Of a DNA stretch of 64,000 nucleotides, positions 1 to 64,000 are shown piece after piece. The translations under genes and the position numbers were made by a program. Source of the stretch: Gammaproteobacteria bacterium. GTDB lineage: Bacteria; Pseudomonadota; Gammaproteobacteria; Pseudomonadales; Azotimanducaceae. Location of the stretch: NCBI GenBank assembly GCA_030428905.1, contig JAUIED010000001.1, positions 186,001 through 250,000 of the forward strand. Direction: 5' to 3'. Position 1 is the stretch's first letter. The number at the start of each line of letters is the position of its first letter. The notes beneath the pieces are model-generated. The model was given only the letters and a program-made list of their open reading frames with translations. It ran no database searches and had not been told where the DNA came from.

Positions 1-2028
1 AAGGGCAAGGTAGGCGAGAACCTGCGTGAGAGCCTGCACTTTCTGCCCCTGTCCCGCGAGCTGACCACCATCAAGTGCGACGTGCCGCTGGATCTGGGGG
101 TGCACGATCTCGTGCCCAATGAACCGGATGAGGATGTCCTTCGGGAGCACTTCGAGCGGCTCGAGTTTCGCAGCTGGCTGGAAGAGATCGGCGGCGGTGC
201 GGGGCCTGCGCTGAGCGAAGACCGGGACTACACCTGCATCACGGATGCATCGACGCTGGCCGACTGGGTAAAACGCTTGGCCGCGGCAGAGGTCTTTGCC
301 TTCGACACCGAAACCACTTCGCTCGCTTACATGGACGCGCGCCTGGTGGGTTTTTCTTTTTCGGTGCAACCCGGTGAAGCTGCGTATGTACCGGTCGGTC
401 ATGACAGCCTCGGTGCGCCGCCGCAGCTCACGCTGGATGAGGCGCTGGAGCAACTCCGGCCGGTGCTCGAAGACCCGAACATTCTCAAGGTAGGGCAGAA
501 CCTGAAGTACGACATGAGCGTGCTGGCCCGGCACGGCGTGACGCTGCGCGGCGTGGCGTACGACACCATGCTCGAAAGCTATGTGCTCAACTCCGTGGCC
601 ACTCGGCACAACATGGATGACCTGGCCACCAAGTACCTTGGGCTGGCCACCGTGCACTACGAGGACATTGCCGGCAAAGGCGCCAAGCAGCTCACCTTCA
701 ATCAGGTGGATGTGGAAACGGCTACGGACTACGCCAGCGAAGATGCCGACATCACGCTGCGCCTGCATCAACGACTGTGGCCTGAGCTCGAGGCGGATGA
801 CAAGCTGGCCGACGTCTTTCGCAACATCGACATGCCGCTCATCGGTGTGCTGTCGTCCATGGAGCTGCACGGTGCGCTCGTGGACGGTGGGCTGCTGGCC
901 GACCAGAGCAAGGAGATCGATGCGAGGCTCACAGAGCTCAAAGAGGAAACCTGGGCTATCGCCGGAGAAGAGTTCAACCTCGACAGCACCAAGCAACTGC
1001 AGGAGGTGCTCTACGACAAGCTCGGCCTGCCGGTGCTGAAGAAGACCCCGGGCGGCAAGCCGAGCACCGCCGAGCCCGTGCTCGTGGATCTCGCCCGCGA
1101 CTACGAGCTGCCCAAGGTGATCATCGAGTACCGCAGCCTCGCCAAGCTCAAGTCCACCTACACCGACAAGCTGCCGCTGCAGATCAACCAGAAAAGCGGC
1201 CGTATCCACACCTCCTACCATCAGGCGGTTGCGGCCACAGGCAGGTTGTCTTCATCCGACCCGAACCTGCAGAACATCCCGATCCGTACCGCGGAAGGGC
1301 GGCGCATCCGTCAGGCATTCGTTGCTCCGCAGGGTATGAAGATTCTCGCCGCGGACTACTCGCAGATCGAGCTGCGCATCATGGCCCACCTGTCGGGAGA
1401 TACGACACTCAAGCGTGCCTTCGAGCAGGGCCAGGATATTCATCGGGCAACCGCCGCGGAGGTGTTCGATGTGTCGCCCGCGGATGTCTCCGACGACCAG
1501 CGGCGCAGCGCCAAGGCCATCAACTTCGGGTTGATCTACGGCATGAGCGCGTTTGGTCTCGGTAACCAGCTCGGCATTTCCCGCACGCTGGCCGGTGAGT
1601 ACATCGACCGGTACTTCGAGCGCTACCCAGGCGTTCGCCAGTACATGGATGAGACCCGCGCGCTGGCCCACGAGCGTGGCTACGTGGAGACGGTGTTCGG
1701 CCGCAGGCTGTATCTGCCGGAGATCAACTCGAAGAATGTGCCGCGCAGACAAGGTGCGGAACGCACCGCCATCAACGCGCCCATGCAGGGCACGGCGGCG
1801 GACATCATCAAGCGCGCGATGATCGGCGTGCACGCGTTCCTCAAAAACGCCGATCTGGACGCCACCATGATCATGCAGGTGCACGATGAGCTGGTGTTCG
1901 AAGTTGCGGTGGCGGACGTTGAGGCGCTTGATGCCCAGGTGACGCGCATCATGGAAGGGGCTGCTGAGCTGGCTGTGCCGCTGGTGGTAGACCGAGGCGT
2001 GGGGGCTAACTGGGACGAAGCCCACTGA
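1..2028 (+). CDS. polA: DNA polymerase I, C-terminal part (gene truncated by window start)
   Basis: The reading frame is open from base 1 and its first residues (GKVGENLRE, then LPLSRELTTIKCDV) match the C-terminal part of the Pol I 5' nuclease region, so the start lies upstream. The 675 visible residues hold the proofreading domain (DTET at about base 304, KVGQNLKYD, YASEDAD) and the polymerase domain: motif A DYSQIELRI near 1354, motif B KAINFGLIYG near 1513, motif C QVHDELVFE near 1876. Both 3'-5' exonuclease carboxylates and the polymerase aspartates are present, so this should be a proofreading enzyme acting in Okazaki fragment maturation and repair. Its 3' end overlaps the convergent MerC-like gene by 23 bp. 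Identification is very secure. Confidence 0.98.
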   Translation, partial: KGKVGENLRESLHFLPLSRELTTIKCDVPLDLGVHDLVPNEPDEDVLREHFERLEFRSWLEEIGGGAGPALSEDRDYTCITDASTLADWVKRLAAAEVFAFDTETTSLAYMDARLVGFSFSVQPGEAAYVPVGHDSLGAPPQLTLDEALEQLRPVLEDPNILKVGQNLKYDMSVLARHGVTLRGVAYDTMLESYVLNSVATRHNMDDLATKYLGLATVHYEDIAGKGAKQLTFNQVDVETATDYASEDADITLRLHQRLWPELEADDKLADVFRNIDMPLIGVLSSMELHGALVDGGLLADQSKEIDARLTELKEETWAIAGEEFNLDSTKQLQEVLYDKLGLPVLKKTPGGKPSTAEPVLVDLARDYELPKVIIEYRSLAKLKSTYTDKLPLQINQKSGRIHTSYHQAVAATGRLSSSDPNLQNIPIRTAEGRRIRQAFVAPQGMKILAADYSQIELRIMAHLSGDTTLKRAFEQGQDIHRATAAEVFDVSPADVSDDQRRSAKAINFGLIYGMSAFGLGNQLGISRTLAGEYIDRYFERYPGVRQYMDETRALAHERGYVETVFGRRLYLPEINSKNVPRRQGAERTAINAPMQGTAADIIKRAMIGVHAFLKNADLDATMIMQVHDELVFEVAVADVEALDAQVTRIMEGAAELAVPLVVDRGVGANWDEAH

Positions 2029-2347
2029 GGCGGCGCAGGTTGTACAGGTGTGCCGCCGCCAGGGTGAGTGCGCCTGCCAGGGTCAACGCCACCTGAAGCA
2101 GGTGGCCGTGCACCAGCACGCCGCACAGCAACAGTCCGAGACCGACGCCTACCGCGACGGTGAAACCCTGCGGTGCGCCGGCCTGATGGGCGCGGTAGGC
2201 TGCAAGAATGCTCACGGGGGCCGCCAGCACCACGAACAGCCAGTGCCAATGGTTCTCCGCCAGACTGCCCAACGCCCCAAAGGGAAGCAGCGCCGCAGCA
2301 ACTGGCAGCGCCAGACAATGCAGCATGCAGGCGATGGAGATACCCAC
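2006..2347 (-). CDS. MerC-domain small membrane protein
   Basis: This 113-residue protein is almost entirely hydrophobic, with about four predicted membrane helices. It opens with GISIACMLHCLALP, the Cys-containing first helix typical of MerC-domain proteins. The family includes mercuric ion transporters, but most chromosomal members without a mer operon have no proven substrate, and no merR, merT or merA is nearby. No ATG is available; GTG at 2347 is used. The reading frame remains open and MerC-like upstream (residues ALDRGAV), so a non-canonical start a little further upstream is possible. It follows the M3 peptidase gene on the same strand at 59 bp and overlaps the end of polA. Confidence 0.75.
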   Translation of the reverse strand: MGISIACMLHCLALPVAAALLPFGALGSLAENHWHWLFVVLAAPVSILAAYRAHQAGAPQGFTVAVGVGLGLLLCGVLVHGHLLQVALTLAGALTLAAAHLYNLRRLSGLRPS

Positions 2348-2406
2348 CGCGCCGCGATCCAGAGCTTTGCTACGCCTGTCGATAGTTACATCAGCCCTTG
2401 ATGGGA

Positions 2407-4587
2407 TTACATCAATCCCTGCTTGCGCAGCAACGCATCCGGCGATGCGTCGCGTCCGCGAAATTGTCTGTACACCTCTTCTGCCGGAAGGCTGCCGCCA
2501 AGGGCCAGCACGGTGCTTTTGAAATGGCCCGCCACCTCACGCACCCCTTCCGCGTTGTCGAGACCCACTTCCTGGAAGGCGCCGAAGGCATCCGCAGCCA
2601 GTACCTCGGCCCACTTGTAGGAATAGTAGCCGGCGGCGTATCCGCCTGCGAACAGGTGCGTGAACGCGGGCAGCAGCGATTCGCCTTCCAGTGAGGGAAG
2701 AACCTGGGTTGCCTCCGCTACCTGCTGCTCCATATCCATCGGCGAGCGGTTCTCGCCTTCTTTCCCATAACGCTCGTGGATGAGGAAGTCGGCCTTCGCG
2801 TACAACACCTGTCGCAACGTAGCGTTGCCGGCCATGAAGTTGGCGCTGTCGATGATGCGGTTGATCAGCGCATCATCCAGGGGCTCGCCCGTTTCCACGT
2901 GCCTGGATAGTCCCTTGAGGAACGGTGGGTGGTCCATCCAGTACTCGTTGAACTGGCTTGCGAGTTCCACCGCGTCCCACTCCACCAGATCGAGGCCCGA
3001 GGCGCCGCCGTCTTCGATTTCGGTGAACAGTAGCTGGGTGGCATGGCCAAACTCGTGAAACAGCGTGCGTACCTCATCGAGGGACATCAGCGCGGGCTGT
3101 CCTTCGGCCGGTGGGCGCGCATTCATGACGAGGAGGGCTACCGGCAACGATGAGGTACCACCTGCCGGCGCTAGAAGGCGCGTGCGATCCACCACGGTGT
3201 TCATCCAGGCACCGCCGCGCTTCTCACCGGCTCTGGCGTAAGGGTCAAGGTAGAAACCTGCCACGACGGCGTCGTTCTGGCGAACCTCGAAGAACATCAT
3301 GTCGTCGTCCCACAGCGGTGCCCTATCCGTTGCCGGGGTCACTGTGGCGCCGTACAGCTTCTCTGTGAGCGCGAACAGCCCGTCGAGCACCACCGGGAGC
3401 TGGAAGTACTGGCGCAGGCCCTCGGAGTCGTAGCCGTAACGGGACTCCTGCAGCTTCTCCGACCAGTAGGAAACGTCCCAGGGCTGCAGGTCATCGGCTT
3501 CTTCGGCGCCCTGTGCGCGCATGAAGGCAAGTAGGTCGTCCTGCTCGCTGCGTGCCACGGGCTTGGCGGCGGCCTCAAGCGCGTCCAGGAGTTCCCACAC
3601 GGCTTCCGTGCTTGGCGCCATTTTGGCGTCGACGCTGAGTGCCGCGTAGCTGTCGAAGCCCACCAATGCTGCCATCTCCTGACGCAGAGAGAGGATTTCC
3701 TCCAGCACCGGCCGGTTGTCCAGTGTCTGCGAGGTTCCGCGCGCTCGGTAAGCGCGATAGAAGGCTTCTCGCAGCGGTCGGTGCGCGCCGTGGGTGACCA
3801 CGGTGTAGTTCACGCCGTTGACCTGGAAGTGCCAGGGGCCGTCTTCGGTGGATGCGCCATCTACACCGTCTTCCCGCGCGGTTTTGGCGGCCATCTCCAG
3901 AATGGCGGCTGGAATGCCTTCGACTTCATGCTTTTCATGGGCGCGGACGCGCGCGGTCTTTTCTTCCTTGACCAGGTTGGTGCGAAAGGTATTGGACAAA
4001 TCCGCCAGCCGCGTCTGAATCTCCTGATAACGGGCTTTTGCCGCGCCCTGCAGATGTACACCGGCGCGCTCCATACCGCGAATGGACTCGCTCAGAATGC
4101 GCTTCTGTGCGGTGTTCAGCGTGGCTGCCTCGGCGCTGTCCGCGAGCGTCTTCATGGCCTCGTACACGGCGCTGCTTTGTGCCATGCGGTTGCTGAAAGC
4201 CACCAGATCCGGGCGTACGGCATCGAAAGCGGTTTGCAGCGGGTCTGCGTACTTGACGCTCAGCAGGTGGCTGATAGGCCCGAAAACCCGCCCGAGGCGT
4301 AGGTTGATACGCTCCAGCGGCACCATCAAGCCAGCCCAGGTGGGTTCGGGTGACTGCTCGATGGCGGTGAACTGGGCTTCCAGCTCCGCCAGAAGCGCCT
4401 GTACGCCAGGCTCCACGTCGGCGGCCTCGATGCCTGTCCAAACGGGAAGGTGGGCAAGCGCGCCGGCAGCGCTGGTGCGCTCCAGCGCCTGCAGATGGGA
4501 GGCGTCGGGGGCAGGCATAGGGGTCTCCACGGTAGGGGTTGAACAGGCCGCGATGAATGCAGTGGCGACCAGCAGGCGTAACTTCAT
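2407..4587 (-). CDS. M3 family metallopeptidase, lipoprotein
   Basis: The protein is a zinc oligopeptidase of the thimet oligopeptidase/Dcp/OpdA family. It carries the HEFGH zinc motif (near base 3050) with the downstream Glu expected for M3 enzymes, and about 726 residues is the normal family length. The N-terminus MKLRLLVATAFIAACS is a lipoprotein signal peptide with lipobox IAAC, so the mature enzyme should be lipid-anchored in the periplasm, unlike cytoplasmic OpdA. I chose ATG at 4587 over the GTG at 4605 because it starts the signal peptide exactly. Probable role: degrading short peptides in the envelope. Substrate preference cannot be read from sequence. Confidence 0.92.
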   Translation of the reverse strand: MKLRLLVATAFIAACSTPTVETPMPAPDASHLQALERTSAAGALAHLPVWTGIEAADVEPGVQALLAELEAQFTAIEQSPEPTWAGLMVPLERINLRLGRVFGPISHLLSVKYADPLQTAFDAVRPDLVAFSNRMAQSSAVYEAMKTLADSAEAATLNTAQKRILSESIRGMERAGVHLQGAAKARYQEIQTRLADLSNTFRTNLVKEEKTARVRAHEKHEVEGIPAAILEMAAKTAREDGVDGASTEDGPWHFQVNGVNYTVVTHGAHRPLREAFYRAYRARGTSQTLDNRPVLEEILSLRQEMAALVGFDSYAALSVDAKMAPSTEAVWELLDALEAAAKPVARSEQDDLLAFMRAQGAEEADDLQPWDVSYWSEKLQESRYGYDSEGLRQYFQLPVVLDGLFALTEKLYGATVTPATDRAPLWDDDMMFFEVRQNDAVVAGFYLDPYARAGEKRGGAWMNTVVDRTRLLAPAGGTSSLPVALLVMNARPPAEGQPALMSLDEVRTLFHEFGHATQLLFTEIEDGGASGLDLVEWDAVELASQFNEYWMDHPPFLKGLSRHVETGEPLDDALINRIIDSANFMAGNATLRQVLYAKADFLIHERYGKEGENRSPMDMEQQVAEATQVLPSLEGESLLPAFTHLFAGGYAAGYYSYKWAEVLAADAFGAFQEVGLDNAEGVREVAGHFKSTVLALGGSLPAEEVYRQFRGRDASPDALLRKQGLM

Positions 4588-4621
4588 GTCGTTACCGCTC
4601 GGCACATGAGGGGGGCGGATA

Positions 4622-5233
4622 TTAGATGTTGGGCAGCCAGGTTGCCAGCCAGCCGAGCAGCTCGTCGTGGCCGAGGCCAGTCTGCGCCGAGAACGCCTGA
4701 ACGCTCACGTTCGGGTGTGCGGTGAGCTTCTTTCGCACGCCAGCCACCGCCTTGCTGCGGCCGTTACCGCTGAGCTTGTCGGCTTTGTTCAGCAGCACCC
4801 GCAACGGCAGCTGCGAGGGTGTGCTCCAGCCGATCAGCTCCGTGTCAAAGGGCTGCAGCGGGTGGCGGATGTCCATGACCAGCACTACCGCCTCCAGAGC
4901 CTGGCGCTCTGAGAGATATTCGTTGACGGCAGATTGCCAGGATTCTTGCGCACTCCGGGTGGCTTTGGCATAGCCGTAGCCAGGCAGGTCAACCACACGG
5001 CCGCCGTGTGCCACGTCGAAGAAGTTGAGCAGCTGCGTTCGGCCAGGCGTCTTGCTCACTTTCGCCATGCGGCGGTTGCCGGTCAGCCGGTTGAGTACGG
5101 ATGACTTACCGGCGTTGGAGCGGCCGGCGAAGGCGATTTCGGCGCCGTTTTCCGGCGGGCAGGCACGCAAATTCGGTGCGCTCAGCACAAACGTCATCGG
5201 CAGGCGCCTTGGCTCGGCCATTTTGCTCATCAT
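4622..5233 (-). CDS. engB: Ribosome biogenesis GTPase EngB/YsxC/YihA
   Basis: This 203-residue TRAFAC GTPase shows P-loop GRSNAGKSS, the switch region TPGRTQLLNFF, G3 DLPGYGYA and G4 NKAD in the EngB order. The family is essential for late assembly of the 50S ribosomal subunit. It is divergent from the cytochrome c4 gene, with a 103-bp gap that must hold both promoters. In related gammaproteobacteria engB, cytochrome c4 and dsbA are likewise adjacent, usually near polA, which supports the assignment. Confidence 0.97.
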   Translation of the reverse strand: MMSKMAEPRRLPMTFVLSAPNLRACPPENGAEIAFAGRSNAGKSSVLNRLTGNRRMAKVSKTPGRTQLLNFFDVAHGGRVVDLPGYGYAKATRSAQESWQSAVNEYLSERQALEAVVLVMDIRHPLQPFDTELIGWSTPSQLPLRVLLNKADKLSGNGRSKAVAGVRKKLTAHPNVSVQAFSAQTGLGHDELLGWLATWLPNI

Positions 5234-5249
5234 TGCCTGCGTGATTGGT

Positions 5250-5255
5250 TATAAT
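5250..5255 (+). promoter_or_regulatory. Possible -10 element of the cytochrome c4 promoter
   Basis: A perfect TATAAT reads toward the cytochrome c4 gene in the engB/c4 divergent gap. No convincing -35 box lies at 16-18 bp: TTGCTC at 5223 is 21 bp away. It may depend on an activator or be chance. Confidence 0.3.
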
Positions 5256-5336
5256 GCGCGCGCCTTGGCGGGCGCTCGTGGCGGATTAGTCTAACATTCG
5301 CACGAGCCGCCCGAGATATCCCGTAAGCGAAGGACG

Positions 5337-5969
5337 ATGACAGTGTTGCGCACGCGAGTACTGATGTTGATTGCCGTGATCACGGCGTTTGGAACCACAG
5401 TTGCCCACGCTGGCGGTGATGTCGAGGCCGGCAAGGCCCAGGCAGCGCCTTGCGGTGCGTGTCATGGCCAGGACGGTGCGACTGGTCTGGATGGCACCTA
5501 TCCGAACCTGGCCGGTCAAAACCAAAAGTATCTGCTGCGCCAACTGGAGATGATTCAATCCGGTGCGCGCAACATCCCGCTCATGGCGGGGCAGCTTAAC
5601 GGCAAATCGGAGCAAGATCTGGCGGATCTGGCGGCGTACTACGCGTCGCTGCCCGGCAAGGTAGGTCAGGCGCAGGGCGACGACGACAAGATTGCCATGG
5701 CGCGCCATCTGTATCGCAGCGGCGACATCGATCGCGGTGTGCCGGCCTGCACTGCGTGCCACGCACCGTCCGGAGGCGGCAACGCGCCTGCGGGTTTCCC
5801 GGCACTCACCGGTCAGCCGGCACAGTACACGGCGGTACAGCTCACGGCGTATCGCGAGTCGCAGCGTGCAACCGATGAGGATTACGGCGGCATGATGCGT
5901 GCCATCGCGCATGGGCTGACAGATACCGAAATCGCCGCGCTTGCCGACTACCTGCAGGGTCTGCATTAA
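5337..5969 (+). CDS. Diheme cytochrome c4
   Basis: A 210-residue periplasmic protein: an N-terminal signal peptide ending around VAHAGG, then two tandem cytochrome c domains with heme motifs CGACH and CTACH, and candidate axial Met residues (PLMAG and YGGMMRA). This duplicated layout and length are those of cytochrome c4, an electron donor to terminal oxidases. The gene lies divergently from engB and upstream of dsbA, the conserved gammaproteobacterial order. A second diheme cytochrome of the same general type lies at 59783-60412. Confidence 0.93.
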   Translation: MTVLRTRVLMLIAVITAFGTTVAHAGGDVEAGKAQAAPCGACHGQDGATGLDGTYPNLAGQNQKYLLRQLEMIQSGARNIPLMAGQLNGKSEQDLADLAAYYASLPGKVGQAQGDDDKIAMARHLYRSGDIDRGVPACTACHAPSGGGNAPAGFPALTGQPAQYTAVQLTAYRESQRATDEDYGGMMRAIAHGLTDTEIAALADYLQGLH

Positions 5970-6065
5970 GTCGGGCACTTTTACGGCGCTTTTACGTCCA
6001 ACAGCAGTACGTCGCAACCAGACGATCCATAGTAGCCCGGCAACGGGTGCGTAACAGGCGGTGTT

Positions 6066-6773
6066 ATGAGCGGTTTAAAAACATCTAAGCGTATGAGAGC
6101 GCTCCTGCTGAGCCTTGCTTTCTGCATGTGGGGTGCGCAGGCGCAGGTTTTTGAGGCGGGCGAGCATTACGAAGTGCTGCCCATCCCGGTGAAGCCCGTG
6201 GTTGAAGGCAAGGTGGAGGTGGTGGAGGTGTTCTCCTACGGCTGTATCCACTGTTTCAGTTTCGACCCGCTCATCGAAGGTTGGCTCGGCGCGATTCCGG
6301 ACGATGTACGTTTTGAACGGCTGCCGGCTATTTTCAGTCAGGACTGGGCGCTGCTCGCTCAGCTCTACTACACCGCTGAGGTGCTGGATGTGCTCGGTAA
6401 AGTGCACACACCGATCTTCAACGGCATTCACGTGGACCGGTTGGACCTTCGAGATCCCAATGTAGCCGCAGAGCTCTTCGAGCGCGAAGCAGGTATATCC
6501 AAGGATCAGTTTCTGGAGGTCAGCAACTCCTTCAGCGTGCGCAGCCGCTCGCAGCAGGCCATGGGCCGTACGCGTGCCTATCGGATCACCGGTGTGCCGA
6601 CGATGGTAGTCGCCGGTAAGTACCGCGTAGACGGGCGCATGGCGGGCAGCAACGGCAAGATGCTGGAGATCGTCGACTTCCTCGTCGAGAAGGAGCGCAG
6701 CGCCCAGCTTGGCGACCAGCTCGACAACAAGACCGACGAAGTCGCAGCAGACGAACAGGCGGCGGAGCAGTAG
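6066..6773 (+). CDS. dsbA: Thiol:disulfide interchange protein DsbA
   Basis: A 235-residue secreted thioredoxin-fold protein with signal peptide (RALLLSLAFCMWGAQA) and active site CIHC in YGCIHCF, followed by the helical insertion and the cis-proline loop GVPT (ITGVPTMVV). DsbA introduces disulfide bonds into exported proteins and is re-oxidised by DsbB. The active-site dipeptide is Ile-His rather than the common Pro-His, which would be expected to shift redox potential somewhat. The C-terminus has an acidic tail. Start at 6066 has an AGGCGG-type ribosome site; ATG 6093 is an alternative. Confidence 0.94.
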   Translation: MSGLKTSKRMRALLLSLAFCMWGAQAQVFEAGEHYEVLPIPVKPVVEGKVEVVEVFSYGCIHCFSFDPLIEGWLGAIPDDVRFERLPAIFSQDWALLAQLYYTAEVLDVLGKVHTPIFNGIHVDRLDLRDPNVAAELFEREAGISKDQFLEVSNSFSVRSRSQQAMGRTRAYRITGVPTMVVAGKYRVDGRMAGSNGKMLEIVDFLVEKERSAQLGDQLDNKTDEVAADEQAAEQ

Positions 6774-6869
6774 AGCGCCCCGCGGCGCGCGCGCAAAATG
6801 CCAGGCAGTACGCAGTTCAAATTCTCAAAGCCTTCTACACTTGTGCAGAGGGAAAATGATGAGGATCTC

Positions 6870-7700
6870 ATGCGATCATGGGCAAGGCGCACGGAACGTG
6901 CGGCAGTCGTTGCACCGGTCGTTAACCAGCACCTTCGCCCGTTCGTGGGGGAGGAGCACACGGCACCGCTGAAGCTTCTGTCTTTCAACATCCAGGTGGG
7001 CATTCAGACCCGCAAATACCGACACTACGTTACCCACGGCTGGAAGCACGTGCTTCCACATACCAATCGTGCGCACAACCTGCGTCAGATTGCAGACGTG
7101 GCGAGCGAGTACGATGTGGTGGCGCTGCAGGAAGTGGACAGCGGCAGCCTGCGCAGTGGCTTCATCAACCAGGTGGAGTACATGGCGGATCGCGCCCAAT
7201 TTCCCTACTGGTACGCGCAGCTCAACCGCGACCTGGGCCCGCTGGCCCAGCACGGTAACGGCGTGCTGTCCCGCATCGAGCCGAAAGGCATGGAAGATCA
7301 CAAGCTGCCCGGTGTCATACCGGGGCGCGGTGCCATCGTGCTGCGGATCCCCTATGCCGGCCAGGAAATCATGGTGGTGCTGCTGCACCTGTCGCTGGGC
7401 GAGCGCTCGCGGCAACAGCAGCTCGAATACGTGGCCAACCTGATCGACGGCGTGCAGCACGTCGTCGTCATGGGGGATATGAACAGCCCGGTGAGCAAGC
7501 TCCTGCTGGAGTCACCCCTGGCCGACACCGAGCTGATGCCGCCGGAAGAGATGCGTCCAACCTATCCTGCCTGGCAGCCCTCACTGGCGCTGGACCATGT
7601 GCTGTGCAGCCCGAGTCTGCGCGTGCACGACTACGATGTGCTGGACTGCCAGGTGTCCGATCATCGACCGGTGGCAGTCCAGCTCTCGCTGGCCGGCTAG
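6870..7700 (+). CDS. Endonuclease/exonuclease/phosphatase (EEP) family protein
   Basis: EEP-fold metal-dependent phosphoesterase motifs appear in order: LSFNIQ, ALQEVDSG, HGNGVLSR, LLHLSLG, GDMNS and SDHRP. Proteins of this type sit directly after dsbA in pseudomonads and relatives, but their substrate is unknown (candidates are nucleic acids, phosphoinositides or sphingomyelin-like lipids). ATG 6870 is preferred because GAGG at 6861-6864 is well spaced and the conserved part starts soon after; the frame is open to ATG 6798. No signal peptide is apparent, so it is probably cytoplasmic. Its last 4 bp overlap the PQQ dehydrogenase gene. Confidence 0.88.
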   Translation: MRSWARRTERAAVVAPVVNQHLRPFVGEEHTAPLKLLSFNIQVGIQTRKYRHYVTHGWKHVLPHTNRAHNLRQIADVASEYDVVALQEVDSGSLRSGFINQVEYMADRAQFPYWYAQLNRDLGPLAQHGNGVLSRIEPKGMEDHKLPGVIPGRGAIVLRIPYAGQEIMVVLLHLSLGERSRQQQLEYVANLIDGVQHVVVMGDMNSPVSKLLLESPLADTELMPPEEMRPTYPAWQPSLALDHVLCSPSLRVHDYDVLDCQVSDHRPVAVQLSLAG

Positions 7701-9916
7701 CGCGCCGGCCGCGTGCAGGCCGTATCCAGAAGCTCCGGATAGTTCTTGCGGTACTCGCTCTCACACAGGCCAATCGTGCCTTTGAGGGTTTCCACCACGT
7801 AGGCATGAACCGCGTGCGCGTCGCCTTCGCTGAGCACGTGGTCGAACTTCGGCATGCCTTTGGACGTGAACGCCCCCTGACGCACGATGGCATCCCACGC
7901 AGCGTGCACCGAGGCGCTCGCGTAGCGTAGATCGGGCAGCGTGCCGGAGCTCAGTACGCCGCCGCCGTGGCACACGGAACAGTACTGGGCATAGAGTGAG
8001 GCGCCCGCATTCACCTGCTCGGTGGTGTACTCGAGTGCGGGGGGGTCCGGCAGCTTCATCAGTGTGACTTCGGTCTTTGGCAGCTCCGCCTTGCCGCCGA
8101 GCTTGAAGGTGAGGAGTCGCCCTTCTTCCAGCACGTTGTCGCGGTGCCGCGGTACGCCGGATGCCAGCGCGTAGGCGCCGCCCCAGCCGGCCACCACGGA
8201 GACGTACTGCTCGCCGTCGATGCTGTAGGTAACGGGTGCGGCGATGATGCCGTTGCCCACGGGGAACTCCCACAGCAACTCGCCGGTGTCTGCCGCGTAG
8301 GCCGCGAACACGCCGTCCGCGCGCCCCTGGAACACGAGATTTCCTGCCGTGGAGAGCAAGCCGCCGTTCCAGGACATGTCGTGTTGAATGCTCCAAACCG
8401 GCTTCTGCTCTACCGGGTCCCATGCGGTGAGGTGGCCTTTCACGTCCTTCAGGTCGCTGATCACCACGTCGGGGTCAGCACTCGGAATGGTCGTGTCGAA
8501 GTCCACGCCGGTGTTCCACTCGCCAGGGTTGTACTTGAAGGCGTTGTCCTGCGCGTACTTGAAGGGCAGGTCGAGCACCGGGATGTACACCAGCCCGGTC
8601 TTCTGGCTGTAGGTCATCGGGTGCCAGTTGTGGCCACCGTAGGGCGCCGGTCGGATCTTCTTGGTGTCGTTGGCGTAGTGGGCCTCCGGGTTTTCCACCG
8701 GGCGACCTGTTTCCGGGTCGATGTGTGTGGCCCAGTTCACCGGCACGTAGGCTTCTGCGGAGATGAACTCGCCGTTGGTGCGGTCGAGCACGTAGAAGAA
8801 GCCGTTCTTCGGCGCCTGCATGATCACTTTGCGCATGGCGCCGTCGAGCTCGATGTCGGCAAGAATCATGTGCTGCACGGCGGTGTAGTCCCAAGTGTCG
8901 CCAGGGGTCGTCTGGTAGTGCCACACGTAGCTGCCGTCGTCTGGGTTCAGCGCGACGATGGAGGACAGGAACAGGTTGTCGCCGCCGCCGGGGCTTCTGA
9001 TGTAGCGGTTCCACGGTGAGCCGTTGCCCACGCCGATGTAGAGCAGGTTCAGGTCCGGGTCATAGGACATGGAGTCCCACACGGTGCCGCCGCCGCCCAC
9101 GCTCCACCAGTCGGTGCCGCGCCAGCTTGCTGCGGCCATCTTCATGGCATCGTTTTCGAACGGCTGATCGGGATTGCCGGGCACGGTGTAGAAACGCCAC
9201 TGCTGTTCGCCGGTGGCGGTGTCGTAGGCGGTGATGTATCCGCGTACACCATATTCGGCGCCGCCGTTGCCGATGATGACCTTGCCTTTGACGATGCGCG
9301 GTGCGCCCGTGATGGTGTAGGGGCGCTCCTTGTCGATGGTGAGCACATCCCAGGCCACTTCGCCGGTGGCCGCGTCCAGCGCGATCAGGCGGCCATCGAT
9401 CGTGCCGACGTAGATCCGGCCTTCCCAGGCGGCCACGCCGCGGTTGACGACGTCGCAGCACGCGTACTTGCCCCAGTCGCGGGGCACCTGCGGGTCGTAC
9501 TCCCAGAGCAGCTCGCCGGTCTTCGCATCATGGGCCCACACCACAGACCAGGAGCCCGTGGTGAACATCACGCCATCGACGACGATGGGGGTGGCTTCCA
9601 GGCCGCGCGTGGTGTTGGTGTCCCAATGCCAGGCCAGGCCGAGGCTTTCGACGGTCTCCTGGTTGATGGCGTCCAGCGGGCTGTAGCGCTGCTCGTCGTA
9701 GGTGCGACCGTGCGCCATCCAGTTGCCGGGCTCTTTGTCTGCCGCCTGAATACGCGCGCCATTGATGCCGGCGGCGGCATTGCGTGTGGTAGGCGCGCTC
9801 TCCTGTGGTGCTGTGGCTTCTGCCGCCGTGCTATCGGCTTTCTGAGAAGCATCTTCCTGCGAGCAGGCCGCAACGAGCAGGCCCACGGCAATCCATCCTG
9901 TCCACTTCAGATTCAC
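7697..9916 (-). CDS. PQQ-dependent quinohemoprotein alcohol dehydrogenase, lipoprotein
   Basis: About 739 residues: a lipoprotein signal (WIAVGLLVAACS), an eight-bladed PQQ beta-propeller with the adjacent-cysteine motif YACCDVV and several Trp-docking repeats, and a C-terminal cytochrome c domain (CSVCHGG). This is the layout of type II quinohemoprotein alcohol dehydrogenases, periplasmic enzymes that oxidise alcohols and pass electrons through PQQ and heme c to a soluble acceptor. I chose GTG 9916, preceded by GGGGGAAGG and starting the signal peptide; the longer frame to ATG 9979 would put the start inside an operator-like palindrome. No pqq biosynthesis genes are in the window. Confidence 0.92.
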   Translation of the reverse strand: MNLKWTGWIAVGLLVAACSQEDASQKADSTAAEATAPQESAPTTRNAAAGINGARIQAADKEPGNWMAHGRTYDEQRYSPLDAINQETVESLGLAWHWDTNTTRGLEATPIVVDGVMFTTGSWSVVWAHDAKTGELLWEYDPQVPRDWGKYACCDVVNRGVAAWEGRIYVGTIDGRLIALDAATGEVAWDVLTIDKERPYTITGAPRIVKGKVIIGNGGAEYGVRGYITAYDTATGEQQWRFYTVPGNPDQPFENDAMKMAAASWRGTDWWSVGGGGTVWDSMSYDPDLNLLYIGVGNGSPWNRYIRSPGGGDNLFLSSIVALNPDDGSYVWHYQTTPGDTWDYTAVQHMILADIELDGAMRKVIMQAPKNGFFYVLDRTNGEFISAEAYVPVNWATHIDPETGRPVENPEAHYANDTKKIRPAPYGGHNWHPMTYSQKTGLVYIPVLDLPFKYAQDNAFKYNPGEWNTGVDFDTTIPSADPDVVISDLKDVKGHLTAWDPVEQKPVWSIQHDMSWNGGLLSTAGNLVFQGRADGVFAAYAADTGELLWEFPVGNGIIAAPVTYSIDGEQYVSVVAGWGGAYALASGVPRHRDNVLEEGRLLTFKLGGKAELPKTEVTLMKLPDPPALEYTTEQVNAGASLYAQYCSVCHGGGVLSSGTLPDLRYASASVHAAWDAIVRQGAFTSKGMPKFDHVLSEGDAHAVHAYVVETLKGTIGLCESEYRKNYPELLDTACTRPAR

Positions 9917-9977
9917 TTCCTTCCCCCAGTAGAAATCGTGACGCGGGAGTGTATCAGCGTCAGTGGCTTTCGCGATC

Positions 9978-9995
9978 ATGCTAAAAAAGTAGCAT
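9978..9995. promoter_or_regulatory. Palindromic operator-like site 1 (BlaI-type)
   Basis: ATGCTA-6-TAGCAT is a perfect inverted repeat with an A-rich spacer. It lies in the divergent gap between the PQQ dehydrogenase and the BlaI-type repressor gene. A near copy lies 31 bp downstream. The position and pairing suggest repressor binding sites; this is inference. Confidence 0.65.
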
Positions 9996-10008
9996 TTGTG
10001 TTTTCGGT

Positions 10009-10026
10009 ATGCTAAAAAAGCAGCAT
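10009..10026. promoter_or_regulatory. Palindromic operator-like site 2 (BlaI-type)
   Basis: ATGCTA-6-CAGCAT repeats site 1 with one base change (17 of 18 identical) and the same A5G spacer. Centre-to-centre distance to site 1 is 31 bp, about three helical turns. It contains an in-frame ATG of the repressor gene at 10009, one reason to prefer the downstream GTG start. Confidence 0.65.
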
Positions 10027-10050
10027 GTAAGGCTGGAATCGGAGCAGCAA

Positions 10051-10455
10051 GTGGTTACACGCGAACATGTACATCTCACACGGCGTGAGCGGCAAATCAT
10101 GGATGTGCTCTACAGCGCGGGGCAGGCGACGGCTTCCGACATACACCAGCGTATTCCGGACTCGCCGAGCTACTCCGCGGTGCGCGCCCTGCTTAAGAAG
10201 CTCATGGACAAGGGGCATGTGGTGCATCACCGCGACGGACCACGCTACGTGTACACGCCGGTGCTGCCAAAAGACGATGCGCAGAAAGGTGCTGTGAGCC
10301 GGTTGCTCGATACGTTCTTTTCCGGCTCGGCAAAGGATGCGGTGGTCAACCTGCTTGGCTCGAAACCGCTGACGGGCGACGACATCGACGAGATCGAAGA
10401 AGCGTTGAAACGCCTGCGCAGCACGCGCAGCACGAAAGGCAAGCGCAATGCCTGA
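10051..10455 (+). CDS. BlaI/MecI/CopY-type transcriptional repressor
   Basis: The 134-residue protein opens with the winged-helix segment LTRRERQIMDVLYSAG...SYSAVRALLKKLMDKGHV...YVYTPV, the BlaI/MecI/CopY pattern, then a short helical dimerisation region. Such repressors are usually cleaved or released by a partner M56 protease, here the next gene, whose ATG overlaps its end by 8 bp. GTG 10051 follows GGAG at 10041 with good spacing. The frame is open to ATG 10009, but that start lies within operator-like site 2. Autoregulation, and control of the divergent PQQ dehydrogenase, is inferred from the two palindromes. Confidence 0.9.
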   Translation: MVTREHVHLTRRERQIMDVLYSAGQATASDIHQRIPDSPSYSAVRALLKKLMDKGHVVHHRDGPRYVYTPVLPKDDAQKGAVSRLLDTFFSGSAKDAVVNLLGSKPLTGDDIDEIEEALKRLRSTRSTKGKRNA

Positions 10456-11791
10456 CATCGGCGGCGTCACCGACGCATTCGGTGTGCGTGAGCTGGTGCG
10501 CCTGGTCATGCTGTCAGGACTGTCTACCGTTGTCTGTATGTTGGTGTACCCGAGGAACGCACCAACCCGCAGGCTGCTCGTGCTGTGCGCGGTAGCGGTC
10601 CTGGCAGCACTCCCCTGGTTGCTGGTGGGCCACCCGTTAGTCGTTGAGCTGCCCATGGCGGCCCCCTGGGAATGGAGCAACGCGGTGCCAGTGTGGCTGC
10701 TGATGCTATGGGCTTTTGTTGCCTTGATGTTGATGCTGCGGACCGTGCTGCGCGCCTTGCGATGTCAGCATCGACTGCTCGCAGAAGCGCCGCATGCGGA
10801 TGCCGGAATCGTTGCGGCTGCTCAGAAACTGGCCCGCGAGGTCGGGGTCGACATCGCCGTGCGTGCCGGTTCCAGTATGGTTCCGGGTCCGAGCTCCGGC
10901 ACGCTGCGCAGGCCGCTGCTGGTGCTACCGAACGACGCAGGATCGTGGCCTGAGCGCACTTTACGTGCGGTAATATGTCACGAGCTCGTACATGTTCGCC
11001 GGCGGGATGATCTGTGGATGCTGGCGGCGCGCCTGCTGGCCGATCTTTACTGGTGGATGCCCTGGCTGCACTGGTTGCGCGCCGAGCTCGAGCGCGCAGT
11101 GGAAGAAAGTTGCGACGACTACGCCAGCGAGCACTTCGGTGAAACCCTTGGCTATGTGGACGGCCTGGTGGATGGCGCCGGACGCTGTGTGGCCGGCGTT
11201 GCGCCCAGCGCTGCGCTGACCCATCTCGGCCGGCACCCGCTGGTTGCGCGGGTGCAGCGCTTCGGCGCGGCGCGGGCCATGGAGCTCGACAGCCGCGGCG
11301 CCTACTGGGCGCTGGTAGGAATACTTGCGGTGGTGCTCTGTCTTACCAGCCTGCAGCCGGTGGCGCTGAGTATCGATCTGCGCGACGAACGCCAGACGCC
11401 GATGCGGCTCGTCCGCGCCGATGCGCACATATCGGAAGCCACACCGGTTACGGGATTTCTTCCGTCCGTTCGCTCGCTCCTTGCATTCCCCGCGGGTCGG
11501 CACGCCGAGGCGTTGTCGCCGCAGCCTCTGCCCATATATCCCGGTGCTGCGCTCCTTGCCGGGACGGAAGGGCAGGTGACACTACGTTTTGAGCTCGGCC
11601 GCGATGGCAAGGCCTATCGCATATCCGTACAGAGTGCCGATGGCGGTGAGCCGTTCGTCAACGCCGCGCTGGAAGCGCTCAAATCAACAACCTACCGCAC
11701 GGCGTCGCCAAGTCCGACGCTGGCAACTCGACCGCAGCAGGAGCCGCTGATCCTGACGCAGACCTATCTGTTCAGGCTGCAGCGCTTATGA
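10448..11791 (+). CDS. M56 (BlaR1-like) membrane metallopeptidase with TonB-like C-terminal domain
   Basis: Residues 1-310 form the BlaR1/MecR1 protease module: membrane helices near residues 15-35, 45-60 and 75-95, zinc motif HELVH at about 178, third-ligand region EESCDDYA, and a further helix near 285-305. The periplasmic region (about 365-447) is not a beta-lactam-binding domain but resembles a TonB C-terminal domain: PLPIYPGAAL...GQVTLRFELGRDGKA...VNAALEALKSTTYRTA. In BlaR1 systems signal binding outside activates the protease, which inactivates the repressor. Here the sensed signal is unknown and could be mechanical or receptor-coupled. It overlaps the repressor gene and is followed by tonB after 21 bp. 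Confidence 0.88.
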   Translation: MPDIGGVTDAFGVRELVRLVMLSGLSTVVCMLVYPRNAPTRRLLVLCAVAVLAALPWLLVGHPLVVELPMAAPWEWSNAVPVWLLMLWAFVALMLMLRTVLRALRCQHRLLAEAPHADAGIVAAAQKLAREVGVDIAVRAGSSMVPGPSSGTLRRPLLVLPNDAGSWPERTLRAVICHELVHVRRRDDLWMLAARLLADLYWWMPWLHWLRAELERAVEESCDDYASEHFGETLGYVDGLVDGAGRCVAGVAPSAALTHLGRHPLVARVQRFGAARAMELDSRGAYWALVGILAVVLCLTSLQPVALSIDLRDERQTPMRLVRADAHISEATPVTGFLPSVRSLLAFPAGRHAEALSPQPLPIYPGAALLAGTEGQVTLRFELGRDGKAYRISVQSADGGEPFVNAALEALKSTTYRTASPSPTLATRPQQEPLILTQTYLFRLQRL

Positions 11792-11812
11792 CGAAACTGT
11801 GGAGAAACAACA

Positions 11813-12412
11813 ATGCACACATTGAGACGATATGCGCTTGCCTGCGGGTTTGCCTCAGGCACCACACTTGCCCTGTTCTGGGTGATGCAGGGCATGATCG
11901 AGCCAGGCGGAGAGATTATTGAAGACCCGCCGTCAGCCTTGCCGCTTGAATTCGTGCGGCTGATCGAAGATGAGCCGCTCGTGACGACTCCGCCGACAAA
12001 GCCCCCCGTAAAGCCGGTCGAGCCTCCACCCACGCTTATTCCCGTAACCGTTGAAGTCGCAGGAGGCGGTACCGGTGAGGCGATTGGCTTCGAGCCGCCC
12101 CCCGTCGGCGGCACGCCGCAGCTTCCGGGCCGCAACGACGGGGAATACATCCCCGTGCTTACCGCAGCGCCGGACTACCCGGACAGCGCCGCGAGGAAAG
12201 GTCTGGAGGGTTACGTGATCATCGAGTACACGGTGGATGAGAAAGGCAGCGTGCAGGACCCGCACGTGATCTTCGCCGAGCCCATGCGCGTGTTCGACCG
12301 CGCAGCGCTGAAAGCGGTGCAGCGCTACAAGTACAAACCGCGGGTGGTGGACGGTCGTGCAGTGCAGGTGCACGGCGTGCGCCAGCGCATTACTTTCGAG
12401 CTTACCGGCTGA
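11813..12412 (+). CDS. TonB family energy transducer
   Basis: A 199-residue protein with one N-terminal membrane helix, a Pro-rich linker (TPPTKPPVKPVEPPP) and a TonB C-terminal domain: YPDSAARKGLEGYVIIEYTV...FDRAALKAVQRYKYKP. TonB proteins carry proton-motive energy from ExbB/ExbD to outer-membrane receptors; exbBD and a receptor gene are absent from the window. As third gene of the repressor/M56 operon, it may serve that circuit rather than general siderophore uptake. The operon ends in a terminator at 12439. Confidence 0.9.
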   Translation: MHTLRRYALACGFASGTTLALFWVMQGMIEPGGEIIEDPPSALPLEFVRLIEDEPLVTTPPTKPPVKPVEPPPTLIPVTVEVAGGGTGEAIGFEPPPVGGTPQLPGRNDGEYIPVLTAAPDYPDSAARKGLEGYVIIEYTVDEKGSVQDPHVIFAEPMRVFDRAALKAVQRYKYKPRVVDGRAVQVHGVRQRITFELTG

Positions 12413-12438
12413 CGGTAGGCTCGCCACGGAGCGGTCTT

Positions 12439-12487
12439 CCCCGGCGTCCAGCCCTCCTTCGGGAGATCGGTGCGCCGGGGCTTTTTT
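12439..12487 (+). terminator. Rho-independent terminator of the repressor-M56-tonB operon
   Basis: CCCCGGCG (12439-12446) pairs with CGCCGGGG (12473-12480). An inner CTCC-TTCG-GGAG hairpin lies between them, and the stem is followed at once by CTTTTTTG. It is the clearest intrinsic terminator in the window. Confidence 0.85.
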
Positions 12488-12565
12488 GCGTTTCGATTGC
12501 CACTGACAAAACGTTGTCAGCAGGGGGGTGCGACAATTCCTCACTTCGTTTTCGTTGGATGTCGC

Positions 12566-13162
12566 ATGAAGCACTACTACCACCCGATGAGCCGCGCCGT
12601 TACCACCGACTGGCTGCTCACTGAGCTCGAAACCGAACACGAGCGCGTCGTTGTCGACTTTCTTGCGGGGGAGAACAACACGCCCGAGTACCGACAGATC
12701 AACCCCATGGGCAAAATTCCTGCGCTGGTCGACGGCGATGTGGTGATCACCGAAACCGCAGCCATATGCGCCTACCTTGCGGACAAATTTTTGGAGAAGG
12801 GGTTCGCGCCGCCGCTCGGTTCAAGCCAACGAGGTGCCTACTACCGATACCTCTTCTATCCGGGCTCGGTGCTTGAGCCGATGTTCACCTTCCAGCAACT
12901 CGACGGCGCAGAGGTTTCACCGCAATCAGCGGGCTGGGGAGACCTCGAACGGTGTCTCGCCACAATCGAAGCGATGACGCCGGAAACCGAATGGGCGTTG
13001 GGTTCTCAATTCACCGTGGCAGATGTGGTGTTCGGCGGCACGCTGGACTTCGCCATGCAGTTTGGCTGGCTGGCGTCACCCAGCGCCAGGGTTGCCGGCT
13101 ACGTTCGTCGCATCAAGGATCGCCCAGCCTATCGGCAGAGTCACGACCCATCCTGGCACTAA
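12566..13162 (+). CDS. Glutathione S-transferase family protein
   Basis: 198 residues with a thioredoxin-like N-terminal domain (KHYYHPMSRAVTTDWLLTEL, then the cis-Pro segment NPMGKIPALVDG and the glutathione-binding ITETAAICAYLAD) and an all-helical C-terminal domain. It would conjugate or reduce electrophilic or peroxidic compounds with glutathione in the cytoplasm; substrate is unknown. ATG 12566 is the start because the longer frame runs back through the terminator. It ends 4 bp into the convergent Rieske pseudogene. Confidence 0.88.
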   Translation: MKHYYHPMSRAVTTDWLLTELETEHERVVVDFLAGENNTPEYRQINPMGKIPALVDGDVVITETAAICAYLADKFLEKGFAPPLGSSQRGAYYRYLFYPGSVLEPMFTFQQLDGAEVSPQSAGWGDLERCLATIEAMTPETEWALGSQFTVADVVFGGTLDFAMQFGWLASPSARVAGYVRRIKDRPAYRQSHDPSWH

Positions 13163-14135
13163 CGCGAGAGAAGCTCATCAAGCCGCTGGTGGAAGTGCTG
13201 TAACGCAGGCTCATTGCGGCCGAATGTCAGGTGGGTCTGTGCATCGGCCGCGAAGCCGCGTTGGATGCTTGCGGCCGTGCTGAAGTCTTCCTGATCCGTC
13301 ACCTCCACCAGAAGCTCGAAATTGCGTTGCCAGTGGCGGTCGGGTACTTCGCTGGTGTCAGGTACATACAGGCTGATCTGCAGGTGTGCCTCGCCAGGGG
13401 TGTTGCCGGGTGTTGCCTGGTAGAGCTGCGCGTGGTCCTGCTGGTAGATGAGCACGGTGTTGGGTTGCAGGAACCAGAGGATCGTCGCGTGCGGCAGCAG
13501 CGACCAGGTGTGGCGTTGCACATCGTCGAGCGCGCTGACAGATTTGCGCACGGCCACCATGCGGCCGTGATCGTCGAACGCGTCGAACAGCGCAAGATCG
13601 CCATGAATCATCGGGCTCAGCGTGTCGCGGTGTAGTGCCGGCACGTGGTACGCCTCACAGAAAGTATCCACTGCAAGCTTCCAGTTGATCGGGCGCGAGA
13701 AGGACGTGGAAGCAAAGAGCCGGAAGCCGCCGAAGCCAAGCGGCGCCAAGCACAGCGCCCATCCAGCTCGTAGGTCCAGCCGTGGTAGGGGCACACCAAC
13801 CGGCTGCCGGTACCTCGGCCAGTGGCCAGTGCCGCACCGCGGTGGCGGCACACGTTGAGCATGGCATGCACTATTCCATGGGAGTCCCGCGTGAGCAGTA
13901 CCGGCACACCAGCGACGTCGATGGCCGCCAGCGTATTGGCTTCAGGCAGCAAACCTGAAAGGCCGGCAACCACCGGCGCGCGTCGTAGCAGCGCCAGTTC
14001 CTTCGCGAGGCGCGCCGTATCGGTGTATGCGGTTGTCGTGATGCGCATGGAGTGCGCGCATGTATCGGTGCCGCGCCCAGCGCTGCGGTGTTTCATGATG
14101 CGGTCGATCAGTGCCCGCTGGCGATCTGGCTGCAT
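13159..14135 (-). pseudogene. Rieske-type ring-hydroxylating oxygenase alpha subunit, frameshifted and internally deleted
   Basis: The N-terminal half, in one frame from ATG 14135 (MQPDRQRALIDRI), holds a complete Rieske 2Fe-2S motif: CRH...CPYHGWTYELDG. The C-terminal half, in another frame and ending at 13159, holds the mononuclear iron site EAYHVPALHRDT and the catalytic domain. The frames meet near 13745-13757. Only about 31 residues separate YHGW from NWKLAVDTF, where intact relatives usually have roughly 90, so about 60 codons are missing in addition to the frameshift. The two halves cannot form a normal protein. A hairpin-rich element abuts the 5' end at 14144 and probably displaced the original promoter. 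Original substrate unknown. Confidence 0.82.
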
Positions 14136-14143
14136 AGGCTTCG

Positions 14144-14284
14144 CAGGCTGCTGAAAAAGCAGCCTGGTATCCCGGCCAGGGAGGGACGGGCCGCGAACCA
14201 AGCACGTAAGTGCTTGATTCGGCGTGAGCGGGCGACAGCCCGCGGTCGCTGTAAAAGTACAGGAAGTACTTTTACAGCACCCTG
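14144..14284. mobile_element. MITE-like structured repeat with short terminal inverted repeats
   Basis: About 141 bp without coding capacity. The ends are CAGGCTGCTG (14144-14153) and CAGCACCCTG (14275-14284), inverted repeats matching at 9 of 10 positions. Inside are consecutive short hairpins: GCTGC-7-GCAGC, AAGCAC-GTAA-GTGCTT, GCGGGC-GACA-GCCCGC, and a perfect 13-bp stem with an AGGAA loop at 14248-14278. The layout suggests a mobilisable or REP-like intergenic repeat; other copies cannot be checked in this window. Confidence 0.55.
14248..14278. repeat. Perfect 13-bp hairpin
   Basis: GCTGTAAAAGTAC and GTACTTTTACAGC flank an AGGAA loop. It lies 15 bp past the stop of the acyl-CoA ligase gene, so it could halt transcription from that side. 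It lacks a clean T tract and is better read as part of the surrounding repeat element. Confidence 0.75.
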
Positions 14285-14292
14285 TTAGCGTA

Positions 14293-15960
14293 TCAAGTCA
14301 GGCCCAGCTCTTCGGCGTACTGATCGCGCATGATGAACTTCTGCATCTTGCCGGTGACCGTCATGGGAAACTCGTGCACCAGCTTGATATAGCGCGGCAC
14401 TTTGAAGTGGGTGATCTGGCCGCTGCAAAATGCCTGCACATCCTCCGGCGTCAGGGTGGCACCGTCGCGCGGTTGCACCCACGCGGCCACCTGTTCGCCG
14501 TAGCGATCGTCTGGCACGCCAAATACCTGCACTTCGACGATGTCCGGGTGTGTGTAGAGAAACTCCTCCACTTCGCGCGGATAGACGTTTTCACCGCCGC
14601 GGATGATCATGTCCTTGATGCGGCCAGTGATCTTTACGTAGCCCTGTTCGTCCATCTCGCCCAGATCGCCGGAGTGCAGCCAGCCTTCCTCGTCGATGGT
14701 ATCTCGGGTTTTCTCCTCGTCGTCCCAGTAACCCTGCATCACACCGTAGCCGCGCGCGCAGACCTCGCCGGTCTCACCCACGTTGGCGACGCTGCCATCC
14801 TCCCGGCAGATTTTGATTTCCCAGTTGGTATGCGCCCGGCCCACCGTGGTCACACGCGCCTCAAACGGGTCGTCAATAGCGGTCATGGTGTCGATGGGGC
14901 TGCATTCCGTCTGCCCGTAGCCGATGACGATCTCCGTGAGATCCATGTCTTCGATGAGACGTTTCATGAGCTCGATGGGGCAGGTGGAGCCTGCGATGAT
15001 GCCGGTACGCAGAGAGCTCACGTCGTAGTCCGCAAAATTCGCTGCGTCCAGCTCGGCGATGAACATCGTCGGTACGCCGTGCAGCGCCGTGCAACGCTCG
15101 GCCTGTACGGCAGCAAGCACCGCCTGCGGCTCGAACACCTCGCACGGCAGCACCATGGTGGCGCCGTGGCTCACGCAGAGCAGGGTGCCGAGCACCATGC
15201 CGAAGCAGTGATAGAGCGGCACCGGAATGCACAACGCATCGTCGGCGCTGAGACGCATGGTCTGACCGGCGTAATAGGCGTTGTTGAGAATGTTCGTGTG
15301 CGACAGCGTCGCACCCTTCGGCATGCCGGTTGTGCCGCTGGTGAACTGGATGTTGATCGGGCTGGAAGGATCCAGCTTTAGATCGCGCAGGCGGGCGTAC
15401 TCGGCCTCGGTGCCCATGGCGCAGACATCGGTAAAATTCAGCATACCCGCCGAAGCTGACTCGCCCATGCGAACGACGGTTTTCAGGTGCGGTAGTCGTT
15501 CGCTTTGCAGCGTGCCGGGATCACAGGTGTCGAGCTCCGGGGCAAGCTCCCGCAGCATGCCCAGATAGTCGCTGGTCTTGAATCGCTCGGCAGTGACGAT
15601 GGCTTTGCAGCCCACCTTGTTCAGGGCGTACTCGAGCTCGAACAAACGGTAGGCCGGATTGATGCACACCATAATGGCGCCGATCCTGGCGGTGGCAAAC
15701 TGCGTGAGTACCCACTCGTAACGATTGGGCGACCAGATACCTACCCGGTCGCCGGTGTCGATGCCGAGTGCCAACAGGCCGGCTGCCAGGCGATCGACCT
15801 CATCTCTAAACTGGCCATAGGACCAGCGGATGTTCTGGTGCGGCATGATCAGCGCCGGATGATCCGGGTTCCGGTTGGCTACCGCGTTCAGACAATCGCC
15901 GATGGTGCTGCTGAGCAATGATTGTGTGGGGCCCTGAGCAAGCGCGGCTGTTAGCGCCAT
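14293..15960 (-). CDS. Fatty-acid/medium-chain acyl-CoA ligase (AMP-binding)
   Basis: A 555-residue ANL-superfamily adenylating enzyme: phosphate loop FTSGTTGMPKGATLSH, adenine motif GYGQTECSP, hinge region HSGDLGEMDEQGYVKITGR followed by KDMIIRGGENVYPREVEEF, and catalytic Lys in TGKMQK. This pattern fits acyl-CoA synthetases of the ACSF2/FadD-like group, which activate fatty or aryl acids to CoA thioesters through an acyl-AMP. A strong ribosome site (GGGAGGGAGGA) precedes ATG 15960. It is monocistronic, with the MITE-like repeat just downstream. Chain-length preference cannot be read from sequence. Confidence 0.92.
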   Translation of the reverse strand: MALTAALAQGPTQSLLSSTIGDCLNAVANRNPDHPALIMPHQNIRWSYGQFRDEVDRLAAGLLALGIDTGDRVGIWSPNRYEWVLTQFATARIGAIMVCINPAYRLFELEYALNKVGCKAIVTAERFKTSDYLGMLRELAPELDTCDPGTLQSERLPHLKTVVRMGESASAGMLNFTDVCAMGTEAEYARLRDLKLDPSSPINIQFTSGTTGMPKGATLSHTNILNNAYYAGQTMRLSADDALCIPVPLYHCFGMVLGTLLCVSHGATMVLPCEVFEPQAVLAAVQAERCTALHGVPTMFIAELDAANFADYDVSSLRTGIIAGSTCPIELMKRLIEDMDLTEIVIGYGQTECSPIDTMTAIDDPFEARVTTVGRAHTNWEIKICREDGSVANVGETGEVCARGYGVMQGYWDDEEKTRDTIDEEGWLHSGDLGEMDEQGYVKITGRIKDMIIRGGENVYPREVEEFLYTHPDIVEVQVFGVPDDRYGEQVAAWVQPRDGATLTPEDVQAFCSGQITHFKVPRYIKLVHEFPMTVTGKMQKFIMRDQYAEELGLT

Positions 15961-16138
15961 GGTGAATCCTCCCTCCCTCGTCCATGCGAAATCTACGCTG
16001 GCCTATTGTGCGCGTATGTTCGTGGTCAGCCACGTGTGGGGCCGGTCAAATTTCGGATATTTGCGGACACGGGCCCCATATTGCACAGCCGGCAGAATGC
16101 GACGCTGATCACGTACCCCTGCACGCCCCGGGGGCAGA

Positions 16139-16813
16139 ATGCGGAAGGCTTCATTACTTTCGCGCGACATGGACTCCCGGTTCGAAATCATCACAACCAC
16201 CACAGCGTTCTACCTGTGCCTCGGCTTCGTCTGCATCTTTCTCGAAGCAGGACAGATCGAGCGCCAGATCGCTGTAACCACGCGCGAAGCGGCTGCAGAG
16301 GCAGAGTTGCTGTGGGTTGCCGCCGAAGCGGACGGTCAGCATGTGGCACTGCGCGGTGCTGCCGAGACAGAGAGTGCCCGTCAAGAGGCGCTGGCTTTGG
16401 CGCAACAGGTAGCAGGCGTTGCCTCGGTCACCAATCACATTGAATTGGTGGAGGATGCTGCGATGTGCCAGTCGGCGCTGAATCACAAACTGCAAACCGG
16501 CATTGCGTTTGATGCGGGACGCACGGAAATCAGCGAGGAGAGCTTCAGCGTGCTTCAGGATCTCGCCAATGTGGCAGCGCAGTGTCCGGGAACCCTCGAG
16601 GTAGCAGTGCACACGAGCGCGCGGGGGGATGCCGAGGTTAATCGCAAGCTCGCCCAGCGCCGTGCAGACAACATCGCCCGATATCTGATCCGCGCCGGTG
16701 TACCGGCATCGAAGCTCGCTGCCAGTGGTGTCGGCGAAGATCAGCCGATGGCAGGTGCGGTGGACGACGTCAACGAGCGTATTGAAATCCGTGTGCGGAG
16801 CAGCCTGGCATGA
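16139..16813 (+). CDS. OmpA-family protein, membrane-anchored
   Basis: About 224 residues: one N-terminal hydrophobic segment (AFYLCLGFVCIFLEAG), a middle part resembling a BON-like domain (LRGAAETESARQEALALAQQVAGV), and a C-terminal OmpA peptidoglycan-binding domain with IAFDAGRTEIS and NRKLAQRRADNIARYLI. OmpA domains bind diaminopimelate of peptidoglycan, so it likely links the inner membrane to the wall. Start 16139 follows GGGGGCAG; ATG 16169 is an alternative. The stop overlaps the next ATG (ATGA), indicating co-translation with the coiled-coil protein. Confidence 0.82.
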   Translation: MRKASLLSRDMDSRFEIITTTTAFYLCLGFVCIFLEAGQIERQIAVTTREAAAEAELLWVAAEADGQHVALRGAAETESARQEALALAQQVAGVASVTNHIELVEDAAMCQSALNHKLQTGIAFDAGRTEISEESFSVLQDLANVAAQCPGTLEVAVHTSARGDAEVNRKLAQRRADNIARYLIRAGVPASKLAASGVGEDQPMAGAVDDVNERIEIRVRSSLA

Positions 16814-17448
16814 CCTTTCTTGTTAGCAAAATTTTTGCCTATCTCGCCGTCGCACTTGCCGGCGGTGCAGGCGTTGGCTGGATGCTGCGCGCACGGGTGA
16901 AGGCGGAAGAGCAGGTGGATACCAGCGAGATGGTCAGCCTGCAGGGTCGCGTGGATCAGCTCGAGCGGGCACTTGCGAGCCGTGATGAAGAGATTGCCAC
17001 GCTCGAGCGCAACGCCGCTCCTGCCGAAGAGACGGAACGACAGGCGGCGGAGCTGAACGCCAAGACCCACCGCGTTGTGCAGCTTGAGGAACAGGTACGA
17101 GCGTTGCACGTGCAGTTGGAGCTTGCGGGCTCGCAGCCGGCCAGCGATGAAGCCGATAGCCTCATATCCGCGCTGCACAATGAGATTGCCCGTTTGCGGG
17201 ATGCTCTGGTCGAAGCGCAGAGTGCACCGGGGCGGTCTGCCGCGGAGCTGGAACGCGCCTCCAAAGAGCTGGAAGCACGGCTGGTGCGCAAAGCGGCTGA
17301 GCTCGACCGGCTGGAGCAGGCGCTGGCCCGAGAGGAACGCAAGGTGCGGGAGCTGGAACGGGAGCGCGAGCTCCAGAATAAGTCGCTGCACGTACTGCAC
17401 CAGCAGCTCGAACTCGAACGGGATCGGCCACGTTCCGCGCACGGCTGA
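16810..17448 (+). CDS. Membrane-anchored coiled-coil protein
   Basis: I do not recognise a named family. The 212 residues begin with a short membrane helix (AYLAVALAGGAGVGWML). Most of the rest is heptad-rich, with many Glu/Arg/Leu repeats (VDQLERALASRDEEIATLE; LEQALAREERKVRELERER), predicting a long coiled coil. It overlaps the OmpA-type gene by 4 bp, so the pair may form a cell-envelope structural unit: one binds peptidoglycan, the other projects as a rod. It precedes the DUF805-like gene by 23 bp. Confidence 0.75.
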   Translation: MTFLVSKIFAYLAVALAGGAGVGWMLRARVKAEEQVDTSEMVSLQGRVDQLERALASRDEEIATLERNAAPAEETERQAAELNAKTHRVVQLEEQVRALHVQLELAGSQPASDEADSLISALHNEIARLRDALVEAQSAPGRSAAELERASKELEARLVRKAAELDRLEQALAREERKVRELERERELQNKSLHVLHQQLELERDRPRSAHG

Positions 17449-17471
17449 ACCTCACCGCCAGGAGTTTCTGT

Positions 17472-17924
17472 ATGTCTGATGTTTACGCAGCGCCACAAGC
17501 CGACCTGACCACGGATTACCGTTCTGTTCCGGATTACCCAGGCCTCACCCGTATGCCGTACTTTCTGTGGATGATGGGCGTGCAACTCGGGGGCACGGCG
17601 ATCATGGCGGCGCTGGCTGCTGCCGTGGATCCGGCCCTGGGAGTGGCGGCGGGTTACGCCCTGCTTCTCGGCGGTTTTGCATACCTCAACGTGCTGCGTT
17701 TTCGCAATCAGGGGGCCAGTGGTTGGTGGGCGCTCGGGCTGTTCGTACCGATCCTCAACTTCTACGTTGGCATTCGCGCGCTCGCCTACCAGGAAGGGTA
17801 CTGCGATGAGGGCCGCCTGGATCGTACCGGCAAGATCATTGTGTATCTGTATGTCGGCAGCGTGCTGCTTGCGGTTACGGCAGCCATTTTTCTACCGATG
17901 TTCGCCGCGGCAGTGGAGCCCTGA
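17472..17924 (+). CDS. Small integral membrane protein, DUF805-like
   Basis: 150 residues with an N-terminal SDVYAAPQADL, a signature frequently seen ahead of small bacterial membrane domains, and four hydrophobic segments. The central segment FRNQGASGWWALGLFVPILNF resembles the RxRxxGxSGWW...VPxxN pattern of DUF805 proteins. Function is unknown. A ribosome site (CAGGAG) precedes the ATG. It is probably in the same transcript as the two upstream genes. Confidence 0.75.
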   Translation: MSDVYAAPQADLTTDYRSVPDYPGLTRMPYFLWMMGVQLGGTAIMAALAAAVDPALGVAAGYALLLGGFAYLNVLRFRNQGASGWWALGLFVPILNFYVGIRALAYQEGYCDEGRLDRTGKIIVYLYVGSVLLAVTAAIFLPMFAAAVEP

Positions 17925-17993
17925 CAGACAGCTTCTTCCGCAGTCAGTGTATTCACGTATCCTGTACTCCAAGCGTTCTGGGTGCAGGTCTTC

Positions 17994-19238
17994 ATGTTTC
18001 GTTCTCTGAGCATTGCGCTTGCGAGCCTGCTGTTCTCCTTCGGCAGTCACGCTGCAGCCTTGCCACCGCTGGTCGTGGTGATCTCCATGGACGGAGTTCG
18101 GTGGGACTATCCCGATGAACCCGGCCTGGTAGCGCTCAGCCGCATGCAGAGGGAGGGTGCGCGTGCGCAAAGCCTGGTGCCGGTTTACCCGTCCAACACC
18201 TTTCCCGGCCATGTGTCGCTGGCGACCGGCGCGCATCCGGATGTGCATGGCATCGTCGACAATGTCTTCAACGACAGGCAACGGGGTCGTTACGTGTACT
18301 CATCGGATGCCAGTTGGCTGCGTGCCGAGCCCATATGGATTGCTGCCGAGCGCCAGGGCTTGAAAGCGGCAACCTATTTCTGGGTGGGTTCGGAGTCGGA
18401 CTGGCGTGGCACGGGTACGAGCTATCGCATTGCGCCCTTCGATGGCACGCGTGCGGAGTCGCTCAAGGTGGCGCAGATACTGGAGTGGTTACGTCTGCCC
18501 GAAGCGGAGCGCCCGCGCCTGATCATGAGCTATTTCGCCGGTACAGATAATGTGGCGCACAACCGCGGGCCCGATAGCGCCGCGATGCGCGAACAGCTGC
18601 TGGCGCAGGATGCGCAGTTGCTCTTGCTCATGCAGGGTATCGATGCGCTTGCGTTGTGGCCGCGCCTGACGCTCATCGTCGTCAGTGATCATGGCATGAC
18701 CGCCATGGGGGACTTCGTGTCGCTGGAGGATGCGCTGGTGGAAGCTGGTGTCGCGGCGCAGGTGGATGGCTCCACGGTTGCACATGTTTTTCTCGAAAAT
18801 TCGGGTGCGATGGAGAAGGCTCGTGCAGTACTTCAAGCCCAGGATGAGCGCCTCACGGTCATGACCGGCGCTGAAGCTGCTTCCCGCTTTCGCTTTGCCG
18901 CTGCGGGTCGAACCGGCGATCTGGTCGTGCTGGCGGAGCCGCCGGTGTTGCTGCAACGGCCCGACGGTGTGGAGGGCCTGCTGATGGGCGCGCTGCGTTT
19001 CTTTGGCTGGGACTTTGGCGGCCATGGCTATCTGCCGAGCCATGGGGACATGCATGGTGTGTTCCTGGCGATGGGCGGGGTGGTACCGGCAGGCGAGCAG
19101 CTGCCATCCGTGCATCAGGTGGATGTGGCTCCCACCGTCGCGCGCCTGCTCGGCATCGAGCCACCGCTGCAGGCAGAGGGTCAGGCCATCGAGGCGTTGT
19201 TTACTGGCCCTGCCGTCGCACCTGCGCAAGGTCAGTAA
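17994..19238 (+). CDS. Nucleotide pyrophosphatase/phosphodiesterase (ENPP-type)
   Basis: A 414-residue exported protein with signal peptide (RSLSIALASLLFSFGSHAA) and alkaline-phosphatase-superfamily metal sites: VVVISMDGVRWDY, nucleophile Thr in YPSNTFPGHVSL, IVVSDHGM and the C-terminal HGYLPSHGDMHG. This is the ENPP arrangement; relatives cleave nucleotide pyrophosphates or phosphodiesters in the periplasm, suggesting phosphate or nucleotide scavenging. ATG 17994 is preferred (AGG 6 bp upstream) over GTG 17982. The last 38 bp overlap the convergent MFS gene. Confidence 0.9.
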   Translation: MFRSLSIALASLLFSFGSHAAALPPLVVVISMDGVRWDYPDEPGLVALSRMQREGARAQSLVPVYPSNTFPGHVSLATGAHPDVHGIVDNVFNDRQRGRYVYSSDASWLRAEPIWIAAERQGLKAATYFWVGSESDWRGTGTSYRIAPFDGTRAESLKVAQILEWLRLPEAERPRLIMSYFAGTDNVAHNRGPDSAAMREQLLAQDAQLLLLMQGIDALALWPRLTLIVVSDHGMTAMGDFVSLEDALVEAGVAAQVDGSTVAHVFLENSGAMEKARAVLQAQDERLTVMTGAEAASRFRFAAAGRTGDLVVLAEPPVLLQRPDGVEGLLMGALRFFGWDFGGHGYLPSHGDMHGVFLAMGGVVPAGEQLPSVHQVDVAPTVARLLGIEPPLQAEGQAIEALFTGPAVAPAQGQ

Positions 19239-20391
19239 ACAAAGCAAGCGACGTCGTCACCAGCAGCATCCCGGTTACCGGTACCCACACGGCCTGATGC
19301 ACGCCCAGATGCTCCACGCACCAGCCGAGCAGCGCGCTGCCCACAGGCATTCCGCCCATGAAGCCGAGTGAGTACACACTCAGCAGGCGCGCGCGGGCGT
19401 CTGCCGGAGCTGCCTCCTGTACGATGCTGCGCGACATCGTCATGCTGATGCCGCCGCACAGACCCCACAGATACACCACCGTGTAGAAAGCCCAAATGGG
19501 TAGCTCCTGGGTCAGCACGCTCAAAACAGAGAGACTCACGGCGCTGCCGATCAGCAGCGCCCGGCCCGGGCGTTCCAGGCCGCCGCGCCGCATCAGCCAG
19601 AACACGGTGGTGCAGGTGCCGAGCATGTTGGCGGCGAAGGCGGCAGCGATACCGCGAGACGTGCCGCCGTAAACGTCGCGCACCATGAGTGGCAGGACGA
19701 CCACGTAGGTTCCGGCGAAAAAGATACCCACGGAAAACGCCTGCATCACTGCCGGACGGATGGTGGAAGAGCGCCACGCGAGCCTTACGCCCTCTGCGAT
19801 CTCTGCAATGGCGGCGCGCCGCGGAGCGCTTGGCTTTGCCGCTACCGGAATGCGCCGTGTGGCGAAGGTTGCCAGCAGTAGCACCAGCGACTGGGTAATG
19901 AGAATGGGGATGATGCCCGTGAGGGAAGCCATCGAGCCGATGGCGAAGCCGACGATCTGCACGCCGTACTGCACGCCGATGGACAGGATCACCACCCGCT
20001 GCACCTGATCACCGGCGATGCGGTTGAGCAGCGCATCCCTCGCCGGTTGGGCAAAAGCGCCAAACGTGCCGCCCACCAGCGCCCAGCCGATGAGCACGGC
20101 ATAGGTGAGGGAATCCATGCTGGCCAGTGCAGCGATGACCAGGGGTGGTGCCATCATGCCGAACTGCAGCGCGATCAGAAGCCGGCGCTGATCGAATCGG
20201 TCGCCCACCACCCCACCCCAGAGCAGCAATACCAGCATGGGTAGTTGCGAGGCCATCTGCGCCAGGCCGACCCGGGTGGGGCTTTCATGCAGGTGCACCG
20301 CCACCAGGTAGGGGAACAGCACGATCTGGATGCCGCCGGGAATGAGGAACAGTGCGGTGCTCGTCAGGTACCAGCGCAGACCTTGCGTCAT
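19201..20391 (-). CDS. MFS transporter (EntS/enterobactin-exporter-like)
   Basis: About 396 residues with roughly twelve membrane segments and the MFS loop 2-3 motif GGVVGDRFDQRRLL. The general sequence type is the MFS_3/EntS group of exporters. The ligand is not indicated by neighbours. ATG 20391 (GGAG 9 bp upstream) is preferred over the longer frame to 20436. It is divergent from DNA polymerase II with 65 bp between starts and overlaps the ENPP-type gene at its 3' end. Confidence 0.88.
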   Translation of the reverse strand: MTQGLRWYLTSTALFLIPGGIQIVLFPYLVAVHLHESPTRVGLAQMASQLPMLVLLLWGGVVGDRFDQRRLLIALQFGMMAPPLVIAALASMDSLTYAVLIGWALVGGTFGAFAQPARDALLNRIAGDQVQRVVILSIGVQYGVQIVGFAIGSMASLTGIIPILITQSLVLLLATFATRRIPVAAKPSAPRRAAIAEIAEGVRLAWRSSTIRPAVMQAFSVGIFFAGTYVVVLPLMVRDVYGGTSRGIAAAFAANMLGTCTTVFWLMRRGGLERPGRALLIGSAVSLSVLSVLTQELPIWAFYTVVYLWGLCGGISMTMSRSIVQEAAPADARARLLSVYSLGFMGGMPVGSALLGWCVEHLGVHQAVWVPVTGMLLVTTSLALFTDLAQVRRQGQ

Positions 20392-20456
20392 GGGCGCAGC
20401 TCCGCAGACGGCTTCTTCGCCGGTGCAGTGCCGCACTCCTGGTGCACAATGGCAGT

Positions 20457-22784
20457 ATGACGGCGCATGTGGGTGTGATCTTTCAGGCGAGCTACCGGGT
20501 TCAGCACGGGCGGCCGGTAGTGTACCTCTACGGGCGGCTGCGCAGCGGCGCTACCTTCCTGGCGCGGGATTTTCGCCAGGTACCGCACTTCTACATCCGC
20601 GCCGCCGACGCGCATCGGTTGCGCGGTGTGGTGGCACAGCCAAGCAGCAAGCACACCATGTCCGGCGCGCCGGTTCTGCGCGTCGATGTGGCGGTGCCGA
20701 GCGACGCGCCGCCGCTCAGAGAGCAGCTGCACGGTGCAGGTGCGCGCACGTTTGAGGCCGACGTGCGTTTTGCCATGCGCTATCTCATCGACCGCAACAT
20801 TCGCGGCGGTGTGGAGATTCGCGGTGAGCCTCAGCCGGGGGACGGTGTGGACTGGGTGTTCGACGACGCGGAACTGCGGCCAGCGCGTGTGCAGGTGGTG
20901 CCGCGAGTCCTGGCCTTCGATATCGAAACCAACCCTTCTGCGGAACGCCTTCTTGCCATCAGCGCCTTCGGGCTCGGCGTGGATGAGGTCGTGGTGGTCG
21001 ACGGCTCTGGCAGGCCCATGCCCGATGGTGCCCGCGCGGTGGCAGACGAGTATGCCGCACTCGAGTGGTTCTGCCGGTTGCTCGAGCGCCTGGACGTGGA
21101 CGTGCTCACGGGTTGGAACGTGGTGGATTTCGACCTGGCGTTTCTGCAGCAGGTCGCCCGCCGGGTAGGCCATGCGTTCCGTCTCGGGCGGGGTGCGGGC
21201 GAGTTGCGGCTGCGCAAAGCGGAAGGCTATTTCGGCAGCGGCCAGGCCACCATTCCCGGGCGTGTGGTGCTCGATGGGCTCGACCTCGTGCGCGGCGCGT
21301 TTGTGCGCATGGACGACTATTCGCTGGAAGCGGTGGCGCAACAGGTGCTGGGTGAAGGCAAGGCGGTGCAGGGCGCGGTGCGCGACCGCGTGCAGGAAAT
21401 CCTGCACAACTACAATAACGACCTCGCGGCGTTCGCACTCTACGCACGCACAGACGCGCGCCTGGCGCTGCAGATCATCGAGCGTCTGCAACTGGTGCAG
21501 CTCGCCTTTGCCCGCTCTGCGCTGACCGGCATGATGCCGGACCGGGTGGCGGCGAGCATCGCTTCTTTCGACTTTCTCTACCTGTCGGAGCTTTCACGGC
21601 GAGGTGTAGTGGCCCCCACCGTGCGCTCAGATGACGCCCGTGTTCACGTCAGCCAGGCGGGCGGGCAGGTCTTCGAACCGCTGGTCGGAGTGCACGCCAA
21701 CGTGTGGGTGTTCGACTTCAAGAGCCTGTATCCGAGCATCATCCGCACCTATGGCATCGACCCTTTGCACTATGTGAGCAGCGAAGACCACATGGCTGAC
21801 GCGGTGCAGCTCGCCACCGGCGCACGCTTCCGGCGTGGCACCGTCCAGGCGCCGGCGATCCTGCCGGGCATGCTGGATGAGCTGTTCGAGCAGCGTGAGC
21901 AAGCCAAGCGACGAGGCGATGAGGTGGCATCTCAGGCCATCAAGATCCTCATGAACAGTTTCTACGGTGTCTTGGGCACACCGGCCTGCCGTTTTCACAA
22001 TCCGGCGATCGCCAACGCCATCACCGGCCAGGGGCGGCACCTCCTCAACTGGCTGAAAGCGTGGTTCGAGGGAGAGGGTTTCGTGGTGCTCTACGGCGAC
22101 ACCGATAGTGTGTTCGTGCGCAGCGACATCGATGATGCCGAAGCGGCCGATCGCGCCGCGCAACAAGTGGTGCAACGGGTGAATGCCGATCTTGCAGACT
22201 TCGTGCGCGAGCAGGCAGGCGTGCGGAGCCGGCTCGAGCTCGAGTACGAAAAGCTCTACACCAAGTTGTTTCTGGCATCGGTCCGGCACGGTTCGAGCGG
22301 CGCGCGTAAGCGCTATGCCGGTATGCGCTTCGGCCGTCAGGAGCCTGAGTTCGTTGGTATGGAGGTAGTCCGGCGGGACTGGACGGAGCTTGCCAAGGAA
22401 GTGCAACGCGAGCTCTACCAGCGGATGTTCGCCGGCACCCCGGTGCATCAATATCTGGAATCGGTGGTGCGGGAGCTTCGGTCGGGCCAGCGCCAGGCGC
22501 AGCTCGTGTACCGCAAGGGGCTGCGCAAAGCACCGGAAGCGTACACCGCCAGCAGCCCGCCGCACGTGGTTGCAGCGCGCAAGGCGAAGTCGCCGCCCGG
22601 CCGCATCGTGTCCTACGTGATGACCCATGCTGGACCGGAACCCATCGACAACATCACGGCTGCATATGACATCGAGCACTACGTGGAAAAGCAGATACGC
22701 CCGGTTGCAGAGCCCGTGCTTTCGGCCCTTGGCCTCGAGTTTGCCAAGGTCATTGGCGACGATAGGCAGCTTGGACTGTTCTGA
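20457..22784 (+). CDS. polB: DNA polymerase II (family B)
   Basis: 775 residues with the family B order: exonuclease motifs AFDIETNP, GWNVVDFDLAFL and YARTDARL, then polymerase motif A DFKSLYPSIIRTYGID, motif B KILMNSFYGVLGT and motif C YGDTDSVFV. All catalytic acids are intact. This length and pattern match bacterial Pol II, an SOS-associated enzyme for replication restart and bypass of damage. ATG 20457 begins the conserved N-terminus; the longer frame would run into the divergent MFS gene. No LexA box is evident in the short gap. Confidence 0.95.
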   Translation: MTAHVGVIFQASYRVQHGRPVVYLYGRLRSGATFLARDFRQVPHFYIRAADAHRLRGVVAQPSSKHTMSGAPVLRVDVAVPSDAPPLREQLHGAGARTFEADVRFAMRYLIDRNIRGGVEIRGEPQPGDGVDWVFDDAELRPARVQVVPRVLAFDIETNPSAERLLAISAFGLGVDEVVVVDGSGRPMPDGARAVADEYAALEWFCRLLERLDVDVLTGWNVVDFDLAFLQQVARRVGHAFRLGRGAGELRLRKAEGYFGSGQATIPGRVVLDGLDLVRGAFVRMDDYSLEAVAQQVLGEGKAVQGAVRDRVQEILHNYNNDLAAFALYARTDARLALQIIERLQLVQLAFARSALTGMMPDRVAASIASFDFLYLSELSRRGVVAPTVRSDDARVHVSQAGGQVFEPLVGVHANVWVFDFKSLYPSIIRTYGIDPLHYVSSEDHMADAVQLATGARFRRGTVQAPAILPGMLDELFEQREQAKRRGDEVASQAIKILMNSFYGVLGTPACRFHNPAIANAITGQGRHLLNWLKAWFEGEGFVVLYGDTDSVFVRSDIDDAEAADRAAQQVVQRVNADLADFVREQAGVRSRLELEYEKLYTKLFLASVRHGSSGARKRYAGMRFGRQEPEFVGMEVVRRDWTELAKEVQRELYQRMFAGTPVHQYLESVVRELRSGQRQAQLVYRKGLRKAPEAYTASSPPHVVAARKAKSPPGRIVSYVMTHAGPEPIDNITAAYDIEHYVEKQIRPVAEPVLSALGLEFAKVIGDDRQLGLF

Positions 22785-22849
22785 CGGTTGGTGCGCTGCG
22801 TTACGACGGTGTTGCAGAGAAGAAGGTCGATCTGTCTGATGAAGGGGTC

Positions 22850-22906
22850 TGACTAATTTCCACTTGAATGGAAAAAAGTTTTGACTAATTTCCATTTGAA
22901 GAGAAA
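22850..22906. promoter_or_regulatory. Duplicated operator-like motif upstream of the DUF4143 ATPase
   Basis: TGACTAATTTCCAYTTGAA occurs at 22850-22868 and again at 22882-22900, 32 bp apart. The first copy extends into a perfect inverted repeat, TTTCCA-CTTGAA-TGGAAA (22857-22874); in the second the right arm is degenerate (GAGAAA). The pair ends just before ATG 22915 and suggests cooperative, possibly autogenous, repression. Confidence 0.6.
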
Positions 22907-22914
22907 ATAGTCGA

Positions 22915-24054
22915 ATGGACAGATATCTCAGCAAGGCGATTCGCGAGGACCTGACGAGCAGGATTGTGATCCTCACGGGCCCTCGACAGTGTGGCAAAAC
23001 CACATTGTCGAAGATGCTGCTGGATGACTACGACTACCTCAATCACGACCTGGCTGAGCATCGGCTGCTGTTTCACGATAAGGCCTGGGACCGGAACCGA
23101 CCGCTCGTCATCTTCGATGAGCTCCACAAAATGCCGGACTGGAAATCGTGGTTGAAAGGCGTCTACGACGTGGAAGGTATTCCGCCGGCGATGGTGGTCA
23201 CCGGCAGTGCCCGACTCAACGCCTTTCGAAAAGTCGGAGACTCCCTGGCAGGCAGGCACTTCAACTTCCGCCTGCATCCGCTGGATCTGAAGGAAGCCCT
23301 GGCTTTCACCAACGCCGCTCCTGGTGAAGCATATGAGCAGCTGCTGAAAGTGGGGGGGTTCCCAGAGCCCTACCTTGCCGGGACCAGGCGTTTTTACAAC
23401 CGTTGGAAACGGTCGCACATCGACCTGATTCTGAAGGAAGATCTCACCACTCTGACAGCGGTTCGAGATATTCAATCTATCGAGACGCTGATCGAGCTGC
23501 TCAGGCGACGTGTGGGAAGTCCCGTTTCGGCAAACTCACTTGCGCGGGATCTCCAGAAAAGTCCGACCACAATACAGAACTGGCTCCAGCTCCTTGTCGA
23601 CCTGTACGTGATTTTTCGTGTCTCCCCGTACCACAAAAACATCGCTCGAGCGTTGCTCAAAGAGCCGAAGTACTACTTCTACGACAACGCAATGGTGGAG
23701 GGTGACGAAGGCGCAAGACTGGAGAACCTCGTCGCATGTGCGTTGCTCAAGGAAGCGCAGAGGGCGGTAGATGTGGAGGGAGCCGACTATGACCTTCAAT
23801 ACATCCGGGACAAGGAAGGCCGGGAGACTGATTTCCTTCTCACCAATCAGTCAAAGCCTTACTCGCTTGTGGAGGTCAAATGGAGCGATGAAAAACCCAG
23901 CGCACATTTTTCAAGGTTCCTTTCCGACCTCCACATTCAGCGTACCCAAGTGGTTGGAACGATGCACCGCGCACGTTCTTATCCGAACGGGCTCCGCGTT
24001 GAGCCGGCGATAGAGTACCTGGCGAACCTGACGTTGCCTGGAGTGGACAACTGA
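22915..24054 (+). CDS. AAA-type ATPase with DUF4143 C-terminal domain
   Basis: 379 residues: Walker A GPRQCGKTT near residue 23, Walker B VIFDELH near 64, sensor VVTGSARL, then a C-terminal DUF4143/nuclease-like region (YYFYDNAMVEGD, GRETDFLL and LVEVKWS, the last two resembling a PD-(D/E)XK half-site). Such AAA_14/DUF4143 genes are very common, patchily distributed singletons of unknown function, sometimes proposed as mobile or defence-related. This stretch looks visibly less GC-rich than its neighbours. No clear ribosome site precedes the ATG. Confidence 0.88.
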   Translation: MDRYLSKAIREDLTSRIVILTGPRQCGKTTLSKMLLDDYDYLNHDLAEHRLLFHDKAWDRNRPLVIFDELHKMPDWKSWLKGVYDVEGIPPAMVVTGSARLNAFRKVGDSLAGRHFNFRLHPLDLKEALAFTNAAPGEAYEQLLKVGGFPEPYLAGTRRFYNRWKRSHIDLILKEDLTTLTAVRDIQSIETLIELLRRRVGSPVSANSLARDLQKSPTTIQNWLQLLVDLYVIFRVSPYHKNIARALLKEPKYYFYDNAMVEGDEGARLENLVACALLKEAQRAVDVEGADYDLQYIRDKEGRETDFLLTNQSKPYSLVEVKWSDEKPSAHFSRFLSDLHIQRTQVVGTMHRARSYPNGLRVEPAIEYLANLTLPGVDN

Positions 24055-24144
24055 AGGCAGCGGCTTCGAAAGCCTACGAGGCCTCGGCAGTGGGTCATCT
24101 CAGCGCAAAAAGACTGGGCGAAAAGCCGCGAAAAACCGCGCGAA

Positions 24145-25344
24145 TCACTTCACAACCGGCTTCCGCGCAGAATTCGTGCCTTCTCTTCTGAACAGGAGCG
24201 TACCAACGGCGAGACCTGTGACAAGCGTGTACACGAATATCGCTGGGGTGCCCATCCAGGCGGCGGCTGCGGTGATGAGCGCTATGCGCAATAGTTCCGC
24301 CCACACCGCTTGCGGCCGGCCCTCCAGGAACGCGCCCTGGGTATAGAACCCGAGCGCGATCAGCCCGGCACAGGTGAGCGTCTGGGTTTGGGGCAGGTCC
24401 GCGCCCAGCAGCGCGAAGGTGGCAGGCACGTGCAGGGCAAACTGCGCAAACGCGTACCACTTTACGGCGGGCTCGATCGCCGGGTCGTACTTGGCCGCAG
24501 TCCACGTGCCTGCGTACGGCGTCACACCCTCCGGTTGCCAGCCTGGGCCTTTGAACCAGAGCTTCAGCTTGTCCACAGGACGGCGCGCCCGGCGCATGTC
24601 TTCGATACCCTCAGCGTAGACGTGCAGGTTGGCCCAGAGCGGATTGAAGCTCTTCAGCTGGCGCGTCATGCCGTACACGCAGCGGTCCTCGTCGCGCTCG
24701 TCGGTGAACGTGCCGAACAAGCGGTCCCAGAGAATGAACACGCCGCCGTAATTTCGGTCGACATAGCAGGGGTTCCTGGCGTGATGCACGCGGTGGTTGG
24801 ACGGCGTCACGAGAACGTAGTCGAGCCACCCCAGACGCCGAATATGTTCGGTGTGCACCCAGAACTGGTAGATCAGGTTCAGGCTGCCCACCGCAATAAT
24901 CATCTCAGCCGGAAAGCCGATCAGGTACAGCGGAATGTAGAACACCGCGTTCAGAAAGCCGGTGCTCGTCTGCCGCAGAGCGGTGGATAGATTGAACTCC
25001 TCGCTCTGGTGGTGGGCCGCGTGTGCTGCCCACAGAATGCGCCATTCGTGCCCGAAGCGGTGGGAAAAGTAGTAGCACACATCGTAGAGCACGAAGGCGG
25101 CCGCCCAGGCGATGGCGCTGCCGGTGTCGATCTGCAGTATTGCATGCTCCGCGAGGAGCGCCTCGAAAGCCGCGGCGCCAAGCCCGATCTGCAGCACTCC
25201 GCGTAGGCGCGACAGCGTACCCATGGCAAGGCTGGACACGGTGTCGTTCAAGCGGTATTGATGGCGCCCTTTCGCCCTGGCGTAGACAAACTCGGCAACG
25301 AGGGCGAGGATAAAAAATGGAATGGCGTAAGGGACGAAATTCAT
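24145..25344 (-). CDS. Fatty acid hydroxylase/sterol desaturase superfamily membrane protein
   Basis: 399 residues with several membrane helices and the His clusters of the di-iron superfamily: HRFGHE, HAAHHQSEEFN and HRVHHARN, in correct order. Members include sterol desaturases, beta-carotene hydroxylases and alkylglycerol monooxygenase; the spacing and the extra C-terminal helices resemble the last. It probably hydroxylates or desaturates a membrane lipid. Its start codon overlaps that of the divergent DUF1295 gene by 2 bases. Confidence 0.9.
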   Translation of the reverse strand: MNFVPYAIPFFILALVAEFVYARAKGRHQYRLNDTVSSLAMGTLSRLRGVLQIGLGAAAFEALLAEHAILQIDTGSAIAWAAAFVLYDVCYYFSHRFGHEWRILWAAHAAHHQSEEFNLSTALRQTSTGFLNAVFYIPLYLIGFPAEMIIAVGSLNLIYQFWVHTEHIRRLGWLDYVLVTPSNHRVHHARNPCYVDRNYGGVFILWDRLFGTFTDERDEDRCVYGMTRQLKSFNPLWANLHVYAEGIEDMRRARRPVDKLKLWFKGPGWQPEGVTPYAGTWTAAKYDPAIEPAVKWYAFAQFALHVPATFALLGADLPQTQTLTCAGLIALGFYTQGAFLEGRPQAVWAELLRIALITAAAAWMGTPAIFVYTLVTGLAVGTLLFRREGTNSARKPVVK

Positions 25345-26206
25345 GACGACGCGCGGACGCGGATTCGCACTGGTGTTGGCCGCCTATCTTGCCGCGCTCA
25401 TCGCTGCGGTTCTAGCGGGCAGTTATGCAGCGAGCCAGGGGGCGTCGGAGCTCGTTGCGGCAGCGGTGGGGGATGCCGTTGCCACCGTCGTCGTGTTCGG
25501 CGCAAGCGTAGCGTTCCGTAATTCGAGCTTCTACGACGCGTACTGGAGCGTTGCGCCGCCGATACTGTTCGCCTTCTGGATCATCGTTGGCAGCGGCTTC
25601 GATGTGCGCGTGGGGATGGCCTGCCTGGTGGTTCTGCTGTGGGCACTGCGGCTCACGTGGAACTGGGCGCGCGGCTGGGAAGGACTCACCCACGAGGACT
25701 GGCGCTATGAAGATCTCAAGGCCCAGACGGGAGGTGCTTACTGGCTGGTGAACTTCCTCGGCATCCACTTCTTCCCGACGGTGCTCGTCTTCATCGGCTG
25801 TGTGCCGTTGTGGGTGGTATCGCGGAGCTACGAGCCGCTGTGGTGGCTCGATGTGGCTGCATTGCTGGTGGGTCTTACGGCGGTCTGGCTGCAATGGGCC
25901 TCTGACAATGCGCTGCACAAGTTTCGCGCCGAACGCAGCAGCGCCGAAGAGGTACTGCGCACCGGGCTCTGGCGCCGCTGCCGTCATCCCAACTACCTTG
26001 GAGAGATCCTCTTCTGGACCGCACTGGCGCTCTTTGGCGTTGCTGCGGGCGGTGCCTGGTGGGTGCTCAGTGGTGCAATGCTGATGGTGCTGTTGTTCCT
26101 CGGCATCAGCATCCCGATGATCGACAAGCGCATGCTGGCAAACAAGCCAGCCTACGCTGAGTATCGGGCCACAACCCCGGCGCTCCTGCCGAGGCTCGTC
26201 GGGTGA
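25343..26206 (+). CDS. DUF1295/steroid 5-alpha-reductase-like membrane protein
   Basis: 287 residues, about seven membrane helices, with FRNSSFYDAYWSVAPP near the N-terminus and the C-terminal RHPNYLGEILFWTALALFG, which is the NADPH-binding signature shared with isoprenylcysteine methyltransferases and steroid reductases. Bacterial DUF1295 function is unknown. AAGGGA precedes ATG 25343. The next gene (GlpQ-type) starts 4 bp before its stop, so the two are translationally coupled. Confidence 0.87.
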   Translation: MTTRGRGFALVLAAYLAALIAAVLAGSYAASQGASELVAAAVGDAVATVVVFGASVAFRNSSFYDAYWSVAPPILFAFWIIVGSGFDVRVGMACLVVLLWALRLTWNWARGWEGLTHEDWRYEDLKAQTGGAYWLVNFLGIHFFPTVLVFIGCVPLWVVSRSYEPLWWLDVAALLVGLTAVWLQWASDNALHKFRAERSSAEEVLRTGLWRRCRHPNYLGEILFWTALALFGVAAGGAWWVLSGAMLMVLLFLGISIPMIDKRMLANKPAYAEYRATTPALLPRLVG

Positions 26207-27123
26207 AGCGAATCTGCTATCTGTTCCTGCTGCTCGCTGCTGCTCCCAGCGTCGCCGGCGAGATGCTGGTGATTGCCCATCGCGGCGCAAGCGGCGAGTT
26301 GCCGGAACACACCATCGCAGCCTACACGCGCGCGATTGAGCAGGGGGCAGACTACATCGAGCCGGATCTGGTGGCGACGCGGGACGGCCACCTCATTGCC
26401 CGGCACGAACACCTGCTAGCCATGCAAGGCGGCGAGGCCACGACGAACGTGGCAGAGGTGTTTCCGGAGCGAGTTCGCGATGGTGCGCTGTATGGGCAGG
26501 CGGTTCGAGGTTGGTTTGTGGAGGACTTCACCCTCGCCGAAATCGGTCGCCTGCGTGCTCGGGAGCGCATGCCGGAGGTGCGGCCGGCGAGTGCTGCACA
26601 CGACGACCGCTTTTCCATCCCGACGTTTCAGGAGGTGGCCGCCCTGGCAAAGCGGGCAGGCGTCGGCCTCTACCCGGAACTCAAGCAGCCTGAACATTTC
26701 GCTGCACTCGGCATCGATGTGGTGGCACGTTTCCAGGAAGAGCTGCAGCGCGCCGAGCTGGACCCGCACGGTGCGCTGTTCGTTCAGTCGTTTCATCCGC
26801 CCACCCTTCGGCGCCTTCGCGAGGCGCTGGGGCCGCGCGTCAAGCTCGTTCATCTGGACCGCGAGGCGCCCGACCTTGCAGATGTGTCGACCTACGCCAA
26901 CGGTGTGGGTGTGCCGATGACGGTAGCCATGGAGCCTGCGTTCATCATGTCGGCGCACATCTACGGCCTCGCGGTGCATCCCTACACCTTGCGCGCCGAG
27001 GCGCGATTTCTGCCGGATGGGATCACGTTCGAGCAGGCGCTTGATGCGCTGCGCGCGGCCGGTGCAGATGGGGTATTCACAGACTTTCCAGGGCGTGCAC
27101 GTCGGCATCTCGGCGGCGGCTGA
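26203..27123 (+). CDS. glpQ: Glycerophosphodiester phosphodiesterase, periplasmic
   Basis: 306 residues with signal peptide (RICYLFLLLAAAPSVAG) and the GDPD TIM-barrel pattern: IAHRGASGELPEHT, IEPDLVATRDGHLIARHE, LYPELKQPEHF, FVQSFHP and C-terminal GADGVFTDFP. The His pair and Glu/Asp metal ligands are present. It hydrolyses deacylated phospholipids to glycerol-3-phosphate and an alcohol. GTG 26203 overlaps the upstream stop. A separate glycerol ABC transporter lies at 33-38.8 kb, whose permease would also be called glpQ under another naming scheme. Confidence 0.92.
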   Translation: MKRICYLFLLLAAAPSVAGEMLVIAHRGASGELPEHTIAAYTRAIEQGADYIEPDLVATRDGHLIARHEHLLAMQGGEATTNVAEVFPERVRDGALYGQAVRGWFVEDFTLAEIGRLRARERMPEVRPASAAHDDRFSIPTFQEVAALAKRAGVGLYPELKQPEHFAALGIDVVARFQEELQRAELDPHGALFVQSFHPPTLRRLREALGPRVKLVHLDREAPDLADVSTYANGVGVPMTVAMEPAFIMSAHIYGLAVHPYTLRAEARFLPDGITFEQALDALRAAGADGVFTDFPGRARRHLGGG

Positions 27124-27130
27124 CGGAGGG

Positions 27131-27535
27131 TTATTCGATACCAGGCTTGCGGCGGGTCCTCTTGATCTGGCCGTCGCGCTTCTTGCTGTCCAGTCGTGCT
27201 GCCTTCGCGGCACGTGACGGTTTCGTGGGGATGCGCTTTTTCGGTACCTTGCGAGCCTGCTCGATGAGCGCTGCCAGGCGCTCCAGCGCCAGCTCGCGGT
27301 TGCGCGACTGCGTGCGCGCGGTATCGCAGAAGATGACGATGTCGCCCTCCCGCGTGGCGCGCCCACCGGCAATTCTGCGCAGGCGCGCGACGACGCGGGC
27401 ACTCTCGCCAAGGTGCTCCGGTTGCACGCGAAGCTGCACGGCGGTGGCCACTTTGTTGACGTTTTGCCCGCCCGGCCCGCGAGAGCGGACGAACTGCCAG
27501 GACAGCGCCGCTTCGGGTATCTGGCTTATGTCCAT
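27131..27535 (-). CDS. arfB: Alternative ribosome-rescue factor ArfB (class I release factor-like)
   Basis: 134 residues with the release-factor catalytic motif GGQ in RSRGPGGQNVNK and a basic C-terminal tail (KKRIPTKPSRAAKAARLDSKK) that in ArfB enters the empty mRNA channel. It lacks the codon-recognition domain of RF1/RF2. It hydrolyses peptidyl-tRNA on stalled ribosomes. ATG 27535 begins the conserved MDISQIPE; an upstream start at 27580 would add 15 unrelated residues. It is divergent from the gluzincin-like gene with 36 bp between starts. Confidence 0.93.
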   Translation of the reverse strand: MDISQIPEAALSWQFVRSRGPGGQNVNKVATAVQLRVQPEHLGESARVVARLRRIAGGRATREGDIVIFCDTARTQSRNRELALERLAALIEQARKVPKKRIPTKPSRAAKAARLDSKKRDGQIKRTRRKPGIE

Positions 27536-27571
27536 CGGGTGTCTTCTCCAATCTGTGCGCATAATAGCGGC

Positions 27572-28720
27572 ATGAAGCACTATTGGTTGGTTCTGCTGCT
27601 GGGCGTCCTGGTGACGCCGGCATGCGCAAGCGAGGCGTCATCGCGGCGCTTTGACGTAACACACGAGGCGCACTTCGATGCCGCGACGCGCACGGTGCAG
27701 GCGCGTATCGTCCTGTCGAAAGGCGCGGACCTTGTTTATGGGTTCGATTTCAACGCGCCAGAGCCCCGCTTCAGCGCCTTTGAGGGCGACGGGTCGGTGG
27801 TGCGCGACGGCAAACGTGTGCTGTGGCAACCGCCGAAGGACGGCGGCACCCTGCGGTACCTGGTGCAGGTAGACCACAAGCGCGGCGAACGGTTCGATGC
27901 GGTGTTCAAGGAGCGCTGGGCGTTGTTGCGGGTGGGTGATCTGTTCCCCGCGGCCAGGGTGCGTCTGGAGTCCGGTGCGCGATCCCGCTCGACGCTCAAG
28001 CTATCGGGTCCGGATGGCTGGTCTTTCGTTACGCGTTATGGTGACGAGAAAATCACAGGCGCCCGCCGGTATGTACGGCCCACCGGCTGGATGCTGGCAG
28101 GAGAGCTCGGTGTGCGGCGCGAAGAGATTGGCGGGCGCCAGGTGGTGGTTGCGGCACCACGAGGCCAGGGTGTACGTCGCCTCGATATGCTCACTTTTCT
28201 GCGCTTTACCTTACCGTCGCTCGAAGAACAGGTCGCTCACCTGCCCCAGCGGCTGCTCATTGTGGCCGCCAAGGATGGACTGTGGCGTGGGGCGCTTTCC
28301 GGCCCAGGGTCGTTGTATGTACATGCCGACCGACCGCTGGTGAGCGAGAACGGCACCAGCACGTTGTTGCATGAGCTGGTGCACGTGGGGGGTGGCTTCA
28401 GTGGCGACGACTGGCTGTTGGAGGGGCTCGCTGAGTACCTTTCGCTGCGCGCGCTCAAAGATAGTGGCGGCCTTAGCGAGGCCCGTTTTCAAGGTGCGCT
28501 CGAACATCTCGGTGCCTGGGCTGAACGCGAAGGTGGCCGGCTGACCAACCCGTCTACCGGCGCCAACACGGCATGCGCTGTCGTGGTGCTGGCGGAGATC
28601 GACCGGCGCCTGCCGGGCGGGCTTACCAGTTGGCCCGCCATGCAATCCGGCGAGGTGCGTGAAGCATCACTGCGGCAGTTTCTGAAGCGGTCGGACACCG
28701 CCTTTCCGGAGTGTGGTTAA
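27572..28720 (+). CDS. Secreted gluzincin-like protein (M1/M61 peptidase relative)
   Basis: 382 residues with signal peptide (KHYWLVLLLGVLVTPACA). A zinc-peptidase motif HELVH is followed 19 residues on by the expected Glu in LLEGLAEYLSL, as in M1/M61 gluzincins. The N-terminal half looks like a beta-rich domain similar to that of M61 glycyl aminopeptidases. I do not recognise a closer family. ATG 27572 starts the signal peptide; the frame upstream runs antisense through arfB. It ends 4 bp into the convergent oxidoreductase gene. Confidence 0.75.
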   Translation: MKHYWLVLLLGVLVTPACASEASSRRFDVTHEAHFDAATRTVQARIVLSKGADLVYGFDFNAPEPRFSAFEGDGSVVRDGKRVLWQPPKDGGTLRYLVQVDHKRGERFDAVFKERWALLRVGDLFPAARVRLESGARSRSTLKLSGPDGWSFVTRYGDEKITGARRYVRPTGWMLAGELGVRREEIGGRQVVVAAPRGQGVRRLDMLTFLRFTLPSLEEQVAHLPQRLLIVAAKDGLWRGALSGPGSLYVHADRPLVSENGTSTLLHELVHVGGGFSGDDWLLEGLAEYLSLRALKDSGGLSEARFQGALEHLGAWAEREGGRLTNPSTGANTACAVVVLAEIDRRLPGGLTSWPAMQSGEVREASLRQFLKRSDTAFPECG

Positions 28721-29679
28721 GACACTAGCACCGCTTTGCCGATCACCTCGCGATTGATGATCAGGCGTAGCGCTTCCACCGTCTGCTCCAGCGGCAGGCT
28801 GTGCGACACGTACGGGCGAATGCGGCCCTGTGCGAGCCAGTCGACCAGCACACGGTTGTTGCGGGCTGCCCACTTCGGGTCGTGCCGCATGAGCGCTCCC
28901 ACCGTGTAGCCGATGACCTCGGCGTCTTTGATGAGCAGGTGATTGGTCTTCGCCAGGCCCGGCTTGCCGCCGGCAAAACCGACGATGAGGATCCTGCCGA
29001 ACGGTGCAATGCAGCGCATGGACTCATCGAACACCGCATCACCGACCGGGTCGTAGATCACATCAGCGCCGCGTCCATCGGTTAGCGCCTTGACCTCGTC
29101 GCGGAATCCCTCGGAGTAGTTGATGCAGTGATCCGCGCCCATGGCTTTTACGACCTCGAGCTTTTCGTCAGTGCTGGCGGTGGCGATGACGCGTGCGCCC
29201 ATGAGCTTGCCCACATCGACAGCGGCAAGGCCCACGCCACCAGCGGCGCCGTGCACCAGCAAAGTTTCGCCGGGCTGCAAACGGCCGCGCTGCAGACCGT
29301 AGTAGGCCGTGTGATAGTTGGCGCGGAACGAAGCAGCCGCCACCAGGTCGGTTCCCTCCGGTAGCGGTGTCACGCGGTCTGCATCCACGAGCACTTCCTC
29401 GACGCATCCACCGGGAGTGAGGACCGCCTGACCGACCTGCAGGCCGGCAACGCCTGGACCTACCTCGGCGATGATGCCGGCACCCTCGCCGCCGACCACG
29501 AATGGCAGCTCCGGCTTCACCTGATATTGCCCCCGAGCCATCAACACGTCTGTGAACGCAACGCCGCGAGCCTTGATCTGCACCCGCACCTCGCCGCCGC
29601 CCGGCGGGCCGGGTGGATCAACCTCGCGCACCACGAGATCGTCGATATCGCTCAGCTGCTCGCAGTACACTGCCTTCAT
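28717..29679 (-). CDS. Zinc-type alcohol dehydrogenase-like / NADPH:quinone oxidoreductase
   Basis: 320 residues of the MDR superfamily: GroES-like N-terminal part (KARGVAFTDVLMARGQY), nucleotide fold HGAAGGVGLAAVDVGKLMGA, and GGRGADVIYDPVG-type segment (DGRGADVIYDPVGD). The catalytic zinc ligands are lacking, as in quinone oxidoreductases (zeta-crystallin type). It probably reduces quinones or enones with NADPH. ATG 29679 follows GAGGGAC and begins the conserved MKAVYCEQ. Confidence 0.9.
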   Translation of the reverse strand: MKAVYCEQLSDIDDLVVREVDPPGPPGGGEVRVQIKARGVAFTDVLMARGQYQVKPELPFVVGGEGAGIIAEVGPGVAGLQVGQAVLTPGGCVEEVLVDADRVTPLPEGTDLVAAASFRANYHTAYYGLQRGRLQPGETLLVHGAAGGVGLAAVDVGKLMGARVIATASTDEKLEVVKAMGADHCINYSEGFRDEVKALTDGRGADVIYDPVGDAVFDESMRCIAPFGRILIVGFAGGKPGLAKTNHLLIKDAEVIGYTVGALMRHDPKWAARNNRVLVDWLAQGRIRPYVSHSLPLEQTVEALRLIINREVIGKAVLVS

Positions 29680-29805
29680 CGTTGTCCCTCGCTGAATGGT
29701 TGATGCATTGTGCCATCGACCGCGGCAGGTTGTTGCGGGCGGCATCGGAACCATTTGAGTACTGTAGTGTCCGACCTGCTTTCGTAGCTGACCCGGGGGG
29801 AGTCA

Positions 29806-31290
29806 ATGACCAGCGAATTCGCTGCCACTGTGTTCAACATCGCTGCCATCGCTTTTGTCTGTGCGTTAGGTCTTGGCCTGGTGCTTGTGGTGGTGCTCTA
29901 TGTTATCGATGTGCTGCAGACCAAGCATGCGGTGCGCCGCAACTACCCGGTTGTCGGCCGTTTTCGCTACCTGTTCGAGCATCTCGGCGAGTTTTTCCGC
30001 CAATACTTCTTTGCCATGGATCGCGAAGAGTTGCCGTTCAACCGGGCAGAGCGTTCTTGGGTGTACCGGGCGGCTAAGGGGGTGGACACCACGGTTGCCT
30101 TCGGGTCGACCCTGGATCTGCGCCCCGCGGGTAGCGTGTTCTTCGTCAACTGCCCCTACCCGACCCTCGAAAAAGATCATCAGCCGCCGCAGCCGATCAC
30201 CCTCGGCCCGGGCACGCGCCACCCCTACACCACGACGTCCGTTTTCAACATCTCAGCCATGAGCTTCGGCGCCATCTCGAAACCCGCGGTGCAGGCGTTG
30301 TCGCACGGGGCGAAGAAGGCTGGCGTTTGGATGAACACCGGTGAAGGTGGGCTGAGCCCTTACCATCTAGAGGGCGGCTGCGACATCGTCTTTCAGATCG
30401 GCACCGCGAAGTACGGTGTGCGTCACGCGGACGGCACGCTCTCTGAGGAACGGCTGAAGTCGGTGGCGGCGCACGACCAGGTGAAGATGTTCGAGATCAA
30501 ACTCAGCCAGGGCGCCAAACCGGGCAAGGGCGGCATATTGCCGGGGGAAAAGGTGACTGAAGAGATTGCCCGCATCCGTTTCATCGAGCCGGGGCAGGAT
30601 TCCATCAGCCCGAACCGGCATCCGGAAGTGGATTCTGCAGACGATCTGCTGGACATGATCAACCATGTGCGCGAGGTGACAGGCAAGCCCACGGGTTTCA
30701 AGGCGGTCATCGGCGCCTACGGTTGGCTGGATGAGTTGTGCCAAGCCATCCACCGGCGCGGTATCGACAGCGCGCCGGATTTCATCACCATAGACAGCGG
30801 TGACGGTGGTACCGGTGCCGCGCCGCAGAGCCTCATCGACTATATGGGCTTGCCCATCAAGGAAAGCTTGCCGCTGGTAGTGGACATTCTGGTGCGGCAG
30901 GGCCTGCGCGAGCGCATCCGGGTGATCGCCAGCGGCAAGATGATCAATGCCGGGCCGGTTGCCTGGGCGCTGTGCGCGGGTGCTGACTTCGTGGTGAGCG
31001 CGCGCGGCTTCATGTTCGCGCTCGGCTGCATCCAGGCGCTGCAGTGCAACAAGAATACCTGCCCGACTGGCATCACCACCCACGATGCGGATCGGCAGAA
31101 GGGCCTGGTGGTGGAAGATAAGACCGAACGGGTGTATCGCTATGCAACAAGCATGCACAAGGAGGTTGGCATCATCGCCCACTCCTGCGGCGTGCCTGAG
31201 CCGCGCCGATTGAAGCGCTTCCACTGCCGCGTGGTGCAGGCGAATGGGTTATCCGTGCCTTTGGATGAGCTCTATCCGGCTAGCGGTTGA
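29806..31290 (+). CDS. FMN-binding glutamate synthase-like protein, membrane-anchored
   Basis: 494 residues: an N-terminal membrane helix (IAAIAFVCALGLGLVLVVVLYV), then the GltB-type FMN/Fe-S synthase domain (FNISAMSFGAISKPAV, GKGGILPGEKV, ITIDSGDGGTGAAP) and the Cys cluster CNKNTCPTG that holds the iron-sulfur cluster. There is no amidotransferase domain or GltD partner here, so it may not make glutamate; such single-subunit relatives have uncertain function. A GGGGGGAG ribosome site precedes ATG. It overlaps the convergent serine hydrolase gene by 19 bp. Confidence 0.9.
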   Translation: MTSEFAATVFNIAAIAFVCALGLGLVLVVVLYVIDVLQTKHAVRRNYPVVGRFRYLFEHLGEFFRQYFFAMDREELPFNRAERSWVYRAAKGVDTTVAFGSTLDLRPAGSVFFVNCPYPTLEKDHQPPQPITLGPGTRHPYTTTSVFNISAMSFGAISKPAVQALSHGAKKAGVWMNTGEGGLSPYHLEGGCDIVFQIGTAKYGVRHADGTLSEERLKSVAAHDQVKMFEIKLSQGAKPGKGGILPGEKVTEEIARIRFIEPGQDSISPNRHPEVDSADDLLDMINHVREVTGKPTGFKAVIGAYGWLDELCQAIHRRGIDSAPDFITIDSGDGGTGAAPQSLIDYMGLPIKESLPLVVDILVRQGLRERIRVIASGKMINAGPVAWALCAGADFVVSARGFMFALGCIQALQCNKNTCPTGITTHDADRQKGLVVEDKTERVYRYATSMHKEVGIIAHSCGVPEPRRLKRFHCRVVQANGLSVPLDELYPASG

Positions 31291-32636
31291 GCGGGGTACT
31301 CTGCCAGCGCTGCCTGCATGAGCGCTTCGATTCCAGAATCGGCAAAGTAGCTCGTCGCACCCAGGCGCACCACTAACAGCCCACGGCTGGGCACGATTAA
31401 CAGGCGGTTGTATTGCAGGCCGGAAGCGTAGAACGTATCTGCCGGCCAGGATGCTTCCGCGCGGTCTGCCTCAGCCGGCCGCGCCAGCCAGAAACCGGCG
31501 CCGTAGGCACGGCCGGTGGATGATGGTGTGTGCGTCGTCACGTAATCCACCCACTCGGGGCTGAATATCTGCACGCCGTTCCAGGCGCCTCGCTGCAGGT
31601 AGAGCTGGCCGAGCTTTGCCCAGTCGCGGGCGCTGGCCATCACGAAGGATGAGCCGATGAAGGTGCCGGCCTCATCCGGTTCCAGCACCGTGTCGTGCAT
31701 ACCGAGGGGGTCGAACAATCGCTCATGTATGAAGCGGTAGGTGGCTTGCGGCCCGCCCAGGCGCTCCATGATGACACCAGCGGCGAGTACGGTGCTGCCG
31801 CTGGTGTAGGCGAACTCGCTGCCGGGTGCTGCGGTGAGACCGCGGGAAGCGGCATACGCGGCGGCGTCGCCGGCCTTGAACAGCATGTGGGAGTTGGCGT
31901 CGGCACCGGTCTTCGTTTCAGCGATGTCGATACCGCTGGTCATGCGTAAAAGATCGTCGAAGCGGATGTGCGTCCGGTCGTCTTCTTCCCACGGCCGGAA
32001 AAGCGCTACTTCGTCGGTGCTGAGCAAGCCCTCGTGCACCATCATGCCGGCGATGGTTGCGGTGAGGCTTTTTGCCATGGACCAGCCGGGTAGCGGCGTG
32101 TGCGCGCCAACTCCGGGTGCGTATGCCTCGGCGACCACATTGCCATTGTGCGCCACCAGCACGGCTTGTGTGTAAGGTGCTTGCAACGCCGTGTCCAGTG
32201 CCCGTTGGAGCGTTTCGGAGGCCGCTGCGAGAGCTGGTAACGGCTGCTGCTCCTTTGCCAGAGCTGGCAGCTTCTGCGCCAGCGCTGCCTCTGATTGATG
32301 GATGAGCTGCACACAGCCGTAACCTGGATGGGCGGCAGCGCGGGCTTCGGCGAACCCCAGTGCGCTGGCACGGACTTCCTTGCGCGCTGGATCCACCGAC
32401 CAGCGAAGGAACGGCGGCAGCGGGCCGATCACTGGGTTGATGTACTGCTCCACGGCCTGCCTGGCCGGCATTCCGCTGACGAACACCAAAGAGCAGAGCT
32501 GTTTGGCCGCCAGACCGGTGCCTGCAGGTGCGGCCACTGCGGCGAAGTAGCCTGCGCCGACAACGACGGCGACAGCTAATGCGCCGAGTAGGGTCCGCCA
32601 TATCTTGCGGTCAGACGCTTTGGGAATATCACTCAT
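31272..32636 (-). CDS. Beta-lactamase-fold serine hydrolase (6-aminohexanoate-dimer hydrolase-like)
   Basis: 454 residues with an N-terminal membrane anchor or signal (LLGALAVAVVVGAGYFAAVA). The class C penicillin-binding fold is shown by SxxK in WSMAKSLT, the second motif YTSGST in place of Tyr-x-Asn, and GAGFWL near the third. The YxSG form is typical of NylB-type amidases and esterases rather than true beta-lactamases. Substrate unknown. The much longer open frame on this strand runs antisense to MAPEG and glpS and is not used. Confidence 0.85.
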   Translation of the reverse strand: MSDIPKASDRKIWRTLLGALAVAVVVGAGYFAAVAAPAGTGLAAKQLCSLVFVSGMPARQAVEQYINPVIGPLPPFLRWSVDPARKEVRASALGFAEARAAAHPGYGCVQLIHQSEAALAQKLPALAKEQQPLPALAAASETLQRALDTALQAPYTQAVLVAHNGNVVAEAYAPGVGAHTPLPGWSMAKSLTATIAGMMVHEGLLSTDEVALFRPWEEDDRTHIRFDDLLRMTSGIDIAETKTGADANSHMLFKAGDAAAYAASRGLTAAPGSEFAYTSGSTVLAAGVIMERLGGPQATYRFIHERLFDPLGMHDTVLEPDEAGTFIGSSFVMASARDWAKLGQLYLQRGAWNGVQIFSPEWVDYVTTHTPSSTGRAYGAGFWLARPAEADRAEASWPADTFYASGLQYNRLLIVPSRGLLVVRLGATSYFADSGIEALMQAALAEYPAQPLAG

Positions 32637-32687
32637 CGGTGCGATGATGCGGTAAAACGGGCAAAACCAAAATACGGGGAGCAGGGC

Positions 32688-33083
32688 ATGACAACCATTC
32701 TGGCGTGTTGGGCCGTGGGCATTGCATTGCCATACATCTGGGCCGGGGCCAGTGTGCCGTTTCGCAACAAACAGTTCGGCGCGGTGGACATACAGCAACC
32801 GCGCGTGCAGGGCGAACAGCTCAGCGATGCAGGTGCCCGAGCGGTAGGTGCTCAAGCCAATGCCTGGGAGGCGCTCATTGTCTTCACTGCTGCCAACTCG
32901 GCGGCAATCTGGGCGGGTGTCGACCCAAGCGGCACGTGGTCGACACTGGCCTTGGTTTGGGCAGCAGCGCGGGTCCTGCATGGCGTGTTCTATATCGCCG
33001 GCGTGGCGGTTGGGCGCGTTGCTGCTTTTGTTGCGGGGCTTGCCATGAGCATCTGGATACTGGTGCTGGCCTTCAGCGTCTGA
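32688..33083 (+). CDS. MAPEG family membrane protein
   Basis: 131 residues with four membrane helices and the MAPEG features RVQGEQLSDAGARAVGAQANAWE and VWAAARVLHGVFYI. MAPEG proteins (eicosanoid/glutathione metabolism) include glutathione transferases of membrane lipids; bacterial roles are unclear. GGGGAGCAGGGC precedes ATG. Its stop shares one base with the ATG of glpS (TGATG), so it is the first gene of the glycerol transporter operon. Confidence 0.87.
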   Translation: MTTILACWAVGIALPYIWAGASVPFRNKQFGAVDIQQPRVQGEQLSDAGARAVGAQANAWEALIVFTAANSAAIWAGVDPSGTWSTLALVWAAARVLHGVFYIAGVAVGRVAAFVAGLAMSIWILVLAFSV

Positions 33084-34036
33084 TGTTGCAGCTCGAGGGG
33101 CTGGTGCTCGGCACGGGCGCCAAGCCGTTTGACCTTCAGTGTCCACCAGCCTCCCTGACGGTGGTGCTTGGTCGAAACCTGTCCGGTAAGTCGGCGCTGT
33201 GTCGCGTGATCGCCGGGCTCGATTCGCCCGCGGCTGGAAGGGTGCTCGTCGATGGGCTGGATCAGGCGGAAGTGCCATTGCGGCAGCGGCCGGTGGCGAT
33301 GGTGTACCAGGCTTTCGTCAACTATCCGCATTGGACGGTGGCGCAGAACATTGCCTCTCCGCTGCGTGCTCGAGGCACCGATCAGCAGACGATGCGCCGC
33401 CATGTGGAAGCGATTGCCGAGAGCGTCGGCCTGCAGCCGTTTCTGGGTCGACTGCCGGAGCAGCTCAGCGGCGGTCAGCAGCAGCGTCTGGCCATCGCCC
33501 GGGCGCTCGCCAAGGATGCGCGTGTGCTGGTGATGGATGAGCCTTTCGTGAATCTCGACTACAAGCTGCGCGAGACGTTGCGGGAGGAGCTCGTTGAACT
33601 GGTGCGCGCCCGAAACATCTGTGTCGTTTACACCACATCCGATCCCGCAGAAGCGCTGGCGCTCGGCGATCAGCTCGTACTGGTGGCCGCTCAGGGCCCG
33701 CTGCAGGCGGGCGACCCCATGCATCTGTACCGCGCGCCGGCAAGCATTGCGGCGGCCGACCTGTTGAGCGAGCCCGGAATCAACCGTCTGGAGGATGCGG
33801 GCGTTGTGTATGCCGTGCGTCCCGAGCACGTCGACCTGGAGGCCCCGGATGCCGAAAACCGGGCGCTGACGATGACTGTGCAGGACACGCAGACCAACGG
33901 TTCGCAGACCTACGTGTACGGGGTTGTGCAAGGCCAGGAATGGGTGGCGCGGCTCGAAGGTCTTCGACAACTGCAGGCAGGTGAGCATCGTACGCTGTAT
34001 GTTCGCGACGCAGACCTGCTGGCGCTCCCGGGCTGA
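33083..34036 (+). CDS. glpS: Glycerol ABC transporter ATP-binding protein GlpS
   Basis: 317 residues: Walker A GRNLSGKSA, Q-loop VYQAFVNYP, canonical signature LSGGQQQR, Walker B VLVMDEPF, D-loop NLD, then a regulatory C-terminal beta domain with VRPEHV. The usual H-loop His is replaced: YTTSDPAEA has Ser where most ABC ATPases have THD. Together with glpT, two permeases, a DUF2160 protein and a binding protein it matches the GlpSTPQUV glycerol importer described in Rhizobium. The pair GlpS/GlpT would form the cytoplasmic heterodimer. Confidence 0.9.
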   Translation: MLQLEGLVLGTGAKPFDLQCPPASLTVVLGRNLSGKSALCRVIAGLDSPAAGRVLVDGLDQAEVPLRQRPVAMVYQAFVNYPHWTVAQNIASPLRARGTDQQTMRRHVEAIAESVGLQPFLGRLPEQLSGGQQQRLAIARALAKDARVLVMDEPFVNLDYKLRETLREELVELVRARNICVVYTTSDPAEALALGDQLVLVAAQGPLQAGDPMHLYRAPASIAAADLLSEPGINRLEDAGVVYAVRPEHVDLEAPDAENRALTMTVQDTQTNGSQTYVYGVVQGQEWVARLEGLRQLQAGEHRTLYVRDADLLALPG

Positions 34037-34037
34037 T

Positions 34038-35081
34038 ATGGCGCATATCACCATAGAAGGGTTGGGCTATCGCTACCCGGATGCTGCAGAGGAAACGCTG
34101 TCAGATGTGACCCTCGACGTACCCGCAGGCGAGGCGCACGCGCTGCTTGGTGCCTCCGGTGCTGGCAAGTCGACGATGCTGGCGTTGCTGTCCGGATTGT
34201 TGCGTCCTAGCCGCGGCCGAGTGCTCTTCGACGGGCAGGACGTTACTCCGCTCGCAGCCCGCCATCGTAACGTGGCGCAGGTGTTTCAGTTTCCCGTGCT
34301 CTACGACGGCATGAACGTGCTGAAGAACCTGACCTTTCCTCTCACCCAGCGTGGTTTCACCAAAGAAGCTGCGCTTCAGCGCGCCAGGCATATTGCCGAG
34401 CGGCTTGAAATCAGCGAGTTGCTCTTGCGCAAGGCGAACGACTTGTCGTTGTTCCAGAAACAGCTCGTGGCAGTAGGGCGCGCCATCGTCCGGCCGGATG
34501 TTGCGCTGGTATTGCTGGACGAGCCGCTGACGGCCGTGCAGCCGAGCACCAAGACGCACCTGCGGCACGTGCTCAAGGAGGTGCAACGGGATCTTCACGT
34601 GACGATGATCTACGTTACTCATGACCAGACGGAGGCGCTCACGTTTGCCACGGCGATCAGCGTGATGGCCAACGGTGGCCTTCTGCAGACTGCCGCGGCG
34701 GAGACGCTGTACAACGAACCGGCACACGAAATCGTTGCGCACTTCGTTGGTGATCCGGGCATGAACCTGCTGGATGCCGAAGTGCGCGGCGGGCAGGTGT
34801 ATCTGGGCGAGGATGCTTTGGGCCCCATGAGTTTGACGGATGGGCCGGTTCGCCTTGGCTTCCGTGCAGAGTGGGTTGCGCTGGACGCGGCGCACGGTTT
34901 GCCGGGTAAGGTGCTCAGGCGGCGAGATGCCGGTACACGACAGGGTGCGGTGGTTGGTGTCGCGGATGTTTCCGTGGTTGGACAGACGATTCGCGCTGCC
35001 TACCATGGCCCAATTGGCGAACTGCCACGTGTTTCCGTGCGCCGCTTTGTCGGCTTCCGAGGAGGTATTCGTGTCGCCTGA
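34038..35081 (+). CDS. glpT: Glycerol ABC transporter ATP-binding protein GlpT
   Basis: 347 residues: Walker A GASGAGKST, Q-loop VFQFPVLYD, Walker B LVLLDEPL and an intact H-loop YVTHDQTEA. The ABC signature is degenerate: NDLSLFQKQ instead of LSGGQ, and the D-loop reads TAVQPS without Asp. Its defects are complementary to those of GlpS, so one of the two composite ATP sites should be catalytic. ATG 34038 lies one base past the glpS stop. The glpP start lies within its last 11 bp. Confidence 0.9.
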   Translation: MAHITIEGLGYRYPDAAEETLSDVTLDVPAGEAHALLGASGAGKSTMLALLSGLLRPSRGRVLFDGQDVTPLAARHRNVAQVFQFPVLYDGMNVLKNLTFPLTQRGFTKEAALQRARHIAERLEISELLLRKANDLSLFQKQLVAVGRAIVRPDVALVLLDEPLTAVQPSTKTHLRHVLKEVQRDLHVTMIYVTHDQTEALTFATAISVMANGGLLQTAAAETLYNEPAHEIVAHFVGDPGMNLLDAEVRGGQVYLGEDALGPMSLTDGPVRLGFRAEWVALDAAHGLPGKVLRRRDAGTRQGAVVGVADVSVVGQTIRAAYHGPIGELPRVSVRRFVGFRGGIRVA

Positions 35082-35928
35082 GAACAACCGTGCGTGGCTG
35101 GGTGTGCTGCCGGTGGTGCTGGTGGTGGCTTTCAGCGGCGTTGTGCCGTTGATGACGGTTGTGAACTATTCCGTGCAGGACATACTCGATGTCCACACCC
35201 GCTTCTTCGTCGGCTTCGACTGGTACCGTGAGACCCTGCGCGACCCGCGTTTTGCAGACGCACTGCTGCGCCAGGTGGCCTTCAGCCTCACGGTGCTGGC
35301 CATCGAGCTGCCGCTCGGCATTCTCGTCGCCCGCGCCATACCGAAAGGTCGCGCGTTCACGCCGTTGCTGCTCGTACTGATCGCATTGCCGTTGCTGATT
35401 CCGTGGAATGTGGTGGGCACCATCTGGCAGATCTTTGCACGAGGTGACATCGGCCTGTTGGGCGTGACGCTGAACGCGGTGGGGCTCGAGTTCAACTACA
35501 CGCAGAACCCGCTGCACGCCTGGCTGACGGTCGTTGCTATGGACGTGTGGCACTGGACGTCACTGGTCGTTCTGCTGGCGTTTGCCGGATTGTCGAGCAT
35601 CCCGGCGGCGTACTACCAGGCTGCAGAACTCGACAATGCCTCGGCCTGGCAGACCTTTCGCCACGTGGAGCTGCCCAAGCTGCGCGGTGTGCTGATCATT
35701 GCTGTGCTGCTGCGCCTGATGGACAGCCTCATGATCTACACCGAACCCTTTGTGCTCACTGGCGGTGGGCCGGGCAATACCACCACTTTTCTCAGCCAGT
35801 ATCTGGCGACCATGGCCGTCGGGCAGTTCGACCTGGGGCCCGCGGCGGCGTTCTCGGTGATCTATTTCCTGGTTATTCTGCTTCTGTGCTGGCTGTTCTA
35901 CAGCAGCGTGGTAAAGCGTGATGCGTAG
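35071..35928 (+). CDS. glpP: Glycerol ABC transporter permease GlpP
   Basis: 285 residues, about six membrane helices, with the permease EAA loop (YYQAAELDNASAWQTFRHVELPKLR) that contacts the ATPase. GTG 35071 is chosen because GGAGG at 35061-35065 sits 5 bp upstream and the first helix follows soon after; the frame is open further upstream within glpT. It belongs to the MalF-type permease group and follows glpT with an 11-bp overlap. Confidence 0.9.
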   Translation: MSPENNRAWLGVLPVVLVVAFSGVVPLMTVVNYSVQDILDVHTRFFVGFDWYRETLRDPRFADALLRQVAFSLTVLAIELPLGILVARAIPKGRAFTPLLLVLIALPLLIPWNVVGTIWQIFARGDIGLLGVTLNAVGLEFNYTQNPLHAWLTVVAMDVWHWTSLVVLLAFAGLSSIPAAYYQAAELDNASAWQTFRHVELPKLRGVLIIAVLLRLMDSLMIYTEPFVLTGGGPGNTTTFLSQYLATMAVGQFDLGPAAAFSVIYFLVILLLCWLFYSSVVKRDA

Positions 35929-36727
35929 CTCCCGTCTCGCTCCCTGGATACTCGGCGGATACTGCCTGTACCTGCTGTTGCCGCTGTACTGGCTCCTGTC
36001 CATGGCACTGCGGCGTAACGAAGATATCGTCGGCCGTTTCGAGATCGTGCCGGCGGCGCCGACGCTCGCCAACTTCGCGGAGATCTTTTCCAACCCGGTG
36101 TGGTACCAGGGCTTCGCCAACTCCCTGACCTACGTTGCGCTCAACACGCTGATTTCCATGGCGGTGGCCATCCCTGCGGCTTATGCCTTTTCCCGCTACC
36201 GCTTCCTCGGTGACCGGCAGTTGTTCTTCTGGCTGCTCACCAACCGCATGGCGCCGCCGGCGGTGTTTCTGCTGCCGTTTTTTCAGCTCTACTCATCGAT
36301 CGGCCTTTTCGACACACCGCTGGCGGTGGCCCTGGCGCATTGCCTGTTCACCGTGCCGCTTGCCGTGTGGATCCTCGAAGGCTTCATGTCCTCCGTGCCC
36401 AGAACGGTGGACGAGATGGCTCGGCTGGACGGCCACCGGTTCGGCTTCTTCTTCTTCCGCATCTTTCTGCCCATCATTCGTGGCGGCCTTGGTGTGACGG
36501 TGTTCTTCTGCTTCATGTTCAGCTGGGTTGAGCTCCTGCTGGCCCGCACCCTCACGGGTAGTGAGACCAAGCCCATCGCCGTGGTGATGACGCGTACGGT
36601 CAGCGCTTCGGGGCTCGACTGGGGGGTGCTTGCCGCAGCCGGCGTGCTCACTGTGATTCCTGGCGCGCTGGTGGTCTGGTTCGTGCGTCGCTCTCTCGTG
36701 CGCGGCTTCGCGTTGGGGAGGGTGTAG
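35921..36727 (+). CDS. glpQ: Glycerol ABC transporter permease GlpQ (transporter subunit)
   Basis: 268 residues with six helices of the MalG type; the cytoplasmic loop PRTVDEMARLDGHRFGFFFFRIFLP is a variant EAA motif. GTG 35918 and ATG 35921 are adjacent; ATG is used. The start overlaps the glpP stop by 8 bp. The symbol follows the GlpSTPQUV naming and is distinct from the phosphodiesterase at 26203. Confidence 0.88.
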   Translation: MRSSRLAPWILGGYCLYLLLPLYWLLSMALRRNEDIVGRFEIVPAAPTLANFAEIFSNPVWYQGFANSLTYVALNTLISMAVAIPAAYAFSRYRFLGDRQLFFWLLTNRMAPPAVFLLPFFQLYSSIGLFDTPLAVALAHCLFTVPLAVWILEGFMSSVPRTVDEMARLDGHRFGFFFFRIFLPIIRGGLGVTVFFCFMFSWVELLLARTLTGSETKPIAVVMTRTVSASGLDWGVLAAAGVLTVIPGALVVWFVRRSLVRGFALGRV

Positions 36728-36729
36728 CC

Positions 36730-37002
36730 GTGGCCTGGATGATGTGGACGGCGCCAACCGCAATGTTCTTCATCGCTATCGGCGCGATGCTGTGTGTGAT
36801 GACGATTGTCGAACTGCGGCGGCCAACGGTGCTGCGCCGTGGGCTGCTGCCAGTGCCTACGACGCGCGGCGATCGCCTGTTCATCTCTTTGCTGGCCGCC
36901 GGGTTCGTGCACCTCGGCTGGCTCGCGCTCACCGATCTGCCGGTAATCTGGGCCAGTGGCCTTGCGCTTGGCCTGGGCGTTGGCATCATGGCGCGAGGTT
37001 GA
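36730..37002 (+). CDS. glpU: GlpU, small DUF2160 membrane protein of the glycerol transporter
   Basis: 90 residues with two to three hydrophobic segments and the DUF2160 start AWMMWTAPTAMFFI followed by ELRRPTVLRRGLLPVPTTRGDRLF. This family accompanies the glycerol ABC system, though its role in transport is unclear. GTG 36730 lies 2 bp after the glpQ stop. Confidence 0.88.
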   Translation: MAWMMWTAPTAMFFIAIGAMLCVMTIVELRRPTVLRRGLLPVPTTRGDRLFISLLAAGFVHLGWLALTDLPVIWASGLALGLGVGIMARG

Positions 37003-37013
37003 CGGGGATAATC

Positions 37014-38762
<1,749 letters not shown>

Positions 38763-39943
38763 GCGGTCATCCACGGCGCAAGTGGTGCTAGCAGGAAGGC
38801 ATCGAAGAGAACCACGCCGTATGCAATGGACTGTACCGTCCACCAGTACGGCAGATCGGTGGGCAGAGACAGGGCAAGCGCCAAGGTTACCGCGCCGCGG
38901 AGTCCGAGCAGAGCGATGCAGCTCTGCTCGGCGATGCTGAGCGGCGGCCGCGTCCACAGTCGTGTTATGCCGAGGCACATAAAAACCGCGACGGCACGCG
39001 CTGTGAGCACAGAGCCGATGCCGATGAGCATGGCCAGCCACCGCTCGGCGAACATGGCCCAGGTGACGGTGAATCCGGCCAGAAGAAACAGAAACCCGCC
39101 GGCGGTTTGTTCCAGCGTGTCCACGAACGCGTCCCGGCGCAAGAGCGGGTTGGCGATGATCCCGGCCACCAGCACGCACATGATGCCGGAGGTGTGTGCC
39201 AGCACGGCGCCATGGTAGAAGGCGAGCGCTGCAAGTAGCAGTAGCCAGTGGCGTAGGGTGTTGTTGTTGGTTCGGGCCAGCGTCCAGCGCAATACCACAC
39301 CACAGGCGCAGCCGATGGCGGCGCCGCCGAAGAATTCGCGGGCGAATAGCGCCAGCGTGTCAGCGACAAACGCACCTTGCACCGCGCCCTGTGAGGCGAG
39401 CGCGAGGGTCAACGCAGCGCTGAACAACGCCACGGCTGTGCCGTCATTGAACAGGCTTTCGCCCTCCAGCAGCTCTGCGACACGAGACTGACCGCCCTGG
39501 CTCGTAACAGCGGCGGGATCGGTGGCTGCGAGCAGCACGCCGGTGAGCAGTGCGGCAGCGATGGGAAACCCGGACGCGTGTCCGATGCCATAGTAGACCG
39601 CGAGAGCGACACCAGCGGTGGTGACGAGGATCGCGACCAGTGCCAGCAGGAGAACGGTTGCGAGGTGGGAGCGCAGGCTGTGCCGGTTCAGGGTCAGAGC
39701 CGTCAGAAACACCAGAACCGGCAGCAGTACGTCGACCACCAGGTCATGGAAGTCCTGCCACCGCAGACCGCTGTCGATGCCGAAGTAGGTAACCGTGCCT
39801 CCTGCGGCCATGCCGAGCAGCAGTTGAACGGTTGGAAGGGGTAGCAATTTTAGCGGGCCGGGCGCACGCGCCGACGTCAGGCCGCGAGACAGGCTGAGCA
39901 GCGCAAACGTCGCGCAGAACCATGCAACCAGCGTTGCCACCCG

Positions 39944-40516
39944 TCAGGATGCCGGATCTGTTTGCTCGTTACTGCTGTTGCTAATGGTAGGGCGTTCGAA
40001 CACGCGTTTGTACGTGCGTTTCTTGTCTTTCGTGGGGTTGATCTCCACCGTCACCAGCAGGCGCCCGTCGCGGCGTAGTTCCCATTCTTTGGTGACCTTG
40101 CGCGATGTGGATTCGTAGCGCTGGTTGATGCTTCTGCTGGTCCAGCGGGTTTGCCGGCCGCGATAGTCGCCCTGTTTCAGCACCTCGCTGCCCACACCTT
40201 TATAGGTGAGCTGAAGTTCATCGCCTACGTGCTCGATGCGCATTTCATTGCAGCTCAGCACGTCAGGGTCTTTCAGCGCGCCTGAAGGTGCAGCAGGCTG
40301 GGCTTCGGCGCGAGGTATGGGGATACCCATGACAGACACGCTGACGCGACCGCTACCCATGCCGCTGAACAGGCTTGCATCTTTGAACTCCGGGGCGATC
40401 GCGTCGGTGAGTTCGTGATTGATCACCCAATCACCCACCAGCTCCGGCGATTTGCCCAGGCCGGCCGCTGGCAGGGCGACGAGCAGCGCGATGATGATGG
40501 TGCGGGCAGTTCGCAT
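39944..40516 (-). CDS. Secreted protein of unknown function
   Basis: 190 residues with signal peptide (RTIIIALLVALPAAGLG). After cleavage the chain is hydrophilic; the C-terminal part is rich in Arg/Lys (STSRKVTKEWELRRDGRLLVTVEINPTKD) and looks like a beta-strand repeat. A single Cys (VLSCNEM) is present. I recognise no family. It sits 3 bp from the antiporter gene on the same strand and probably shares its transcript, in front of it. Confidence 0.75.
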   Translation of the reverse strand: MRTARTIIIALLVALPAAGLGKSPELVGDWVINHELTDAIAPEFKDASLFSGMGSGRVSVSVMGIPIPRAEAQPAAPSGALKDPDVLSCNEMRIEHVGDELQLTYKGVGSEVLKQGDYRGRQTRWTSRSINQRYESTSRKVTKEWELRRDGRLLVTVEINPTKDKKRTYKRVFERPTISNSSNEQTDPAS

Positions 40517-40557
40517 GGCGTCACACTCTCAAGGTGAGCCTGAATGCTACCTGAATA

Positions 40558-42666
40558 TCAGCGCGGTTTTCGTGTGCGTCGGTTCTCGGCCCTGGTGTGC
40601 TGCGTGCGGAACGGTTGCCGTTTGCCTTCGTGTCGCGCACCGGTGCCGCGCGGCTGAAACGAAGGAACCAGGTGCTTCTTACCGTTGCCGATCAGGTCGC
40701 CGCGCCCCATGCGCTTGAGCGCCTCGCGCAACAGCGGCCAGTTGTCCGGGTCGTGATAGCGCAGGAAGGCTTTGTGCAACCTGCGCTGACGCAGACCTTT
40801 CGGTATGTAGACCTGTTCACCGTCTCGCTTCACTTTGCGCAATGGATTGGTGCCGGAGTGGTACATGGCGGTTGCCGTTGCCATGGGGGAAGGCAGAAAG
40901 GCCTGCACCTGGTCGGCACGAAAGCCGTTGCTCTTTAGCCACAAAGAGAGCTCCAGCATATCCTCGTCGGTGGTGCCAGGGTGCGCGGCGATGAAGTATG
41001 GAATGAGGTACTGTTCTTTGCCGGCCTGCTGCGAGTAGCGGTCGAACAGGGTTTTGAAGCGGTAGTAGGTATCCATGCCTGGCTTCATCATCTTCGACAG
41101 CGGTCCTTCTGACAGCGCTTCCGGGGCGATCTTCAGATAGCCGCCGGTGTGGTGCTGCGCGAGTTCCTTTACGTACTCCGGCGATTCGATGGCGAGGTCG
41201 TAGCGCACGCCTGAGGCGATGAGTACTTTCTTGACGCCGGGTAGTTGCCTCGCTTTGCGGTACAGCTCGATGAGTGGCTGGTGGTTGGTGTCCAGATTCG
41301 GGCACACGCCTGGATATACACAGCTTGGCCGGCGGCAGGCCGCTTCGATCTCCCGGCTCTTGCACGCCAACCGATACATGTTGGCGGTCGGCCCGCCGAG
41401 ATCGGATATCACGCCCGTGAAGCCCGGCACCGTGTCGCGGATGGTCTCCACCTCGCGCAGGATCGATTCCTCGGAGCGGTTCTGGATGATGCGTCCCTCG
41501 TGCTCGGTGATGGAGCAGAACGTGCAGCCGCCGAAGCAGCCGCGCTGGATGGCGACGCTGAAACGGATCATCTCGTAGGCCGGTATGCGCGCGTCGCCGT
41601 AGAAGGGATGTGGTACGCGGCGATAGGGCAGCTCGTAGATAGCGTCCATTTCCGGGGTGCTCAGCGGAATGGGTGGCGGATTGACCCACAGCTCCCGGTC
41701 GCCGTGCCGCTGCACGAGCGGCCGCGCGTTGCCGGGGTTCGACTCCATGTGCAGGATGCGCGAGGCGTGGGCGTAGAGCACCGGGTCGTTGCGTACCTGC
41801 TCGTAGGAAGGCAGGCGAATGAAACTCTTGTGACGTTGTGCCGCCTTTACGTCACGCACGAAGCGCACCACTTGTGTGTCGCTCTGTTCGGGCGGCGCCT
41901 GCTTCGCGGTTTCGGTTGCGTAAGGATCCGGGTGCGGTTCGATGCGCCCGGGGGTGTCCAGGTGAGAGCTGTCCACCTCCACCCAATCGGCAGGCGCCTG
42001 GCGGAGCGTAAATGCTGTGCCGCGGATATCGCGCAGACCGTCCAATGGCTCTCCACGGGCGAGGCGATGGGCGATGTCGATGATGGCGCGCTCGGCGTTG
42101 CCGTACACCAGCAGATCCGCTTTGGCGTCGAGCAGAATCGACCGCCTGACCTTTTCCGACCAGTAGTCGAAGTGCGCGATGCGGCGAAGGCTCGCTTCGA
42201 TGCCGCCCACGACGAGCGGCACGTCAGGGTACGCTTCGCGCGCACGGTTGGCGTACACCAGCACGCTGCGGTCCGGACGTTTGCCGCCTTCGCCGCCAGG
42301 GGTGTATGCGTCGTCGGAGCGGATCTTCCGATCAGCGGTGTAGCGGTTGACCATGGAATCCATGTTGCCGGCGGTGATGCCGAAAAACAGGTTCGGTGCT
42401 CCGAGGGCTCGGAATGCTTCCACGTCCTCCCAGCGCGGCTGGCTGATGATCCCCACGCGGAAGCCCTGTGCCTCGAGCACGCGGCCGACGATGGCCATGC
42501 CGAAGCTCGGGTGGTCGACGTAGGCGTCACCCGTGACGAGGATGATGTCGCAGCTATCCCACCCCAGCGCATCCATCTCTTCGCGGCTCATGGGAAGAAA
42601 CGGCGCCGGTGTGAGGCGGTGCGCCCAGAACTTTTTGTGGCTGGTGATCGACGTTACAGGGAGCAT
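40558..42666 (-). CDS. ygiQ: YgiQ-family radical SAM protein
   Basis: 702 residues. The N-terminal domain has [20 protein letters not shown] and the B12-binding-like [14 protein letters not shown], both typical of YgiQ. The radical SAM cluster motif is [12 protein letters not shown] (CxxxCxxC). The C-terminal region is basic and ends in a low-complexity tail. The reaction of YgiQ enzymes is not established. Divergent from the secreted protein gene at 42728, with 61 bp between them. Confidence 0.94.
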
Positions 42667-42727
42667 GTCCGGATACGGCAGAACATTGGCAGAGCAGAGG
42701 ATACTTGATGTACGGCAGATACGCTGA

Positions 42728-43429
42728 ATGAACGTGAAGACGGCGATTGTGTGGCGGCGGGTAACCGCAGGCTTCGGCGTTTGCCTGTGGGGTGGGTTGG
42801 CCGTTGCGCAGGACGTTGCACACGAGGCGGGCCACCTGGCGGCGCTGATAGCAGCAAACCCCTATCAGGAGGAAGTCTCCTGCGCCTATGTGACCACGCG
42901 CAGCAACGAGGACGGCGAGCAGGTGGAAGCCTTTGATAGCGTCTGGCGTCTTGTCAGCATCGATGGTCGGGCGCCCACGGAAGGCGAGCTTGACGACTAC
43001 GCCGGTGGCGCAGCCGGGCGGGAGGATCGTAAGCACCCGGCATCTTTGAATCTGGCGGAAGTGATCACACCCGGCACACTGGCCCTGGAGGAAGCGGGCG
43101 AAGACGGGCGCGAATACAGCTTCACGATGCGTGCGGAGGATGAAGAGGAGGAGGACTTTCTGGCCGCGATGGATGCGCGCTTGTGGACCGCTGCAGATGG
43201 TCGCGTGCGGCGTGTGCGTATGACCAACCGGGAACCGGTGTCGCCCCAGACCGGCGTTCGCATCAACCAGTTCGAGCAGGATATGCGGTTCGGATGGGAT
43301 ACAGGGTTGAGCCTGCCGCTCTTGCAATCGGTGCACGTCAAACTCGAAGGCCGTGCCTTTCTGGTAAAGAAACTCGATCAGGATCAAACCATCCGTTTCA
43401 GCGACATCCGCTGCCGAAGTACCCTATGA
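42728..43429 (+). CDS. Secreted protein of unknown function
   Basis: 233 residues with a signal peptide ([19 protein letters not shown]). The mature part is acidic ([18 protein letters not shown]) with a beta-rich C-terminal half ([41 protein letters not shown]), resembling outer-membrane-lipid- or lipoprotein-type beta sandwiches. I recognise no named family. It precedes the LemA operon by 30 bp and may be co-transcribed with it. Confidence 0.75.
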
Positions 43430-43459
43430 TCGGGCGTTGTGGACCATAGAGGTATCGTC

Positions 43460-44035
43460 ATGCGAGTCATCGTTCTGAGCTTTGCCCTGCTGCTCGCCGG
43501 CTGCGGCATCAACGCCATTCCTGAGCTCGATGAGCAGGTGAAAGCGGGTTGGGCGCAGGTGGAGAATCAGTACCAGCGGCGCGCAGATCTCATCCCCAAT
43601 CTGGTGGAGACGGTCAAAGGCTTTGCCGAGCAGGAACGGGAAGTGCTCACGCAGGTGACCGAAGCGCGAGCCAAGGTCAACCAGATGCAGGTGGATGCGG
43701 ATCTGGTCAACGATCCCAAGCGCCTGCAGGCCTTCGAGGCGGCGCAGTCGCAACTCTCCGGCGCGCTGAGCCGCTTGATGGTGGTGGTGGAGCGCTATCC
43801 GGATCTGAAGTCCAACGAGAATTTCCTCACCCTGCAGGCGCAGCTCGAAGGTACGGAGAATCGCATCAGCGTCGCCCGGCGTGACTTCATCGCTGCCGTG
43901 CAGGCTTACAACAGCGAGATTCGTACCTTTCCGGGGCGTATCTGGCACAGCATTCTGTATAGCGACCTGGAACTGCGTGAGACGTTCGAGGCGACGGCCG
44001 ACAACGCGGAGCAGGCGCCTTCCGTTCAGTTTTGA
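43460..44035 (+). CDS. lemA: LemA family lipoprotein
   Basis: 191 residues: lipobox LLAGC, then the LemA helical bundle (VENQYQRRADLIPNLVETVKGFAEQE and YNSEIRTFPGRIW). LemA proteins are membrane-linked, of unclear role, and typically encoded with TPM-domain proteins as here. ATG 43460 follows AGAGG at 43448; a longer start at 43439 would spoil the lipoprotein signal. It overlaps the next gene by 4 bp. Confidence 0.92.
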   Translation: MRVIVLSFALLLAGCGINAIPELDEQVKAGWAQVENQYQRRADLIPNLVETVKGFAEQEREVLTQVTEARAKVNQMQVDADLVNDPKRLQAFEAAQSQLSGALSRLMVVVERYPDLKSNENFLTLQAQLEGTENRISVARRDFIAAVQAYNSEIRTFPGRIWHSILYSDLELRETFEATADNAEQAPSVQF

Positions 44036-44742
44036 GGCGCATATCGTTCCTCATCTTCGTCGCGCTGTGCGCGGCTACCGCGCAGGCTGAGCTGCCGCTC
44101 ACCGGCAGGGTGATGGACCTTGCCGGCGTCCTGTCGCCGGCAACCCAAGCCCGGCTCACTGCTGAACTGGAAGCCCATGAACAGACCACCGGCAACCAGC
44201 TCGTCGTGCTCACGCTCGAAGATCTCGGCGGCTATGCGGTGGAAGAGAGAGCGTTGAACCTGGCGCGCGCCTGGCAGCTCGGCCAGGCGGAGAACGACAA
44301 CGGCGTGTTGTTTCTGATCGCGCTGGCGGAACGCAAGATCCGCATCGAAGTGGGCTACGGGCTGGAGGGTGCGTTGCCGGATGCTACCGCTGCCAACATC
44401 ATCCGCAGCCACGTGCAGCCCCGCTTCCGCGCCGGTGATTTTGATGGTGGTGTGTCTGCAGGGGTGGCGATGATTCTCGCTGCAATCCGCGGTGAATATG
44501 TCGCAGAGCCCGCCGGTGCTGAGGATGATGACGCCAACTGGTTGTTCTGGTTGATCGTTCTGATCATCGTGCTGCAGATCGTCAGGCCCATGTTTTTCCC
44601 GAACGTGGGCGGACGGCGCAGCCGTGGCGGACGTTACTACGGCGGCAGTTGGGGAGGCGGGGGCGGCGGCTTCGGTGGTGGAGGCGGCTTCGGCGGCGGT
44701 GGCGGTGGCTTCGGCGGTGGTGGAGCGTCCGGGGGATGGTGA
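44032..44742 (+). CDS. TPM-domain protein with Gly-rich C-terminus (YgcG-like)
   Basis: 236 residues: signal peptide, TPM domain (LTGRVMDLAGVLSPATQARL, VLTLEDLGGYAVEERALNLA, IRIEVGYGLEGALPD), one membrane helix (WLFWLIVLIIVLQIV) and a C-terminal tail of Gly/Phe/Ser repeats. Members of this family are thought to assist membrane-protein assembly or photosystem repair in plants; the bacterial role is unclear. TTG 44032 overlaps the lemA stop, so translation is probably coupled. Confidence 0.9.
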   Translation: MRRISFLIFVALCAATAQAELPLTGRVMDLAGVLSPATQARLTAELEAHEQTTGNQLVVLTLEDLGGYAVEERALNLARAWQLGQAENDNGVLFLIALAERKIRIEVGYGLEGALPDATAANIIRSHVQPRFRAGDFDGGVSAGVAMILAAIRGEYVAEPAGAEDDDANWLFWLIVLIIVLQIVRPMFFPNVGGRRSRGGRYYGGSWGGGGGGFGGGGGFGGGGGGFGGGGASGGW

Positions 44743-45353
44743 TGCTCGATCAAACCATGACGGCGCGCGTTTCTGATGCCATTCGTGAGGCGGAATCACA
44801 CACCCGCGTTGAGTTTGTCGCGGTGTTGGCCCGGCAGTCTGACGGCTACTACTTCATTCCTACGTTGTGGGCTGCGCTGCTGGCGCTGATGCTGCCGGCG
44901 GTGCTGCTCATCACGCCGATGTGGCTTGGCGTTCGTGATTTTGTCATTCTTCAGCTTCTCACCTTCAGCGTACTCACGGCACTCTTCCGTCTGCCGTTTC
45001 TGATGTATCGGCTGGTGCCGCGCAGCGTGTTGCAGCGGCGTGCGTCCAATATGGCGCACCGACAGTTTCTTGAGCAGGGTGTGCATCGCACGGCTGATGG
45101 CTTTGGCGTGCTGTTCTTCGTGTCAGAAGCCGAGCACTACGTGGAGATCATCGCCGACGCTGGCATCGATGCGCTGGTAGACCAGCAGCGTTGGCAGAGC
45201 ATTGTCGACGGTTTTACTTCACGCGTGCGAGCGGGAGAAGTCGAGCAGGGTTTCCTCACCGCGGTTGCGGAAGTCGCCGTCATCGGTCGGGAGTTGGCGC
45301 CTGTGGAACGGGCGACAGACGAGCTACCCAACCATCTCGTGGTGATCGAGTAG
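44742..45353 (+). CDS. TPM-domain membrane protein
   Basis: 203 residues: an N-terminal TPM half (VSDAIREAESHTRVEFVAVLARQS), a central membrane pair, then a second half (FGVLFFVSEAEHYVEIIADAGIDALV) like the family's C-terminal domain. ATG 44742 shares a base with the upstream stop; ATG 44736 and GTG 44739 are alternatives. Its last 12 residues (ADELPNHLVVIE, from ATD in this copy) are duplicated by a 34-bp repeat after the toxin-antitoxin pair. Confidence 0.85.
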   Translation: MLDQTMTARVSDAIREAESHTRVEFVAVLARQSDGYYFIPTLWAALLALMLPAVLLITPMWLGVRDFVILQLLTFSVLTALFRLPFLMYRLVPRSVLQRRASNMAHRQFLEQGVHRTADGFGVLFFVSEAEHYVEIIADAGIDALVDQQRWQSIVDGFTSRVRAGEVEQGFLTAVAEVAVIGRELAPVERATDELPNHLVVIE

Positions 45354-45354
45354 C
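45321..45354. repeat. 34-bp direct repeat, left copy (3' end of the TPM gene)
   Basis: Bases 45321-45354 are identical to 46241-46274, 920 bp away. The repeat spans the last ten codons plus the stop of the TPM gene. It also has nested inverted arms: GCTAC/GTAGC outer, ACCA/TGGT inner. Between the copies lies only the toxin-antitoxin pair. Confidence 0.95.
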
Positions 45355-45470
45355 ACTGCCGCGCGACCGAACATTCTGGCTGATCAGGCGGGTCATCTTC
45401 CACGAAAAGTGAGAGGGGGCACGACGACGGGTGTCGGCCCGGATTTGGCATCTGTCCTGGCACGGGCAGA

Positions 45471-45493
45471 TGTTTGATGTTTGATGTTTGATG
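45471..45493 (+). repeat. Tandem 7-bp repeat upstream of the antitoxin
   Basis: TGTTTGA occurs three times in a row followed by TG, 16 bp before ATG 45509. It may be a slippage-prone spacer in the promoter or leader of the toxin-antitoxin operon. Confidence 0.8.
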
Positions 45494-45508
45494 CGGTATG
45501 TTCCGCCG

Positions 45509-45757
45509 ATGCGTACAACGTTAGATATCGATGCAGACGTTCTCTCGGCTGCCAAAGAGATTGCCAGGCGTAGTCGCAAAACCGCCGGCCAGGTGGTTTC
45601 GGAGCTGCTGCGTCAGGCGCTTGCTGCTGCTAGTTCCCCAGAGGTTGAAGGCGTCAGCGAGACTCGAGCCAGCTACGGCATCGAGCCGTTTCCTCCCCGG
45701 GGTGGCGTTGTCACAAACGAGATAATCGACGCGATTGCCGATGAGTCCGGAGAATGA
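45509..45757 (+). CDS. VapB-like antitoxin, ribbon-helix-helix
   Basis: 82 residues with a ribbon-helix-helix start (RTTLDIDADVLSAAKEIARRS) and a C-terminal tail expected to wrap the toxin. It overlaps the PIN-domain gene by 4 bp (ATGA). Such antitoxins repress their own operon. ATG 45509 begins the conserved DNA-binding strand; the start at 45488 lies in the tandem repeat. Confidence 0.85.
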   Translation: MRTTLDIDADVLSAAKEIARRSRKTAGQVVSELLRQALAAASSPEVEGVSETRASYGIEPFPPRGGVVTNEIIDAIADESGE

Positions 45758-46182
45758 GAGCCCTATTCGATGTCAACGTGCTCATCGCCTTGCTCGACCA
45801 GCAGCACGTCAATCATCGGTTGGCGTTTCAGTGGCTTGAACTCAATGGGCACCTTGGTTGGGCAACTTGCCCCCTCACGCAGAACGGCTGCATGCGTATC
45901 ATGTCGCAGCAACGCTACCCGAACCCCGTAGCGATCGGAGAAATTCGCAGGAAGCTCCATCGGGCTGCACAGTCCGACGCGCATGCGTTTCTACCGGATG
46001 ATGTAAGCCTGCTCGACGACGAGCTCGTTGATTCAACAGCCGTGTACGGACACCGGCAGCTCACGGATATCTACCTTCTGGCACTTTCCGTGGTACATGG
46101 TTGTCGTCTGGTCACGTTCGATCAGTCGCTTTCAACAGCGGCGGTTCGAGGCGCGGATGGTCTGCACCTCGTACAGCTGTAG
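45754..46182 (+). CDS. VapC-like PIN-domain toxin ribonuclease
   Basis: 142 residues of the PIN fold with acidic residues in place: Asp in LFDVNVLIALLD, Asp in LTDIYLLALS and Asp in VTFDQSL. VapC toxins cleave tRNA or rRNA when freed of antitoxin. It is overlapped by the antitoxin gene and followed by the second 34-bp repeat. The whole unit looks inserted into the end of the TPM operon. Confidence 0.88.
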   Translation: MRALFDVNVLIALLDQQHVNHRLAFQWLELNGHLGWATCPLTQNGCMRIMSQQRYPNPVAIGEIRRKLHRAAQSDAHAFLPDDVSLLDDELVDSTAVYGHRQLTDIYLLALSVVHGCRLVTFDQSLSTAAVRGADGLHLVQL

Positions 46183-46240
46183 CGGTTCTGAGCCGGCGGA
46201 ATACGCAACGATGAGCTTGATACTTTGGCTTTCGGCGGAT

Positions 46241-46274
46241 GAGCTACCCAACCATCTCGTGGTGATCGAGTAGC
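46241..46274. repeat. 34-bp direct repeat, right copy
   Basis: Identical to 45321-45354. It restores the C-terminal codons ELPNHLVVIE and the stop TAG of the TPM gene, here with no gene in front of it. This is the pattern left when an element inserts in a gene end and duplicates it. Confidence 0.95.
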
Positions 46275-46298
46275 CCACCCGTCTGAGGGACGCGTGCG

Positions 46299-47345
46299 CT
46301 ACATCGCGTCTACGAGGTTGCGCAGCTTCTCACAGTGCGCCACGCGTTCCTCCGTCGTTTGCCCGAGAAAGCCAACGTTTAAAGCGGATACGCCGGAGTC
46401 GCGCAGCGCATGCAGACGCTCGCGCACGAAGCCTTCGTCGCCGATGAGCGAATTCTTCGCCAGATATTCATCCGGAATGGCGGCTTCGGCGGCCTTCTTG
46501 TCTCCGGACAGATACAGGTCCTGGATGGTCTTCGCTTCTTTCCCGTAGCCGGACTTGGTGAAGATGTCGTTGTAGAAATTCTTCGACCGCGCGCCCATAC
46601 CGCCCACGTACAGCGCTGTTTGCGGGCGGCTCAGGTTGCGCAGATCCTCGAGGCCCTTGCCGATGGCGACGGCGCCGCCAGCGAAGATCTCCAGCGGCGC
46701 CCGGTTGGGATCACGCTTTTCGAATCCGGCGGCCAGCGCTTCCCCCCATACGGCGTTCGCCGCCTCGGCGGTGTAGAACGCCGGCAGCCAGGCATCTGCC
46801 AGCTCCGCGGTCATTTCCACGCTGCGCTCGCCCAGGGAGGCGATGGCGATGGGAATATCCTCGCGCACGGGATGGTTGATGAGCTTCAGCGGCTTGCCGA
46901 GGCCCGTGCCCTGGTTCTGCGGCAGCGGAATCTGATAGTGGCGCCCCAGGTGTTGAACCCGGTCTCTGCGCCACACGGTGCGGCAGATGTCGATGATCTC
47001 GCGGATGCGTGCGACGGGTGCGGTGTAAGGGATGCCGTGAAAGCCTTCTATAACCTGCGGACCTGAAGCCCCGAGCCCCAGCATGCAGCGCCCGTCGGAC
47101 AGCGAATCGATGCCGGCAGCGGTCATGGCGAGCAGGCTTGGGGTTCGTGTGTAGATCGGCAGGATGCCGGAGGCGATGGTCACCCGCTCGGTCTTGGCCG
47201 CCAGGTAGCCCATGGCGCTGGGTGCGTCGAATGAGTAGGCCTCTGGCACCCACACCACATCGAGGCCGGCCTTTTCCAGCAATTGCACTTCTTTCACCGC
47301 GTCTTTGAAGCCGGCCGCGTAGCTCAGCAGCATGGATATGCGCAT
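46299..47345 (-). CDS. LLM-class flavin-dependent oxidoreductase (F420-type)
   Basis: 348 residues of the luciferase-like monooxygenase barrel: AGLDVVWVPEAYSFDAPSAMGY, ERVTIASGILPIYTRTP, GIDSLSDGRCMLGLGASGPQ, all typical of LLM class F420-dependent enzymes. The cofactor (F420 or FMN) cannot be settled here; no F420 genes are in the window. Substrate unknown. A lone gene, followed at its 3' side by the second 34-bp repeat. Confidence 0.88.
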   Translation of the reverse strand: MRISMLLSYAAGFKDAVKEVQLLEKAGLDVVWVPEAYSFDAPSAMGYLAAKTERVTIASGILPIYTRTPSLLAMTAAGIDSLSDGRCMLGLGASGPQVIEGFHGIPYTAPVARIREIIDICRTVWRRDRVQHLGRHYQIPLPQNQGTGLGKPLKLINHPVREDIPIAIASLGERSVEMTAELADAWLPAFYTAEAANAVWGEALAAGFEKRDPNRAPLEIFAGGAVAIGKGLEDLRNLSRPQTALYVGGMGARSKNFYNDIFTKSGYGKEAKTIQDLYLSGDKKAAEAAIPDEYLAKNSLIGDEGFVRERLHALRDSGVSALNVGFLGQTTEERVAHCEKLRNLVDAM

Positions 47346-47416
47346 GGATCGTTCCCCCGGATTTGTTTAGCGGCAGAAGATGAGGAAAACTCTTGGAAAA
47401 ATAAAGAGGAAAAGCC

Positions 47417-48778
47417 ATGCGCGCGATGTTGCTCGCTATGGGCATGCTGCTCTCCTGGGCGGCGCAGGCGGACGATTACGGCCGGCAAGCCGTGGAGCGT
47501 TTGTCCGATTACCTGAAGATCGACACGATCAACCCGCCGGGGAACGAGTCTCGCGGCGTCGACTTTCTTTCCCGGCTGCTCGCCGAGGCAGGCATTGCCT
47601 ACCAGACCGGCGAGTCCGCGCCAGGCCGCGGTAACCTCTGGGCGAAGCTGCCCGGTGGCGATAAACCAGGCCTGGTATTGCTGCACCACATTGATGTGGT
47701 GCCGGCGAACGAGAAATTCTGGAGCTTCGACCCGCTCTCCGGAGAGGTGAAAGACGGCTTCGTTTATGGCCGTGGCGCCATCGACACCAAAGGCCTCGGC
47801 ATGACCCACCTGCAGGCGTTCATCGCGCTCAAGGCATCGGGGGCAAAGCTGAACCGTGACGTGTGGTTCATTGCCACCGCTGACGAAGAGGCAGGCGGCA
47901 TGTTCGGTGCCGGCTGGTTGATCGAGGCGCACCGGGACATCTTTGATGGCGTGGGCTATGTGCTGAATGAAGGTGGTGCCGGGCGGATGTTCGGTGAGCA
48001 GGCGGCGAATCTCGTGGAAGTGACCCAGAAGGTGCCCTTGTGGCTGCGCATGACGGCCTACGGCCGGCCTGGACATGGCTCGTCCCCGCAGGTGGAAACC
48101 GCGGTAACGCGCCTTGTGCGGGCGGCGCACCGGATCGCGCAAACGCAGTTCTCACCGCGGGTGGTGCCTGCGGTGAAGGCGATGTTCGAAGGTACCGCAC
48201 CGTTTCGCAGCGCTGAGGAGCGCGCCCGCATGGCGGATGTGGAGAACGCTGTAAAGGACCGGGAGTTCATGCTGGCCCTGCAGATGCAGGAGCCTGCGAC
48301 ACACGCGCTACTGCGTAATACGTGTTCGATCACGCGCCTCGAAGGCAGTAGCAAGATCAACGTGGTGCCGGCGGAGGTATTTGCTGAGCTCGACTGCCGG
48401 CTGCTGCCCGACCAGGACCCCAACGCCTTTCTCGAGGAACTGCGGCTCATCATCAATGATGACAACGTCGAGATCAGCCGCCTGATGGGCTTCACTCCGG
48501 CGGTCAGCCGCACCGATACGGAGGTGTTCCGGGCGCTGGCGGCGGTGACGGAGGAAGCCTATGGGGCGCAGACCGTGCCGACTGTTTCCGCCGGATTTAC
48601 CGACAGCCATTTCTTCCGCGACATGGGCATCACCAGTTACGGCTTTTCGCCTTTCGTTTTCTCGCCGGAGGAGATGCGCGGTATCCACGGCAACGATGAG
48701 CGCGTGTCGGTGCGCAACGTCGAACAAGGTACAGCGGTAATGATCGATCTGCTGCGGCGCATTGCGGTAGATGATTGA
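47417..48778 (+). CDS. M20-family metallopeptidase (ArgE/DapE/CPG2 type), exported
   Basis: 453 residues with signal peptide (LLAMGMLLSWAAQA). The two-zinc motif is LLHHIDVVPAN, GRGAIDTKG, TADEEAGG and the C-terminal SHFFRDMG. The internal dimerisation lid domain is present. It would remove an acyl or terminal amino acid from a peptide or amide. AGAGGAAAA precedes ATG 47417. Divergent from the LLM gene; three bp from the convergent TetR gene. Confidence 0.9.
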   Translation: MRAMLLAMGMLLSWAAQADDYGRQAVERLSDYLKIDTINPPGNESRGVDFLSRLLAEAGIAYQTGESAPGRGNLWAKLPGGDKPGLVLLHHIDVVPANEKFWSFDPLSGEVKDGFVYGRGAIDTKGLGMTHLQAFIALKASGAKLNRDVWFIATADEEAGGMFGAGWLIEAHRDIFDGVGYVLNEGGAGRMFGEQAANLVEVTQKVPLWLRMTAYGRPGHGSSPQVETAVTRLVRAAHRIAQTQFSPRVVPAVKAMFEGTAPFRSAEERARMADVENAVKDREFMLALQMQEPATHALLRNTCSITRLEGSSKINVVPAEVFAELDCRLLPDQDPNAFLEELRLIINDDNVEISRLMGFTPAVSRTDTEVFRALAAVTEEAYGAQTVPTVSAGFTDSHFFRDMGITSYGFSPFVFSPEEMRGIHGNDERVSVRNVEQGTAVMIDLLRRIAVDD

Positions 48779-48781
48779 ACG

Positions 48782-49393
48782 CTACGATGCGCGTTCTGGG
48801 GGCGCACTCAGCTCGGCCAGGCTGATGAGCTGCTTGAGCTGATCGCGAAAGCGCTGAAAGTCCGGGTCGTGGGAAGGCGCGCCTGCGGTCTGCATGGTTA
48901 CGGATGCGCCTAACAGTGCAGCAAGCACGATGCGAGGCAACTCGCTGTTTACCATGCTGGAATCGGTGCGCAGGCTACCGGCTGCTTGGGTCCAGGCATC
49001 GGTCACCGAGCGCATCTTGCGCATGAGGCGCGTCTTGTCCGCCATATCGCCGCGCACACCGCTGCGAATCTGCTGGTAGGCGAGGTAGGCGCGGTTGTTG
49101 ATCTGCTCCCAGACGAAGTCCACCATCGTGTTCAGCGAGGGGCTGGCGCCGGGCGCCGAATCCAGTTGCGTTCTGACCTCGTGGCGGAGCGCCGCGCCGA
49201 TGTGCTCGAGCACGTCTTCCAGGAGTTCCGTGCGGCTGGCGTAGTGGTGATGGATCGCACCGCGGCTGAGCCCAGCCCGCTTCGCCACATCAACGAAGGT
49301 TGTGCCCGCAAGGCCGCGTTGGTTTAACAGATCGATGGCCGCGTCGATAAGGCGCTGGCGGGTGTCGCTGCTCTGAGTCTGCAATTTGCTCAC
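48782..49393 (-). CDS. TetR/AcrR-family regulator
   Basis: 203 residues with N-terminal helix-turn-helix TTFVDVAKRAGLSRGAIHHHYASRTELLEDVL, and a ligand-binding C-terminal domain typical of the family. The start GTG 49393 is used. Likely target: the divergent gap to csrA, which holds a 10-bp inverted repeat at 49435-49468. The ligand is unknown. Confidence 0.9.
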   Translation of the reverse strand: MSKLQTQSSDTRQRLIDAAIDLLNQRGLAGTTFVDVAKRAGLSRGAIHHHYASRTELLEDVLEHIGAALRHEVRTQLDSAPGASPSLNTMVDFVWEQINNRAYLAYQQIRSGVRGDMADKTRLMRKMRSVTDAWTQAAGSLRTDSSMVNSELPRIVLAALLGASVTMQTAGAPSHDPDFQRFRDQLKQLISLAELSAPPERAS

Positions 49394-49434
49394 AATCCCT
49401 GCAATCTAGGCAAATCTGCAGCACAAAGCCAGGG

Positions 49435-49468
49435 TACATACATGTATGCATGGAGGAGCATGTATGTA
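49435..49468. promoter_or_regulatory. Inverted repeat in the TetR/csrA gap, possible TetR operator
   Basis: TACATACATG and CATGTATGTA form perfect 10-bp arms around a 14-bp spacer. The left half also contains the 12-bp palindrome CATACATGTATG. The right arm overlaps a possible -10 hexamer TATACT (49467-49472). Occupancy by TetR would be expected to affect csrA or tetR transcription. Confidence 0.6.
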
Positions 49469-49561
49469 TACTTGACGGCCATAAGTGAGGCGCTCCAACA
49501 GCTCGGAGCAATGGGGTCTGGAGACCAGGCTCTGAGTTAAAGAGAAGACCACGGGGGAACC

Positions 49562-49765
49562 ATGCTCATTCTGACCAGACGACCGGGAGAAGCGATTCGT
49601 ATCGGTGATGATGTCGAAGTGTACGTGGTGGCGGTGAACGGCAATCAGGTACGGCTCGGCATCAAGGCGCCACGTAACGTGCCCGTGCACCGGGAAGAAA
49701 TCTACGTAAAGATCTCTGCGCAAGACACAGAGTCCGAGCAGCCGGCGCAAGGCAGCTCAGCCTGA
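49562..49765 (+). CDS. csrA: Carbon storage regulator CsrA/RsmA
   Basis: 67 residues with the conserved core [35 protein letters not shown], including Leu4 and Arg44 needed to bind GGA in RNA hairpins. Csr proteins repress or stabilise many mRNAs. The leader has GGA-containing motifs (CGGAGCA, CTGGAGACC, GGGGGAA near the start), compatible with autoregulation. It is not in the usual alaS-csrA-tRNA-Ser setting; it is between TetR and an octaheme cytochrome, so it may be an additional paralogue. Confidence 0.95.
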
Positions 49766-51916
49766 TCCTGCGGCGAGCTGTTGCAGCAGTGCTGCACCTC
49801 TAGGATCTCCAATGTCCGACAGTCGCCTGGCCCAGCCAGCGGCTGTCTGCCGGTCGCCGGCATCACGGCGTAAGGTAGCGGCGAGAAACAGCACTTCGGC
49901 ATCCCTTGCATGTCGGTCAGACGCCGCCAGTTCGATGATGTTGATCGCTTCGGCATGATTTCCTGCAGCGTTGAGCGCAAGGGCGTAGGAGTACACGTAG
50001 AGTGGATTGTCAGGCGCGAGCTCCTGAGCGCTTTGTAGCCAGGTCACAGACGCCTGCTGCTGTCGATTGCGCACCAGCCATAAACCGTATGCATATGCAG
50101 CCTCGGCACTCACGGCCGGGCCCTCGACGGCCCGCAGCAGAAGCACGCCGGCGTCTTCGTCGCGTCCCTGGGCGCGCAGCACGTCTGCCAGGTTCACGAG
50201 TGCTGGCAGAAAGTCCGGCTCAATCTCCAGTGCCTGTCTAAGCGCACTTTCGGCAGCGAGTTGGTTCTGTTCGAAGCGGTGCAGCGTTGCCAGGTTGACC
50301 TGTGCCTCCGGCGTGTCGCCGTTGAGCACTTGCGCGGCGCGGTACTCTTCTATCGCGCTGTCTGCCACCTCGCTGCCGGGGGCTGCCAGGGCCTGCGCGA
50401 CCGCTTCCAGACGAACGGCACGCAGCGGATCGGTGGAAGCACGTAGCAGCGCGCGATTGCGCTGCGCCTCGGGTAAGCGATGCACTGCTGCCAGAGCGCC
50501 GAGTCGAACCAGACCGCTGTCCTCGACCAGCGCCTTTTCGATGGCCTGTCGGGATTGCCAGCTGTGTCCGTGTGCGAGGGAGGCCAGGGCGGTAGCCCGC
50601 AACATTGCCGGTGCCTGGATGTCGTTCGCCAGATCGCTGAGGCCCGGCTCCGTGCCTGCATGCAGCGAAGCTGCAAGATTGTTTGCGCGTTGCGGACCGA
50701 AATGATCTTCAATTGCCTGTGCGGCCCAGGCGTTGCCTTGCACCGCATCGCTGTGGTCATGGCATGTGGCGCACACGTTGCGCGTGTCGCCGCCAAAGTC
50801 CGGGCGGGGCACACGGAAGCCGTGGTCACGCCTGGCATCCACAGTCATGTAGGTGCGCTCCGGCATGTGACAGGTGATGCATTGCGCGGCTGCTGTGCCT
50901 GGCGCGTGCAGGTGGTGCTCAACCGAGTCGTAGGACGTCCGGCGCAGCGTTGGGAAGTCGGCGTTGCCGGCCGGCGAGTGGCACTGGGTGCATAGTGTGT
51001 TGTCACTTGTCAGCACTGCAGCGGTGTGCGGTTCGTGGCAATGGCTGCAGGTAACACCCTCGGCATACATGCGGCTGGATACGAAAGAGCCCCACACATA
51101 CACCTCGTCGTCGATCTGCGCGTCGGTGGTGTACAGCGGCGGCTGCAGCAGGACTGGGCGGTAGTGGTCGAGAAATCTGCGTCCAGGGCGGAAGCCTTCG
51201 GCGATCTCGCTGCGGCGCGAATGACATGTCGCGCAGGTGTCGGTCAGTTCCTCAGCGGTACTGCTCAGGGAGGCGAGCCGGTAGGTCTTTGGCTCATCAA
51301 TGTGCAGCGAACCCGGCCCGTGACAGGCCTCACAGCCCACCGTCAGCTCCGCTGCCTGGGTGGTGTAACTATCGCTGTCGGCGAGGTAGCCCTTACGTAG
51401 ATCCGTCGCGTGGCAATCCGCGCACATGTGATTCCAGGTGTGCGCGCGGCCTTGCCAGTGCATCGCCTCACCGGGTTCGGGTGCCTGCTCCTCGTATAGA
51501 TCAAACCAGCGTTGCCCGCCCTGTTCCGCGGGACGTGCATCCCACGCGTAGTTGAACGCCTGCAAACGGCCGCCGGGTGCCTGCACCAGGTACTGCTGCA
51601 GGGGGCTCACACCGAACGTATGGGTAACCTCTAGAGTCAGCCCGTCGACACGCAGCTGATAGCGTTCTCCCTGCCGCTCGAATAGGGCATCGCCCAGCGT
51701 TGCCGGTGTGGTTGCGAGCACGTGCTCGGCAGTTGCCGGCTGCATGGCCGCTGCATGGTGGCTTTTGGACCAGGCCGAATACTCCGCCTCGTGGCAATGC
51801 CGGCAGGCCGCACTTCCGGTGTAAGTCGCGGAAGCCTTGGATACAGGGCCTGTGGGCGCACCGTCGCCGCAAGCGGCGAGGGCAAGAGTAAAAATCAGAA
51901 GGAGAGTTCTGGCCAC
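49757..51916 (-). CDS. Octaheme c-type cytochrome with HEAT/TPR repeats, lipoprotein
   Basis: 719 residues: lipoprotein signal ([15 protein letters not shown]), then eight CxxCH motifs (CRHCH, CADCH, CEACH, CATCH, CSHCH, CTQCH, CITCH, CATCH), then a helical repeat region, apparently HEAT-like, and C-terminal TPRs. Related multiheme-TPR proteins exist in many marine gammaproteobacteria, with unclear electron acceptor. The start GTG 51916 begins the signal peptide. The protein would sit in the periplasm or on the outer membrane. The stop region overlaps csrA by 9 bp. Confidence 0.88.
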
Positions 51917-51944
51917 GAGGGGCGCGCTGCCTTATGTTTTGGAA

Positions 51945-53153
51945 ATGAACATCTCAGACTCAGACATCGACTTTACCCCGCTGCACGAGCGGATGGCGAC
52001 CTACGTGGACCAGGGCATCCTGTCGTGCGTGAACACGCTCATCATGCGCGGCACCGAGGTGCTGGATTTCTCCATGCACGGCTACATGGATCTCGAAAGC
52101 CGCGAGCCGCTTCGGGAAGACGCCATCTTTCGTATGTACTCCAACACGAAGATCGTCACCTCGGTGGCCCTCATGCAGCTCTACGAACGCGGCCTGGTGG
52201 ATATCGACGACGACATCGCCACCTACCTGCCCGAGTTTGCCGACATGCGGGTACTGAAGCCCGGTGCGCAGACCGCAGACGACGTGGAAGCGGCGGCGGC
52301 GCCGATTCTCGTGCGGCATGTGCTGAGTCACAGCGCTGGCTTTTCCTACGGCTTCATTGAGCCGGATTCGCTCATCGACCGCATCTATACGGAAAACGGC
52401 ATCAACCTGTTCGGGGGAATGGACCCGACGCTGGAAGAGCTTTGTCAGCTGCTCGCCGGACTGCCGCTCGCCTACCAACCCGGTACCGATTGGCGATACA
52501 GCCTCGCCACGGATGTCTGCGCGCGGCTGGTAGAAGTCGTGTCAGGATTGCCCTTCGACGCCTATCTCAATGCGCACATTTTTCAACCCCTGGGCATGGT
52601 GGACACCGGCTTCTACGTGCCTGAGGACAAACAACACCGGTTCACGACGCAATACGCGCCTGTCGACCTGTTCGATCCCATGAAACCCGGACTGAACAAG
52701 CACGACGACCCGCGCACGGGCGTGTACGCCCAGCCTCGACGTTATCTGAATGGCGGCGGCGGCCTGGTGTCGACCATGGGAGATTATGCGAACTTCATTC
52801 GCATGATCGTCTCCGGCGGCATCTGGGACGGCGCGGTCATCCTCAAACCGGAGACGCTGCGGCTCATGCGCACCAACCAGCTGGCGGATGGCGTGGGCGT
52901 GCGGTTCCCCATGTGGGAGATGCCCGGCACGGTGTTCGGCCTCGGTTTTGCACTCAAAGAACGCATCGCTGAAGAAGAGCCGCTCGGCATGCTGCACGAG
53001 TACCACTGGGGCGGCATGGCCGGCACCCATTCCTGGATGGCACCAACGGCAGGCATTTCCGGTATCTGCATGACGCAACGCATGCCGGGTTTCTGGCACC
53101 CGTTCAGCCACGAGTTCAAGGCGATGGCGTACGGTCTGACCGCTTCAGGCTGA
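51945..53153 (+). CDS. Beta-lactamase-fold serine hydrolase (esterase-like)
   Basis: 402 residues without signal peptide. SxxK is found in MYSNTKIVTS, the second motif Tyr in WRYSLATDV, and C-terminal YHWGGMAGTHSW. This resembles EstB/class C-like esterases rather than antibiotic-degrading enzymes. Start ATG 51945 lies 28 bp from the divergent cytochrome start. The 3' end overlaps the convergent phosphatidyltransferase gene by 38 bp. Confidence 0.87.
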   Translation: MNISDSDIDFTPLHERMATYVDQGILSCVNTLIMRGTEVLDFSMHGYMDLESREPLREDAIFRMYSNTKIVTSVALMQLYERGLVDIDDDIATYLPEFADMRVLKPGAQTADDVEAAAAPILVRHVLSHSAGFSYGFIEPDSLIDRIYTENGINLFGGMDPTLEELCQLLAGLPLAYQPGTDWRYSLATDVCARLVEVVSGLPFDAYLNAHIFQPLGMVDTGFYVPEDKQHRFTTQYAPVDLFDPMKPGLNKHDDPRTGVYAQPRRYLNGGGGLVSTMGDYANFIRMIVSGGIWDGAVILKPETLRLMRTNQLADGVGVRFPMWEMPGTVFGLGFALKERIAEEEPLGMLHEYHWGGMAGTHSWMAPTAGISGICMTQRMPGFWHPFSHEFKAMAYGLTASG

Positions 53154-53664
53154 TCAGCGTAACGGCGCGGTCTGCCATGCTGAGCACGGTGGTTGCGACC
53201 AGCAGCCATCCAGCCCACAGGACGGGTGTGGCGAGCCAGGGCCACACGCCGATGCCATGGCCGATCACCACTACTCCTACCAGCACGAAGTACGCCACGC
53301 CGTTGTAGCGGCCGAGCTTGCTGGCGCGGAGCGACTGCCCGGCCAACGCTTTCGAGTCGAGGAGATACTGCAGGAATGCTGCGAGAATCAGCCAGCCGAG
53401 CGGCGCCGGCAGCATGCCGAGTGATGCGGCGATCCAGGCAGATGCTGAGACGAATAGCGCGTCCGTTGCATGGTCGAGAACGCCGCCGAGCGGTGAAGCC
53501 TGGCCGAGCCGCCGCGCTATCGGACCGTCAAAGTAGTCGGTGAGTGCCGCCACCACGAACAGCACGCTTGCGGCGGCCCATCGGCCTTCTAGCATGCACC
53601 ACAGCATCGGCGCGATGCACAGCGCGCGCACTAGGGTCAGCAGATTTGCCCAGGTCAGCGTCAT
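53116..53664 (-). CDS. CDP-alcohol phosphatidyltransferase family protein
   Basis: 182 residues with four to six membrane helices and the full catalytic motif DYFDGPIARRLG then SPLGGVLDHATD. It transfers a phosphatidyl group from CDP-diacylglycerol to an alcohol (for example glycerol phosphate, inositol or another polyol). The alcohol substrate cannot be read. PgsA-like, but the gene is not in the usual uvrC-pgsA context. Confidence 0.9.
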   Translation of the reverse strand: MTLTWANLLTLVRALCIAPMLWCMLEGRWAAASVLFVVAALTDYFDGPIARRLGQASPLGGVLDHATDALFVSASAWIAASLGMLPAPLGWLILAAFLQYLLDSKALAGQSLRASKLGRYNGVAYFVLVGVVVIGHGIGVWPWLATPVLWAGWLLVATTVLSMADRAVTLISLKRSDRTPSP

Positions 53665-53715
53665 GGCGTCATGCTAGCAGCACGCGCGTAGGGAAGAGCA
53701 AACTCGGGGGCGAAT

Positions 53716-54597
53716 ATGTCAGGGGTGCTGATCACAGGGGCGAACGGACACTTGGGCAGGCGGCTGATTACCGCTTTGCACGGCAAGGTACCGCTGCGCG
53801 CTGCAGTCCGTTCGCCCAGAGCCGCAGCGCAGCTCGACGGGTTTCCCGGCCTCGAAGTGGTGCAGGTGGACTACACCGATGCGCAGAGCATGACAGCGGC
53901 CGTAGATGGTATGTCGGCGGTCGTGCACCTCGTCGGCATCCTCAAAGAGGGTGCAGGTAACACATACGAGGTGGCGCACGAACAGACCTGCGCCACATTG
54001 GTAGCAGCGCTGGAAGGGCGGCGGGACGATGTGGCGGTGGCCTACGTGAGCATCCTCGGCTCATCGGTGCATAGCGCCAACGCCTGTCTGCGTTCGAAGG
54101 GTGCGGCGGAAGAGATCCTCCTGCGCAGCCTCGCCAGGGCCACGGTGCTACAGGTGCCCATGGTGCTGGGAGAGGGTGATTATGCGGCGAGAAGCCTGGC
54201 TGTGCGGGCGCGCAAGGCGCTGTCTTTTGGCTTCCGCATGGAAAGCCTCGAGCAACCCATCTACGCCGGAGATGTCACTCAGGCGCTCGAGGTGGCAACC
54301 ACCAACGCGCACGGACGCGTTTTGCTGGGAGGCCCGGAGGTACTCAGCCGGCGATCCCTGGTGCAGCGAGCCGCAGCGGTGCTGGGCCGTGAGACCCGAG
54401 TAGTTTCATTGCCCGTGGCGTTAGGCATGGCGCTGGCGGCGCTGCTTGAGCGCGTCTCGGCGAACCCGCCGGTGACCCGGGCCATGCTCGGCGTGCTGGA
54501 CCACGATGACGATGTGCCGTCTGAACCTGCTGCGGCCGCGCTCGGCATTATCCACACGCCGCTCGACGATATGCTCCGGCGCACGATCGCTGGTTGA
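53716..54597 (+). CDS. NAD(P)-binding extended SDR-like protein
   Basis: 293 residues with dinucleotide fold GVLITGANGHLGRRLITAL, HLVGILKEG, and YAGDVTQALEVA, as in NAD(P)H-binding atypical SDRs (complex I NDUFA9-like). The catalytic Tyr-x-x-x-Lys is not evident, so it may bind the cofactor without being a dehydrogenase. Its neighbour on the 3' side is 5 bp away and convergent. Confidence 0.85.
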   Translation: MSGVLITGANGHLGRRLITALHGKVPLRAAVRSPRAAAQLDGFPGLEVVQVDYTDAQSMTAAVDGMSAVVHLVGILKEGAGNTYEVAHEQTCATLVAALEGRRDDVAVAYVSILGSSVHSANACLRSKGAAEEILLRSLARATVLQVPMVLGEGDYAARSLAVRARKALSFGFRMESLEQPIYAGDVTQALEVATTNAHGRVLLGGPEVLSRRSLVQRAAAVLGRETRVVSLPVALGMALAALLERVSANPPVTRAMLGVLDHDDDVPSEPAAAALGIIHTPLDDMLRRTIAG

Positions 54598-54602
54598 GGC
54601 GA

Positions 54603-55673
54603 CTATCGCAGCGCGCGGTAGAGATACGGCAGGCTGACGTCCATGCGGTAGTCGATGCCGGAGTGTGTGCCGTCGAACTCTTCGTAGCGGTGCTTCACTT
54701 TGAGCTGGCTGAGCTTTGCAGAAAGCTGCCGGCTGCCGAAGTGGATGTGGTACTGATCCCGCCAGCCGCAGTCGATGAACAGGGCCTTCAGCGAGCGCAA
54801 TGCACTCGTGTGCCTGGCTACCAGATGAATCGGGTCGTGCGCCAGCCAGCGTTTCCAGCGGCTTTCGATAAGCTCACCGGTATGCATGTCGAAAGGTATG
54901 CGAAAGCCATTGGGCGCCTTTGGGTCCGGGTCGTAGGTCGCTGCCATGCACACCATCATGAGCGTCGAGATGTCCATGCCGGATGGGCTGCGCTTGTTCC
55001 ACAGCTGTTCCAGAAAGGCAGCCACGCGGCCATCGTCCTGGCCCCGGCGAAGCGCCTGAGTGCGAGTTGCGGTCGTGTTCGGGCGAAACGCGTGCAGGTG
55101 CGTCAACGCCGCCGGCCACTCGGTGCGGTAGACGAAATCGAAGTAAGCATCTCCCGAGTGGTTGGCAACGCCGCCCCAGGTGTCGGCATACAGGCAGCCA
55201 TGCACCATGGCACCGTAACCGCCAGAGGACTTGCCGAAACAGCCACGGTGCGCGCGGTCGGCCTTGGTGGCCAGCGTCTGATCCACAAATGGTACCAGCT
55301 CCCGGGTCAGGTAATCGGCGTAGCGGCCGATGGCGCTGGAGTTGATGTACTGGTTGCCGCCTAGCGATGTGAAACAGTCAGGGAACACGACGATCGCGCC
55401 GCCGAGCTTGCCCTCCTCATGCAGCCGGTCGAGCTGCTCGGGCACGTTCTCGTCGAAGTTTTTCCAGTTGGTGTGCGAGAAACCGGAACCCGTGTAGCCG
55501 GTGAGATCGTACAGCACGGGATAGCGGCGCTTGCCGGACGGGTTGTATCCCGGTGGCAGCCAGGCGTGGAAGCGTCGCACGTGCGGGTCATTGAGCGGAT
55601 TGTTCTGGAGCACACGGGATGTGTGCTCCAGCGTTATGACCTCTCCCGCAGCGGTCGCGATGCGTTTCCTCAT
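54603..55673 (-). CDS. Putative alpha/beta-hydrolase esterase (esterase D-like)
   Basis: 356 residues with a serine elbow [10 protein letters not shown] and N-terminal region [12 protein letters not shown] followed by [14 protein letters not shown], as in esterase D/enterochelin esterase-type proteins. The His should lie in [12 protein letters not shown] near the C-terminus. Function is hydrolysis of a carboxylic ester, substrate unknown. It overlaps the upstream htpX gene by 4 bp. Confidence 0.86.
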
Positions 55674-56554
55674 CCGCGCTGCATCAGCGCATCGATGCGG
55701 TCATCCAGCGGCGGGTGGGTAGAGAACAGCGCCTTCAGGCCGCCGCGCAAGCCGCCGCTGATGGCGAAAGCGGCCATGGACTCCGGCATCTGGCTGGGCT
55801 GTCCTGCGGCCATCTTCAGCCGCTGCAGCGCGCCCACCATGTTCTGGCGGCTGGAAAGCTCTGCACCGGCGATATCCGCGCGGAATTCGCGACGGCGGGA
55901 GAACCAGGCAACGATCATGGCGGCCAGGAAGCCAAGCACGATGTCGGCGACGATGGTCGTCACCCAGTAGCCGAGCCCCAAACCCTGTTCGTTTTTCAGG
56001 ATCACGCGATCGACGAAGAAGCCGATGATGCGGGCGAGGAACATGACAAACGTGTTCACCACGCCCTGGATGAGGGTGAGGGTGACCATGTCGCCGTTCG
56101 CTACGTGGCCCACTTCGTGGCCAAGTACCGCTTCTACCTCGCCGCGGGACATGTTCTGCAGCAGGCCGGTGCTCACTGCCACCAGGGCGTTGTTTTTGTT
56201 GGCGCCGGTGGCGAAGGCATTTGGTTCGTTGGCGGCGAAGATGGCCACTTCCGGCATGCCGATGCCGGCAGCTTTGGCCTGCCTTGCGACGGTGTCTACC
56301 AGCCAGCGTTCGGTTTCGTTGCGCGGCTGGTCGATTACCTGTGCGCCGGTGGAGCGTTTCGCCATCCACTTGGAGATGAGCAGCGACACGAACGAGCCGC
56401 CGAAGCCGATGAGGGCACAGAACACCAGCAACGCCTGCAGATCCAGGTCGACGCCGTTGTTTTTCAGGATGCCTTCAAAGCCCAGAAGGCTGAAGGTCAC
56501 ACTCGCGAGCACGATGACCGCCAGGTTGGTGGCCAGAAACAGCAGTACTCTCAT
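55670..56554 (-). CDS. htpX: Membrane metalloprotease HtpX
   Basis: 294 residues with four membrane helices and the zinc motif [10 protein letters not shown]; the third ligand Glu lies in [13 protein letters not shown]. HtpX removes damaged membrane proteins as part of the envelope stress response. Starting at ATG 56554. The gene overlaps the esterase by 4 bp, so both probably form an operon. Confidence 0.96.
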
Positions 56555-56709
56555 GGACCGGTAAACCTCTCTCAGTTGATGGTCGTCAGACGAAATATGA
56601 TGGCATCGCCACCGAAATCAAGACTTGTTGGACACGCGGCGTACGTCACACCAGGTGAGGGAAAAAACCGCTAGCGTTCACCTCTATCCCTGCATCTATC
56701 AGGTAGCTG

Positions 56710-57330
56710 ATGGCCGAACCGCTGAGCAGTACCGGCGACGACCGGATGATGTCCTTCGAAGAGGCGGCGCACCTGCGCGCGCAGCTGCGCAAGTGGCAGG
56801 AGCGCTTGCCCCGCCTTGCTGCTGCTATGCGCCAGCGCTCCGAAGCCCTGGTTGCGGCGCACAGGGAAATACGCCTGCTGCGTGCCGCGCAGCCCTCGCA
56901 ACGCGAAGGGTCTCCCGACGACCAGGATGCGCGAGCGCGTGAGCTGCAAAGCGTCAAAGCGGCAGCGCAGTCGGAAATTCGCTCGCTGCGCACACGCAAT
57001 CAGCAGTTATGTGACGCGCTGCACATCGCGAACACGCAACTTGAACGGGCCGGTGATCGAATTCGAGAGTTGTCGGACTGCATCAGTGCCCGCACTGAGA
57101 CGGAACTGCTGCCGTCCGCCCCGGTGGAAGCAGATCCACTCACGAGCATCAAGGGTGTCGGAGGCAAGCTGGCAGCGACGCTCCGGGATGCAGGAGTGGA
57201 TTCCCTTGCGGCGCTTGCGGGGCTGGATCTGCAGGCTCTGGAGGATGAGGCGCACCCACTGTTCGGGCTCCGAGGGCGCATACGCCGTGACAACTGGGTG
57301 GGGCAAGCCAGAGCGCTATCCGCCCAGTAG
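56710..57330 (+). CDS. Coiled-coil protein with C-terminal helix-hairpin-helix domain
   Basis: 206 residues: an N-terminal coiled-coil-rich region (AHLRAQLRKWQERLPRLAAAM, ELQSVKAAAQSEIRSLRTRNQ), then a helix-hairpin-helix pair (SIKGVGGKLAATLRDAGVDSLAALAGL, FGLRGRIRRDNW), like those in DUF4332-type domains. HhH domains bind nucleic acid backbone or protein. No closer family is recognised. Confidence 0.75.
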   Translation: MAEPLSSTGDDRMMSFEEAAHLRAQLRKWQERLPRLAAAMRQRSEALVAAHREIRLLRAAQPSQREGSPDDQDARARELQSVKAAAQSEIRSLRTRNQQLCDALHIANTQLERAGDRIRELSDCISARTETELLPSAPVEADPLTSIKGVGGKLAATLRDAGVDSLAALAGLDLQALEDEAHPLFGLRGRIRRDNWVGQARALSAQ

Positions 57331-57493
57331 CGGGCGCGGGTCGCAATGCTGCGCCTGCCGCTGCCATGCTCGTCGCCCATTAGTGCAGTTACATCATGTC
57401 AGTGCGTCGCTGTTCGCGCAGGATGGCAATCGTCGAGGCGTCTCTGGTCGATACATCAAGGATGACCTGTCTCGGCAGCGCGGCCGGCGCCTG

Positions 57494-59242
57494 CTATGGA
57501 AGGATTTGGCGTCCGGTCGCGCCCTGTTTTGCGGCCTCTTCCAGAACCTCGCGCCAGCGTTGGAAGACGAGCAGGGCACCGGCGTCTTCGAACACCCGCT
57601 GGTGCGATGCCCGCTCGCCCATATAGGCGGCGATTGCTTCAGGCGCGGAGATGGTGTCGTGGCGACCGTGCCACAGCGTCACCGGCGCCGTCAGCCGTTC
57701 CAACGGTAGCGTTGGATGCGCGGCAAACGCGCGGAGCTCATCGATGATGCCGGCAGAATTCACCGCGAGGCTCTCCAACGTGCTGGCCACCAGGTGCTCC
57801 ATAACCAGCGGCTGATTCTGCAAAACGGCGGCATCTACGGCGCTGGCACCGTATGTTCTTGTAACCAGGCGCCGATGCAGGGAGTCGGAGGAGCGGCTGC
57901 GCAGGATGTTGAAGAACGAGTTGAGCATCCACGGTTGTTTTGCCAGGTTTGAGCGCAGTTGCACCAGCGGACCATGGCGTGCGGTATCGGTGGCACTGGG
58001 GAGGCGCCCTGACACGCACAGGAGGTGTTCGCATCGTTCAGGGACTGCACAGGCTGCCGCCAGCGCGTGGGCAGCGCCGGACAACACGCCGATGAACACG
58101 GCGGAGCGGACCTCCAGTGTGTCGAGAATGCTCAGCATGTCGGTCGCCACGGAGGCGAATCCATATTGTGGGTGCGGGTCTGAAAAGCCGCAGCCGGGGC
58201 GATCGGGCACGATCACGCGCAGGCCCAATTCCCGGGCCGTGCGATCGGTGCCGGGCAGCAGGCGCGAGCCACCCACCGCCTCGTGAAAATACAGTACCGG
58301 CTGCGGACCAGAGCCATACACGCGGAACGCGAGCTTGCGCCCGTCCGGGGTGATGGTGAACTGGTATGCCGGATAGTCCTGATCGGATAGCTCCTGCGCG
58401 CTGTTATAAGGTGATTCGGCGACGGTCGCTGCGAGGATGACGCTGAGCTGGGTGATCACCAGAATCAGATCGCTCTGCCGCTTGACACCGGTCTTGTCGA
58501 ACACCGATTGCAGCTGGTTGCGGGCGGTGTTCACCGAAATGCCGAGGCTGCTGGCGGCCTCCTTCAGCGGCAGGCCAGCGGCCAGCTTGAGCGTGACGTT
58601 GGTTTCCGCGTCGGTGAGCGCAAAGCTCGACTGCAGTACGCGTCGCAGACTGTTCGAGGCGCTGTCGTGAGCGATGAACAGCGCCAGGCGAGCGCCGGGA
58701 TGGGCGAGCCGTAGCGCTGTCGGTAAGCGATCGGCGCTGATGACATAGCCGAAGCGGCTCGCCTCTCCGGATCGGCGCAGGGTCACCAGAGCCTGATGTG
58801 CGATGCCGTTGCTGAGCTTTGCGCAGGCGTCGTCCAGCTCAGCTTGCGATTCGGAGCTGGTGCAGTGCAATCGCTCCTGCACGCTGCCGTGTACATACTT
58901 GTTCAGGCCGACGAAGTTGGGCGAGAACGCCAGCGCGGAGCGATCCTCGGTTAGCAGGGCGTATGCGTACTGCGAGGGACCATCCGCATCGCCTGCGCCG
59001 CGCAGCTGCCAGGCCAGAGACTCTGCGTGGCTGAGGTGAGAAAGAAAGTCAGCAGGGTTCATTGTGGCCAGGTCGTCGGCATGGCGGGCAACCTCTTCGG
59101 CGACCGCATCCCATTGCGTCGGATCCATGGCATAGGCCGTCAGCGTCTCCAGCAGCCGACCGACCGGCATTGGTGCGCGCTGCGTGTGGGAGCTGTTTGC
59201 GGTGGTTGCCGGCACGTGGGTTCCCGTTGGCCAAGGTTGCAT
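57494..59242 (-). CDS. LuxR-type regulator fused to an alpha/beta-hydrolase domain lacking catalytic His
   Basis: About 582 residues: an N-terminal region of about 200 residues, a LuxR helix-turn-helix (LTDAETNVTLKLAAGLPLKE, SLGISVNTARNQLQSVFDKTGV), then an alpha/beta hydrolase. The hydrolase has a degenerate serine elbow (IGVLSGAAHALA, that is VLSGA rather than GxSxG) and an acid in LWHGRHDTIS, but the position usually occupied by catalytic His (AGHLL) reads EDAGALLVFQRW. The HTH in the middle rather than the C-terminus is unusual. I chose ATG 59242 (MQPWPTG); the frame is open to GTG/ATG up to 59416, so the start is uncertain. Confidence 0.8.
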   Translation of the reverse strand: MQPWPTGTHVPATTANSSHTQRAPMPVGRLLETLTAYAMDPTQWDAVAEEVARHADDLATMNPADFLSHLSHAESLAWQLRGAGDADGPSQYAYALLTEDRSALAFSPNFVGLNKYVHGSVQERLHCTSSESQAELDDACAKLSNGIAHQALVTLRRSGEASRFGYVISADRLPTALRLAHPGARLALFIAHDSASNSLRRVLQSSFALTDAETNVTLKLAAGLPLKEAASSLGISVNTARNQLQSVFDKTGVKRQSDLILVITQLSVILAATVAESPYNSAQELSDQDYPAYQFTITPDGRKLAFRVYGSGPQPVLYFHEAVGGSRLLPGTDRTARELGLRVIVPDRPGCGFSDPHPQYGFASVATDMLSILDTLEVRSAVFIGVLSGAAHALAAACAVPERCEHLLCVSGRLPSATDTARHGPLVQLRSNLAKQPWMLNSFFNILRSRSSDSLHRRLVTRTYGASAVDAAVLQNQPLVMEHLVASTLESLAVNSAGIIDELRAFAAHPTLPLERLTAPVTLWHGRHDTISAPEAIAAYMGERASHQRVFEDAGALLVFQRWREVLEEAAKQGATGRQILP

Positions 59243-59396
59243 GTTTGCCCGCACCGAGGCTGCCGTCAACGTTGCCGGATCGTTGGACGGTTTTGATATA
59301 AGCGACGTAACCTCAGAGAAAAAAAGAACTTTTGCTTTCTTGATCCTGTGGCTATAGTTGGGCCCACCTGAGAACGGACAGCGAATCGAGAAGCGC

Positions 59397-59627
59397 ATGA
59401 CAACGCAAACGGGCATTCCCGTTGCCGTTGATCACCGCTCACGTCGCTCCGGCGAAGACCGCCGGTCGGAAATGGATAGGCGCCGTACATCGAAGGGATT
59501 ATTCGAGCTGAGAGCCAGACGAGAAGGACTCGTCTCCGATCGAAGGACAAACCCACGCCGGGTCGAAGATGGCAAAGGCCGCGTACGTTGGTATGCGTTC
59601 TGGCGCCGAGCGGAAGACCAAGGGTAA
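59397..59627 (+). CDS. Small Arg-rich protein of unknown function
   Basis: 76 residues with repeated basic motifs (RRSGEDRRSEMDRRR, SDRRTNPRR), resembling the disordered basic N-termini often found before PilZ or other signalling domains, here alone. A GAGAAG ribosome site lies near ATG 59397. It runs antisense to the extended N-terminus of the LuxR-hydrolase gene. Moderate doubt whether it is expressed. Confidence 0.45.
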   Translation: MTTQTGIPVAVDHRSRRSGEDRRSEMDRRRTSKGLFELRARREGLVSDRRTNPRRVEDGKGRVRWYAFWRRAEDQG

Positions 59628-59782
59628 CAAGAAGGGGTAAAGAACAGAGTTCTTGCGGCGCGCGCACGTTTTGTGTGCGTACGTAAAAAGCTCGCAAACC
59701 CTGCCTCATCAGAGGAATTGCGGATGGGCCAATGCTGCTCGTCCGCTACAATTCGTGTGACAAATCCACTGGAGTAGGAAGT

Positions 59783-60412
59783 ATGAAGTCGCTCGTGCGC
59801 GTTGCTGCTACGGCTATTGTTTTTTCGCTCTGCACAGCAGGTGCCTGGGCGGGCGATGCTGCTGCAGGTAAGGGGTCATATCTGGTGTGTTCCGCTTGCC
59901 ATGGGCAGAACGGCGAGGGTAACGCAGCGCTCAACGCACCACGCCTGGCGGGCCAGGAGGGCTGGTACATCAAGCGCCAGCTGGCGGCCTACAACGCCGG
60001 CATGCGGGGCACCCAACCGGGCGACATGTATGGCATGCAGATGCGGAACATGGCGAACTCGGTATCTGGCGAGGCGGCGATAGACAATTTGATTGCCTAT
60101 ATCGGTACGCTCGAACCGCCGGCTAGCACGCCAACCGTAAGCGGTGACGCTGCCGTGGGCAAAGCGCTCTATGCGGTATGTGTTGCTTGCCACGGCGCGC
60201 AGGCGGAAGGCCTTGAGCAGATGGGCGGGCCGCGCTTGGCGGGTCAGAGCGACTGGTATCTGGTTCGACAGCTCCAGAATTACAAGAAAGGTCTGCGCGG
60301 CTATCACGAGAAGGACAGCTTTGGCCGACAGATGGAGTCCATGGTCGGTACTCTGGTGGATGATGCAGCCATCAACAACGTTGTCGCCTACATCAACTCT
60401 CTCGCAAAGTAG
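59783..60412 (+). CDS. Diheme c-type cytochrome (c4/c553-like)
   Basis: 209 residues: signal peptide (RVAATAIVFSLCTAGAWA) and two tandem cytochrome c domains with CSACH and CVACH, each followed by the APRLAGQ/GPRLAGQ and RQL segments seen in cytochrome c4 and c553. GGAGTAGGAA precedes ATG 59783. It is upstream of alr by 9 bp on the same strand, but functional linkage is unclear. Confidence 0.92.
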   Translation: MKSLVRVAATAIVFSLCTAGAWAGDAAAGKGSYLVCSACHGQNGEGNAALNAPRLAGQEGWYIKRQLAAYNAGMRGTQPGDMYGMQMRNMANSVSGEAAIDNLIAYIGTLEPPASTPTVSGDAAVGKALYAVCVACHGAQAEGLEQMGGPRLAGQSDWYLVRQLQNYKKGLRGYHEKDSFGRQMESMVGTLVDDAAINNVVAYINSLAK

Positions 60413-60421
60413 TATGCGTTC

Positions 60422-61450
60422 GTGACCGCCAGGCTGACTGTCGACCTGGCGGCGCTGCTGGCGAACTACCACCTGCTGGCAGCAGAGTCCGCCGTAGGGG
60501 CGGTGGTCAAAGCCGATGCCTACGGCCTGGGCGCAGGGCCCGTTACTGCGGCCCTGCACCACGCAGGTTGCCGCCATTTTTTCGTTGCAACGCCGTCTGA
60601 GGCGCTGACGCTCGACGTCGATGCGCGGGTGTATGTGTTCGCTGGTGTCGGCTCTGATGAAGATGCGGCGCTACTGCACGAGGCGGGCGTGCGGCCCGTG
60701 CTCAACGACGATCGGCAGGCGGCAATCTGGCGTCGAGCGGGCAATGGTCCTTGCGCTGTGCATGTGGACACCGGCATGCGCCGGCTTGGCTTCACACCGC
60801 AGGCGTTCCGGGAGGCAGACCTGTCCGGCCTCCAGGTGGAGCTGCTGCTCACCCACTATGCTTGTGCCGACGAGCCACAGCACCCCATGAACGCCGCGCA
60901 ACGGCGCGAATTCGAAGCCAGCCGTGCGCGCTTGCCGAAGGTACCTACAAGTCTCGGTAACAGCGCGGCCATTCTTACGGGGCCAGCATGGGTGGGTGAT
61001 CTTGGCCGTCCGGGCATTGCGCTGTATGGCGGCAACCCCTTCGCAAACCGGGTAAACCCAATGCGGCCGGTTGCGACCCTGGAAGGGCAGGTGCTCCAGG
61101 TGCGCAACGTCGCCGCAGGAGACGCGGTGGGTTACGGAGCGACCTATGTTGCGGAACGCGCCTGCCGCATCGCCACTGTGGGCGCGGGATATGCGGATGG
61201 CGTACCGCGGCAGCTTTCTGGTGTCGGCCGCGTTGCAGCAGGCGGAGGGTTCTGCCGGATCGCCGGTCGGGTGAGCATGGATGCCGTGCAGATCAATGTG
61301 TCGGACGTGGATGTCTCGGTGGGCGACTGGGTGGAGTTTTTCGGTGCTCGGGTGCCGGTCGATGAGGTGGCGGCACACGCGAGCACCATTTCCTACGAAG
61401 TGCTCACCGGCATCGGTGCACGGGTGCTCAGGCGCTATCTGACTCCCTGA
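60422..61450 (+). CDS. alr: Alanine racemase
   Basis: 342 residues with PLP lysine motif VVKADAYGLG, HVDTGMRRLGF, catalytic Tyr in GYGATY, and C-terminal AGRVSMDAVQINV. It interconverts L- and D-alanine using PLP. The start is GTG 60422. Near it are a Lrp-type regulator and alanine dehydrogenase. The stop overlaps the convergent lrp-type gene by 16 bp. Confidence 0.94.
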   Translation: MTARLTVDLAALLANYHLLAAESAVGAVVKADAYGLGAGPVTAALHHAGCRHFFVATPSEALTLDVDARVYVFAGVGSDEDAALLHEAGVRPVLNDDRQAAIWRRAGNGPCAVHVDTGMRRLGFTPQAFREADLSGLQVELLLTHYACADEPQHPMNAAQRREFEASRARLPKVPTSLGNSAAILTGPAWVGDLGRPGIALYGGNPFANRVNPMRPVATLEGQVLQVRNVAAGDAVGYGATYVAERACRIATVGAGYADGVPRQLSGVGRVAAGGGFCRIAGRVSMDAVQINVSDVDVSVGDWVEFFGARVPVDEVAAHASTISYEVLTGIGARVLRRYLTP

Positions 61451-61941
61451 CGAGGCTGGCGAATCGGCAGCTCGGTTTTCTTCACCACCGTGCGCAGGGC
61501 GAAGTTCGATTGCACTCGGGCGACACCCGGCAACCGCGTCAGGTGTTGAGAGTGCACCCGCTCGTAATCCCGTGCGTCGGCGACGATAACGCGCAGCAGA
61601 TAGTCCGCGTCGCCTGACATCAGGTAGCACTCCATCACCTCCGGCAGGTCCCGCACGGCATTCTCGAAACGCTCGAGGTCGCCCTGCTGCTGGCTGGTCA
61701 GTGTGATCGCCACGAAGACGTTGTCCGGGTAGCCCGCCAGCGTCTGGTCCACCAGACCGACGGTACCGATCAGCAAGCCGGCTTCGGCGAGCCGTCGCAC
61801 ACGGCGAAGGCATGCCGATTCCGACAGGCTTACCCGTTCGGCCAGCGCCGTGTTTGACAGGCTGGCGTCGAGTTGCAGCTCGTGGAGGATGCGACGGTCT
61901 GTGCGGTCAACGTCCCGATAGGTGATGGAATCTGCGGCCAT
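61435..61941 (-). CDS. Lrp/AsnC-family transcriptional regulator
   Basis: 168 residues with HTH NTALAERVSLSESACLRRVRRL and the RAM ligand domain (VMECYLMSGDADYLLRVIV). It is divergent from ald by about 120 bp, the usual arrangement of alanine-sensing Lrp relatives such as AldR. ATG 61941 begins MAADSITYRD. It probably responds to alanine and acts on ald and the region in between. Confidence 0.9.
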   Translation of the reverse strand: MAADSITYRDVDRTDRRILHELQLDASLSNTALAERVSLSESACLRRVRRLAEAGLLIGTVGLVDQTLAGYPDNVFVAITLTSQQQGDLERFENAVRDLPEVMECYLMSGDADYLLRVIVADARDYERVHSQHLTRLPGVARVQSNFALRTVVKKTELPIRQPRQGVR

Positions 61942-62061
61942 TGGCGAGTAAAGGTCCAAAAAGTTGCGGTAATTGTGCTTGCAGCCTCATATTTTGCAAG
62001 GAAGTGCCGTGTGGTTGGAGCTATCTTGACCGTACAAATCACATTTTCAGGAGCTCAGCGC

Positions 62062-63159
62062 ATGCGTATCGGTGTGCCGAAAGAGATCAAGGTTCATGAG
62101 TACCGGGTGGGATTGTCACCGGCGTCGGTGCAGGAGCTCACGGCGTTGCAGCACGAGGTCGTGGTGGAGCGCGGTGCCGGGGAAGGTATCGGCTTTACTG
62201 ACGCGATGTACAGCAAAGCTGGTGCGAGCATCGTTGATGTTGAAGATGCTTTTGCCGCAGATCTGGTCGTGAAGGTGAAGGAGCCTCAACTCGCCGAGTG
62301 TGCGCGCCTTCGTCAAGGTCAGATTCTCTTTACCTACCTGCACCTTGCGGCGGACAGGCCACAGGCAGAAGCGCTGCTCGCATCGGGCGTAACGGCCATT
62401 GCCTATGAAACGGTGGTTGGAAAAACTGGAGGTTTGCCCTTGCTCATGCCCATGAGTGAGGTGGCGGGCCGTATGTCCATCCAGGTGGGCGCCTGGTGCC
62501 TGCAGCGCGCCAATGGCGGCCGCGGCACGCTGCTCGGCGGGGTGCCCGGTGTGCAGCCTGGCAAAGTGGTCATCATTGGCGGCGGCATCTCAGGCTCCAA
62601 CGCAGCGGCTATGGCCGTGGGCATGCAGGCAGACGTCACTATTCTGGAGAAATCGGTGGATCGCATGCGCACGCTGGTGGATCACTTCGAAGGGCGCGCC
62701 CGCGTACTCATGGCCTCAGACGACAACATCGAGCAGAGCGTGTTGGGTGCAGACCTGGTAGTGGGCGCGGTGCTCATTCCAGGTTCCGCAGCGCCGAAGG
62801 TGGTGAAGCGCGATCTCGTCAAGCGGATGCCCAACGGCGCAGCCATGGTCGACATCTCCATCGATCAGGGTGGTTGCTTTGAAACCAGCCGGCCGACTAA
62901 CCACGATGAGCCGATCTACATGGACGAAGGTGTCGTGCATTACTGCGTGACCAACATGCCGGGCGCGGTTGCACGCACCTCTACGATGGCGCTGAACAAC
63001 GTTACGCTACCCTACGTGAAGGCGCTGGCCGGAGTAGGCTGGCGGCAGGCGTTTGCTGCCGACGAAGGGTTCGCCAAAGGGTTGAACGTACACGAAGGCC
63101 GCCTGCTCCATGCTGGTGTGGCGGAGGCGCTCAGCCTGCCTCTGTCAGATGCCGCGTAA
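62062..63159 (+). CDS. ald: Alanine dehydrogenase
   Basis: 365 residues with RIGVPKEIKVHEYRVGLSP, catalytic Lys in VKVKEPQ and His in FTYLHLA, Rossmann motif IIGGGISGSN, and NMPGAVARTST. It oxidises L-alanine to pyruvate and ammonium with NAD+ (and the reverse). AGGAG at 62049 sits 8 bp before ATG 62062. It is followed at 44 bp by the aminotransferase. Confidence 0.96.
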   Translation: MRIGVPKEIKVHEYRVGLSPASVQELTALQHEVVVERGAGEGIGFTDAMYSKAGASIVDVEDAFAADLVVKVKEPQLAECARLRQGQILFTYLHLAADRPQAEALLASGVTAIAYETVVGKTGGLPLLMPMSEVAGRMSIQVGAWCLQRANGGRGTLLGGVPGVQPGKVVIIGGGISGSNAAAMAVGMQADVTILEKSVDRMRTLVDHFEGRARVLMASDDNIEQSVLGADLVVGAVLIPGSAAPKVVKRDLVKRMPNGAAMVDISIDQGGCFETSRPTNHDEPIYMDEGVVHYCVTNMPGAVARTSTMALNNVTLPYVKALAGVGWRQAFAADEGFAKGLNVHEGRLLHAGVAEALSLPLSDAA

Positions 63160-63203
63160 TTGCGGTTGAATGCTGCAGAAGCTCGTACAGGGAATCTCTC
63201 ATC

Positions 63204-64000
63204 ATGGCCGACCCGTTGCACAATGAGTTTCCACCGGAATCGGTGGAGGCAAAAGATCTTGCGCACGTCTTTCACCCCACCACCAACCTGAAGCTGCACG
63301 CGCAGACCGGCCCGGCAGTGCACGAACGCGCTGCTGGTGTGTACCTGTGGGACAACCAGGGCAAACAGTACCTGGAAGGCATGGCGGGGTTGTGGTGCAC
63401 GGCGCTCGGCTACGGTGAGGAGGAACTGGTGCGGGTTGCCGAAGCGCAGCTCAGAAAACTCTCCTATTCCCAGCTTTTTGGTGGCAAGACCAACGAGCCC
63501 AGCGTTCTGCTGGCCGAGAAGCTGAAGGCCATGGCGCCGTTCGATGCCGGGCGTGTGTTCTTCGGTTTGTCGGGAAGCGATGCGAACGACACACAGCTGA
63601 AGCTCATGTGGTACTACAACAATGCAGTAGGCCGGCCCGAAAAGAAGAAGATCATCTCGCGTATGCGCGGCTACCACGGTGTTACCGTGGCGGCGGGTTC
63701 GCTGACAGGCCTGCCGCATTTTCATGGGCACTTCGATCTGCCGATTGCTGGCGTCCTCCATACAGATGCACCTCACTACTACCGCGGCGCAGAAGATGGA
63801 GAGTCCGAAGCGGCTTTTGTGGCGCGCATTGTGGGCAACCTTGAAGCGCTGATCGAACGGGAAGGGGCTGAGACGATCGCCGCGTTCATCGCCGAGCCGG
63901 TGCTGGGTGCGGGCGGCGTCATCGTGCCGCCAGCAGGGTACTACGAGGCCGTGCAGGCGGTGATGCGCAAGCACGACATCTTCTTCATCGACGATGAGGT
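63204..64000 (+). CDS. Class III aminotransferase (omega-amino acid type), truncated by window end
   Basis: The frame is open to the last base; 265 complete codons are visible. GMAGLWCTALGYG and SGSDANDTQLKLMWYYNN, with MRGYHGVTVA for PLP, match omega-amino acid:pyruvate transaminases. The visible part ends in FFIDDEV, just before the PLP Lys. AGGGA precedes ATG 63204. Together with alr and ald it suggests transfer of amino groups to pyruvate, making alanine. Confidence 0.9.
   Translation, partial: MADPLHNEFPPESVEAKDLAHVFHPTTNLKLHAQTGPAVHERAAGVYLWDNQGKQYLEGMAGLWCTALGYGEEELVRVAEAQLRKLSYSQLFGGKTNEPSVLLAEKLKAMAPFDAGRVFFGLSGSDANDTQLKLMWYYNNAVGRPEKKKIISRMRGYHGVTVAAGSLTGLPHFHGHFDLPIAGVLHTDAPHYYRGAEDGESEAAFVARIVGNLEALIEREGAETIAAFIAEPVLGAGGVIVPPAGYYEAVQAVMRKHDIFFIDDE

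Follow-up and report, generated by a model that had tools for sequence, protein, structure and literature searches.

A vapBC toxin–antitoxin-like pair in the window (the whole stretch of DNA analysed here, 64 kb in length) lies between two identical copies of the 3′ end of a TPM-domain gene, and a congeneric sister genome carries the same junction with one copy of this sequence and no pair. The repeat, the empty site, the intact reading frames and the lack of common ends among related inserts are direct observations, and sequence comparison indicates that the locus is probably a real vapBC insertion, later than the split from the sister. We consider it rather likely that a naked vapBC unit entered through illegitimate recombination or repair indifferent to its ends, with the target duplicated at this locus. 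This view is favoured because the unit is minimal, has neither fixed ends nor an enzyme, and shows one duplication, while elsewhere in the family a few bases were replaced.

The duplicated TPM gene end and the enclosed unit

The TPM-domain gene (44742–45353, + strand, 203 aa) scores 39.7 bits against Pfam TPM_phosphatase (cut-off 22.1) and has 94% amino acid identity with its orthologue in the sister. The duplicated target is the 3′ terminus of this gene, GAGCTACCCAACCATCTCGTGGTGATCGAGTAG, which with one additional C makes up a 34-nt repeat unit consisting of ten codons (GAG to GAG), the TAG stop and the C. Copy 1, the end of the gene itself, occupies 45321–45354 (+), and copy 2 is found at 46241–46274 (+), where the locus ends. 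The two copies are identical at 34/34 positions and start 920 bp apart, in agreement with the sequence-only reading that the last ten codons and stop of the gene are copied exactly at this distance downstream. A chance origin of the repeat is excluded by two counts: the 5.2-Mb genome contains it two times when up to three mismatches are allowed (reversed control pattern, 0), and within the window no other exact direct repeat reaches 17 nt at a spacing of 100–6,000 bp. No such repeats were detected in 20-kb and 14-kb stretches of the same contig, which partly overlap the window. Local duplication with TPM remnants was considered and rejected, as the DNA to the left of copy 2 is unlike TPM except for a few bases adjoining the repeat.

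Nested inverted arms had been described within the repeat and are indeed present, with outer arms GCTAC...GTAGC and inner arms ACCA/TGGT, but the dyad is imperfect and lies inside coding sequence. Among 3,000 shuffled versions of the sequence, 22 had as many paired positions. The empty site of the sister has ATCACC-TCGT-GGTGAT at this position, and the dyad is therefore a feature of the host gene end and not of the insert.

Between the copies lies a segment of 886 bp (45355–46240, +; 920 bp with one copy included) whose GC content of 57.7%, as compared to 62.6% for the window, falls in the 2nd percentile of 886-bp stretches. The only genes read in this segment are vapB and vapC, as had been proposed. 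About 115 bp of leading DNA precede a set of TTTGATG repeats (45470–45495, +) upstream of vapB, which form a putative operator or promoter. Judged by eye, of the 10 relatives for which a gene start was found, 7 have TGATG motifs ahead of vapB; in L030 and L031 there are GCATCA motifs alone, and in L039 neither motif. Several relatives carry TGATG together with GCATCA at this place, a possible VapB operator. The vapBC unit may thus carry its own operator.

The vapB antitoxin gene (45509–45757, +) encodes 82 aa, scores below the cut-off for Pfam DUF6364, and its product is presumably of the ribbon-helix-helix class. Relatives of VapB (tblastn, 41–60% amino acid identity) were present at all 12 related vapC loci examined, partially in L027 and L029. 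The vapC gene (45754–46182, +) overlaps vapB by 4 nt and encodes a PIN-domain toxin of 142 aa (PF01850, 30.9 bits, cut-off 23.6; NCBIfam TIGR00028, 94.6 bits, cut-off 73.6), in which D6, D105, D123 and the TQNG of positions 42–45 are invariant across 8/8 aligned sequences, our own included. A PIN toxin with conserved acidic residues and a small antitoxin gene ahead of it is the layout of type II VapBC systems, and on these grounds the pair is predicted to have toxin–antitoxin activity. A sequence search for a close PDB relative of VapC found none, and a PADLOC run gave no useful match.

The empty site and the direction of change

The sequence-only reading had proposed a search for relatives with one repeat copy and no insert. 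We compared this region with 58 genomes (our own and 57 relatives), and such an empty site is present in a member of the same genus (G003), where the match stops exactly at the repeat end. The contig concerned (L016, 5,007 bp) is fully covered by two blastn blocks with 88% identity, which correspond to positions 42986–45354 and 46233–48910 of the window and have 42 bp in common at the repeat; the overlap of the first copy with the empty site therefore extends over 45313–45354, with mismatches. The contig has a single copy of the repeat and no vapBC, so that only the insert is missing, and to the right of the single copy are the same intergenic flank and convergent gene that follow copy 2 in the window. 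This gene, on the far side of the insertion (46299–47345, − strand), encodes an LLM-class F420-dependent oxidoreductase-like protein (TIGR03559, 461.5 bits, cut-off 335) with 99.4% amino acid identity to that of the sister. As a side observation, 63 of its 198 fourfold sites nevertheless differ between the two genomes, which points to very strong purifying selection. The TPM end of the sister differs from both window copies at 3/34 bases. The sister genome is a metagenome bin (89% complete, 6% contamination) and our own (G000) is a draft assembly in 357 contigs (3.8% contamination).

Across the TPM and oxidoreductase genes, 92 of 308 fourfold sites differ between our genome and the sister (K ~0.38). 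If copy 2 is treated as free from coding constraint, an insertion before the split would predict ~6.5 changes in its 34 bases, as compared to none observed (P ~0.0015). The unchanged state of the copies at 34/34 positions despite this divergence makes a recent gain more likely than a clean loss in the sister, and we infer a gain after the split. This polarity rests on sequence identity, and gene conversion between the copies could fake such recency. No outgroup junction of the TPM and LLM genes was found among the TPM-bearing loci searched (our own and that of the sister aside), most of which have at most 1.5 kb of flank; the sole LLM matches besides those in our genome and the sister are weak ones of 29% identity in L056 and L129.

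Two explanations of the empty site do without a recent insertion. The common ancestor may have had the pair, which the sister then lost cleanly through deletion between the 34-bp repeats. Such a deletion would leave exactly one copy, as is seen, but the identity of the copies in the face of K ~0.38 and the three bases that separate the sister from both of them argue against this scenario, which also leaves the origin of the repeat unexplained, and we regard it as improbable. Alternatively, unrelated vapBC DNA could have been joined into the TPM–LLM junction during assembly. The draft state and contamination of our genome and the low GC content of the insert would fit with such an artefact; however, the flanks on either side are the right ones and line up with the sister, and misjoined DNA would need to agree with the same 34 bp at its two ends. 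Moreover, 34 bp is less than the usual short-read length. An assembly error is very unlikely to have produced this locus.

Related inserts and the route of entry

Matches to VapC were obtained in 23 of 206 genomes (our own included), with the closest relatives found in the family of the host being ~54% identical. For three related vapBC inserts a sister genome has the corresponding empty site, and all three stand alone in other intergenic gaps. A 788-bp insert in G165 replaces 15 bp of G164, two bases beyond a TGA stop; one of 836 bp in G010 replaces 10 bp of G208; and one of at most 905 bp in G004 replaces at most 153 bp of G001, a less clean case since these figures include diverged gene ends. 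There are no direct repeats of more than 8 nt at the ends of these three inserts. Comparison of the terminal 80 bp of all four inserts in all pairings detected no common stretch of more than 9 nt, and none of the four has a terminal inverted match of more than 8 nt, the longest in the window insert being 5 nt. Clean empty sites were also searched for with G220 and G142 and were not found. Of the four family inserts with an empty site one has a target duplication, so that duplication is not characteristic of this vapBC family.

The idea that vapBC loci are generally marked by a flanking repeat was rejected using a test of repeats in up to 1.5 kb of flank, in which 25 of 30 VapC match rows (our own included) could be scored, the other five being too short. 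Strong repeats were detected only at our own locus (34 bp) and at two g58 loci represented by three rows (L033, L039 and L048, from G212 and G223). The repeats at these two loci are imperfect, 67 bp in length, and belong to a duplicated adjoining toxin–antitoxin-like pair (Pfam Gp49 and addiction-module antidote, domains taken from L039). The remaining 21 rows scored 16 or less (16 in L037) against a maximum of 15 in 200 shuffles, and no flanking repeats were found at the other 13 of the 14 PIN rows of our own genome (scores of 15 or less). As separate observations, L039 (577–2300, G223) and L033 (G212) have a same-family vapBC with an intact Gp49/addiction-antidote pair on one side and a partial, decayed copy of this pair on the other, and in two sets of orthologous vapBC inserts (L117 of G218 and L028 of G220; L141/L149 of G206 and L025 of G010) one species lacks internal DNA. 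This absence suggests decay after insertion.

Integrase-type islands at gene 3′ ends leave a direct repeat that includes the stop codon and keep the host gene whole. The sequence-only reading had viewed the present locus in these terms, as a minimal cassette moved in trans at an attachment site, and its remark that no integrase is present holds for the insert and, as regards tyrosine recombinases, for the window: only vapB and vapC lie between the copies, and none of the 10 tyrosine recombinase matches in the genome is within the window. Its suggestion of insertion at a gene end that restores TPM through target duplication is likewise borne out by the empty site, whereas the integrase-style attachment site is not. 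A small non-autonomous cassette, or what remains of a larger island, placed at the 3′ end of TPM by an integrase that acted in trans or has since disappeared, would account for a repeat that covers the gene end and stop and restores the gene, for the partial dyad within this repeat and for the presence of the 10 recombinase matches, the nearest of which on the same contig (C334:268303) lies ~36 kb beyond the repeat, outside the window. An attachment site of this kind would be poorly conserved, however, with 3/34 bases already changed in the sister and more divergence in the TPM tails of other rows. A survey of TPM ends covered 30 match rows (29 loci), obtained in 29 of the 200 family genomes, with up to 1.5 kb of downstream DNA (less at several loci, none at L076); no distant copy of the own TPM end was found in the 29 rows (28 loci) other than the window. 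The back-translated TPM end, searched as an exact degenerate 33-mer in collections that may omit the window's own or very near records, hit two stretches in genome_contigs with one copy each and none in viral contigs. The proposed search for other cargo between the same repeat was thus negative in genome_contigs, viral contigs and the TPM loci surveyed, and the three other family inserts with an empty site have no direct repeat of more than 8 nt. We therefore set aside an integrase cassette in trans as the leading reading; a trans-acting enzyme is possible, with no positive evidence in its favour, and the attachment-site explanation as a whole is a minority one, albeit better placed than ancestral loss. 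In the same survey, L061 (G021) was observed to have a 24-nt tandem repeat of the last TPM codons directly after the TPM stop.

Movement as a transposon or integron cassette merits mention since toxin–antitoxin pairs are known as cargo of integrons (PMC2654758). There is no transposase, vapB and vapC are the only genes, the inverted match at the ends of the window insert does not exceed 5 nt and the family inserts have no common ends. The repeat of 34 bp also far exceeds the usual target duplications of transposons, and we give this route almost no weight. A phage or viral carrier was rejected, as VapC has no matches in phages and no relative of it was found in 16 pattern stretches of viral contigs (a single-protein query that would detect close relatives only). 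A plasmid as direct donor was also rejected: 103 plasmid records, mostly from Sinorhizobium (51) and Rhizobium (35), hold VapC relatives, but the best place in each is <60% identical, with 46.6–50.0% identity among the 20 matches listed.

End-indifferent insertion could have proceeded as follows. A vapBC unit, comprising the two genes and their own upstream DNA and no mobility gene, would have entered the chromosome just beyond the TPM stop through illegitimate recombination or through repair, either of a long-overhang break or by template switching. A staggered break or template switch spanning 34–42 bp at the TPM end would be the most likely source of the duplication; the dyad of the empty site might, as a guess, favour breakage at this point. 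Insertion past the stop would have spared the host gene, with TPM retaining its full 3′ end, and the pair, if active as a toxin–antitoxin module, would resist its own loss, addiction thereby keeping the insert in place. Type II pairs in general have such a stabilizing effect. Set against this end-indifferent view are the position of a 34-bp repeat exactly at a gene end and stop, which integrase islands also leave, and the fact that the two genomes compared are a draft and a metagenome bin.

Comparison with known systems

The main value of this locus lies in providing base-level junctions for how toxin–antitoxin pairs enter chromosomes. Four inserts of this VapBC family with sister empty sites are minimal units that have no common ends and include one clear target duplication. 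This pattern speaks for end-indifferent insertion, and the question can be tested by collecting further junctions. It is conceivable, although we hold this only tentatively, that type II pairs spread as naked, end-indifferent units into intergenic gaps next to gene ends through host break repair, sometimes duplicating the target. If so, the ‘mobility system’ of these pairs would be addiction after insertion combined with host repair, and no recombinase.

Among known systems, integrase genomic islands at gene 3′ ends are similar in their direct repeat including the stop and in the host gene being kept whole; the vapBC insert differs in having no integrase, a poorly conserved target and no other cargo found. 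As a VapBC system, the pair is an ordinary member of TIGR00028 (Mtu_PIN_fam), with VapC above the family cut-off, the same pair layout and nothing notable differing.

The insertion of restriction-modification genes with long target duplication was reportedly described by Nobusato et al. in 2000 and Furuta et al. in 2010. In the passages available, insertion of such genes creates target duplications that are long and differ in length, on a scale of 100 bp (PMC3874152), a phenomenon also treated in PMC1643837 and PMC3031569. The present locus resembles these cases, as far as they are described there, in having an addiction-type pair without a mobility gene, flanking target repeats (34 bp exact, 42 bp with mismatches) and relatives that differ, one of them with a one-copy empty site. 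It differs in that the cargo is VapBC, so that it works like this class with a toxin–antitoxin cargo, in the shorter duplication (34–42 bp versus the order of 100 bp in PMC3874152) and in the comparison being between species, whereas the restriction-modification cases in those passages are between strains.

Toxin–antitoxin ‘genomic islets’ provide the other parallel. The passages on these islets describe ccdAB in the folA–apaH gap and mazEF in the relA–mazG gap, which are undisturbed elsewhere (PMC7167474, PMC7232551), and a 2020 review speaks of their integration route as unelucidated (PMC7167474). The likeness is that a single pair occupies an intergenic gap which other strains have undisturbed; the differences are that the vapBC insert has base-level junctions and a duplicated target, whereas the islet passages mention no flanking repeat. 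No report of a toxin–antitoxin pair inserted with a long target duplication was found in the open-licence literature searched. As compared with these sources, the locus joins target duplication in the style of restriction-modification genes with the insertion of a toxin–antitoxin islet.
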